From: Candidatus Bathyarchaeota archaeon B26-2
GTDB taxonomy: Archaea; Thermoproteota; Bathyarchaeia; Bathyarchaeales; B26-1
NCBI GenBank assembly: GCA_001593935.1
Contig: LUCE01000013.1
Span: 1-33,188, forward strand
DNA: 33,188 nt
Direction: 5' to 3'
Shown here: positions 1-33,188 of the stretch, piece by piece
Numbering within the stretch: position 1 is the first letter of the stretch
How the letters are laid out: every line of letters begins with the position of its first letter
Program-made: the position numbers and the translations under genes
The notes under the pieces: model-generated
Seen by the model: only the letters and a program-made list of their open reading frames with translations
Told to the model about the DNA's origin: nothing
Database searches by the model: none

Positions 1-1
1 C

Positions 2-1420
2 TTGTTAATTTTATGCACTGTTCTGAGCTGGCTTACGGTCGAGTCGTCGGCTTATACAGAGGGTCTCTCCACTAAAACTGTCACAGGCTCCCTCGGGCTA
101 CAAGGTGGCAGAGGAGGCGGGAACGTTTCTGAACCTCCCCTCTTCAACGTAACCTTGTTGATATCGGGTTCCGAAGGCGAGGAGCCCAACCTCCAAGGTT
201 TGAACGTTACAGTGTACGACTTGAACGGAACGGTCGTGGCTTACGGGCTTCCTAACAGCACGGGACACGTGAAACTGAGGTTGCCTGAGGGCGTATACAC
301 CGCGTCCGTCAACTATGGATATCGAGTTGTGGGCAGGAGGGAGATCAATGTCACAGGCTCCGGGTTCTTCACCGTCAATACATGGGTCTACAACCTGACG
401 GTTGAGTGTATAGACCTCAAGGGCAGACTTTTAGCAGACCACGTCGTTTACCTATACGATCAGATGATCTTCTACTCGCTGAACAACTTCACGGTCGTAA
501 CGAACCAGACCGGGCGTCTCGTCGGTTGGAACAAGACCCAGGCGGATGGGAGAACGGTCTTCAGAGGCTTGTGGAACGGAACTTATCTCGTAAGGGTTGT
601 GGGCGGCAAGGTAATTGGTGAGGAGCTGATCGACGTTCAGAAGTCGGAAGAGTTTGTCATCACATGCAACAAGACGGATATGGTGCTTAGGTTCGTCACA
701 ACCTCGAACAACCTGCTGGCGGGAGACCCGATTCCCAACGTAATGGTCCACGTGTACGATAGTGAAGGAAACACGGTCTTCAAAGAGTATACTAACGAAA
801 GTGGATACGTCGTCCGTAAGGGCATGTACGCCGGAGAGTACAGCATCTTCGCCGAGTGGGAAGGCGTGGAGATATGGTCAGGGATAATAGATGTATCCGG
901 AGACGAGGTTATCATCGAATGTCCAGTATACAGGCTCACCATCAGAGCCCTAGACCCCTCCGGTAACCCCATCCCGAACGCCGATGTGACGATAATCAGG
1001 ATGATCCGGAGATACCGTAGGTACATACGCGAAGTGATCTCAACTTACAAGACTGATGAGTTTGGTTACGTCTCGCTTCTTCTCCCCCAAGGCCGTTACG
1101 AGGTGCACTGCGCTTATGGAATCTATACGGGCTTAGTCGTCCTAGACTTGAATTACAACTCTAACGTGGAGGTACCCTGTAGCATAAACGCGGGGATGTG
1201 GTTCTCGACGTTCTTTGTGCCTCTACCCCTCTTGGTGTTGATATTCATCCTTGAGAGGAGAAAACTAAAGAAGCCGTTGGAGATGAGAAGGTATAGAACA
1301 ATGTTGAATAAACTTGAGAACCTTTACGAGAACGGTTTGGTCGAGTATAGGCTCTACCGTAAACTTAGGGAAGAGTACGAATCTAAGCTCATGGAGTTGG
1401 GCGGGAGGGAGATGAGGTGA
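2..1420 (+). CDS. Secreted, sequon-rich single-pass membrane protein with repeated Ig/carboxypeptidase-regulatory-like domains (5' partial)
   Basis: The reading frame is open to the left edge. Its first visible residues look like the hydrophobic part of a signal peptide, so the true start probably lies outside the window. About four beta-sandwich repeats of roughly 80-90 residues follow (near residues 47-125, 130-215, 225-300 and 305-390). Each has the pattern of a bacterial Ig-like or carboxypeptidase regulatory-like fold (a V-x-V-Y-D strand, a sequon turn, then a G-x-Y-x-V strand). I count 13 N-x-S/T sequons before residue 270, as expected for an N-glycosylated archaeal surface protein. One transmembrane helix lies near residues 399-418, followed by a basic stop-transfer stretch and a charged helical tail. 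The stop codon overlaps the GTG start of the next gene by three bases, so the two are probably one operon. No enzymatic motif is visible. A role as the surface partner of the downstream permease is inferred. Confidence 0.8.
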   Translation: MLILCTVLSWLTVESSAYTEGLSTKTVTGSLGLQGGRGGGNVSEPPLFNVTLLISGSEGEEPNLQGLNVTVYDLNGTVVAYGLPNSTGHVKLRLPEGVYTASVNYGYRVVGRREINVTGSGFFTVNTWVYNLTVECIDLKGRLLADHVVYLYDQMIFYSLNNFTVVTNQTGRLVGWNKTQADGRTVFRGLWNGTYLVRVVGGKVIGEELIDVQKSEEFVITCNKTDMVLRFVTTSNNLLAGDPIPNVMVHVYDSEGNTVFKEYTNESGYVVRKGMYAGEYSIFAEWEGVEIWSGIIDVSGDEVIIECPVYRLTIRALDPSGNPIPNADVTIIRMIRRYRRYIREVISTYKTDEFGYVSLLLPQGRYEVHCAYGIYTGLVVLDLNYNSNVEVPCSINAGMWFSTFFVPLPLLVLIFILERRKLKKPLEMRRYRTMLNKLENLYENGLVEYRLYRKLREEYESKLMELGGREMR

Positions 1421-4400
1421 AGACGTTCTGTAGGGTTTTCTCTCTAATGGTACTGACGATTCTCTTCTTATCAGCCGTGTATATCGTGGAGCCCTCGCTG
1501 GGCAAGTCGAATGAAGAGGACCTGACAGTGAACGTCTGGCTCGTTCTCCGCTTGAGAGACTACGAGACCGATATGCCCATCTCAAACGTGACGGTGAAGG
1601 CAAAAGTTTCATCGGCTTGGGGAAACGTGGAGATGCAGGAATCCACGAACGAGACCGGAACCATACAAGTCTTCGTCAGCAGCTTCACGCAGTCCTCCGA
1701 TGCGATAACAATTCCCAGAACGCCTCCAAGGCTCTACGAGCTCACGGTATGGGATAACTACACTGTTATAAAGATCAACAACGTCTTTATGGACGAGGTT
1801 AATTTTAAGGCCGGATACTGGTACCGGCCGAGTGTAGGGCTCGTAAACTGTACTACGTACTGGGATATGGCGGTCACCCTCAAATCGGAGGCCATGAAAA
1901 GCCAAATCTTTATAGAATGTGACGTCTGGGTTCTCAAGGGTAAACTCGTCAAGATCTCAGACTACAACCCGATCACCGATAAGAAGGAGAGCCTAGACGT
2001 TAAGCCGGCCGTTGAAGCGAACCTCGACGATGTGGAGGTGAGCCCCTACGAGAGTTACTACTTCTTCCCACTGAACTACAACGTGACCATACGTCCCGCT
2101 TCGAAGTACAATTTACTAACTGCAAAGATTCCATCGTTAGGTGTAAGGGTTGACGAGAACACCACCTTAATACACTGGATGTACTTCGCTGCGGAGTGGT
2201 ACATAAATGAGGAGGTATCGAGTCTAGGTGAGGAGTTGGAGTGGTTCAAGGCCCTAGGGCTTCCTCTCACACAAGAGTACGAGGAGTATAATGCCATAAA
2301 GAGCCATTTGGAGCGAGCGTTGAACCTTCTCTTACTAGAGGACTACGGCCCGGCTTTGGGAGGGATCAGACGCTCCATGGAGAGGCTGGGAAGCCTCCGG
2401 TCTTGGCTCTCAGACCAGAGGATGTATTCCGTACTGACCGCTATAAGCATCTGCCTCTTCGCTTATGGGCTTGCATCCTTAATTCCTAGGTTTATACTTG
2501 AGGAACGGGTTGGCAGAAGAGTTTTACTCACGAGCAAGATTCTGATCTTCTCGGCCTTCTTGGCGATCTTTTCCTTAACCCACTTTTCCTTCAAGATAAC
2601 CTACGCCAGCATGATCAGCGGAATGTTTGGTACTTCGATCATAGGTATAGATGTCCCTACAACCCTCTGGGGATGTTTTCTCCTAGGAACATCCATCTAC
2701 TTCTTCTTGACGTTGATGTCCCTTAGGAGAGCGGCAATCACAGACCTCTCCCTGCAGTTGGGGATAAGGGGATTAAAGAGAAGGGTCTCAAGGACGTTAC
2801 TGACCCTGATAACGATAACTATCATAGTCTCGTCAGCCATAATACTCGTCAACGTCTCCATCGCGAGAGCGTCGAGGGTTAAGGAGGCGTGGCCGGGAAC
2901 AGACCGTTCCGGCGTCATAATTCAAGCCAACATCTTAAAGGCGCCTCTAAGCGAATACGACGTGAATTGGACCCGCACCCAAGAATGGTGTGAGGATATA
3001 GGATACAGGGAGGAGATCGTACCGCTCGGAGAGCAGCTCACACGCTGGGGAATCCTAATTTACGGTGGACGGTCTATAACTGTTGAGATAATCGGAGTAG
3101 ACCCAGAGTTCTTGGAGAGGAATTACAACTTTTCGAGGTACGTTAGGGGAGTATGGTCGGAGTTCGTCGTTGGTGAACCCGTCGCCGTGGTCTCAAATGC
3201 GTTCGAGGTCCCGGTTGGAGATTATGTAACTCTGGGGGTTGGGGAGGCCGGAACGGGATCGTGGTGGGAGAGAGAGTTCGGGGAGTTCCGCGTCGTGGGG
3301 AAGTTCGATCCGTCTTCGCTCTTGAAGCTCGTCAAAGTGGATAATAACCCTCTCTTTGAGGAGACCTCCAACCTTGTGCTTGTCCCAATAAAGTCGATCA
3401 AGGACTATTCCATGGTAATCTCTGAGGCCACGGTGATCGTTAAGGAAGGGTTTGACCCCATGGAAGTAGCCAAGAAGATCGCTTACATACTCGGTGTGAC
3501 CACCATAGCGAACGTCAACGGCTTGGCCAAGAAGATCGAGTGGACCGTTGAGTGGACGGTGACTGGATTCTTCCCGTATCTATTCCCGCTCGTGATCGCG
3601 GGGATGATGGTCTACATAACGATGACCTCCATCTATGAGGAGAGGAAGAGAGAGGTGATGGTCATGGCGACTCTGGGACTCGACCCGAAGAACACCTTCC
3701 AAGTGTTTGTGATCGAGGCCCTCCTATTAGGGTTCCTAGGGACACTTTTAGGGTTCTTGGGAAGCTATCTGCTTGTTATAGCTCTTCAGTCCATGATCGG
3801 GATTCTGGCAATGGTCGGAACGCCCATCTCAGGGGAGATGGGCCTATCCACATATGTTCACTGGTCTCTACCCGCAGTTATGGTCGCAATCCTAACCGGA
3901 ACAATCATGACCTTCCTTGGAGCCTACGTGCCTGCCTCCAGAGCCCAAGGTTTAAGCCTCCTCGGCAGAGTCAAGAGGCGGAGACTCGTTGGGGAGTTCA
4001 TGATCGAGAAGGACACAGTCAGCCTCACACTTCCCTTGAGGGTTCCCATCCAGAGTAGCGACCTACTATACAGGTTCATAAGAGAGAACGTTGGGAAGTT
4101 CAAGTCCTCGATCGTCGACCCTCACTCAGTTAAGGGCGAGGTCCGTAGAGACGGAACCTTCACGGTCTCTTTCATAGTTAGGGAACCTGGCCGCTCGATC
4201 TTCATACCGTGTGAAGTGAAGGGCTTGAGGGAAGGCGACTCCATCATTCCGGTGGTGGAGTTCCCGGCAAAGTATAAGAGTTACGAACGGGTTAGACGCA
4301 TACTCCGCAGCCTAGAAGAGTACATGATCGGCTTCGCGGCCTGGAAGGATATGCAGAGAAAGATGAAGATAATCCGCGAGGCTCCGAAGAGGCGTAAGAC

Positions 4401-4800
4401 CCCAGAGGAGATACTGATCGAGGTTAAGGAGGTCATAAAGAGGATAAGAGACGATACCAAGAGGCTTAAGTTCCTCGAATCTAGGAAGTCCCAGCTCTCA
4501 GAGAACATCTACGAAGAGTTTAGGCAGAAGTACCTCAAGAGGATCGAGGATGAGACCAAGAAGATCAGGGCTTTGGCGATCGGCCTCGAATCCTACCACG
4601 ACGAACTGAACAAGGAGATAAAGAAGATAGAGGTCGAGATCGAGAGGTTCACGATCGCCTACAACCTAGGGGAGATAAACGAGGAGGAGTACGTGAAGAG
4701 ATGCGGACCGTTACAGGCGAGGCTCGACGTGCTGAGAAGCAAGTTTAGAGAACTCGAGGAGATCTTCGAGTTCCTCCGGATGCCTTCGAGGATGGTTTAG
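1417..4800 (+). CDS. Large FtsX-type ABC transporter permease with N-terminal ectodomain and C-terminal coiled coil
   Basis: The 1127-residue protein starts at a GTG overlapping the previous stop, behind a purine-rich GGGAGGGAGATGAG ribosome site. It has a signal peptide (about 1-29), then a first ectodomain (30-335) with six sequons. Seven predicted helices follow, near 336-356, 370-392, 415-435, 462-482, 717-740, 766-795 and 815-840. The last four, with the 483-715 ectodomain and the cytosolic loop YEERKREVMVMATLGL, are the FtsX/MacB permease core; that loop is the known coupling segment to the ABC ATPase. A cytosolic tail of about 280 residues ends in coiled coil (about 1000-1120). Typical FtsX permeases have four helices and about 400 residues, so the front ectodomain, three extra helices and the long tail are additions. 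No ATPase gene is in the window; one may lie upstream. The substrate is unknown; lipoprotein or lipid export, or mechanotransmission, are all possible. Confidence 0.85.
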   Translation: MKTFCRVFSLMVLTILFLSAVYIVEPSLGKSNEEDLTVNVWLVLRLRDYETDMPISNVTVKAKVSSAWGNVEMQESTNETGTIQVFVSSFTQSSDAITIPRTPPRLYELTVWDNYTVIKINNVFMDEVNFKAGYWYRPSVGLVNCTTYWDMAVTLKSEAMKSQIFIECDVWVLKGKLVKISDYNPITDKKESLDVKPAVEANLDDVEVSPYESYYFFPLNYNVTIRPASKYNLLTAKIPSLGVRVDENTTLIHWMYFAAEWYINEEVSSLGEELEWFKALGLPLTQEYEEYNAIKSHLERALNLLLLEDYGPALGGIRRSMERLGSLRSWLSDQRMYSVLTAISICLFAYGLASLIPRFILEERVGRRVLLTSKILIFSAFLAIFSLTHFSFKITYASMISGMFGTSIIGIDVPTTLWGCFLLGTSIYFFLTLMSLRRAAITDLSLQLGIRGLKRRVSRTLLTLITITIIVSSAIILVNVSIARASRVKEAWPGTDRSGVIIQANILKAPLSEYDVNWTRTQEWCEDIGYREEIVPLGEQLTRWGILIYGGRSITVEIIGVDPEFLERNYNFSRYVRGVWSEFVVGEPVAVVSNAFEVPVGDYVTLGVGEAGTGSWWEREFGEFRVVGKFDPSSLLKLVKVDNNPLFEETSNLVLVPIKSIKDYSMVISEATVIVKEGFDPMEVAKKIAYILGVTTIANVNGLAKKIEWTVEWTVTGFFPYLFPLVIAGMMVYITMTSIYEERKREVMVMATLGLDPKNTFQVFVIEALLLGFLGTLLGFLGSYLLVIALQSMIGILAMVGTPISGEMGLSTYVHWSLPAVMVAILTGTIMTFLGAYVPASRAQGLSLLGRVKRRRLVGEFMIEKDTVSLTLPLRVPIQSSDLLYRFIRENVGKFKSSIVDPHSVKGEVRRDGTFTVSFIVREPGRSIFIPCEVKGLREGDSIIPVVEFPAKYKSYERVRRILRSLEEYMIGFAAWKDMQRKMKIIREAPKRRKTPEEILIEVKEVIKRIRDDTKRLKFLESRKSQLSENIYEEFRQKYLKRIEDETKKIRALAIGLESYHDELNKEIKKIEVEIERFTIAYNLGEINEEEYVKRCGPLQARLDVLRSKFRELEEIFEFLRMPSRMV

Positions 4801-4831
4801 AGACAAGGGGCTTAGGCTTGAGCATCCGCCT

Positions 4832-5515
4832 TTATATCATCCGGGTTATCTCTCTTATGCTTCTAGCGATCCTGTAGTCGTAGCCCTCCAGCATCTCGAG
4901 GTTAAGGTTTCTCCTCAAGACCAGGATGCATCTAAGCCCGGCTTCCTTGGCGCATAGGCCATCGAGCCAGTGGTCTCCGACGAGGACAGTCTCACAAGCC
5001 TTCACGCCCAGCAGCCCCATCATGTGGCGGGCGTGTATGGGGCTCGGTTTGGGTTCTTCGACGTCGTCTCTGGCCGAGATCGCGTCTACATAAGCTCTCA
5101 GACCGAACTTGGTCAGGGCTCTCTCCGCATATTCGTGGCAGCTCCTCGTCATGACGCCGATCTTTAGCCCCCTCTCCTTCAAGGCCTTTAGGGTCTCTTT
5201 AGCCCCTTCTATCGGTTTGGCTCCAACTAGGGATTCCAGCTCGGTGCGGTTCATTATCTTCGTCACTCCAGCCAAGATCGATCTTATCTCTTCTTCGGAG
5301 AGGCCTCTCCTATGCAAGTCTTCAACCGCTAGACGCGTTATCTCCATATTCAGCATGTTGGTGTTCAGGAGGCCCTCTGTAACCCCTACGCTCTCTAAGA
5401 AGGTTATTACCCTCTCCTTCATCTTCTTGAAGTCTATCTTCGAGTGGATTAAGGTCTCGTCGAGGTCGAAGATGACGGCCCGAACGGACATGAAGACACC
5501 GTGAGTGGGATTCAT
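4832..5515 (-). CDS. HAD-superfamily hydrolase (phosphoglycolate phosphatase-like)
   Basis: The 227-residue protein has all four HAD motifs. The nucleophile motif FDLDETL places Asp17 and Asp19, motif II is in VMTRS, motif III is the lysine in EEPKPSP, and motif IV is VGDHWLDG. The helical insert between motifs I and II indicates a C1-cap subfamily like Gph or PPase. The expected reaction is magnesium-dependent phosphate-monoester hydrolysis in the cytosol; the substrate cannot be read from sequence. Two starts compete. ATG at 5515 has GAGGAG seven bases upstream. ATG at 5491 (removing eight residues) also has a GGTG, and sits about 24 bases downstream of where a TATA-like element at 5536-5545 would start the transcript. 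The gene is convergent with the permease gene. Confidence 0.88.
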   Translation of the reverse strand: MNPTHGVFMSVRAVIFDLDETLIHSKIDFKKMKERVITFLESVGVTEGLLNTNMLNMEITRLAVEDLHRRGLSEEEIRSILAGVTKIMNRTELESLVGAKPIEGAKETLKALKERGLKIGVMTRSCHEYAERALTKFGLRAYVDAISARDDVEEPKPSPIHARHMMGLLGVKACETVLVGDHWLDGLCAKEAGLRCILVLRRNLNLEMLEGYDYRIARSIREITRMI

Positions 5516-5535
5516 CCTAGAACTCCTCGCCCGAG

Positions 5536-5545
5536 CTAGATAAAA
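5536..5545 (-). promoter_or_regulatory. TATA-like box for the HAD hydrolase gene
   Basis: On the minus strand the sequence CCTTTTATCT lies about 25-30 bases before ATG 5515, in an otherwise GC-balanced gap. This is the spacing expected for an archaeal TATA element of a leaderless or very short-leader transcript. No clear BRE purines were judged. Confidence 0.35.
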
Positions 5546-5554
5546 GGTTTTCCA

Positions 5555-5718
5555 TCAAGACTCTGTTCCCAGTCTCTTCGGCGTGAGGTAGAAGGTAGAT
5601 GCTGTCTGAGCCATCTTAGCCCTACGCTTCTTCACCTCAGCCGCTATGGCTGATTCCGATCTAGGATGACAGCCACCTTATACTCTGCGCTCTTACGTCT
5701 ATATCCTCTTGGAATTTT
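5555..5718 (-). pseudogene. Possible frameshifted remnant of a small protein gene
   Basis: The 201-base gap between tiaS and the HAD gene carries two partly overlapping minus-strand frames that read like protein. The first runs from the tiaS stop to about 5645 and contains YKVAVILDRN. The second ends at TGA 5555-5557 and contains SAIAAEVKKRRAKMAQTAS followed by FYLTPKRLGTES. A single added base near 5654 would join them into one sequence of about 55 residues rich in Lys/Arg, without stops. Neither half has a good start codon and ribosome site. I do not recognise a family. It may be a decayed gene, a sequencing frameshift, or chance. Confidence 0.25.
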
Positions 5719-7060
5719 ACGTGCTTGAGATGTATCCGTAAGGTATGACCTCGCCCATCCTGAATTCTCTAGGCTTCTTCTCTAGGCCGTACCTTGAGAG
5801 TGGCTTTGTGAGGTGCCTCTGAGACCGGGGCGAGGTCACGTAGAGGCCGGGCTTGAGTTCTCTCTCAACCTCGAAGCGTAGCTTCTTCATCCTAGGCTCA
5901 TGAAGGCCGCACCTTTTACATTCGAAGCCCTTATCCTTCCCGATGGACTTCATACGCTTCCCGCATCTTGGACAAAGGGGGTTCCTCAGGATTATGTGAG
6001 GCGTCAGCTCTAGGATCCTCAGCTTCTCGAGGTTTATCGTTAGGGGGTTCCTCGGCGAAGGAGGCCGAACTCCCCCGTGGACCTCTACTACATCTCCCAC
6101 CATAAGCCTCTTAGCGGCCTCGCGGAGGCTACCGGTCGGCTCGTAGGCTGCGCAGTCAACCCTGCCGCTTCGATCCCTTATCGAGAAGATGACGTGGCCA
6201 CCGGGAATTATCCTAGGCGCCTTGTCCACAATCCCTTGGACGACGACCGGGTTGTTGGGCCTAATATCTTTGATGGAGCCTACCCTCCTCAAGTGGGCGT
6301 CCGTCCCCTGATTGGTTCTGAATATGACCCAACGTTCGATCGGTTCCTCTGAACGCACGATCTCGTAGGCTCTCCTGAGAGTTTGCGGGTCTTCTCCTCT
6401 GATCCCGTAGAGTACGGGGTCGGGCCCCCTAGGGGTTATTAAGATGCGTCCCGTCTCCGGGTCGATGTTGTTGAAGGTCTTGTTTCCTGTCTCCCGGTCC
6501 ATCTCGAAGACTGAGGAGGCCACGATTCTTCTAGGCGTTCCCCTGTTCTCAAGCAGCCTATACGTTATTATCTCGTATGTGAAGTCTCCTCTCAAGAGTT
6601 CTCCTACGGCCGCCAGCCCCCCAACGATTCCACGCCCATCCTTAAACCCGAACGCCTCCCCCCCGAACCTTCTCAACAGTTTCAAAGCGGTCTTCATCTC
6701 AACTACTCCTTGAATAGCCTCCTTGGCGAAGGTCTCCACCTCACGTGGCACTTCTCTAAAGAAGAAGACTATTCCCGGCTCTGTTCCTTCATAGTCCAGG
6801 TCCGAGTTCTCCTCAACGGTCTCCACAACAGTCTCCTCTATCTCCTCGACGTCGGTTTCATTGCACTCTATCCTTAAGCAGAGAGCCCCGTTACCTCTTG
6901 TCTTCCAAGGAACGTTCGGGTTAAGCCGGATCAGGTTCGGGTAATCTATGAATCGGGCGCCCAGTTTGCGCAGTCTCTCGACGAGTAGGGCGGCAACGTA
7001 GGTTGTGCACCCCTTCCTAGGAGAGTCAGTATCGTCGAACCCTATATGCATCTTAAACAT
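5717..7060 (-). CDS. tiaS: tRNA(Ile2) 2-agmatinylcytidine synthase TiaS
   Basis: TiaS attaches agmatine to C34 of the CAU-anticodon tRNA(Ile2) using ATP, so that archaea read AUA as isoleucine. The N-terminus shows the family signature GFDDTDSPRKGCTTYV (residues 7-22), then the conserved block ending NPNVPWKTRGNGA. A central OB-fold occupies about residues 275-355, and a C-terminal zinc ribbon (CPRC near 364, CKRC near 384) matches the tRNA-binding end of the family. The length of 447 residues fits (about 420-450). ATG at 7060 or the second ATG three codons later could be used. A TATA-like TTTTTAATA lies about 35-40 bases upstream. The gene is single copy and cytosolic. Confidence is high because the active-site block is intact. 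Confidence 0.95.
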   Translation of the reverse strand: MFKMHIGFDDTDSPRKGCTTYVAALLVERLRKLGARFIDYPNLIRLNPNVPWKTRGNGALCLRIECNETDVEEIEETVVETVEENSDLDYEGTEPGIVFFFREVPREVETFAKEAIQGVVEMKTALKLLRRFGGEAFGFKDGRGIVGGLAAVGELLRGDFTYEIITYRLLENRGTPRRIVASSVFEMDRETGNKTFNNIDPETGRILITPRGPDPVLYGIRGEDPQTLRRAYEIVRSEEPIERWVIFRTNQGTDAHLRRVGSIKDIRPNNPVVVQGIVDKAPRIIPGGHVIFSIRDRSGRVDCAAYEPTGSLREAAKRLMVGDVVEVHGGVRPPSPRNPLTINLEKLRILELTPHIILRNPLCPRCGKRMKSIGKDKGFECKRCGLHEPRMKKLRFEVERELKPGLYVTSPRSQRHLTKPLSRYGLEKKPREFRMGEVIPYGYISST

Positions 7061-7196
7061 CGGTCATACTCAACTTACGTACTCTAAATGGAATGTATTA
7101 AAAACCAAGGAGGCCGCTCACGTTTTAAGCCTCTTCTCTTAAGGATGGAGCTTATAGGCCCTCTATAGGAGGTAGACTCTCGGAGTTTCCTTAACT

Positions 7197-7448
7197 TTAA
7201 TCCGTCGCCTTAGAGAAGGATTCGATGACGATCATGGTCAGCGTGGACCTAACCTTGTTCAGTCTGCGTATGCGCCAAGTGACCACGTCCTTAAGCTTGT
7301 CCATCGAGTCAGCCTCAACTTTGGCTATGATGTCGTAGACTCCGTAGACGCTGTACGCCTCCTTTACACCCTCGATCTCCCTAAGCGCCTTGAGAACCTC
7401 CCCCTCAGAACCTATCTCGGCATTTATCAGAACGAATGCTATGGGCAT
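7197..7448 (-). CDS. Stand-alone Lrp/AsnC ligand-binding (RAM) domain protein
   Basis: This 83-residue protein covers just the alpha-beta RAM/SMLA domain of Lrp/AsnC regulators: strand, ALREIEGVKEAYSVYG helix-turn, YDIIAKVEAD strand, helix, then a final strand TLTMIVIESF. The DNA-binding winged helix is absent and no upstream helix-turn-helix is encoded, so it is a natural stand-alone module rather than a truncation. In the family such domains form rings that bind amino acids, and they may join other Lrp proteins as effector subunits. ATG 7448 is preceded by GGGGT, and a TATA-like CTTTAAATTG (7472-7481) sits about 28 bases upstream, giving a very short leader. It is divergent from the EamA transporter, which suggests shared regulation, though that is inference. 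Confidence 0.9.
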   Translation of the reverse strand: MPIAFVLINAEIGSEGEVLKALREIEGVKEAYSVYGVYDIIAKVEADSMDKLKDVVTWRIRRLNKVRSTLTMIVIESFSKATD

Positions 7449-7601
7449 ACTTTTACCCCGTCCTTTCTCTTCAATTTAAAGATTAACCCTTGTTGGTCTG
7501 ATTTAAATATTTCTACAATATAACTGGGGTTATCGTCAAGTTTTTAAGTTAGGTTTCTTGTTGGTGATGGAAGGTTGCCAAATAGTCAGGGTTGAACGCC
7601 G
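7449..7601. promoter_or_regulatory. Divergent promoter region between RAM-domain gene and EamA transporter
   Basis: This AT-rich stretch holds a minus-strand TATA-like box at 7472-7481 for the RAM-domain gene and a plus-strand candidate TTTTTAAGTT at 7541-7550 for the transporter. An ATTTAAATAT palindromic run lies at 7501-7510. The two genes are back to back, so one regulator could act on both. Confidence 0.4.
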
Positions 7602-8504
7602 GTGGATAAGGAGCGGGAGGGAATCCTACTCTCCGTACTGACTTCAGCTATGGGGTTCGCCTACTTCTGCAACAAGAAGATGCTATTATTCTTGAATGTT
7701 GAGACGAGTACCTTCCTCTGGTTCTCTCTCGGTTCACTCTTCTACCTCTCCTACATACTCCCGTCAAAACGTAGAAAGAAGATGAAGATTCTCCTAACAG
7801 AGCTCAAGAAGGTTTCAGCCATAGCCGTCTTCACAGGCATCGGCGCCATACTCTGGTTCCAAGGGACAGTCGTGGCACAACCTACGAACGTGGCATTCAT
7901 CTTTCAGTTCTCCAGAGTCTTCACTGTTCTGGCTGGCATACTCCTACTCGGTGAAAGGCTCTCACCCAGAGAGGGCCTAGGCGTACTCTTAGCCCTCACT
8001 GGAGGCTTCATTCTAACCTACACCGGAGAGGAAGCCCGAATTCTAAACAACCTCGTCCTCTTGGCGTCAGCCTCCTCCTACGCAGCGTCACACATCCTAG
8101 CTAAAATCTACGTCAAGGATGTGGACCCAATCTCCTTAGCTGCCGGTAGAACAATGCTTGCAGCCGTTCTTCTGTTCTTCTACTCCCTCGCCACAGGCAG
8201 ACTTGACCTAGCTGTTCCCTTGGAGGCCCTAAGCTGGGCGCTCTTAGGAGCGTTCATAGCACCATTCTTGGCGGTCATCTTCTACTATGAAGCCTTCAAA
8301 CGAGTCGAACTCTCTAAGGTTGCAGCCATAATCTCGACGCAACCCTTCTTCACAGCCTTATATGCAGTCCTCTTCTTCGCAACCCTCCCAAGCCTATGGC
8401 AGATGGTTGGTGGAAGCATAGTCACCCTCGGCGTTATGGTTCTCACATCGTCCCGTCGAAGCGAGCTCCGCAGCCGCAAACCTGATGGAGCCCCTAGAGA
8501 GTGA
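7602..8504 (+). CDS. EamA-family (DMT superfamily) membrane transporter
   Basis: The 300-residue protein has about ten predicted helices arranged as two EamA repeats (about residues 8-145 and 152-285). The first repeat ends in the hallmark sequence LLGERLSPREGLGVLLALTGG, typical of drug/metabolite transporters. A basic cytosolic loop (SKRRKKMKILL) follows helix two. The family exports or imports small metabolites such as amino acids, nucleosides or sugars across the cytoplasmic membrane; the substrate is not readable. GTG 7602 is the first possible start because an in-frame TGA lies at 7593-7595. Its ribosome site is weak. The neighbouring Lrp-type module hints at an amino-acid-related role, but this is only contextual. 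Confidence 0.88.
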   Translation: MDKEREGILLSVLTSAMGFAYFCNKKMLLFLNVETSTFLWFSLGSLFYLSYILPSKRRKKMKILLTELKKVSAIAVFTGIGAILWFQGTVVAQPTNVAFIFQFSRVFTVLAGILLLGERLSPREGLGVLLALTGGFILTYTGEEARILNNLVLLASASSYAASHILAKIYVKDVDPISLAAGRTMLAAVLLFFYSLATGRLDLAVPLEALSWALLGAFIAPFLAVIFYYEAFKRVELSKVAAIISTQPFFTALYAVLFFATLPSLWQMVGGSIVTLGVMVLTSSRRSELRSRKPDGAPRE

Positions 8505-8510
8505 GGCCTC

Positions 8511-9734
8511 TCACGGACCGAGATGCCCAACCGACGTCTGAACCACAACCGTTCTCAAGCCCCTTCCCTCAAGAATCTCCTTAACCTCCAACATCTCTCT
8601 GGGACTCGGCCTCTCCATCTCTCGACGTCTAAACGCTGGGAAGTAGTCCAGTACGCAGAGCTGAACCTCGGGGTCTATAGATGCAAGCCTCTCACCGAAA
8701 CGCGCAACCTCCTCCAGGGTCATGAACATCCGGTTATAGGGTAGACCGACGCCGAGAAAGACGCTCTCCCCGTGATTGTCGACAACGTACTTCACGGCGT
8801 TCCACGAAGTCTCCAAGTAACGTTCCGCCAAGTCTCGGTTCCCAACAGCCGTTATCTTCATGAAGGTCTCCAGGCACACTCCTTTAGGCTCTATCCCTAT
8901 GTCGGTCACGCCTGCCTCCAAGACGAGACTGTCGATGTACTCCGGGGTGAGGATCGTGCCATTACTGTCGAGGTGGAGCCGCGCATGGCTCTCGGGATTA
9001 AGCCTTCTCAACTCCCTAAAATACTCGATGAGCCAACGCCTGTTCAAGGTGGGTTCGCCCCCAGAGATAGCCATCCTATCCACCCCATAGAAGCGCCTAG
9101 CTGCGGAGACGAGTTCAGCAGCCTCCCTCGGAGTCATCGGTGTACTGCGCCCGTCATAGGTTACCGAGTAGTTCTGGCACTGCGGGCATGAAAGGTTACA
9201 TCCGGCAGCCCAGATCGCCACTTCGATGTACCTGCCCCTCGATTTGAGCCACCAAGGAGTAGCCTTCCCGCCGACAGGATGGGGTTCAGGCCCGTGGATT
9301 ATCCTTAACGGCGTAGCCTTCTCTGGAACCTCCGTCCATACGTCCATGCCGTCTTCAACACGCGTCACGCAGGACCTCGTCAGCTCCCCATCTATCAAGA
9401 CTGAACAGGAGTAGCAGCCACCGGTCTCGCAAGGTGCGAAGATTTGGCAGTCACCCGGATACTTACCGAAAGATATTCCAAGCGTTTCTAGGGCTCTCTT
9501 GACGGTTGTCCTCTCTGGAACCTCAACCTTCACGCCGTCAACCCGGATGCTCACGCTCCCGCGGGGAGACTTGTCCTCAACCATCCTCACAGCCCCGTGT
9601 GGACACCCCCTACAGCAGGCTCCGCAGCCTATGCAGTCGCCCGGCGATGGGCAAACTACCACCTCTTCGCAGAAACCGCATTCCCTACAGAGCACCCGGT
9701 CGCGGATTCTCCTAAAGAAGACTTGAGAGGGCAT
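8511..9734 (-). CDS. Multi-cluster radical SAM protein: two [4Fe-4S] motifs + [2Fe-2S] domain + PflA-like radical SAM
   Basis: Four iron-sulfur sites are visible in 407 residues. C16-x2-C19-x2-C22-x5-C28 and C34-x2-C37-x2-C40-x3-C44-P form a ferredoxin-like front. Residues about 60-125 are a plant/SDH-type [2Fe-2S] fold with C102-x4-C107-x2-C110-x11-C122. The radical SAM core begins at C179-NLS-C183-PQ-C186 and has the SAM-binding GGEP near 215. The core resembles pyruvate formate-lyase-activating enzymes (COG1180). Known family chemistry is reductive cleavage of SAM to a 5'-deoxyadenosyl radical. The front domains probably carry electrons to the SAM cluster, which is inference. No glycyl-radical partner gene is adjacent, so the target is unknown. 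ATG 9734 is the first start. A TATA-like AGATTTAAGTC lies about 50-60 bases upstream. Confidence 0.88.
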   Translation of the reverse strand: MPSQVFFRRIRDRVLCRECGFCEEVVVCPSPGDCIGCGACCRGCPHGAVRMVEDKSPRGSVSIRVDGVKVEVPERTTVKRALETLGISFGKYPGDCQIFAPCETGGCYSCSVLIDGELTRSCVTRVEDGMDVWTEVPEKATPLRIIHGPEPHPVGGKATPWWLKSRGRYIEVAIWAAGCNLSCPQCQNYSVTYDGRSTPMTPREAAELVSAARRFYGVDRMAISGGEPTLNRRWLIEYFRELRRLNPESHARLHLDSNGTILTPEYIDSLVLEAGVTDIGIEPKGVCLETFMKITAVGNRDLAERYLETSWNAVKYVVDNHGESVFLGVGLPYNRMFMTLEEVARFGERLASIDPEVQLCVLDYFPAFRRREMERPSPREMLEVKEILEGRGLRTVVVQTSVGHLGP

Positions 9735-9958
9735 GGGCTACTTCCCTAAAGGTTACCCCTCTGCCTTAAAGGGGAGCGAACGGACTTAAATCTCTTTCAG
9801 GGCAGCCGAGATGGGCCACCCCAACTAAGCTTTGAACACGATTCTTTCCCCCTCAAAAACATTAACGAAAAGGTAGGTCAGAAACTCGGTAAACCTAATA
9901 GGCTGCACCTCAAAATTGGACGTGTAAACCCTAATCTATCGGGCGATGAGGCGGTGTC
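9735..9958. promoter_or_regulatory. Divergent intergenic region with direct repeat
   Basis: This 224-base gap separates the radical SAM gene (minus) from a HAD gene (plus). It contains GTAAACCTAAT at 9889-9899 and GTAAACCCTAAT at 9924-9935, a near-identical direct repeat 35 bases apart just upstream of the HAD start. A weak hairpin (CCCCT / AGGGG) lies near 9756-9774. No RNA gene was recognised. Confidence 0.35.
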
Positions 9959-10756
9959 ATGATCAAGGCGTGCGTATTCGATCTGGGGAACACCTTGATG
10001 AACGATTCTAAGGTTGCCTCGGAGTCTCTGGAGGAACTCGCCTCCATCCTTAAGGAGGAAGGCATCCTACAAGATGAAGAAGCATTCATCGATCTCTACA
10101 GAGAGTTCAGCAGGAAGATTCACAATCCCCATTGGAGCCACACTTACGGTGAAGTAGAGTGGTTCAAACGGGCTCTAAACGCTCTCGGGATATGTGAGGT
10201 TAAACCGGAAGAGGTGCTCGAGAGGTATCGTCGGCTGGTCGAGGAGAAGACGAGGCCTGACCCCGACTTGATAGAGGCCTTCAAGTTCTTACGTGCGAAG
10301 AGATTGAAGGTTGCGCTGCTCAGCGACGAGAGGTCTGCCAGGGTAGAGATGTTCCTCAGAAGGACAGGGATGGAGGATCTCTTCGACGCCGTTGTGGTCT
10401 CAGAGGAAGTAGGCGTAGAGAAGCCGCATCCACTCATATTTGAGACTCTCAGAAAGAGGTTGAAGGTCAAATTCTCAGAGATCGCAATCTTCGGCGACGA
10501 CGAGGTGACAGACGGTGGAGGGAAAAGGCTCGGCATGAAGTTCATCCTCGTCAAGAGATACAAGGACCCCACGTGGGGATGGGGTGAAGGAACCCAGGTC
10601 AAGCCGGACTACATCCTAGAGAGGATCACTAAGAGGGCAGTGGAGAAGTGTCTAAAAGCTCTACAAGAAGGTTGTAGAGAGAAGAGCCCCGCAGTCACCT
10701 CTCCTAGAGACCATTATGGAGAACCGACTCCCCGAAAAATGAATAAAACGGTTTAA
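9959..10756 (+). CDS. HAD-superfamily hydrolase
   Basis: The 265-residue protein has HAD motif I as FDLGNTL with nucleophile Asp8. The usual second aspartate is replaced by glycine, as also seen in YihX-like and other active or dehalogenase-type HADs. Motif II is LLSDE, motif III the lysine in GVEKPHP, and motif IV FGDDEVTDGG. A helical C1 cap lies at about residues 16-100. Residues after about 225 form a polar tail with no recognised fold. The protein is cytosolic, with likely phosphatase activity and unknown substrate. ATG 9959 follows GATGAGGCGGTGTC, giving a plausible ribosome site. The sialidase-like gene follows 55 bases later in the same direction. Confidence 0.85.
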   Translation: MIKACVFDLGNTLMNDSKVASESLEELASILKEEGILQDEEAFIDLYREFSRKIHNPHWSHTYGEVEWFKRALNALGICEVKPEEVLERYRRLVEEKTRPDPDLIEAFKFLRAKRLKVALLSDERSARVEMFLRRTGMEDLFDAVVVSEEVGVEKPHPLIFETLRKRLKVKFSEIAIFGDDEVTDGGGKRLGMKFILVKRYKDPTWGWGEGTQVKPDYILERITKRAVEKCLKALQEGCREKSPAVTSPRDHYGEPTPRKMNKTV

Positions 10757-10835
10757 GTTAAAATCCGAAACTGAGACAACGCATATGTAGTTTTTACCAT
10801 CATACACCTAAGTGTTATGGTTTGAGGCGGTGGGT

Positions 10836-11936
10836 ATGTCTGGCATCAACGGAGTTGTTCACGTCACGGTTTACAAGAACCCTAGATCGTATAGTGCCTT
10901 TCCAAGCCTCGAGGTCATGCCTGACGGTAGCCTGATCTGTGTCTTCAGAGAGGCTGTCAGGAGAAAGAGAAGAACGCACATCGACCCAACCTCGAAGGCT
11001 GTTCTGGTTAGGTCTTCCAACGGAGGTCTTACGTGGAACCCAGAGAGTAGGGTTGTTATCTATGAGGAAGAAGAATGCGGCATCCAGGACCCTTCTGTTA
11101 GGTTGTTGAGCGACGGCTCTTTGATTGTTAACTTCTTCAAGTGGCACGTCGGTGTAGAGGAGGAATTACCCGACGGTCACACCAGTGTTAGAGGGCTCGA
11201 TGGTATTCACTACGCGTGGATGGAGGGAACCTACGTGACTAAGTCGCGGGACGGCGGTTATACCTGGGATGAGCCAGTCAAGGTCTCGACGCCTCTAGGA
11301 GACTTCACCGCGACTTCAGAGCCTGTCTTGGAGCTCCCGAACGGCGAGCTCCTAATCCCTGTTTACGGCCGTCTCCCCACTGATGCGATAGAGAGGGCGA
11401 TGGTCCTTAGGTCTCGTGACGGTGGAAAGACTTGGGGCGACCCAAGCACGATTGCCTACGATCCATTTGGACTGCTGGGCTTTTATGAGCCTTCCCTTCT
11501 CTATCTGCCTCGTTCAGGCAAGATCGTCTGCATGTTGAGGGTTCATCGCAGGCCTAGGGAAGAGTACGGGTACTACCTCTATCAGTCAGAGTCCTTGGAC
11601 TTGGGCGAGACTTGGACGATTCCTAAGAGGACTGTTATTTGGGGGCATCCGCCGAACCTCATACTCTTAAGGAGCGGCAACCTGCTCTGTTCGTATGGTT
11701 ATAGGAGACCTCCATACGGCGTACGGGCGTGCATAAGCCGTGACGATGGACGAACTTGGAACCTAAAGCGTGAGTTCATAATACGTAGCGACGGTTTGGA
11801 TGGCGACCTTGGATACCCGAGTTCAGTTCAGCTCAACGATGGGTCCATCGCTACAGCCTACTACTTTAGAGATCCACTCGACGATGTAACCTTCATCGGT
11901 CTCTCCATATACTCTGAGGAAGTCTTTGGGGAGTAG
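10836..11936 (+). CDS. Sialidase/BNR-repeat beta-propeller glycoside-hydrolase-like protein
   Basis: Five Asp-box motifs (S-x-D/N-x-G-x-T-W) are spread evenly along the chain: SSNGGLTW, SRDGGYTW, SRDGGKTW, SLDLGETW and SRDDGRTW. This fits a six-bladed sialidase-type propeller. The N-terminal block NPRSYSAFPSLEVMPDG followed by VFREA is typical of the neuraminidase-like family (COG4409), where an early arginine helps bind a carboxylate. No signal peptide or membrane helix is visible, so it should be cytosolic. An upstream in-frame GTG (10812) would add eight residues; I prefer ATG 10836 because family similarity begins just after it and GCGGTGGG precedes it. Most archaeal relatives are uncharacterised, and activity on sialic acid is unproven; it may act on other sugar acids or simply bind them. 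Confidence 0.8.
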   Translation: MSGINGVVHVTVYKNPRSYSAFPSLEVMPDGSLICVFREAVRRKRRTHIDPTSKAVLVRSSNGGLTWNPESRVVIYEEEECGIQDPSVRLLSDGSLIVNFFKWHVGVEEELPDGHTSVRGLDGIHYAWMEGTYVTKSRDGGYTWDEPVKVSTPLGDFTATSEPVLELPNGELLIPVYGRLPTDAIERAMVLRSRDGGKTWGDPSTIAYDPFGLLGFYEPSLLYLPRSGKIVCMLRVHRRPREEYGYYLYQSESLDLGETWTIPKRTVIWGHPPNLILLRSGNLLCSYGYRRPPYGVRACISRDDGRTWNLKREFIIRSDGLDGDLGYPSSVQLNDGSIATAYYFRDPLDDVTFIGLSIYSEEVFGE

Positions 11937-11951
11937 CCTCCAACCTTCTAG

Positions 11952-11964
11952 GGAAAATATAAAT
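11952..11964 (+). promoter_or_regulatory. TATA-like box deciding the start of the zinc-ribbon membrane gene
   Basis: GGAAAATATAAAT just after the sialidase stop is a strong archaeal TATA-like element. A transcript starting about 26 bases later (near 11985-11990) would exclude the longer in-frame start at 11926 and support ATG 12007. Confidence 0.5.
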
Positions 11965-12006
11965 GTCGGTTGGGCACAGAGAGAGTGGTCGAGGGAACGG
12001 GTTCTG

Positions 12007-12705
12007 ATGTCGGTGTTGTGCACTTCCTTGAGATTCAGCCGAAGCTCGGTGGAGAATAACATCGGCCTCTTCGCAGGTTCAGTCTTGTTCCTCTCTCTAC
12101 TCGTGCCATGGACCATAACGTGGGGAACTAACATTATAGGATTTGTCTACTCCCAGTTCTACATCTTCGAGTTTCCATTTATGAGCTATTACGTAGTCTC
12201 GGTTCCGGGAGGCTTTGAGACATGGTGGGACACTTACGAGTTTGCGCCCAGATATCTAGGAGCGTTCTCCATGGTCCTCGGAGGAGTTCTAGCGTTCATA
12301 GGAGGTAACCGCCAAGACTCGGAGAGGCTGATCACGTGGGGCGGAGTTCTGAGTGTGCTCGCGATAATCTTCTTCACAAGCTGCAGATCCGCTGACATAA
12401 CGATCAATTACCCGGTGACTCAGAGTTACACTGTTCTGCCGATGGGGCTCTTCATGCCGGTTCTCTACTGGGTACTGGTCCTACTATACTCAGGCAGGCG
12501 GGTCCCACCCCGTGGGGTGAAGGCGCCTCTCTACTGTGGCTACTGTGGTGGAACGATCTCCCCGGAATTTAACCTATGTCCTTTCTGCGGCCACGAAGTG
12601 AGGAAGCCGACGTGCCCCGTATGCGGGAGGGAAGTCACTCTAGGATATGCTTTCTGTCCTTTCTGCGGAACTCGGCTGAATGGGGGTCCCGCGGAGGCTA
12701 CATAG
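12007..12705 (+). CDS. Four-helix membrane protein with C-terminal double zinc ribbon
   Basis: From ATG 12007 the protein is 232 residues. Hydrophobic helices lie near residues 20-40, 85-100, 112-128 and 145-163. After a basic segment come two zinc ribbons with four CxxC knuckles: CGYC and CPFC (about 176-198), then CPVC and CPFC (about 203-222). With four helices both termini should face the same side, and the basic residues after the last helix place the zinc ribbons in the cytosol. I do not recognise a named family beyond the double zinc ribbon. A frame running back to 11926 exists but overlaps the previous gene and the TATA box. The gene is convergent with the transglutaminase-like gene, which also ends in a zinc ribbon. 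Confidence 0.75.
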   Translation: MSVLCTSLRFSRSSVENNIGLFAGSVLFLSLLVPWTITWGTNIIGFVYSQFYIFEFPFMSYYVVSVPGGFETWWDTYEFAPRYLGAFSMVLGGVLAFIGGNRQDSERLITWGGVLSVLAIIFFTSCRSADITINYPVTQSYTVLPMGLFMPVLYWVLVLLYSGRRVPPRGVKAPLYCGYCGGTISPEFNLCPFCGHEVRKPTCPVCGREVTLGYAFCPFCGTRLNGGPAEAT

Positions 12706-12791
12706 TTGCAGGAGCGGATACATAGCCATAACTTAAGACTTCGGTATTCAGGGAGCCTCCTCTGAGAGAGCATATCAGCCTAATGAAAGTT

Positions 12792-14120
12792 TCACTCGGC
12801 TGGCCTTTGAAGGAGTCTTCGGCCGCACCATCCGCAATATATAGCGTCGGCGGGGTTCTCGCTCCCACAGTAGGTGCATTTTTTAGCCCCGAGGTAGACT
12901 GGCGGCGTCTTTCTTCCCCTCTCATGGGCGCCAACTAGGATTATCAGAGCTATAGCACAGATGATCTCGGAGTAGATGACGAAAGCGGGAGACCTTAGTA
13001 TAACCTCGTGCTCAGGTACGGCTAGATGCTCCAAGTCTAGAATCAACTTGTAGTATATGTTCTTCTCCTTAGCCTCAGCCTCGGTCTCCCTCAAGGAGCC
13101 TATATAATCGGATGCCTCAGCCCCACCAATCCCTGTGGCGTTCCTGAAAACTAGGGTCGCTGGATTCCAGAGCACCGCCTCTGTTATCGCCTTCTTCGGG
13201 TCGTTTCTCAGCTCTATAGAATAAGACGACGTTAGATCACACGGTAGCCAACCCCAAGGGGGAATATAGACCATGGCCCATCCATGACCTATCACGTGAT
13301 GATACTCGTTATACTGGTGTCCACCCATCACGACTCCAGACCTATTGGCGTACGCTTCTTGGCGGAGATAGATCATACCCATCATGAGGAAAGACGGTAT
13401 CCCTTGCATCCTAAGCAGAGCTATGAGGAGATTGGACTGGTCGTCGCAGTCCCCGGTCCTGTTTCTCGCAGTCTCAACTGGGTATGTGGGTGATGCCGAG
13501 TGGTACGTTATGTGAGTTGCGATCCACTTGACGTCTTCTAAGACTATCTTTAAGACTCTCGTTTCGTTCCCGGCAAGTGTGGAGGCAACCTCGCTTAAGC
13601 TCATGTTGTAGTATCGGGTTTTGTTCCACGCATCGGTGTCTAAGCGGATGTCCGGAGGGCTCCACCAAGGGGCAACCTCCCTCGTGTAATTCCTCAAGGA
13701 GTCGGGTATACTCTCTAGACCTCCAGCATTCTCCAAGCTTATAATGGGCTTAGGTCTGTTGAAGCTCTCGATCTCCCAGACTATGGTGACCGTGTAAGAC
13801 TCGCCTCGACTGAGGGTCTCGGGGCCTTCGACCACGATTATAGGGTTTCCATCCCCGTCTTTTGAGATCGTGTACTTCCCGCTCACCTCGATGAGGCGCG
13901 CCCTCTGCCACGCTAGGTTGAGGAAGCCCTCCGTCGAGATTCCTCCGAACTTGATGGAACCGGTTCCACGATTCTCTACCGTGATAGTCTCAGTGTAACG
14001 GAAGAGGGCTTGAGGAACCTTCAGAGGTGGAAAGACCAGATAATAAGTTGAGGTTGCCCCGATGAGTATAACTGAGAGAACAGCCGCAGCAATCGTCCTC
14101 TTATACTTAGCGATCCGCAT
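12792..14120 (-). CDS. Membrane-anchored transglutaminase-like domain protein with C-terminal zinc ribbon
   Basis: The 442-residue protein has an N-terminal signal anchor (about 8-28). An extracellular region with seven or so sequons follows, with a beta-sandwich at about 40-120 and a transglutaminase/cysteine-protease core at about 205-315. The triad is visible as Cys near 224 in GDCDDQ, His near 279 in GHGWAMVY, and Asp near 294 in WLPCDL. A second helix (about 377-399) returns the chain to the cytosol, where CTYC and CGWC form a zinc ribbon (about 410-437). In this superfamily archaeal members are thought to be peptidases or amidases. An outward catalytic domain linked to an inward zinc ribbon suggests surface sensing or processing, which is inference. 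ATG 14120 has a minus-strand TATA-like ACTTATATTAATG about 45 bases upstream. Confidence 0.85.
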   Translation of the reverse strand: MRIAKYKRTIAAAVLSVILIGATSTYYLVFPPLKVPQALFRYTETITVENRGTGSIKFGGISTEGFLNLAWQRARLIEVSGKYTISKDGDGNPIIVVEGPETLSRGESYTVTIVWEIESFNRPKPIISLENAGGLESIPDSLRNYTREVAPWWSPPDIRLDTDAWNKTRYYNMSLSEVASTLAGNETRVLKIVLEDVKWIATHITYHSASPTYPVETARNRTGDCDDQSNLLIALLRMQGIPSFLMMGMIYLRQEAYANRSGVVMGGHQYNEYHHVIGHGWAMVYIPPWGWLPCDLTSSYSIELRNDPKKAITEAVLWNPATLVFRNATGIGGAEASDYIGSLRETEAEAKEKNIYYKLILDLEHLAVPEHEVILRSPAFVIYSEIICAIALIILVGAHERGRKTPPVYLGAKKCTYCGSENPADAIYCGWCGRRLLQRPAE

Positions 14121-14248
14121 AAGCCAACACGAAGCTCGGCTCTTCGCTAATTTGGAGCAAGCACATTAATATAAGTATCGAATAGACCCGGGGATACCTA
14201 AAGTTTATTACTGACTAAGTGTAGGTTGATTGAGAGGATCACACATCC
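14121..14248. promoter_or_regulatory. Divergent promoter region between transglutaminase-like and DUF1512-like genes
   Basis: A minus-strand TATA-like element lies at 14163-14175 (ACTTATATTAATG read on that strand) and a plus-strand one, GTTTATTA, at 14203-14210. TGAGAGGA at 14231-14238 could be the ribosome site of the plus gene. Confidence 0.4.
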
Positions 14249-15382
14249 ATGGCCTTGGATGCTTCACAGCCTGTCGGTCAAGCTCTCTTTCCCGAGAATA
14301 ACGTGATAGGCTGGGTAATCCAGCTAGTCTGGATAATCGTCTTCGTCGTCCTCATGTTCTACGGCCAACGAATCCAGATGAGGATCATGCTGAAAGAGAT
14401 AGAAGGCTCACTGATCAGACTCAAGATGATGAGAGATAAGGGTCGAGAGATCGCGATCTCAACCGTGAAGGAGATCGGTAAGCTGAACGAAGACCCCACA
14501 CCAAGGATCGACCGGTTCTTGGAGCATATAGATATCGGCCCCGTCAGCCTAGACCCGGCGGGGATAATCCAACGCCTCGAACACCTGATAGATGTCAGGG
14601 ACCTCCGCTTCAAGGACGAGGTTAGGCTCATGGCCCCGGGGGCGGACGAGGCTCAGATGAATAATTTAACCAACGTGCTTGAGGCAGCTCTAGCCCTCAA
14701 CCAGATCTATAAGAGTATGCGTCACTTCTACCTCATGGGGAAGAAGACCCTCAGCATATACATAATTATGCAGATTCAGATGATTCTGCCCCTCATCATG
14801 AAGGAGTCGGAGGCCTTCGCGAACGCTTTGAGGGCCTTCACTCTGGGCCAGCCGATAGGTGACGGTGTAGGCGCCCTCGTTGCGGCGAAGCTCATGGTGG
14901 GCCACGAGAAGAGACGTATCGCCAAAGATATAGTTGCAAGTAAGGTTCCAATCGAGGGCCGGACAGCATACGTATTGAAGGCGGAGGGCCCCGGGGGAAA
15001 CATAGGAAAACCGGGTGAGGCTGTAAAGAACATAATTGAAGAGAACGAAGGAAAGATCGCCCTAGTGATCGTTGTAGATGCAGCCCAGAAGCTTGAGGGG
15101 GAGAAGCCCGGGGAGATAGCTGAAGGGATAGGCGTCGCGATAGGAGGACCAGGCGTCGAGAAATACAAGGTTGAAGAGGTCGCCGTCAAGTATAACGTCC
15201 CTGTGAACGCAGTCCTCATAAAAGAGGACATAAAGGACGTAGTCTCGACCATGAGGAAGGAGATAATCGACGCCGCCGACGCGGCTATAGAGAGGATCAA
15301 GAGGCTGATCCGCGAGAGAACGAAGGAGGGCGAAACCCTAATAATCGCAGGTATAGGGAACACTATTGGGATCGGGCAGTAG
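14249..15382 (+). CDS. DUF1512-like archaeal membrane-associated protein
   Basis: The 377-residue protein has one membrane helix near the N-terminus (about 18-40, VIQLVWIIVFVVLMFYG). A long cytosolic helical segment follows, then the conserved blocks MQIQMILPLIMK and GQPIGDGVGALVA (about 170-215). The C-terminal alpha/beta domain has glycine-rich loops (AEGPGGNIGKPGEA; IAGIGNTIGIGQ at the very end). These features match my memory of the archaea-specific DUF1512 family, whose function is unknown. Glycine-rich loops may bind a nucleotide or phosphate, but no Walker motif is present. The following gene starts directly after its stop codon, so the two are probably translationally coupled. Confidence 0.75.
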   Translation: MALDASQPVGQALFPENNVIGWVIQLVWIIVFVVLMFYGQRIQMRIMLKEIEGSLIRLKMMRDKGREIAISTVKEIGKLNEDPTPRIDRFLEHIDIGPVSLDPAGIIQRLEHLIDVRDLRFKDEVRLMAPGADEAQMNNLTNVLEAALALNQIYKSMRHFYLMGKKTLSIYIIMQIQMILPLIMKESEAFANALRAFTLGQPIGDGVGALVAAKLMVGHEKRRIAKDIVASKVPIEGRTAYVLKAEGPGGNIGKPGEAVKNIIEENEGKIALVIVVDAAQKLEGEKPGEIAEGIGVAIGGPGVEKYKVEEVAVKYNVPVNAVLIKEDIKDVVSTMRKEIIDAADAAIERIKRLIRERTKEGETLIIAGIGNTIGIGQ

Positions 15383-15784
15383 GTGAAACTATTGAGCAAA
15401 GAGGCTCCCGCAGCCAAGAGAATCTCATCCCTCTTCATGATCCTCGCCTTCCTAATGTTAGTCCTCTCAATGGCTGCTCTCTATCAAATCTTCGAAGCGT
15501 ACAACAGGACTAAGACCCTCGATCCCGCCAGCATCATGTTGAGTGCAAGCGCGATCGTCCTCTCAATCTATATACTCTCGATGATGAGGGGGAAACCCAT
15601 AAAACTCGGCTTCGAGACTCCGGAGGTCTCGACGGTCCTCCAATGTACGAGCTGCGACTACAAGAACGTTAGAAGATTCCAGCGTGGAGACTACATCTTC
15701 AAGGATGCTGGTCCCTGCCCGAAATGCAACGGTAGGATGTTGATCTCCTCGATCTATCGAGAAGTCATAGAGAAGAGTAAGTGA
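15383..15784 (+). CDS. Small two-helix membrane protein with zinc ribbon
   Basis: GTG 15383 abuts the TAG of the DUF1512-like gene with no gap, a strong sign of co-translation. The 133-residue product has a basic N-terminus, two helices (about 14-36 and 48-67), and a cytosolic zinc ribbon with CTSC (about 88-91) and CPKC (about 112-115). The topology places both ends in the cytosol. I know no named family. Its fixed position suggests it works with the DUF1512-like protein, perhaps as a membrane scaffold or RNA/protein-binding module, which is inference. It is the third zinc-ribbon membrane protein within four kilobases. Confidence 0.8.
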   Translation: MKLLSKEAPAAKRISSLFMILAFLMLVLSMAALYQIFEAYNRTKTLDPASIMLSASAIVLSIYILSMMRGKPIKLGFETPEVSTVLQCTSCDYKNVRRFQRGDYIFKDAGPCPKCNGRMLISSIYREVIEKSK

Positions 15785-15813
15785 ACCCTAACTCTTGACT
15801 AGGTTTATCTGTC

Positions 15814-16740
15814 TCACGTGAGTAGTGAAGCGCCGTCCTTCTCGACGACGACGGTGTGTTCAGATTGAGCCACGAGGCCGCCGCTTGCCTCCACAAAGAC
15901 TGGATAAGACATGAGGTATCTGCCTGAGATGAGATCTGAGAAGGCGCGCCTATACTCACTCCTTGAACCGTAGTTCCGAAGCCACCTCTCAGCGAAGGGT
16001 AAGGTTCTGAAGTTACTCTCGATGAACTTCAGAAGCCTCCTCGACTCGGCCTCTTTAGGGCTCTTCCGCTTCGCAAGTCTGAAGATGAAGGCTTCCGGGC
16101 TGTTCTTAACAATTCCAGCCGCTTCAGGATATGTCACGAAGGGTTCTACAGCGTAGACTTCTCCAAGCCTGATCTTGGAGATCGACATCTGGGAGACGTT
16201 GGGGAGAACCTTGCCCGCGTGGATGAGGTATCGGCCAACCTGATGCCCGGTCAGGTTCGAGATTGGTTTGAATCCTCGGCTCTTTATGAATCTCTGAACC
16301 TCAAGCCCGAAACGAGCGATGGATAGGCCGGGCCGAATAATCTTGACGGCCATCTTTAGAGCGCCTTCAGAGACCTCCACGAGCCTCTCATGGTTGGGGT
16401 CAAAGCAGATGGTTGCCGCCGTGTCGGCTATGTACCCATCTATGTGAACTCCTATGTCTATCTTCACGACGGAGTTCTCGGGTATCTCCCCCTCATCATC
16501 TGGGGGAGACGTGTAATGTGCCGCTACATCGTTGATGGAGACGTTGCATGGGAAGGCGGGCTTTCCGCCGAGGCTTACAATGAGGGACTCAGCCCTTTCA
16601 CAGACTTCTATGATTGGCATACCTTCACGAACCGTTCTCCTCATCTCCTCTCTAACTTTGGCAGCTATCTCCCCGGCTCTCCGATACTTCTCCATAACTT
16701 CGGCGGACAACATAACTACCACGCCGACCGGTTCCCTCAT
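15814..16740 (-). CDS. map: Methionine aminopeptidase, type II (archaeal)
   Basis: This enzyme removes the initiator methionine from new proteins using two metal ions. All five metal ligands are present with the archaeal spacing: Asp95 and Asp106 (DIGVHIDGYIADTA), His166 (TGHQVGRY), Glu199 (AVEPF) and Glu294 (QSEHTV). His75 (AHYTSP) is the conserved substrate-site histidine. The insertion after His166 typical of type II enzymes is present (residues about 205-285). Length 308 residues from ATG 16740; family members are about 295, so ATG 16713 (nine codons later) is also possible. AGGTG lies just before 16740, and a minus-strand TATA-like GTTTAAATTT near 16780 fits that start. The gene is cytosolic and divergent from the Moco oxidoreductase gene. 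Confidence 0.95.
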   Translation of the reverse strand: MREPVGVVVMLSAEVMEKYRRAGEIAAKVREEMRRTVREGMPIIEVCERAESLIVSLGGKPAFPCNVSINDVAAHYTSPPDDEGEIPENSVVKIDIGVHIDGYIADTAATICFDPNHERLVEVSEGALKMAVKIIRPGLSIARFGLEVQRFIKSRGFKPISNLTGHQVGRYLIHAGKVLPNVSQMSISKIRLGEVYAVEPFVTYPEAAGIVKNSPEAFIFRLAKRKSPKEAESRRLLKFIESNFRTLPFAERWLRNYGSRSEYRRAFSDLISGRYLMSYPVFVEASGGLVAQSEHTVVVEKDGASLLT

Positions 16741-16847
16741 AACACCTTGACAACGAAACCCAATAAAGCACGATTAAATTTAAACTTTCCCAAAAGATTA
16801 TTTATAAACTATAGGAAATTCAAACCCTCTGTGTCTCTGAAGGGTTG
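16741..16847. promoter_or_regulatory. Divergent promoter region between map and the Moco oxidoreductase gene
   Basis: The segment from about 16770 to 16810 is very AT-rich. GATTAAATTTAAAC near 16771-16784 serves the minus strand, and TTATTTATAAAC near 16798-16809 is a TATA-like box about 40 bases before the plus-strand ATG. Confidence 0.4.
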
Positions 16848-17402
16848 ATGAGGATGAAAGAGGCTGAGCCCACGCCGGTGGAGGGCCTCTTTGTTGTACA
16901 GAAAGGTCGGATACCCCGGATTGAGACGGAGGATTGGGTTCTCCTGGTTGAAGGTTCGGTAGAGCGTCCCTTAAAGTTGACTTACCAAGACTTGAAAGAG
17001 ATGCCTCAAACCTCCGGGGTTGTCACGCTCGAATGTATTGATAATGTACCCGGCGGCAACCTGATTGGAACGGCTCGATGGACAGGTGTGAAGGTTAGCG
17101 AGATACTGAGGAAGGCCGGGGTTAAGGACTCATCCGTTAAGGTTCTCTTCCACTCGGCCGACGGCTACTCGACGAGCCACACGCTCCAGTATGTCAAACG
17201 AGACGACGTCATCCTCGCCTTGAAGATGAACGGCGTCGATCTACCTCTGGAGCACGGTTACCCTATCCGCCTCGTTGCTCCCGGCAAGTACGGCTACAAG
17301 TGGGCCAAGTGGATAACCCGCATAGAGGTTGTGGACTACGATAAGAAGGGGTACTGGGAGAGTAGGGGATATCCAGACAGCGCGGACAGACCCAACCCCT
17401 AA
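16848..17402 (+). CDS. Small molybdopterin-binding oxidoreductase (sulfite oxidase family domain)
   Basis: The 184-residue protein is the oxidoreductase molybdopterin-binding domain shared by sulfite oxidase and MsrP/YedY. The molybdenum-ligand cysteine is Cys63 in TLECIDN, followed by the family blocks ARWTGVKVSEIL, SADGYSTSH, HGYPIRLVAPGKYGYKWAKW and the C-terminal EVVDYDKKGYW. Unlike MsrP it has no Tat signal and no membrane anchor, so it is probably cytosolic. It lacks the dimerisation domain of eukaryotic sulfite oxidase. The substrate is unknown. TTG 16845, ATG 16848 and ATG 16854 are all in frame; GAAGGG at 16839-16844 best suits 16854 by spacing. The next gene downstream has its own promoter. 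Confidence 0.9.
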   Translation: MRMKEAEPTPVEGLFVVQKGRIPRIETEDWVLLVEGSVERPLKLTYQDLKEMPQTSGVVTLECIDNVPGGNLIGTARWTGVKVSEILRKAGVKDSSVKVLFHSADGYSTSHTLQYVKRDDVILALKMNGVDLPLEHGYPIRLVAPGKYGYKWAKWITRIEVVDYDKKGYWESRGYPDSADRPNP

Positions 17403-17429
17403 CGCACAGTTCTGGGACGCTGTAAAAAC

Positions 17430-17440
17430 TTTAATAGAAC
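17430..17440 (+). promoter_or_regulatory. TATA-like box for the URO-D-like gene
   Basis: AACTTTAATAG lies about 25 bases before GGTGAG (17462-17467), which itself sits five bases before ATC 17473. Transcription would start right at the ribosome site, so translation is expected to begin near 17473, not at GTG 17536. Confidence 0.45.
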
Positions 17441-17472
17441 GTGAAGTCTACGCCTTTAACCGGTGAGGGACG

Positions 17473-18540
17473 ATCACCAAACCGAAGGACCTAGTCTCCG
17501 AAGCTCTCTCCCATAAACAGCCTGAACGCGTCCCCGTGGATTATTGGGGAACCAAGGAGGTGACGGAGAGGCTCCGCCAGTATTTAGGAGTTGAGTCCAA
17601 GGAGGCTCTCCTAAAGAGTTTAGGGGTCGACCTTCGTTACGTCTTTCCAGAGTATGTTGGGCCGAGTTTAAGGGTGTACCCGGATGGCAGCTACGAGGAT
17701 ATATGGGGCGTCCGCCGGAGGTCCGTAAGATCCTCTTCTGGAAGCTACGAGCACACTGTCTACAGCCCGCTAAGCGATGCGGAGAGTGTTGATGAGATAG
17801 AGGATTGGTCACCCCCATCCGCGGAGTGGTACGATTACTCTTCTCTCAGAGTCAAATGCGAATCATGCGCGGAATATGCGATCGTTCTCGTCGGCGACAG
17901 GACCAACAGAACCTGCGTCCTCCACGAGGCCATGTACCTCCGCGGAGTGAAGCGAGCTCTTATCGACCCCTTAATCAACCCTGAATTGACCCACCGCCTC
18001 TACGAGAAGATCACAGACTTCTATCTCGACCTGAATAAACGTTGTTTCGAGGAGGCTGGAGACATGATCGACATCTTCATGATGGGGGAAGATATGGGGA
18101 CGCAGAACGGCTTACTCGTCTCACCCAAGGTCTTTAGGGAGTTCATAAAACCGTATCTGACTAAGCACGTCCAGCTGGCCAAAAGCTATGGAATCAAGGT
18201 TATGCTTCATTCTTGTGGTGCTGTGCGTAGGCTCATTCCCGACTTCATAGAAATGGGAATCGATATCCTCAACCCTATTCAAGTTAGGGCCGTTGGGATG
18301 AACCCGGCAGAGCTGAAGGAGGAGTTCGGGGATAGACTCAGTTTTCACGGGTCGGTTGATATCCAGAGGACTCTCCCGAGGGGGAGCTGCGAAGAGGTGA
18401 GGGAGGAAGTGCGAGGACGCATCCGGACGCTTGGGGAGGGAGGCGGCTTCATCCTATGTACAACCCATAACATACAGATGGATACGCCGGTAGAGAACAT
18501 CTTGGCTATGTACGATGAGGCGAAGAGGTTCAGGATATAA
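17473..18540 (+). CDS. URO-D / methylcobamide methyltransferase-like protein with apparent ATC start
   Basis: The frame is open from 17467 and the family N-terminus is clear before any ATG, GTG or TTG. From ATC 17473 it reads ITKPKDLVSEALSHKQPERV, matching the conserved start of COG0407 proteins (a helix, then PERVPVDYWG). The first canonical start, GTG 17536, would cut this motif. With the longer start the product is 355 residues, normal for the family. The zinc ligands of MtaA/MtbA-type methyltransferases are visible: His246 and Cys248 in HSCG, and Cys329 in ILCTTHNIQ. This favours corrinoid-to-thiol methyl transfer over uroporphyrinogen decarboxylation. No corrinoid protein gene is nearby, so the methyl source and acceptor are unknown. 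Confidence 0.82.
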   Translation: MTKPKDLVSEALSHKQPERVPVDYWGTKEVTERLRQYLGVESKEALLKSLGVDLRYVFPEYVGPSLRVYPDGSYEDIWGVRRRSVRSSSGSYEHTVYSPLSDAESVDEIEDWSPPSAEWYDYSSLRVKCESCAEYAIVLVGDRTNRTCVLHEAMYLRGVKRALIDPLINPELTHRLYEKITDFYLDLNKRCFEEAGDMIDIFMMGEDMGTQNGLLVSPKVFREFIKPYLTKHVQLAKSYGIKVMLHSCGAVRRLIPDFIEMGIDILNPIQVRAVGMNPAELKEEFGDRLSFHGSVDIQRTLPRGSCEEVREEVRGRIRTLGEGGGFILCTTHNIQMDTPVENILAMYDEAKRFRI

Positions 18541-18564
18541 AAAAGGAAAGCCTTTATCGAAAGG
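18538..18564 (-). terminator. Hairpin plus T-tract, likely minus-strand terminator
   Basis: CCTTT (18551-18555) pairs with AAAGG (18560-18564) around a four-base loop. On the minus strand it is followed by CTTTCCTTTTTT. It sits between the ends of the convergent URO-D-like and Gfo/Idh/MocA genes, so it would stop transcripts of the latter. Confidence 0.4.
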
Positions 18565-18584
18565 TTCTCTCTAGGGGTCTCTTC

Positions 18585-19610
18585 TCAGAGCCTTTGCGGT
18601 CTCTTCTCCTCCACAGACTTGTAAGCGGCGAAGACGACCTCTAGAACTCTCTTTCCAAACTCTCCTCCGGGGAAGGGTTCTTCGTCGTTGATCACGCAGT
18701 TAACGAAATGTTCTATCTCCCTCTCGTAACCCAGCTGCCAAACCTCATCCACCGATGGAAGTGTCCAACCGGTTGAGATCGTCGCCTTCTCTACTACATA
18801 GGAGTATCCCTTTTCGCTGTAGACCTTGACAGGGCTCACCCTGAAGAGGTCGACGTAGATGGAGCCGTCCGTCCCGTACATCTCCACCCTGTCGTCGATG
18901 CCTCCCTTGACCGTGTAACTCGCATGGATCGTCGCAAGCGAGTTGTTCTTGAACCTTATGAAGAGGGATGCATGATCTTCAGCCTCGAGTTTGTGGTATA
19001 GGTTCCCCATCTCAGCATAGACCCGGTCGACGGGGCTATCGATCAGCCATAGAGCCGCCCCGATGGGGTGGACCCCCAAGTTCATGAGGGCCCCTCCGCC
19101 GCAGTACTCCTTCTTCAAGGCGTAGGGAGAATGGCTTCCGCTGTGGGACTCTCTAGCCTCTACGACCAGAATGTCCCCGATGGCGCCTTCGTCTATGATC
19201 TCTTTAGCCCTCCGCATCGAAGGTGAGAAGAGGATGTTCTCGGCGTACATCAGTTTCACACCTTTCTTCTTTGCTGCCTCTATTACTTTGTCGGCGTCCT
19301 CTATGGTCGTTGTTAAAGGCTTCTCAACGATCACGTGCTTGCCATGTTCGATCGCTTTGAGGGCTGCTTGGGCGTGGAGATAATTGGGGATAGCCACGCT
19401 GACAACATCGATGTCCTGCCTCTCAAGCAGCTCATCCATATCGGTGTACCACGCCTTCAAGGAGTGGTCCTTCGCGAACTTCTCCGCGCGCTTAGCCGTC
19501 CTCGAGTAGACAGCTACCACATCGACGTTCGGTAACCTCTTGTAAGCGTTTGCATGTATGTTCGCAGCAAAACCTGCACCGATCAGCCCAGCTCCGATCC
19601 TCCTAACCAT
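18585..19610 (-). CDS. Gfo/Idh/MocA-family NAD(P)-dependent sugar dehydrogenase
   Basis: The 341-residue protein starts with a Rossmann fold: GLIGAGFAANIHANAYKRL (residues 8-26), then VVAVYSRTAKRAEKFA, and the family lysine in VEKPLTT near residue 97. The C-terminal alpha/beta domain carries GGALMNLGVHPIGAALWLI (about 171-189), with the conserved His near 181 that lines the sugar site. The family oxidises or reduces sugars, inositols and sugar nucleotides with a bound nicotinamide. SRT after the second strand mildly favours NADP. ATG 19610 follows GGCGGTGG with six-base spacing. The gene is divergent from the nagB-like gene, in a region of other sugar genes. The exact substrate cannot be read. 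Confidence 0.9.
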   Translation of the reverse strand: MVRRIGAGLIGAGFAANIHANAYKRLPNVDVVAVYSRTAKRAEKFAKDHSLKAWYTDMDELLERQDIDVVSVAIPNYLHAQAALKAIEHGKHVIVEKPLTTTIEDADKVIEAAKKKGVKLMYAENILFSPSMRRAKEIIDEGAIGDILVVEARESHSGSHSPYALKKEYCGGGALMNLGVHPIGAALWLIDSPVDRVYAEMGNLYHKLEAEDHASLFIRFKNNSLATIHASYTVKGGIDDRVEMYGTDGSIYVDLFRVSPVKVYSEKGYSYVVEKATISTGWTLPSVDEVWQLGYEREIEHFVNCVINDEEPFPGGEFGKRVLEVVFAAYKSVEEKRPQRL

Positions 19611-19776
19611 AAGAATCCACCGCCTAACTTAAGACGTGACCGAAAGAGAGTGTTTTTTGCAGCATATTTAAGTTTTTATCTCTTTCCCTCCGGGCATTTC
19701 CAATGCTATGTCCCTGAAAGAACGACGGTAAAGCATAAAAGAACGAAGTTTTGAGAATAAGAAGGGGAAATAAGAG
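19611..19776. promoter_or_regulatory. Divergent promoter region between dehydrogenase and nagB-like gene
   Basis: GCATATTTAAGTTTTTATC near 19662-19680 provides a minus-strand TATA-like box (ACTTAAATATGC). GCATAAAAG near 19732-19740 lies about 40 bases before the nagB-like ATG and is the better plus-strand box. Confidence 0.4.
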
Positions 19777-20556
19777 ATGAAGGAAAACGAGGGCTTAGTT
19801 AGGGAGTTCAAAGCCGGAAAACTAACTGTGAAGATTTACAAGGACCGCCAGAGTATGGGCGAAGCAGCTGCGAGGGCTGTTGGAAAAAAGATGAGGGAGG
19901 TCATCAATGAGAAGGGTAAGGTCTCGATGGTCTTCGCTTCAGCGCCTTCACAGGAGGAGTTTTTGGCTTCTCTGGTGAAGTTGGAGGGCCTCGAATGGCC
20001 TAAGGTGGTTGCCTTCCACCTGGACGAGTATATCGGCCTCCCAAGCGACGCACCGCAAGCCTTCGGGAAATTTTTGAGAGATCGACTGTTCAGCAAGGTG
20101 GACGTGGGTGAGGTTCATTACTTGAACGGGAACGCTGAGAACCTTGAAGAGGAGGCTGAAAGGTACGCTAGACTCTTGAGGAAGCACGGCCTCGACATAG
20201 CTTGCGTCGGGATAGGGGAGAACGGTCACCTAGCCTTCAACGACCCTCACGTAGCGGACTTCAACGACCCCTTAATGGTCAAGGTGGTCGAGTTGGATGA
20301 GGTCTGTCGTTGGCAGCAGGTTCACGACGGATGCTTCGCCACCATAGAGGAGGTTCCCAAGAAGGCCTTAACCTTGACCATGCCAACCATATTCAACGCA
20401 AGATATGTCTCTGCGGTTGTGCCGGCCCCTTCAAAGGCTGAAGCCGTCAAGAAGACTGTCTACGGACCGATCTCTACGAGCTGTCCGGCATCTATTCTCC
20501 GTAGACATGAGAACGCTATTCTCTTCCTCGATCGAGACTCAGCGGCCCTACTTTAG
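19777..20556 (+). CDS. nagB: Glucosamine-6-phosphate deaminase / 6-phosphogluconolactonase-family sugar isomerase-deaminase
   Basis: NagB converts glucosamine-6-phosphate to fructose-6-phosphate and ammonia. The family marks are present: phosphate-binding SAPSQEEFL (about residues 52-60), FHLDEYIGL with the catalytic aspartate (about 80-88), and GIGENGHLAFNDP with the catalytic histidine (about 147-159). LTMPTIFNA and the C-terminal SCPASILRRH, in place of the family's SxPASxLxxH, also match. Length 259 residues equals the usual 240-270. ATG 19777 follows a purine-rich AAGAAGGGGAAATAAGAG. The product is cytosolic. The gene symbol is by family; archaeal members may prefer other amino- or keto-sugar phosphates. 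It is divergent from the Gfo/Idh/MocA gene, so both may serve the same sugar route. Confidence 0.85.
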   Translation: MKENEGLVREFKAGKLTVKIYKDRQSMGEAAARAVGKKMREVINEKGKVSMVFASAPSQEEFLASLVKLEGLEWPKVVAFHLDEYIGLPSDAPQAFGKFLRDRLFSKVDVGEVHYLNGNAENLEEEAERYARLLRKHGLDIACVGIGENGHLAFNDPHVADFNDPLMVKVVELDEVCRWQQVHDGCFATIEEVPKKALTLTMPTIFNARYVSAVVPAPSKAEAVKKTVYGPISTSCPASILRRHENAILFLDRDSAALL

Positions 20557-20619
20557 GGGGTAACAACTCAAAGCCAAATAATGAAGGAACAAAGTCTTAT
20601 TCACTATGTGCTTTGAAGC

Positions 20620-21903
20620 TTAGGAGCCCTGAAGGTCGATTCTCTTAGTGGTTATGGCCCTTTGGGGGCAGAGCGACTCGCAGACTCCACATCCTAGGCA
20701 GAGTTCCTCATCGACGTGAGCCTTCCCGTTTATCAGCGATATAGCCTCGCAGTGTCCCGGCTTCACGCATAATCCGCATCCGTTACACTTCTCTTCATCG
20801 ACCACGGCTAAGGCCGGGTGGAAAGCAACCTCCTTGCCCTTAACGGACCGTAAGTACTCGGCCGTCGGATAGTCCGCGAGCTTTATGCCTTTAACTTCTG
20901 GGTAGACGGCGAGCTCCTCTGAAGGCGCAATGTACCTTGTGGAACAACCAATGAACTCACTTGGGCTTTCGTAACCTGTCTTTTCCATAAACCTCTCTAG
21001 GTTCCTCAAGATGCGCCCAACTATCTCAAACCCATACCACATGATCCCGGTACAGATCGCGACAGCCGTCGCTCCCCACATCATCATCTCCACAGTGTCT
21101 CTCCAGTTCACCACGCCTCCGCCACCGATTATCGGGACCCTCAGCTTCTTGTAGAGCTTCGCTATGACAGCGTAAGATAGGTTCTTCACGCATGGCCCGC
21201 ACAAAGCACCGAAGCTGACCTTATCCAAGGAAGGATACAAGGGTCTTCCACCATTATATACGTCCACACTAGGTAGAGATGAGTAGTTTCCCCCAATCGC
21301 GATCGCATCTGCTCCGGCGTCCTCACACGCCTTGGCAGTGGAGACGACGTCAGCGACATCCGGGTTGAGTTTACAGACCACCGGTACGGAGATCGATCCT
21401 TTAACGGCCTCTGTGATCCTTCCAGCTACCGACGGGCTCATGCTTATCGATGCTCCGTGAAGCTCCGTCTCGGTTATCTCTATGCCGAGCTGCTGAGTTG
21501 TGAACTCGATGTTGGGGCACACGAAGTTCAGCTCGATCATGTCGGCCCCGGCCTCCTCTAGGGTTGTGGCTAAATGTTTCCAACCTTCGATGTGTCCGGC
21601 CGCATGGGTGATGTTCGAGAGGATGACGAGGTCGGTCTCCTTTTTGGCTTCCCTTACCAGTCTGGCAGCCTCATCAACGTTCAACCTCTTATCGATGGGA
21701 ACGATGAGGCAGTGTCCAGGCTCCGAATATAACTGTAGCCTCCCTTGGAAGGGCTGCTTTATAAAGGCGAGCTTCGTGCTCGCGGCAGCTGCACCGAACT
21801 TCTCAGCCTGCTTCAACCTATAAACCGTGGCCGTCAGTGGGCTGGAAGCTATAACTATCGGGTTCTTAAGTTCGATTCCGCCGATCTCTACGCTGAGTTT
21901 CAA
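20620..21903 (-). CDS. DHODH/PreA-like flavoprotein with C-terminal two-cluster ferredoxin domain
   Basis: Residues about 1-310 form a dihydroorotate-dehydrogenase-type TIM barrel: NPIVIASSPLT near the start, NFVCPN in place of the usual NFSCPN active-site loop, KLNPDVADV, and FMN-phosphate loops IGGGGV and ATAVAICTG. The C-terminus has two [4Fe-4S] motifs: CNGCGLCVKPGHC (last gap of five instead of three) and CLGCGVCESLCP. This layout resembles the PreA subunit of dihydropyrimidine dehydrogenase and many archaeal oxidoreductases of unknown substrate. It is not the pyrimidine-synthesis enzyme by context. The start is probably TTG 21903, nine bases after AAGGG; TTG 21912 directly abuts it. It lies 20 bases behind the MDR dehydrogenase gene and likely shares its transcript. 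Confidence 0.85.
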   Translation of the reverse strand: MKLSVEIGGIELKNPIVIASSPLTATVYRLKQAEKFGAAAASTKLAFIKQPFQGRLQLYSEPGHCLIVPIDKRLNVDEAARLVREAKKETDLVILSNITHAAGHIEGWKHLATTLEEAGADMIELNFVCPNIEFTTQQLGIEITETELHGASISMSPSVAGRITEAVKGSISVPVVCKLNPDVADVVSTAKACEDAGADAIAIGGNYSSLPSVDVYNGGRPLYPSLDKVSFGALCGPCVKNLSYAVIAKLYKKLRVPIIGGGGVVNWRDTVEMMMWGATAVAICTGIMWYGFEIVGRILRNLERFMEKTGYESPSEFIGCSTRYIAPSEELAVYPEVKGIKLADYPTAEYLRSVKGKEVAFHPALAVVDEEKCNGCGLCVKPGHCEAISLINGKAHVDEELCLGCGVCESLCPQRAITTKRIDLQGS

Positions 21904-21922
21904 ACCAATCAACCCTTAATTT

Positions 21923-22903
21923 TTAGGGTTTGATCGCGATCTTGATGACGTTTGGGTCGGTATCGTACTTTCTGAACGCCTCTGCTAGGTCTTCTAGGCG
22001 GTATTCATGCGTTATCAGAGATTTTACTTCCAAGATTCCCTGCTTCACCAGTTGGAACCCCTTTTCAGCCCAAGGCATCTTATCCCTGTAGCTCGGTATC
22101 TTGAGGACTCTCGGCTTCAGGTATTTGGTGTGCCACTGGGAGAGGTCTATCTCCACAGGTCTCGTCACCCACCCGAACATCCCCAGTATGCCCCCCTTCT
22201 TGAGCATGCTTGCAGCTTGGTTCACGACCTTCCCGCTGCCCACAGCCTCGATCGCCACGTCAGCTCCTCTACCATCGGTCTCCTCTAAAACTCTCTCAAC
22301 CGGGTCCTCCTCACGGGCGTTGATGACGAGGTCCGCGCCCCTCCTCTCCGCTAGCTTTAGCTTCGAGTCTACTACGTCAACCCCGATAGCGGTGGCGGCG
22401 CCCATTTTCTTTATCCCCTGCAGGATTAGCTGCCCCATGTAACCCAACCCGATGACCACTGCGACGTCTCCAAGCTCGACGCCAGACTTGTAGATCGCGT
22501 CAACCGCACAGGATAGGGGCTCAGCTTGGCACGCGGTGTCCATATCGACGCCCTCGGGGACGCGTTGTAAGCATCTTAGGGGAGACCTGACGTAGTCTGA
22601 GAAGAGGGGGTCAGCCCCGCTGGGCGTGATCAAGACATCCGAGTAGACGATGACCTTATCTCCTACAGAGTAATCGGATACCTTTGAGCCGACCTCTACT
22701 ATGGTGCCTCCTCCTTCGTGGCCGGGATATATCGGGAGCGAAACGTAGGTCGGATACTTTCCCCTATAATAGTGCAGCTCACTGCCGCAGATGTACGCCT
22801 TATGAACCTTCACGAGAACTTGGTTCTCATCGATCTCTATCTCTCTCTCCCTTATCGAGATCTTTCTAGGCGCTTCGAGGCATCCAATCCTAGTTTTCAC
22901 CAT
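21923..22903 (-). CDS. Zinc-dependent MDR alcohol/polyol dehydrogenase
   Basis: The 326-residue medium-chain dehydrogenase shows catalytic-zinc ligands Cys39, His62 (PGHEGGG) and Glu128 in AEPLSC. The Rossmann motif is IGLGYMGQL near residues 151-159, and an aspartate at the end of the second strand (VDVVDSK) favours NAD. The lobe that normally binds the structural zinc through four cysteines is shortened (about 87-103) and has none, so that metal is absent. The family includes sorbitol, threonine and L-idonate 5-dehydrogenases. In this neighbourhood oxidation of a polyol or sugar acid is likely. ATG 22903 follows GGTGAT with five-base spacing. It heads a two-gene unit with the PreA-like gene and is divergent from the larA-like gene. 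Confidence 0.92.
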   Translation of the reverse strand: MVKTRIGCLEAPRKISIREREIEIDENQVLVKVHKAYICGSELHYYRGKYPTYVSLPIYPGHEGGGTIVEVGSKVSDYSVGDKVIVYSDVLITPSGADPLFSDYVRSPLRCLQRVPEGVDMDTACQAEPLSCAVDAIYKSGVELGDVAVVIGLGYMGQLILQGIKKMGAATAIGVDVVDSKLKLAERRGADLVINAREEDPVERVLEETDGRGADVAIEAVGSGKVVNQAASMLKKGGILGMFGWVTRPVEIDLSQWHTKYLKPRVLKIPSYRDKMPWAEKGFQLVKQGILEVKSLITHEYRLEDLAEAFRKYDTDPNVIKIAIKP

Positions 22904-22986
22904 TATTTATCACCTAAGATACTCTTCTACAGAGATTGAGATACCCTCTTGACGACTCCCAGAATATAGTTATTCATATATTTATC

Positions 22987-23007
22987 GGTTATGATCTTAA
23001 TATAACC
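22987..23007 (+). repeat. Inverted repeat over the larA-like promoter
   Basis: GGTTAT (22987-22992) and ATAACC (23002-23007) are perfect inverted arms around a nine-base spacer. The right part overlaps the TATA-like CTTAATATAA, 26-46 bases before the TTG start. It looks like an operator; the binding protein is unknown. Confidence 0.4.
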
Positions 23008-23032
23008 TTCAAGGTTTAGGGCGGCATCAAAA

Positions 23033-24313
23033 TTGAAGAGGACAGTCAAGATTCCTTATGGGTCGGATTTTGTGGAGGTAGACCTGCCGGAAGAGAGGAT
23101 AATCGCTATAGTAAGCCCAAAAGAGGTAGAGGGAGCTCCTGACCCGGACGAAGAGATAGAGTCGGCCTTGGACAACCCCGTAGGCCACCCGGGTCTCCAA
23201 GTCCTAGCAAAGAAGGGAAAGAAGACGGTGATTCTCTGCGACGACTTCACCCGACCCACCCCCGCATACAGGATTATGCCCCTCCTCTTGGATAGGTTGA
23301 ACTCGGTAGGGATCAGAGATGAAGATATCAAGATAGTCATGGCTTTGGGTACACATAGGCCCATGAGGAGAGAAGAGATAGTTAAGAAGATAGGCAAGGA
23401 AGCATTCGAGAGGGTTGAAGTGATCAACCACGACTGGAAGGACAGCAGCCTCCTTGTGGACTTGGGTAGAACCCCCTACGGAACCCCGATAACAGTGAAT
23501 AGACACGTCGTCGACGCCGAGATAAAGATTGGGGTGGGATATATCGTGCCGCATAGGGTCTCTGGATACGCTGGCGGAGCTAAGATCGTCCAGCCGGGAG
23601 TCTGTGGAGGCGACACCACCGGATACACCCACTGGTTAAGCGCAAGGTTCACCGGTGAAGAGATACTGGGCGTAGCCGAGAACCCTGTGAGACATGAGAT
23701 GGAGGCGGTAGCTCAAAGGGTGGGATTGGACCTCATAGTTAATACGGTCCTCAACGCGAAAGGGGAGATAGTGAAGGTCGTTGCAGGCGACTTCATAAAG
23801 GCGCATAGGAGAGGGGTCGAAGAAGCGAGGAGAATCTACGGCGTGGAAGTGCCATCCAAGGCGGACATAGTCGTATGCGACTCCCATCCATGCGACGTCG
23901 ATATGTGGCAAGCAGCGAAGGGAATCTACGCAACGGAACTCGTAGTTAAGGACGGAGGGAGCATCGCGTTCATTACGCCGTGCTGGGAGGGGGTCTCTCC
24001 GGAACACCCCGACGTCCTAAAGTTTGGATACAGGTCATACAATGACGTGAAGAAACTTGTGGAGTCGGGGAAACTGAGAGATCTATCCGCAGCAGCGCAT
24101 CTCGTCCACGTGGGCAGAGTGAGCGCAGAGAAGGCTGAGGTAACCCTCTACTCGGAGGGAATCTCAAGAGAAGAGGCCCTTAAACTAAACTTTGACTACG
24201 CCGAGTCTCCTCAGGAGGCTGTAGACAAGGCGTTGGCCAAACAAGGCCCTGACTCGAAGATAGTTGTCCTCAAGAACGCGGCGGAGTTGCTGCCCTTGGT
24301 CGCTGGAGGTTAA
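23033..24313 (+). CDS. larA: LarA-family nickel-dependent 2-hydroxyacid racemase/epimerase
   Basis: LarA enzymes use a nickel-pincer nucleotide covalently held on a lysine to move a hydride at C2 of a 2-hydroxyacid. His108 (GTHR), His174 (VPHR), Lys184 (YAGGAKIV) and His200 (YTHW) fall at exactly the residue numbers known in Lactobacillus plantarum LarA, and DDFTRPTP (70-77) is the family signature. The catalytic set is therefore complete. Length 426 matches the family. The start is TTG 23033, after AGGGCGG. The cofactor-building genes larB, larC and larE are not in the window and must be elsewhere. The family covers lactate, malate, hydroxyglutarate and gluconate substrates; the neighbouring FGGY kinase makes a sugar acid attractive, but this is inference. 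Confidence 0.9.
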   Translation: MKRTVKIPYGSDFVEVDLPEERIIAIVSPKEVEGAPDPDEEIESALDNPVGHPGLQVLAKKGKKTVILCDDFTRPTPAYRIMPLLLDRLNSVGIRDEDIKIVMALGTHRPMRREEIVKKIGKEAFERVEVINHDWKDSSLLVDLGRTPYGTPITVNRHVVDAEIKIGVGYIVPHRVSGYAGGAKIVQPGVCGGDTTGYTHWLSARFTGEEILGVAENPVRHEMEAVAQRVGLDLIVNTVLNAKGEIVKVVAGDFIKAHRRGVEEARRIYGVEVPSKADIVVCDSHPCDVDMWQAAKGIYATELVVKDGGSIAFITPCWEGVSPEHPDVLKFGYRSYNDVKKLVESGKLRDLSAAAHLVHVGRVSAEKAEVTLYSEGISREEALKLNFDYAESPQEAVDKALAKQGPDSKIVVLKNAAELLPLVAGG

Positions 24314-24358
24314 CGATATAAATCTTGCCGTGAAAGTAGCAGGATTGAAAGGGAGGAG

Positions 24359-24366
24359 AATAAATA
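24359..24366 (+). promoter_or_regulatory. TATA-like box for the FGGY kinase gene
   Basis: AATAAATA lies about 33 bases before TTG 24395, so the kinase has its own promoter with a very short leader, despite following the larA-like gene by only 81 bases. A second AT-rich element, GATATAAATC, is at 24315-24324. Confidence 0.4.
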
Positions 24367-24394
24367 CTAGACCCAAAGGTTGGTGTCGGGGTAG

Positions 24395-25942
24395 TTGGAA
24401 GGAAAAGAGCAGAAGTATCCGTTGTTCTTGGGGGTAGACGTAGGCACCACAAATGTCCGATCGTTCATATTCAACTCGTTGGGTGAGGTTCTCGGACAGT
24501 CCTTCCGAGGGTTAACAATCCACAAGCCGAAGCCTGAGATGGCTGAGGAAGATACGGAAGAGATATGGAAGGCCACTTTAGAGACTATGAGAGATTCCAT
24601 GAAGACGTCAGGCGTTTCGGCGAGCGACGTGGCTATGGTGAGCTTCAGCGCCCAGATGCACGGGGTCTCCATGATAGACCGAGACGGAAAACCCCTAACG
24701 AGGCTGCTCACTTGGCTTGATCTCCGAGCGGCAAAGCAGTGTGAGAGGCTGAGCCAGATCATGGGCTCCTATGAAATCTACAGCCGGACGGGAGGCCCCC
24801 CGCTCTTCATCTACCCCCTCGCTAAAATCTTGTGGTTCAAGGAGAACTTGCCGGAGAAGTTTAAGAGATGCCATAAGCTGCTCTCGGCAAAAGACTACGT
24901 CATGTACAGAATGTTCGGAGAACCGTACCTAGACCGTTCGGTAGCCTCAGGTTCACAGCTCCTAAATGTTCACGACTTGAGATGGGACGAGATGATCCTT
25001 GAATTAGTCGAAATAGACCAAGATAAGCTTCCGACCCTGCGGGGTGAGACCGAGGTTGTTGGGGAGATCCCCCGTGAAGTATCTGAGTGCACGGGTTTAA
25101 AGAGGGGCACCCCAGTGGTCTTGGGCGCCTCTGACGCTGCGCTGAGTAACATCGGCCTCGGAGCCGTAGAGGAAGGCATAGCCGCGATCAACCTAGGCTC
25201 AAGCGGCGCGATAAGAGTACTCTCAGATAAGCCGTTCATCGACGAGGATGAGAGGGCGCGTTTCTTCTGTTACTACGCGGCTCAAGGACGCTGGCTTCCC
25301 GGAGGGGCTATAAATAACGCGGGTATCGTTCTACGGTGGTTTAGGGATGTCTTCGGAGAGCCCGAGGTTAGAGACGCGCTGAAGCTGGGAGTAGACCCCT
25401 ACGAGGTTATCACCAAGAAAGCTGCCAAGGTCAAGCCTGGAAGCGAAGGTTTGGTCATGGTGCCCTTCTTCGCCGGCGAGCGGTTCCCCGTCAGAGACCC
25501 CAAGGCGAAGGGTGTACTATTCGGTTTAACCCTGGCGCACGGCAGAGCCCACGTCATCAGGGCGATCATGGAGAGCGTCACATACACATTGAGATGGATC
25601 ATGGAGATCATGGAGAAACAAGGAGTAACGATCAAGGAGATAAGGATCGGTGGGGGAGGAGCCAGATCGAGCCTATGGAGGCAGATAGCCGCGGACGTTC
25701 TAGGAAGGACCGTAGTCCACACCGAGGTTGAGGAGGCCTCCGCTCTGGGAGCAGCCATGCTGGCCGCGATAAGCCTAGGACTCTATAGAGACTTAGAGGA
25801 CGCCTCTAAAGGCATGGTGAAGGCCGTGAGCCGCCACGAACCAGACCTGGAAGCTCACCAAAGATACACGAGTATGTTCGGTGTGTATAAGAGGTTATAC
25901 GAGACTCTGAGAGAATTTTATGATGAACTGCAGAGGATATGA
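24395..25942 (+). CDS. FGGY-family carbohydrate kinase (gluconokinase/xylulokinase-like)
   Basis: The 515-residue protein has the two actin-like FGGY domains. The N-terminal ATP-fold motif GVDVGTTNVRSF is at about residues 13-24, the sugar contact MHGVSMIDRDG at about 88-98, and LLTWLDLRA follows. TGGPPLFIYPLAKILW (about 131-146) resembles the substrate block of FGGY gluconokinases. The catalytic aspartate lies in LGASDAAL near 249. The adenosine loop GGGARSSLWRQIAADVLG is near 425-442. It phosphorylates a sugar or sugar acid in the cytosol. The start is TTG 24395; a second in-frame TTG nine codons later would remove part of the first strand. It is convergent with the DapA-family gene. Confidence 0.9.
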   Translation: MEGKEQKYPLFLGVDVGTTNVRSFIFNSLGEVLGQSFRGLTIHKPKPEMAEEDTEEIWKATLETMRDSMKTSGVSASDVAMVSFSAQMHGVSMIDRDGKPLTRLLTWLDLRAAKQCERLSQIMGSYEIYSRTGGPPLFIYPLAKILWFKENLPEKFKRCHKLLSAKDYVMYRMFGEPYLDRSVASGSQLLNVHDLRWDEMILELVEIDQDKLPTLRGETEVVGEIPREVSECTGLKRGTPVVLGASDAALSNIGLGAVEEGIAAINLGSSGAIRVLSDKPFIDEDERARFFCYYAAQGRWLPGGAINNAGIVLRWFRDVFGEPEVRDALKLGVDPYEVITKKAAKVKPGSEGLVMVPFFAGERFPVRDPKAKGVLFGLTLAHGRAHVIRAIMESVTYTLRWIMEIMEKQGVTIKEIRIGGGGARSSLWRQIAADVLGRTVVHTEVEEASALGAAMLAAISLGLYRDLEDASKGMVKAVSRHEPDLEAHQRYTSMFGVYKRLYETLREFYDELQRI

Positions 25943-25981
25943 CGCAGCTCGGTGTTGTTAAGCCTCACAATCCTTGGGGAC

Positions 25982-26875
25982 TCAGATTATTCCGAACCTT
26001 TCTAGGCTTTCCTTGAGAGTTTCCTTCTCTTCGTTGGTCATAGGTCTTAAGGGAGACGAGACCGTTCCGACGTCTATCCCACGCAGCCTCAACCCTTCCT
26101 TGTAAGGGGTAAGGTAAGGACCCCGTTTCATCGCGTTGCGTATATCGTTCAGCTTGAACTGTAGTTCTCTGGCCTTTTCGTAGTCTTTCATCTTCACTGC
26201 GTTGTAAATCTGGACGGGAAGCTCCGGCACCACGTTGCTAACCGCGCAGATGTGTGCGGCGGCCCCAACGACGAAGTTGGCGAAGATCAGGGAGTCACCG
26301 GCACTGATTATGGTGTAGTCTTTCCCGAACTTGTGGACGTACTCTTGTATCTGGTCAACCCGATAGCTTGTGTCCTTCACACCGCTCACGTTGGGGGATG
26401 CTTCAGCGATCTTCCCAAAGGTCTCTACACTGATGTTGTAACCTTGGCCGCTCACATTGTTGTACACGAACAATGGGAGGTCGACGGCCTCTCCTATGCG
26501 TTTGTAGTGCTGGATCAAACCTTTGGTGTCGGGCTTATAGAAGAATGGACCAACAGCCCCTATGGCGTCAACTCCTATATCCTCGGCGTGCTTCGCGAGT
26601 TCTATAGTCATCTCCGTGTCTTGTGTTCCTACGTGGAGAATGATGGGAACTCTCCCGTTGGTTCGGTCTACAACGATCTCGGCTGCCTTCTTCCTTTTTT
26701 CGAGTGAGAGCTTCATACCTTCTCCCGCCGTGCCTAAGGGAAAGAAACCCTGCACTCCATGCTCAATCTGGAAGTCGATCAGCTCCCCGAAGGAGTCTTC
26801 TTTGATCTGTTCATTTTCTGTCAGAGGCGTTACGAGAGCTGTGACTATCCCCTCAATTTTAAATTTTCTACTCAA
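25982..26875 (-). CDS. DapA/NanA-family class I aldolase or dehydratase
   Basis: The 297-residue TIM barrel has the Schiff-base lysine Lys167 (SGVKDTS), the proton-relay tyrosine Tyr138 (FVYNNVS), and the carboxylate-binding loop GTAGE (48-52). The family includes dihydrodipicolinate synthase, N-acetylneuraminate lyase, KDG aldolase and sugar-acid dehydratases. The loop GTAGEG differs from the usual GTTGE of DapA. The TTG 26875 start overlaps the end of the upstream hydroxyacid dehydrogenase gene by eight bases, so the two are coupled. GAGG lies eight bases before it. This coupling and the surrounding genes point to sugar-acid catabolism more than to lysine synthesis; no lysine gene is near. 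Substrate assignment is inference. Confidence 0.88.
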   Translation of the reverse strand: MSRKFKIEGIVTALVTPLTENEQIKEDSFGELIDFQIEHGVQGFFPLGTAGEGMKLSLEKRKKAAEIVVDRTNGRVPIILHVGTQDTEMTIELAKHAEDIGVDAIGAVGPFFYKPDTKGLIQHYKRIGEAVDLPLFVYNNVSGQGYNISVETFGKIAEASPNVSGVKDTSYRVDQIQEYVHKFGKDYTIISAGDSLIFANFVVGAAAHICAVSNVVPELPVQIYNAVKMKDYEKARELQFKLNDIRNAMKRGPYLTPYKEGLRLRGIDVGTVSSPLRPMTNEEKETLKESLERFGII

Positions 26876-27875
26876 GGAAGACGCCTCTTTCTTTTAATCT
26901 TTCTAGGACCTCAACGTTAGCGATATGTTCTGGTTTCTTCCCACTAAAAAATCTTACTACGTCTTCAGCGTTCATCATATCCATTCTTTTGATGGCCTCC
27001 TCGGTGTAAGCCGCGATGTGAGGTGTCGTAACGACGTTGTCCAGTTCAAAGAGAGGGAAATCGGCGCTTGGAGGCTCCTTGCTGTAGACGTCTACAGCAG
27101 CACCGGCGATCCTCTTTTCCTTTAAGGCCTTATAGAGGGCCTCCTCGTCCACCACGGGTCCCCTAGCCGTGTTTATCAGGTAGGCACTCTTCTTCATGAG
27201 GTTCAGCTCTTCCGCTCCGATCATGCCACGGGTCTCTTCGGTCAAGTCGACGTGGAGGGTAACAAAGTCGGACTCTCTTAATAGAGTCTTCAAGTCCACG
27301 TACTGAACCCCCAGCTCCCTCTCCAAGTGTCTCTTCCTAGTTCTGCTGTAGTATAGAACCCTCATGTCGAACCCCTTAACCCTCCTCGCTACAAGGGTCC
27401 CTATCGTACCGAGACCGACTATCCCAAGGGTCTTCCCCCCGATCTCCGTCCCTATGAACTCTCTTGAGTCCCACCTCCCCCGAATCGTTGAGGCGTGAGC
27501 CTTAGGAATGTGCCTTGCCACAGAGATCATGAGCCCGACTGTGAAGTCGGCCACCGCGTCGGCGTTAGCAGCCGGCGTGTAAGTGACAATGATGTTGTTT
27601 TCGGTGGCTGCCTTCAAGTCGACGTTACTGACGCTGACGCCGTGTCTAGCAACGATCTTCAGCCTCCTAGCGCTTTCAATTATCTTTCGGTCGATCTTGT
27701 CGTTGCCGACGATTAGCCCATCAACGTCCCTAACTGCCTCTAACAACTCTGCCTCACTCATGGTCCTACCGTACGGGTTCCTCTCCACGTCAGCCACCGA
27801 CTTGACGAGCTCTAAAGCCCTCGCACAACGCCTACCGAAGGACCTAGATGTGACGTAGACTTTGGGTTTCTCCAT
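26868..27875 (-). CDS. D-2-hydroxyacid dehydrogenase (GhrB/phosphoglycerate dehydrogenase family)
   Basis: From ATG 27875 the protein is 335 residues. GAGGGA stands just upstream, whereas the longer TTG 27893 has no such site. The NAD(P) domain shows GIVGLGTIGTLVARRV, and after the second strand YYSRTRK, with no acidic residue and basic ones present, which favours NADPH as in GhrB/2-ketogluconate reductases. The catalytic arginine is in NTARGPVVDE, the glutamate in the preceding acidic segment, and the histidine in TTPHIAAYT. The ACT or regulatory domains of long phosphoglycerate dehydrogenases are absent. It likely reduces a 2-keto acid such as hydroxypyruvate, glyoxylate or 2-ketogluconate. 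It leads a two-gene operon with the DapA-family gene. Confidence 0.9.
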   Translation of the reverse strand: MEKPKVYVTSRSFGRRCARALELVKSVADVERNPYGRTMSEAELLEAVRDVDGLIVGNDKIDRKIIESARRLKIVARHGVSVSNVDLKAATENNIIVTYTPAANADAVADFTVGLMISVARHIPKAHASTIRGRWDSREFIGTEIGGKTLGIVGLGTIGTLVARRVKGFDMRVLYYSRTRKRHLERELGVQYVDLKTLLRESDFVTLHVDLTEETRGMIGAEELNLMKKSAYLINTARGPVVDEEALYKALKEKRIAGAAVDVYSKEPPSADFPLFELDNVVTTPHIAAYTEEAIKRMDMMNAEDVVRFFSGKKPEHIANVEVLERLKERGVFLE

Positions 27876-27893
27876 CGTTCTTCCCTCAATCAA

Positions 27894-27988
27894 CCCGAGA
27901 TCGCTAAGTCACTCTTCGTCTAACCCTTATATAGGCTTTTAACGGTCTTCAGGGATATTTACTGCTGCGACGAGAAGGCGTTGAGGGT
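27894..27988. promoter_or_regulatory. Divergent promoter region between hydroxyacid dehydrogenase and metE-like gene
   Basis: CTTATATAGG at 27926-27935 is nearly symmetric and could serve as TATA box in both directions. It is about 50 bases from the minus-strand ATG and 54-75 from the two candidate plus-strand starts. GGATATTT at 27953-27960 is a second plus-strand candidate. Confidence 0.4.
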
Positions 27989-28993
27989 GTGGGCGGGGAT
28001 GATAGACCTATGGATTTGAGGAGTATAAAGGGCGTATATACGGCTACTATCGGGAGTTTTCCTCTCGAAGACTCGGTGGGGAATAGGGCGAGGTGTCTAG
28101 GAGACCTCGTGAGTGTCGGTGTCGACTTCCCGAACTATCCCCAGCTCGTCGGGATGGGAGAGCAGTTTCTAGAGGATCTCGTGAGGGAGAGATGTAACAT
28201 ACTCAGAGGTGAGAGTGGAACTTACGCCCTAGAAGGCGACCGGTTGACCTTGCCGAGCTCGCCTCCGGGCATAGAACCCTTCACTTGGGCTCTTAGATAC
28301 CTCAAAGAGAAAGGCCTGCACGAGGAAGTGAGGTTACGAGCCTCGATAACAGGACCATTCACACTGGCCTCTTACATAAAGATCGAGAGCAAGCGAACCT
28401 ACCCGTTCAACAGAGCCGTCTCCGAGATAGAACTGGTTAGGCAGATCTCAGAGATAATCTCGATGAGCTGTAAAGCCGTCGCAGAAGGCGCGGCCATGAC
28501 CTCTATAGACGAGCCCGTCCTAAGCATGATAGTCGGGCTTAGGGTACCCTTCAAGTATGGGGAAGAGGAGATAATCGATGTCTATAACAGCCTCAGGAGG
28601 AGCTGCGGAGAAGTCCCGACAGGAACACACATCTGCGGGAGAATCTCGCCAAGATTGGCGGAGACACTTCTAAAAACCGATCTAGACTTTCTGAGCCATG
28701 AGTTCCATGACACCCCAAAGAACTTCGAGGTATATCGCCCGAGCGAGGTTAGAAGAAGCGGGAAGATACTCTCCGTTGGGTGCGTATCAAGTAGGAACCC
28801 GAGAGTTGAGACTGTTAGGGAGATTCTAAACATAATGGAGGCGTCCATCAAGAGGTATGGGGGCGACATAATATTTACGCCAGACTGCGGATTCAAGAAC
28901 CTCGTTGTCGAGGGGTCGAGGGAACTCGGGTACAAAGCATCGATCGAGAAGCTGAAGAACCTCGTCCAGGCTGCTAGGAAGGTAAAGGGGTAA
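27989..28993 (+). CDS. Core MetE-type methionine synthase (catalytic domain only)
   Basis: The 334-residue product is the C-terminal catalytic barrel of cobalamin-independent methionine synthase (COG0620). It has the conserved start YTATIGSFP, TGPFTLAS, and the homocysteine/zinc set: His and Cys in GTHICG (about 214 and 216), Glu in SHEFHD (about 239), and Cys in TPDCGF (about 299). The N-terminal half that binds folate polyglutamate in long MetE is absent, as in other archaeal core MetE proteins. Some of these take methyl groups from methylcobalamin or a corrinoid protein, so the donor here is open. GTG 27989 or ATG 28010 may be the start; family similarity begins after the ATG. It is five bases from the convergent DHH gene and near the SAM synthetase gene. 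Confidence 0.88.
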   Translation: MGGDDRPMDLRSIKGVYTATIGSFPLEDSVGNRARCLGDLVSVGVDFPNYPQLVGMGEQFLEDLVRERCNILRGESGTYALEGDRLTLPSSPPGIEPFTWALRYLKEKGLHEEVRLRASITGPFTLASYIKIESKRTYPFNRAVSEIELVRQISEIISMSCKAVAEGAAMTSIDEPVLSMIVGLRVPFKYGEEEIIDVYNSLRRSCGEVPTGTHICGRISPRLAETLLKTDLDFLSHEFHDTPKNFEVYRPSEVRRSGKILSVGCVSSRNPRVETVREILNIMEASIKRYGGDIIFTPDCGFKNLVVEGSRELGYKASIEKLKNLVQAARKVKG

Positions 28994-28998
28994 AGGAC

Positions 28999-30189
28999 TT
29001 ACGAGCCAGCCTTGAAGGTCTCAAGGACGGCCTCAGCGTTCTTTATGAGTGTCTCCTTCTTCTCCGTCGGGACTACGACGCTGGCGGCGTACTCGTGGCC
29101 ATCCGCAACTCCGAACTCTTCAGAGGCCTTCACCAGTAGGTTGACGGTGCTCATGGCCTTCCCCTCTTTTATGAGGGTTCTCAATCTACCCGGAGCCCTA
29201 ACTGAGGCCTTAACGAAGTTGCCCTCGAGCCTGCCCCATCCCGGAACTATGTTCTGGAGGTTCATCATGCCGATTATGTACTTGTCCGGTTTGATGAGCC
29301 TTTTCTGGTAGGATAAGAAGGAACAGAACTGCCCTATGACCTTCGAGCCCATGCCGTGGTATAGGCTGCCCGCGTCGAACCATTGAATGTGGGCGCTCTC
29401 TCGGAGGCGTTCCCGGTAGAGCCTAGCTATGAGCCTTCGGTTTGCAGCCTTTCTGCGGGCCTCTAAGTCAGCTATCATCCTCTCGGTCTCCTCGGTTAAG
29501 CCTTCTAGACAAGCCTTGACGCCGACATCCGGTCCTCCCTCATAGTAGCCGACCGGACCGAGTATCTGGAGCTTTGAGAAGAGGCTCTTGACCGTAACCC
29601 CGAGCCTAACGATCCTGACCCTCCTCCCCTCAACCTTGACTAAACCGTCTCTGAGGGCCTCCTCTAAGACGAGCCTATTGAGGCCCTTGATCCCGCTCGG
29701 AATCTCTTGGCTTCCGACCAATGCTAGGTATGAGAGGTCTCTATTCCTCTCGTTCATGACCTTCGAGAAGAGGTAGCAGACGGTTGCCCCCGAGAAGTCT
29801 TCCTCGCCTTTAAATCCGTAGTTCTCCAAGTTGAGGTCGTATATCTTCGGGTCTTCTGGAGCTCTGGGGTTGTGGTGGTCGAGTATTATCGTGAGGTTCC
29901 TCCCCCTGTTAAACCTTGAGATGAGGTCGCCGTGGGCTGAGCCTATATCCGCGTAGATTATAATTCCATCCCAATCTCTGTGGATGGATAGTATGACCTC
30001 TGGATACACCTTCTCGAGGCATAGGAGCTTGACATGGTAGCCTTTTCTCTCAACGGCGGCCTTGACTGTTGCGGCTGAGGAGAGCCCGTCGGCATCGTCG
30101 TGGTGGACGAGGAGTATCTTCTCTTCTCCCGACCGCCTCATCTCCGAGATCGCTTCTGAGGCCCTCTCGATGAACCCCTCTATGCTCAT
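28999..30189 (-). CDS. DHH-family phosphoesterase (RecJ-like nuclease/exopolyphosphatase-type)
   Basis: The 396-residue protein shows DHH motifs: HHDDADGLSSA (motif I), YADIG (motif II) and ILDHHNP (motif III, the name-giving DHH). The C-terminal DHHA1 domain carries DGHEYAASVVV in place of the usual G-G-H-x-x-A. These residues bind two manganese ions and hydrolyse phosphodiesters in RecJ, NrnA and archaeal GAN-type nucleases. It is a cytosolic protein with a short-RNA or ssDNA exonuclease role by analogy. An ATG at 30228 would add 13 residues but overlaps an AT-rich CTTAAATG; ATG 30189 has GGAG seven bases ahead and is chosen. The gene follows the HTH-CBS gene in the same direction. Confidence 0.9.
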   Translation of the reverse strand: MSIEGFIERASEAISEMRRSGEEKILLVHHDDADGLSSAATVKAAVERKGYHVKLLCLEKVYPEVILSIHRDWDGIIIYADIGSAHGDLISRFNRGRNLTIILDHHNPRAPEDPKIYDLNLENYGFKGEEDFSGATVCYLFSKVMNERNRDLSYLALVGSQEIPSGIKGLNRLVLEEALRDGLVKVEGRRVRIVRLGVTVKSLFSKLQILGPVGYYEGGPDVGVKACLEGLTEETERMIADLEARRKAANRRLIARLYRERLRESAHIQWFDAGSLYHGMGSKVIGQFCSFLSYQKRLIKPDKYIIGMMNLQNIVPGWGRLEGNFVKASVRAPGRLRTLIKEGKAMSTVNLLVKASEEFGVADGHEYAASVVVPTEKKETLIKNAEAVLETFKAGS

Positions 30190-30241
30190 GGTCGGTCTCC
30201 AAGTAGTCCTAATATTGAACCTTCCCATTTAAGTTCTAAAC

Positions 30242-30784
30242 TTATATAGGTTCTGAGACGGTCTTGAGGAGGTCTGAACGGGTTATTATGCCGACAACTT
30301 TCCCATCCTTCACAACTAGGACTCCGGGATACTTCTCCAGCAGCGACCTCGCGACGCTCGTATCTGCGTCTTCTGCAACGCTTGGGAGTGGAGGACCCAT
30401 GATCCTCTCCACATTCTCGTCGGCGATCGTTGGACTTAGGTTCTTAACGATATCTTCTTCAGTGACTGTGCCTATGACTCGGCCTCCATCGATAACTGGG
30501 AGCTGCGATATAGCGTGTCTCACCATGAGGTCGCTCACGTAATGAACCTTGTCCTCAGGCTTGACCGAGATGACGCCTTTTGTCATTATGTCTCGGCACT
30601 TCATCCTCCGGCCCTCAACGAGAACCTCCAGTATCTTATTCACAGTCGAGAGCCTCGGGTCAACCTTCTCGTTCTCGATTTTGGCGATGTGAGCTTGTGA
30701 GACTCCGACCATCTCTGCTAGCTGGCTCTGAGTCAGGCCGGCTTCAACCCTGAGTCTTCTTATTGTGGAGCCTCTTATCAACAA
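30242..30784 (-). CDS. XRE-type HTH regulator with two CBS domains
   Basis: Residues 3-55 form a Cro/XRE helix-turn-helix (TIRRLRVEAGLTQSQLAEMV, then GVSQAHIAKIENEKVDPRLS). Two CBS modules follow (about 62-120 and 124-178), with GGRVIGTVTEEDI and DGKVVGIITRSDL as their characteristic ends. The layout matches archaeal COG3620 regulators. CBS pairs bind adenosyl ligands such as AMP, ATP or SAM, so the protein is likely a DNA-binding sensor of one of these. TTG 30784 has a near-perfect GGAGGT six bases upstream, which settles the start. It is divergent from SAM synthetase across a promoter holding an inverted repeat, so control of that gene and self-control are plausible, as inference. Confidence 0.92.
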   Translation of the reverse strand: MLIRGSTIRRLRVEAGLTQSQLAEMVGVSQAHIAKIENEKVDPRLSTVNKILEVLVEGRRMKCRDIMTKGVISVKPEDKVHYVSDLMVRHAISQLPVIDGGRVIGTVTEEDIVKNLSPTIADENVERIMGPPLPSVAEDADTSVARSLLEKYPGVLVVKDGKVVGIITRSDLLKTVSEPI

Positions 30785-30810
30785 CGAATAACCTCCAGTT
30801 ATTTTTCGTA

Positions 30811-30847
30811 GAAGATAATAGCATAAGTTATATATTAGTATATCTTC
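30811..30847. promoter_or_regulatory. Shared divergent promoter with 7-bp inverted repeat (candidate operator)
   Basis: GAAGATA (30811-30817) and TATCTTC (30841-30847) are perfect inverted arms 23 bases apart. Between them lie overlapping TATA-like elements for both genes, including ATAAGTTAT (30823-30831, itself an odd-centred palindrome) and ATATATTAGTATAT (30830-30843). Each arm falls between a TATA box and its expected transcription start, a typical place for repression. Confidence 0.5.
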
Positions 30848-30881
30848 ATAGAGTCAGAAGTTGCCAGAAAAGGCGTTGCCT

Positions 30882-32090
30882 ATGAGGAACATAATCGTTA
30901 ATGGTTTGAAACAGACCCCCCTCGAGGAGCAGAGGTTCGAGATCATAGAGAGGAAGGGCCTAGGCCACCCCGACACGATATGTGACTCTATAATGAACGA
31001 GGTCTCCGTCAGGCTGAGCAAGGAGTACCTAGAACGTTTCGGAGCTGTGATGCACCACAACATCGATAAGGCCCTCCTCGTCGCCGGAGAGGTTGAGACG
31101 AGGTTCGGAGGAGGCGTGGTAAAGAACCCTATGAGGCTGATCTTTGGAGACCGGGCCACCTACAAGGTCGGCGAGGTCGAGATACCCATAGAAGAGATAG
31201 CCATCCAAACGGCGAAAGAATGGATCAGGAAGAACTTGAGGTTCGTTGACCCTGATGAACACGTTACATACCAAGTGGAGATAAAGCCTGGTTCTACCGC
31301 GTTAACCGACATCTTCAAGAGGGGAGGAAGAACTCTGGGAGCCAACGACACGTCGGCGGCCGTAGGGTGGGCTCCATTGACCAAGACCGAGAAGGCAGTT
31401 CTCAACCTCGAGAAGTACCTAAACTCTGAAGAGTTTAAGAGGAGGTTCCCGGAGTCTGGAGAGGACGTGAAGGTCATGGGGCTCAGGGACGGCGATAAAC
31501 TCGACCTAACCGTCTCGATGGCCTTCGTCGATAGGTTCTTCGAGGACGAGAAACAGTACTTCGAGAAGAAAGCGGAGGTGCTGGAGGAGATCAATAGGTT
31601 CGTTAAGGAGAAGTACGAATTTGAGGAGATAAATGTTCAACTGAACACCTTGGACACGGCGGGCAGGGGAGTTGACGGCATCTACCTAACGGTTCTAGGA
31701 ACAAGCGCCGACGGAGCTGACTCAGGGCAGATAGGGAGAGGAAACCGGATAAATGGCCTCATCTCGCTGAATAGACCTCAATGCTCAGAGGCAGCGGCCG
31801 GGAAAAACCCGGTCAGCCACGTTGGAAAGATATACAACCTACTAACCCACAAGATTGCGAACGAGATATACGAACAGGTAGACGGCTTAAAGGAGGTCTA
31901 CGTCTGGATACTGGGCAAGATCGGCCAACCGATAGACCAACCTGCCATAGCCACCGTCCAAGTCATAACCGCGCCGGGAACCACCATAAAGTCCTTGAAG
32001 AAGAGCATAGAACGGATCGTAGACTTTGAACTCGAGAATATAGATAAGTTCTGTATGGATCTAGCCTACGGAAGAATCCCAATCTGCTAG
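30882..32090 (+). CDS. mat: Archaeal S-adenosylmethionine synthetase
   Basis: The enzyme makes SAM from methionine and ATP. The archaeal form is unrelated at simple sequence level to bacterial MetK. The start block MRNIIVNGL followed by ERKGLGHPDTICDSI, then HHNIDKALLVAGEVETRFGGG and the C-terminal IGQPIDQPAIATV, fit archaeal MATs such as MJ1208 as I remember it. ATG 30882 gives 402 residues, the family length; an upstream TTG (30861) would add seven and lies near the expected transcription start. The protein is cytosolic and probably essential. Its gene is divergent from the HTH-CBS gene, with MetE three genes away, forming a methionine/SAM neighbourhood. Confidence 0.95.
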   Translation: MRNIIVNGLKQTPLEEQRFEIIERKGLGHPDTICDSIMNEVSVRLSKEYLERFGAVMHHNIDKALLVAGEVETRFGGGVVKNPMRLIFGDRATYKVGEVEIPIEEIAIQTAKEWIRKNLRFVDPDEHVTYQVEIKPGSTALTDIFKRGGRTLGANDTSAAVGWAPLTKTEKAVLNLEKYLNSEEFKRRFPESGEDVKVMGLRDGDKLDLTVSMAFVDRFFEDEKQYFEKKAEVLEEINRFVKEKYEFEEINVQLNTLDTAGRGVDGIYLTVLGTSADGADSGQIGRGNRINGLISLNRPQCSEAAAGKNPVSHVGKIYNLLTHKIANEIYEQVDGLKEVYVWILGKIGQPIDQPAIATVQVITAPGTTIKSLKKSIERIVDFELENIDKFCMDLAYGRIPIC

Positions 32091-32098
32091 CCTTTTTC
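32091..32098 (+). terminator. T-tract after SAM synthetase
   Basis: CCTTTTTC directly after the stop codon is a simple pyrimidine/T run of the type used for archaeal intrinsic termination. No strong hairpin precedes it. Confidence 0.3.
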
Positions 32099-32267
32099 AT
32101 TCTGATTATTAGTAGAGTTACTGGTGAATCACTCCAGAGAATCCTCGACCAGTTCGGGACAGAGTTCGGTTCACGCACCATATCTTCGTTATATTGACCT
32201 CAAACTTAACACGGGTGGGTTCGGAGTTTCGGCTACGCCTTGCCGGCGGACCAGTCACCGCTCTCAT

Positions 32268-32280
32268 AATAAATCTTATA
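32268..32280 (+). promoter_or_regulatory. TATA-like box for the primase-like gene
   Basis: ATAAATCTTATAG-type sequence lies about 30 bases before ATG 32307. AGGT at 32297-32300 is a possible ribosome site. The rest of the 32091-32306 gap (216 bases) holds a GC-rich part (about 32210-32260) in which I could not fold a tRNA. Confidence 0.35.
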
Positions 32281-32306
32281 GTGCAAATACTGGAATAGGT
32301 TACTTC

Positions 32307-33188
32307 ATGGAGTTTGAGGGAGTCCTTAAGTATTATTCTAGGCCTTTGGTTAGAGAGGAGATATCCGACTACTGTCAAGGGCGCTGGGTTGCGGTTGAAT
32401 GCGTCCGTCAAGGCGAGAGGAGGTTCTTTCTAAGGTACTGGAAGAGAGGAGGGCCTCCCCTCTCCATATCTAAAGCCGAGGACGTTGGCAGGATTATGCA
32501 TAGGTTTGGTAGGCTGAAACCGAGGACATTGTATGGATCAGTGAACATCTACTCCAAACTGGAGTCTGTAGAGGACACGGAGGAAGAATCCAACATTGCA
32601 TATACTTCACCAATATGGGATATAGATAGTCGCGTAGAAAGATGGAAGGAAACGATGCAGGTGGCAGACATCATAGTTAGAAGGCTTGAGGCTGAAGGAG
32701 TCTCCAAGTCCGTTTTCGTGAACTGGTCAGGAAGAGGCGCCCACGTCCACATTCACGAAAAGGCATTCTCCAAAGATCTTCTTTCGAAGCATAACCCATT
32801 GGACGTTGCTTACGCCGTGGTGGAGTATATCTGCCGCATGATAAAGCGAGACCTAGCCGAAGTCTCAAGTAAGTTGGAGAAGAAGGGCTTCGCCATAAAG
32901 GTCGAGAACAAAATAGACTTGAAAAGGGTTTTCACGGCTCCGCTCTCCCTACATCGGGAACTCGACCTATGCGCCGTATGCCTCAAGCCAGATCAGCTAG
33001 GAGATTTCCACATAGACTGGGCCAAGCCCAACGTCCTGAAGCACAATAAGGCTTGGAGAGAACACTTAGAAGGGGAGGGAGACCAGCTCGCTGAGAAAGC
33101 TCTTAGGGAGGTGGGAGGATACTGGGCTACCGTGAAGCCTAGGTCAAAACCGGCAAGGAAGCTGGCACCTACAGGCGCTACTTTAGAA
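32307..33188 (+). CDS. AEP-superfamily primase small-subunit-like protein (3' partial)
   Basis: The frame runs from ATG 32307 to the window edge without a stop: 294 codons seen. The catalytic D-x-D is in PIWDIDSRVERW (about 102-113), the second motif is NWSGRGAHVHIHE (about 140-152), and the third region KRVFTAPLSLHREL is near 211-224. A short LCAVC follows. The order and spacing match the archaeo-eukaryotic primase fold of PriS, which makes RNA or DNA primers with a two-metal site. SGRGAHVHI differs a little from the SGRRGVH form of the replicative PriS as I know it, so it may be a paralogue or lineage variant. Its C-terminus is not visible. No large-subunit gene is in the window. Confidence 0.8.
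   Translation, partial: MEFEGVLKYYSRPLVREEISDYCQGRWVAVECVRQGERRFFLRYWKRGGPPLSISKAEDVGRIMHRFGRLKPRTLYGSVNIYSKLESVEDTEEESNIAYTSPIWDIDSRVERWKETMQVADIIVRRLEAEGVSKSVFVNWSGRGAHVHIHEKAFSKDLLSKHNPLDVAYAVVEYICRMIKRDLAEVSSKLEKKGFAIKVENKIDLKRVFTAPLSLHRELDLCAVCLKPDQLGDFHIDWAKPNVLKHNKAWREHLEGEGDQLAEKALREVGGYWATVKPRSKPARKLAPTGATLE

What the first reader, a model, noticed from the sequence alone, without database searches (positions are those of the whole stretch)
2..4800. Coupled surface glycoprotein and enlarged FtsX permease: possible new cell-envelope ABC system
Two overlapping genes encode a sequon-rich Ig-like surface protein and an FtsX permease carrying an extra ectodomain, three extra helices and a long cytosolic coiled coil. 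The FtsX coupling loop (YEERKREVMVMATLGL) is seen directly. The extra parts are not in standard MacB, LolE or FtsX proteins. The pair could form a mechanotransmission or export complex of the archaeal envelope.
Basis: partly seen in the sequence, partly recalled or inferred. Interest (0 to 1): 0.5.

Follow-up and report, generated by a model that had tools for sequence, protein, structure and literature searches.

The report
Archaeal FtsX envelope operon, CdvA-like coils
Two window genes belong to a three-gene set, kept together across distantly related archaea, that probably links a sugar-coated surface protein to helical scaffold proteins inside the cell through an FtsX-type membrane machine with no ATP-using partner gene beside it.

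Summary
The window starts at a contig end, so the surface-protein gene (B, 2-1420) lacks its first residues; the FtsX gene (C, 1417-4800) is intact. Relatives supply the missing upstream gene: not an ABC ATPase but a soluble coiled-coil protein (A, about 250-340 aa). A-B-C is intact in 14 of 14 loci in the class and 11 of 13 outside it where enough DNA is held, with C down to 20-28% identity. A motif scan found no ABC ATPase near any intact trio. C has a genuine MacB/LolE/FtsX-type core with its coupling helix, plus an extra ectodomain, three extra helices, a KA1-like domain and a coil. The C tail and A resemble archaeal CdvA (cell division) in fold and weakly in sequence, below Pfam's cut-off. 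A LolD-like ATPase without a permease beside it, at least 80% identical between families, occurs in 15 of 61 related genomes, including all 12 that carry C; in 10 of the 15 it lies beside a CdvA-like gene. Best reading: a type VII mechanotransmission complex powered in trans, coupling a CdvA-like scaffold to the surface layer. Trans powering and the division link are inferred.

The parts
2..1420 (+). Gene B: surface Ig/prealbumin-like repeat protein, 5' end cut by the contig edge
   Evidence: orthologs of 308-742 aa in the class and about 587-1523 aa (some cut) outside it
59..1186 (+). B ectodomain (residues 20-395): sequon-rich, poorly conserved, repeat number varies
   Evidence: 13 sequons against 3.25 shuffled; mean majority fraction 0.51
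1187..1249 (+). B single membrane helix (residues about 396-416)
   Evidence: hydropathy in orthologs; alignment
1250..1417 (+). B cytosolic tail, helical-hairpin motif (GLVEYRLYRKLREEYESKL): the most conserved part of B
   Evidence: 17 of 56 columns invariant, mean majority fraction 0.80
1417..4800 (+). Gene C: enlarged FtsX/MacB-type permease, 1127 aa
1522..2166 (+). C extra N-terminal beta ectodomain (residues 36-250)
   Evidence: model; least conserved part of C
2422..2736 (+). C three extra membrane helices (residues about 336-440)
2737..3963 (+). C FtsX core: membrane helix 1, MacB_PCD ectodomain, membrane helices 2-4 (residues about 441-849)
   Evidence: Pfam; Foldseek LolE E 1.2e-12; VIA Z 13-14.6 to HrtB, MacB, LolE
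3634..3681 (+). Coupling helix YEERKREVMVMATLGL (residues 740-755)
   Evidence: conserved in all orthologs aligned
3988..4341 (+). C cytosolic domain, KA1-like in the model (residues 858-975)
   Evidence: VIA Z 9.0, 2.8 A over 98 residues to SAD-B KA1
4402..4779 (+). C CdvA-like coiled-coil hairpin (residues 996-1121), the most conserved part of C
   Evidence: VIA Z 13.7, 3.0 A over 128 residues to S. islandicus CdvA; Pfam CdvA E 8e-4, below cut-off; 40 of 157 columns invariant for 971-1127

Best explanation
A, B and C are three parts of one membrane complex. C is a type VII (MacB/LolE/FtsX-type) mechanotransmission permease, probably a dimer. B is a single-pass surface glycoprotein whose repeats stand in or under the surface layer. 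A is a cytosolic coiled-coil protein that, with the tails of B and C, forms a CdvA-like helical scaffold on the inner membrane face. A shared LolD-like ATPase encoded elsewhere acts on the coupling helix of C, and the movement is passed to the ectodomains of C and B. The likely job is to couple an internal scaffold, perhaps at growth or division sites, to remodelling or anchoring of the glycoprotein envelope, as FtsEX does for bacterial cell walls. Shown: the conserved operon, the FtsX core with its coupling helix, no ATPase motif near intact trios, conservation concentrated on the cytosolic side. Inferred: physical complex, trans ATPase, CdvA relationship, place and time of action.
For: Operon A-B-C: 14 of 14 class loci with upstream DNA, mostly 4-base overlaps; 11 of 13 outside the class at 20-28% identity of C. 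A and C distances correlate, r 0.96 over 136 pairs (confounded by the species tree). C core. Coupling helix kept. Cytosolic ends most conserved. CdvA-like coil: VIA top hit CdvA for A (Z 12.0) and for the C tail (Z 13.7); deeper profiles CdvA2 to A E 1e-5, A to C tail 4e-6, CdvA2 to C tail 3e-5, B tail to A 1.3e-4, against 0.0039, 0.0049, 0.046 and 0.25 for reversed controls. Lineage ATPase at least 80% identical in 15 of 61 genomes, including all 12 with C; in the other genomes at most 54%; dN/dS 0.035 for it, 0.10-0.12 for C; it lies divergently 231-811 bases from a CdvA-like gene in 10 of 15; that gene family matches S. islandicus CdvA at 5e-14.
Against: No ATPase in the operon, and the lineage ATPase was not looked for in the 16 genomes outside the class. 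The co-occurrence rests on one set of related families (f1, f3, f9) and may be ancestry only; f9 genome G034, lacking both, is a single informative loss. CdvA similarity is below Pfam's cut-off everywhere in A and C, coiled coils match each other easily, and the tool warns that helical bundles reach Z about 13 by chance. In outgroups other coil families score about as well (Snapin, EzrA), and 3 of 7 outgroup A proteins show no CdvA hit at E 0.01. The trio is not linked to ESCRT-III genes except at about 20 kb on one contig each in G016 and G058. In G262 and G290 C has no A or B beside it.
Confidence: 0.42

Rival explanations
1. An ordinary type VII ABC system that extracts or exports a lipid, lipoprotein or peptide, like LolCDE, MacB or YbbAP, powered in trans. 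The coils only hold the parts together and have nothing to do with division.
For: The core fold is closest to LolE, MacB and HrtB. The N-terminal module adds a second ectodomain, in the same broad layout as YbbP, which has two (PMC12646458, passages seen). Many other large FtsX proteins exist in the same genome without the trio partners.
Against: No adaptor, carrier, lipoprotein or hydrolase gene was seen conserved beside the trio (by ORF layout, not every neighbour was annotated). Conservation peaks in the cytosolic tails rather than in the ectodomains. The N half shows no profile similarity to the FtsX half (E 0.2 and 0.4).
Confidence: 0.25
2. An ATPase-independent structural or mechanosensing complex: A has replaced the ATPase as cytosolic partner, and the FtsX core passes tension between the surface layer and the coil scaffold.
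For: No ATPase motif near intact trios, while A is the constant neighbour.
Against: The ATPase-contacting coupling helix is kept in all orthologs shown, which is hard to explain without an ATPase. A lineage-specific LolD-like ATPase without an adjacent permease exists.
Confidence: 0.15
3. The CdvA resemblance and the ATPase co-occurrence are both coincidental: generic archaeal coiled coils, and shared ancestry of a few families. The trio is a conserved envelope complex of unrelated function.
For: All CdvA matches of A and C are below the curated cut-off. Co-occurrence is confined to three families. In one test the CdvA2 to A score (35.3) was beaten by 1 of 60 shuffles (36.4). The coil controls were few (6 sequences).
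Against: Two separate models, A and the C tail, pick CdvA first among helical structures. Profile scores exceed reversed controls and, for CdvA2 to C tail, all 60 shuffles (40.0 against a best of 31.4).
Confidence: 0.18

Closest known systems
FtsEX (bacterial divisome, type VII ABC)
   Same: FtsX-type core fold (VIA Z 12-13 to FtsX chains); would couple a cytosolic scaffold to an extracellular envelope factor without transport
   Different: C has an extra ectodomain, three extra helices, a KA1-like domain and a coil; no FtsE gene beside it; partners are B and A; NCBIfam FtsX_actino 9.3 of 250 bits
LolE/LolC and MacB
   Same: Best sequence and fold matches for the core
   Different: Far below the equivalog cut-offs; no lipoprotein or TolC-type partner seen; tail and N-terminal module are additions
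YbbAP and BceAB (type VII with enlarged permeases)
   Same: Enlarged permease with extra helices; the YbbP topology with two ectodomains is read from passages of PMC12646458
   Different: YbbP arose by duplication; here the N half shows no detectable FtsX similarity; the YbbP alignment (9ge7) spans only the core of C, 454-852
ADOP, duplicated orphan permeases of Acidobacteria (description recalled, no call)
   Same: Large FtsX proteins without an adjacent ATPase, in paralog families
   Different: One recognisable FtsX domain; 19.2 of 622.3 bits; conserved A and B partners
CdvA (archaeal cell division)
   Same: Three-helix coil fold of A's C-terminal part and of the C tail
   Different: Below the Pfam cut-off; no PRC-domain hit; encoded with membrane proteins

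Membership tests
Type VII ABC permease (MacB/LolE/FtsX) | FtsX and MacB_PCD domains over curated cut-off | tested here: met
   43.8 bits against 25.5 and 40.1 against 27
Type VII ABC permease (MacB/LolE/FtsX) | Four-helix core fold with ectodomain and coupling helix | tested here: met
Type VII ABC permease (MacB/LolE/FtsX) | Cognate ABC ATPase encoded beside the permease | tested here: not met
   no Walker A plus signature ORF in the trio loci
Type VII ABC permease (MacB/LolE/FtsX) | An ATPase acting on it, in cis or trans | tested here: inconclusive
   co-occurrence only
LolC/LolE (TIGR02212) | Equivalog score cut-off | tested here: not met
   44.6 of 362.45 bits
ADOP (TIGR03434) | Subfamily score cut-off; two FtsX domains | tested here: not met
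   19.2 of 622.3 bits and one FtsX domain; N half against C half E 0.4
CdvA (PF18822) | Coil domain over Pfam gathering score of 30 bits | tested here: not met
   window C 19.9; A 23.8 and 26.2; outgroup C up to 25.6
CdvA (PF18822) | PRC domain before the coil | tested here: not met
   no PRC match for A or C
CdvA (PF18822) | Three-helix coil fold | tested here: inconclusive
   VIA Z 12.0 (A) and 13.7 (C tail), within or near the range the tool warns about for helical bundles
CdvA (PF18822) | Polymerises and recruits CdvB | not testable with these tools
   needs biochemistry

The most novel reading that the evidence does not exclude
The trio is an archaeal counterpart of FtsEX built into a CdvA-type apparatus: the C tail and A co-assemble with CdvA-family filaments, providing the kind of membrane tether that the CdvA structure paper says is unidentified (PMC12818579, passages seen), and a lineage ATPase encoded beside a CdvA-like gene drives surface-layer remodelling through B at the division site.
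Probability: 0.18. Interest if true: 0.88.

Novelty: new variant of a known kind. Interest (0 to 1): 0.6.

Why it matters
How archaea without a peptidoglycan wall connect internal division or scaffold proteins to the glycoprotein surface is poorly known, and the CdvA structure paper speculates about unidentified membrane partners (PMC12818579). This is a specific, widely kept three-gene candidate, with its own ATPase candidate, that can be tested in a laboratory host.

Tried and rejected
Tandem duplication: I expected the N half (ectodomain plus three helices) to be a worn FtsX repeat as in YbbP. Profile comparison gave E 0.21 and, with deeper alignments, 0.4: not supported.

Adjacent ABC ATPase: looked for by Walker A plus signature motifs in the window and 24 other in-class loci, some of them the same place fetched twice, and in 16 out-of-class loci: none. 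The decayed locus L061 (G038), left out of that count, does have an ABC ORF (776-1522) about 3.6 kb from the remnant. The adjacent-ATPase FtsX genes seen in the home genome are other paralogs (C28, C44, C47).

OST1/ribophorin: an Asgard OST1 cytosolic domain came third for A (Z 10.0, 1.6 A over 72 residues). In PMC11417166 (passages) it is a four-helix bundle that binds ribosomes. I found no further support and left it as an alternative fold match.

Link to ESCRT-III genes: only a distance of about 20 kb on the same contig in G016 and G058; not used. PDB sequence search for A and the C tail: nothing significant. The 6-sequence coil control is too small to carry weight. The paper search for CdvA with FtsX gave one paper (PMC11237479, passages), which does not join them. 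Other paper searches; I saw only the listings of these unless a paper is named.

Full report
WHAT IS THERE. The window is contig C48 of the assembly from its first base. Gene B (2-1420) is open at its 5' end and gene C (1417-4800) overlaps it by four bases. B has prealbumin/Ig-like repeats (CarboxypepD_reg 5.8e-18), 13 sequons against 3.25 in shuffles, one membrane helix and a short cytosolic tail. C has an FtsX domain and a MacB periplasmic domain over their cut-offs, an extra ectodomain and three helices before them, and a cytosolic tail.

RELATIVES. A close relative is Bathyarchaeota archaeon B26-1: locus L067 has the same length and gene layout as L058, from the genome given as the same genus. 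Full-length orthologs of C at 43-66% identity occur in the home order. In the class, 18 of 256 genomes match the C tail at E 1e-4, two of them (G179, G092) weakly; gene A matches in 20 of 256, some weakly. In the phylum sample, 30 of 398 genomes match: 9 in the home order, 16 strong ones outside the class and 5 weak coil-only matches (G300, G376, G385, G450, G453), which I dropped. One scan of genome contigs found 10 loci, nine titled Bathyarchaeota and one titled uncultured archaeon; its two peptide patterns evidently missed the distant ones.

OPERON. In all 14 class loci with enough upstream DNA the order is A, B, C on one strand, mostly with four-base overlaps; in L048 B is split over two reading frames. 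Not counted: loci cut by contig ends (the window, L055, L058, L138), the decayed locus L061 and the divergent paralog L060. Outside the class I fetched all 16 strong loci: 11 have A-B-C (in one, A is a 64-residue piece at a contig end), 2 have B-C before a contig end, 2 (G262, G290) have C without A or B beside it, and 1 is a C fragment at a contig end. C there is 20-28% identical to the class orthologs, so the association is old. No ORF with Walker A and ABC signature motifs was found in these neighbourhoods; the decayed L061 has one about 3.6 kb away. In the home genome A itself was not found (only a weak match), most likely because the contig ends there.

ANATOMY. AlphaFold2 model of C: mean pLDDT 72, pTM 0.55. 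Its core (453-852) matches HrtB, MacB, LolE and FtsX (Foldseek LolE 1.2e-12; VIA Z up to 14.6). The 858-975 part resembles KA1 domains (Z 9.0). The 997-1124 part has CdvA of S. islandicus as its best match (Z 13.7). A (model of the L071 protein, mean pLDDT 81) also has CdvA first (Z 12.0, 2.5 A over 119 residues). The tool warns that helical bundles may reach about 13 by chance, so this is suggestive only. Sequence evidence: Pfam CdvA hits below the cut-off for window C (8e-4), for 2 of 4 A proteins at E 1e-4 and one more at 0.025, and for 4 of 7 outgroup A and 2 of 2 outgroup C at E 0.01. With profiles including outgroups, CdvA2-A, A-C tail, CdvA2-C tail and B tail-A give E 1e-5, 4e-6, 3e-5 and 1.3e-4; reversed controls give 0.0039, 0.0049, 0.046 and 0.25. 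In an earlier shuffle test CdvA2-A was exceeded by 1 of 60 shuffles, the other two pairs by none. CdvA2 is my name for a local CdvA-like family that matches S. islandicus CdvA at 5.3e-14.

CONSTRAINT. In C the coil is the most conserved part (mean majority fraction 0.75) and the extra ectodomain the least (0.54). In B the cytosolic tail scores 0.80 and the ectodomain 0.51. dN/dS among three close genomes is 0.10-0.12 for C and 0.18-0.25 for B, and 0.035 for the lineage ATPase in one pair.

THE ATPase. The home genome has a LolD-like ATPase on C56 with no predicted membrane protein among its nearest neighbours (L150). Orthologs at least 80% identical occur in 15 of 61 genomes: G000, G001, G002, G004, G010, G016, G022, G026, G030, G038, G042, G046, G050, G054, G058. 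All 12 genomes carrying C (G038's copy is decayed) are among them. A second paralog (60-66%) is listed for 13 of the 61, partial in G000 and G001, often 1-3 kb from the first. Outside the 15 genomes the best identity listed is 54%. G034, in the same genus as several carriers, lacks C and the ATPase but keeps a CdvA-like gene. In 10 of 15 genomes the ATPase lies 231-811 bases from, and divergent to, the CdvA-like gene, in several with a PadR-like gene between. This fits one engine serving several permeases: in the home genome 10 FtsX proteins were seen, 3 with an ATPase beside them (C28, C44, C47) and 4 (C14, C29, C61, C63) without one in the stretches read; C8, C21 and the window gene lie at contig ends. 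It is correlation within related families, not proof.

DIVISION CONTEXT. Of the same 61 genomes, 42 match FtsZ and 55 match ESCRT-III-like Snf7 at E 1e-3 (one weak match in the home genome). PMC12818579 (passages) reports that CdvA filaments do not bind membrane in vitro and speculates about unidentified tethering partners. Nothing here shows that A or C is at the division site.

VERDICT. A real, old, three-gene envelope system with a known core and new attachments: a new variant of type VII ABC systems. The division link is the bold reading, at 0.18.

Noticed in passing
L131:2560-4911, L132:3054-4940, L133:5499-7736, L134:1-2046: The A-type coil also occurs fused to the C-terminus of PMT_2-like mannosyltransferase membrane proteins (L131 by Pfam; L132 by similar sequence) and of DUF362 proteins (L133, L134), suggesting a reusable membrane scaffold module.
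   Followed up: partly
L139, L140 (G026:C6:66001-106000): A cluster of giant FtsX proteins (about 1530-1570 aa; the one checked carries an M28 peptidase domain) next to 9-13 helix membrane proteins and 2-helix proteins, one with an IgGFc-binding match.
   Followed up: no
L154 about 4040-4670 (G000:C36): The second LolD-like ATPase paralog is frameshifted in the home assembly; decay or assembly error is not known.
   Followed up: no
L065:6413-7318 (G000:C28): A LolD-like ATPase beside a 977-aa FtsX protein carries its own C-terminal helical-looking extension with the same kind of turn (FRAGIIDGDEYVRRR).
   Followed up: no
L061 about 5107-5773 (G038:C21); L135 about 5543-6458 (G054:C9): Decayed remnants: pieces of A and C with stops in G038, A interrupted by a stop in G054.
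   Followed up: no
L145:8461-9090, L186:5849-6565, L187:8202-8834, L190:8366-8989: A small FtsX protein of about 210-240 aa lacking the ectodomain, near the ATPase genes in three genomes and elsewhere in the home genome.
   Followed up: partly
L060 (G002:C131): A divergent second B-C pair: B about 27% and C about 30% identical to the window's.
   Followed up: no
window 12792-14120, strand -: Membrane protein with a transglutaminase-like motif (GDCDDQS) and a C-terminal zinc ribbon, read by eye from the translation.
   Followed up: no
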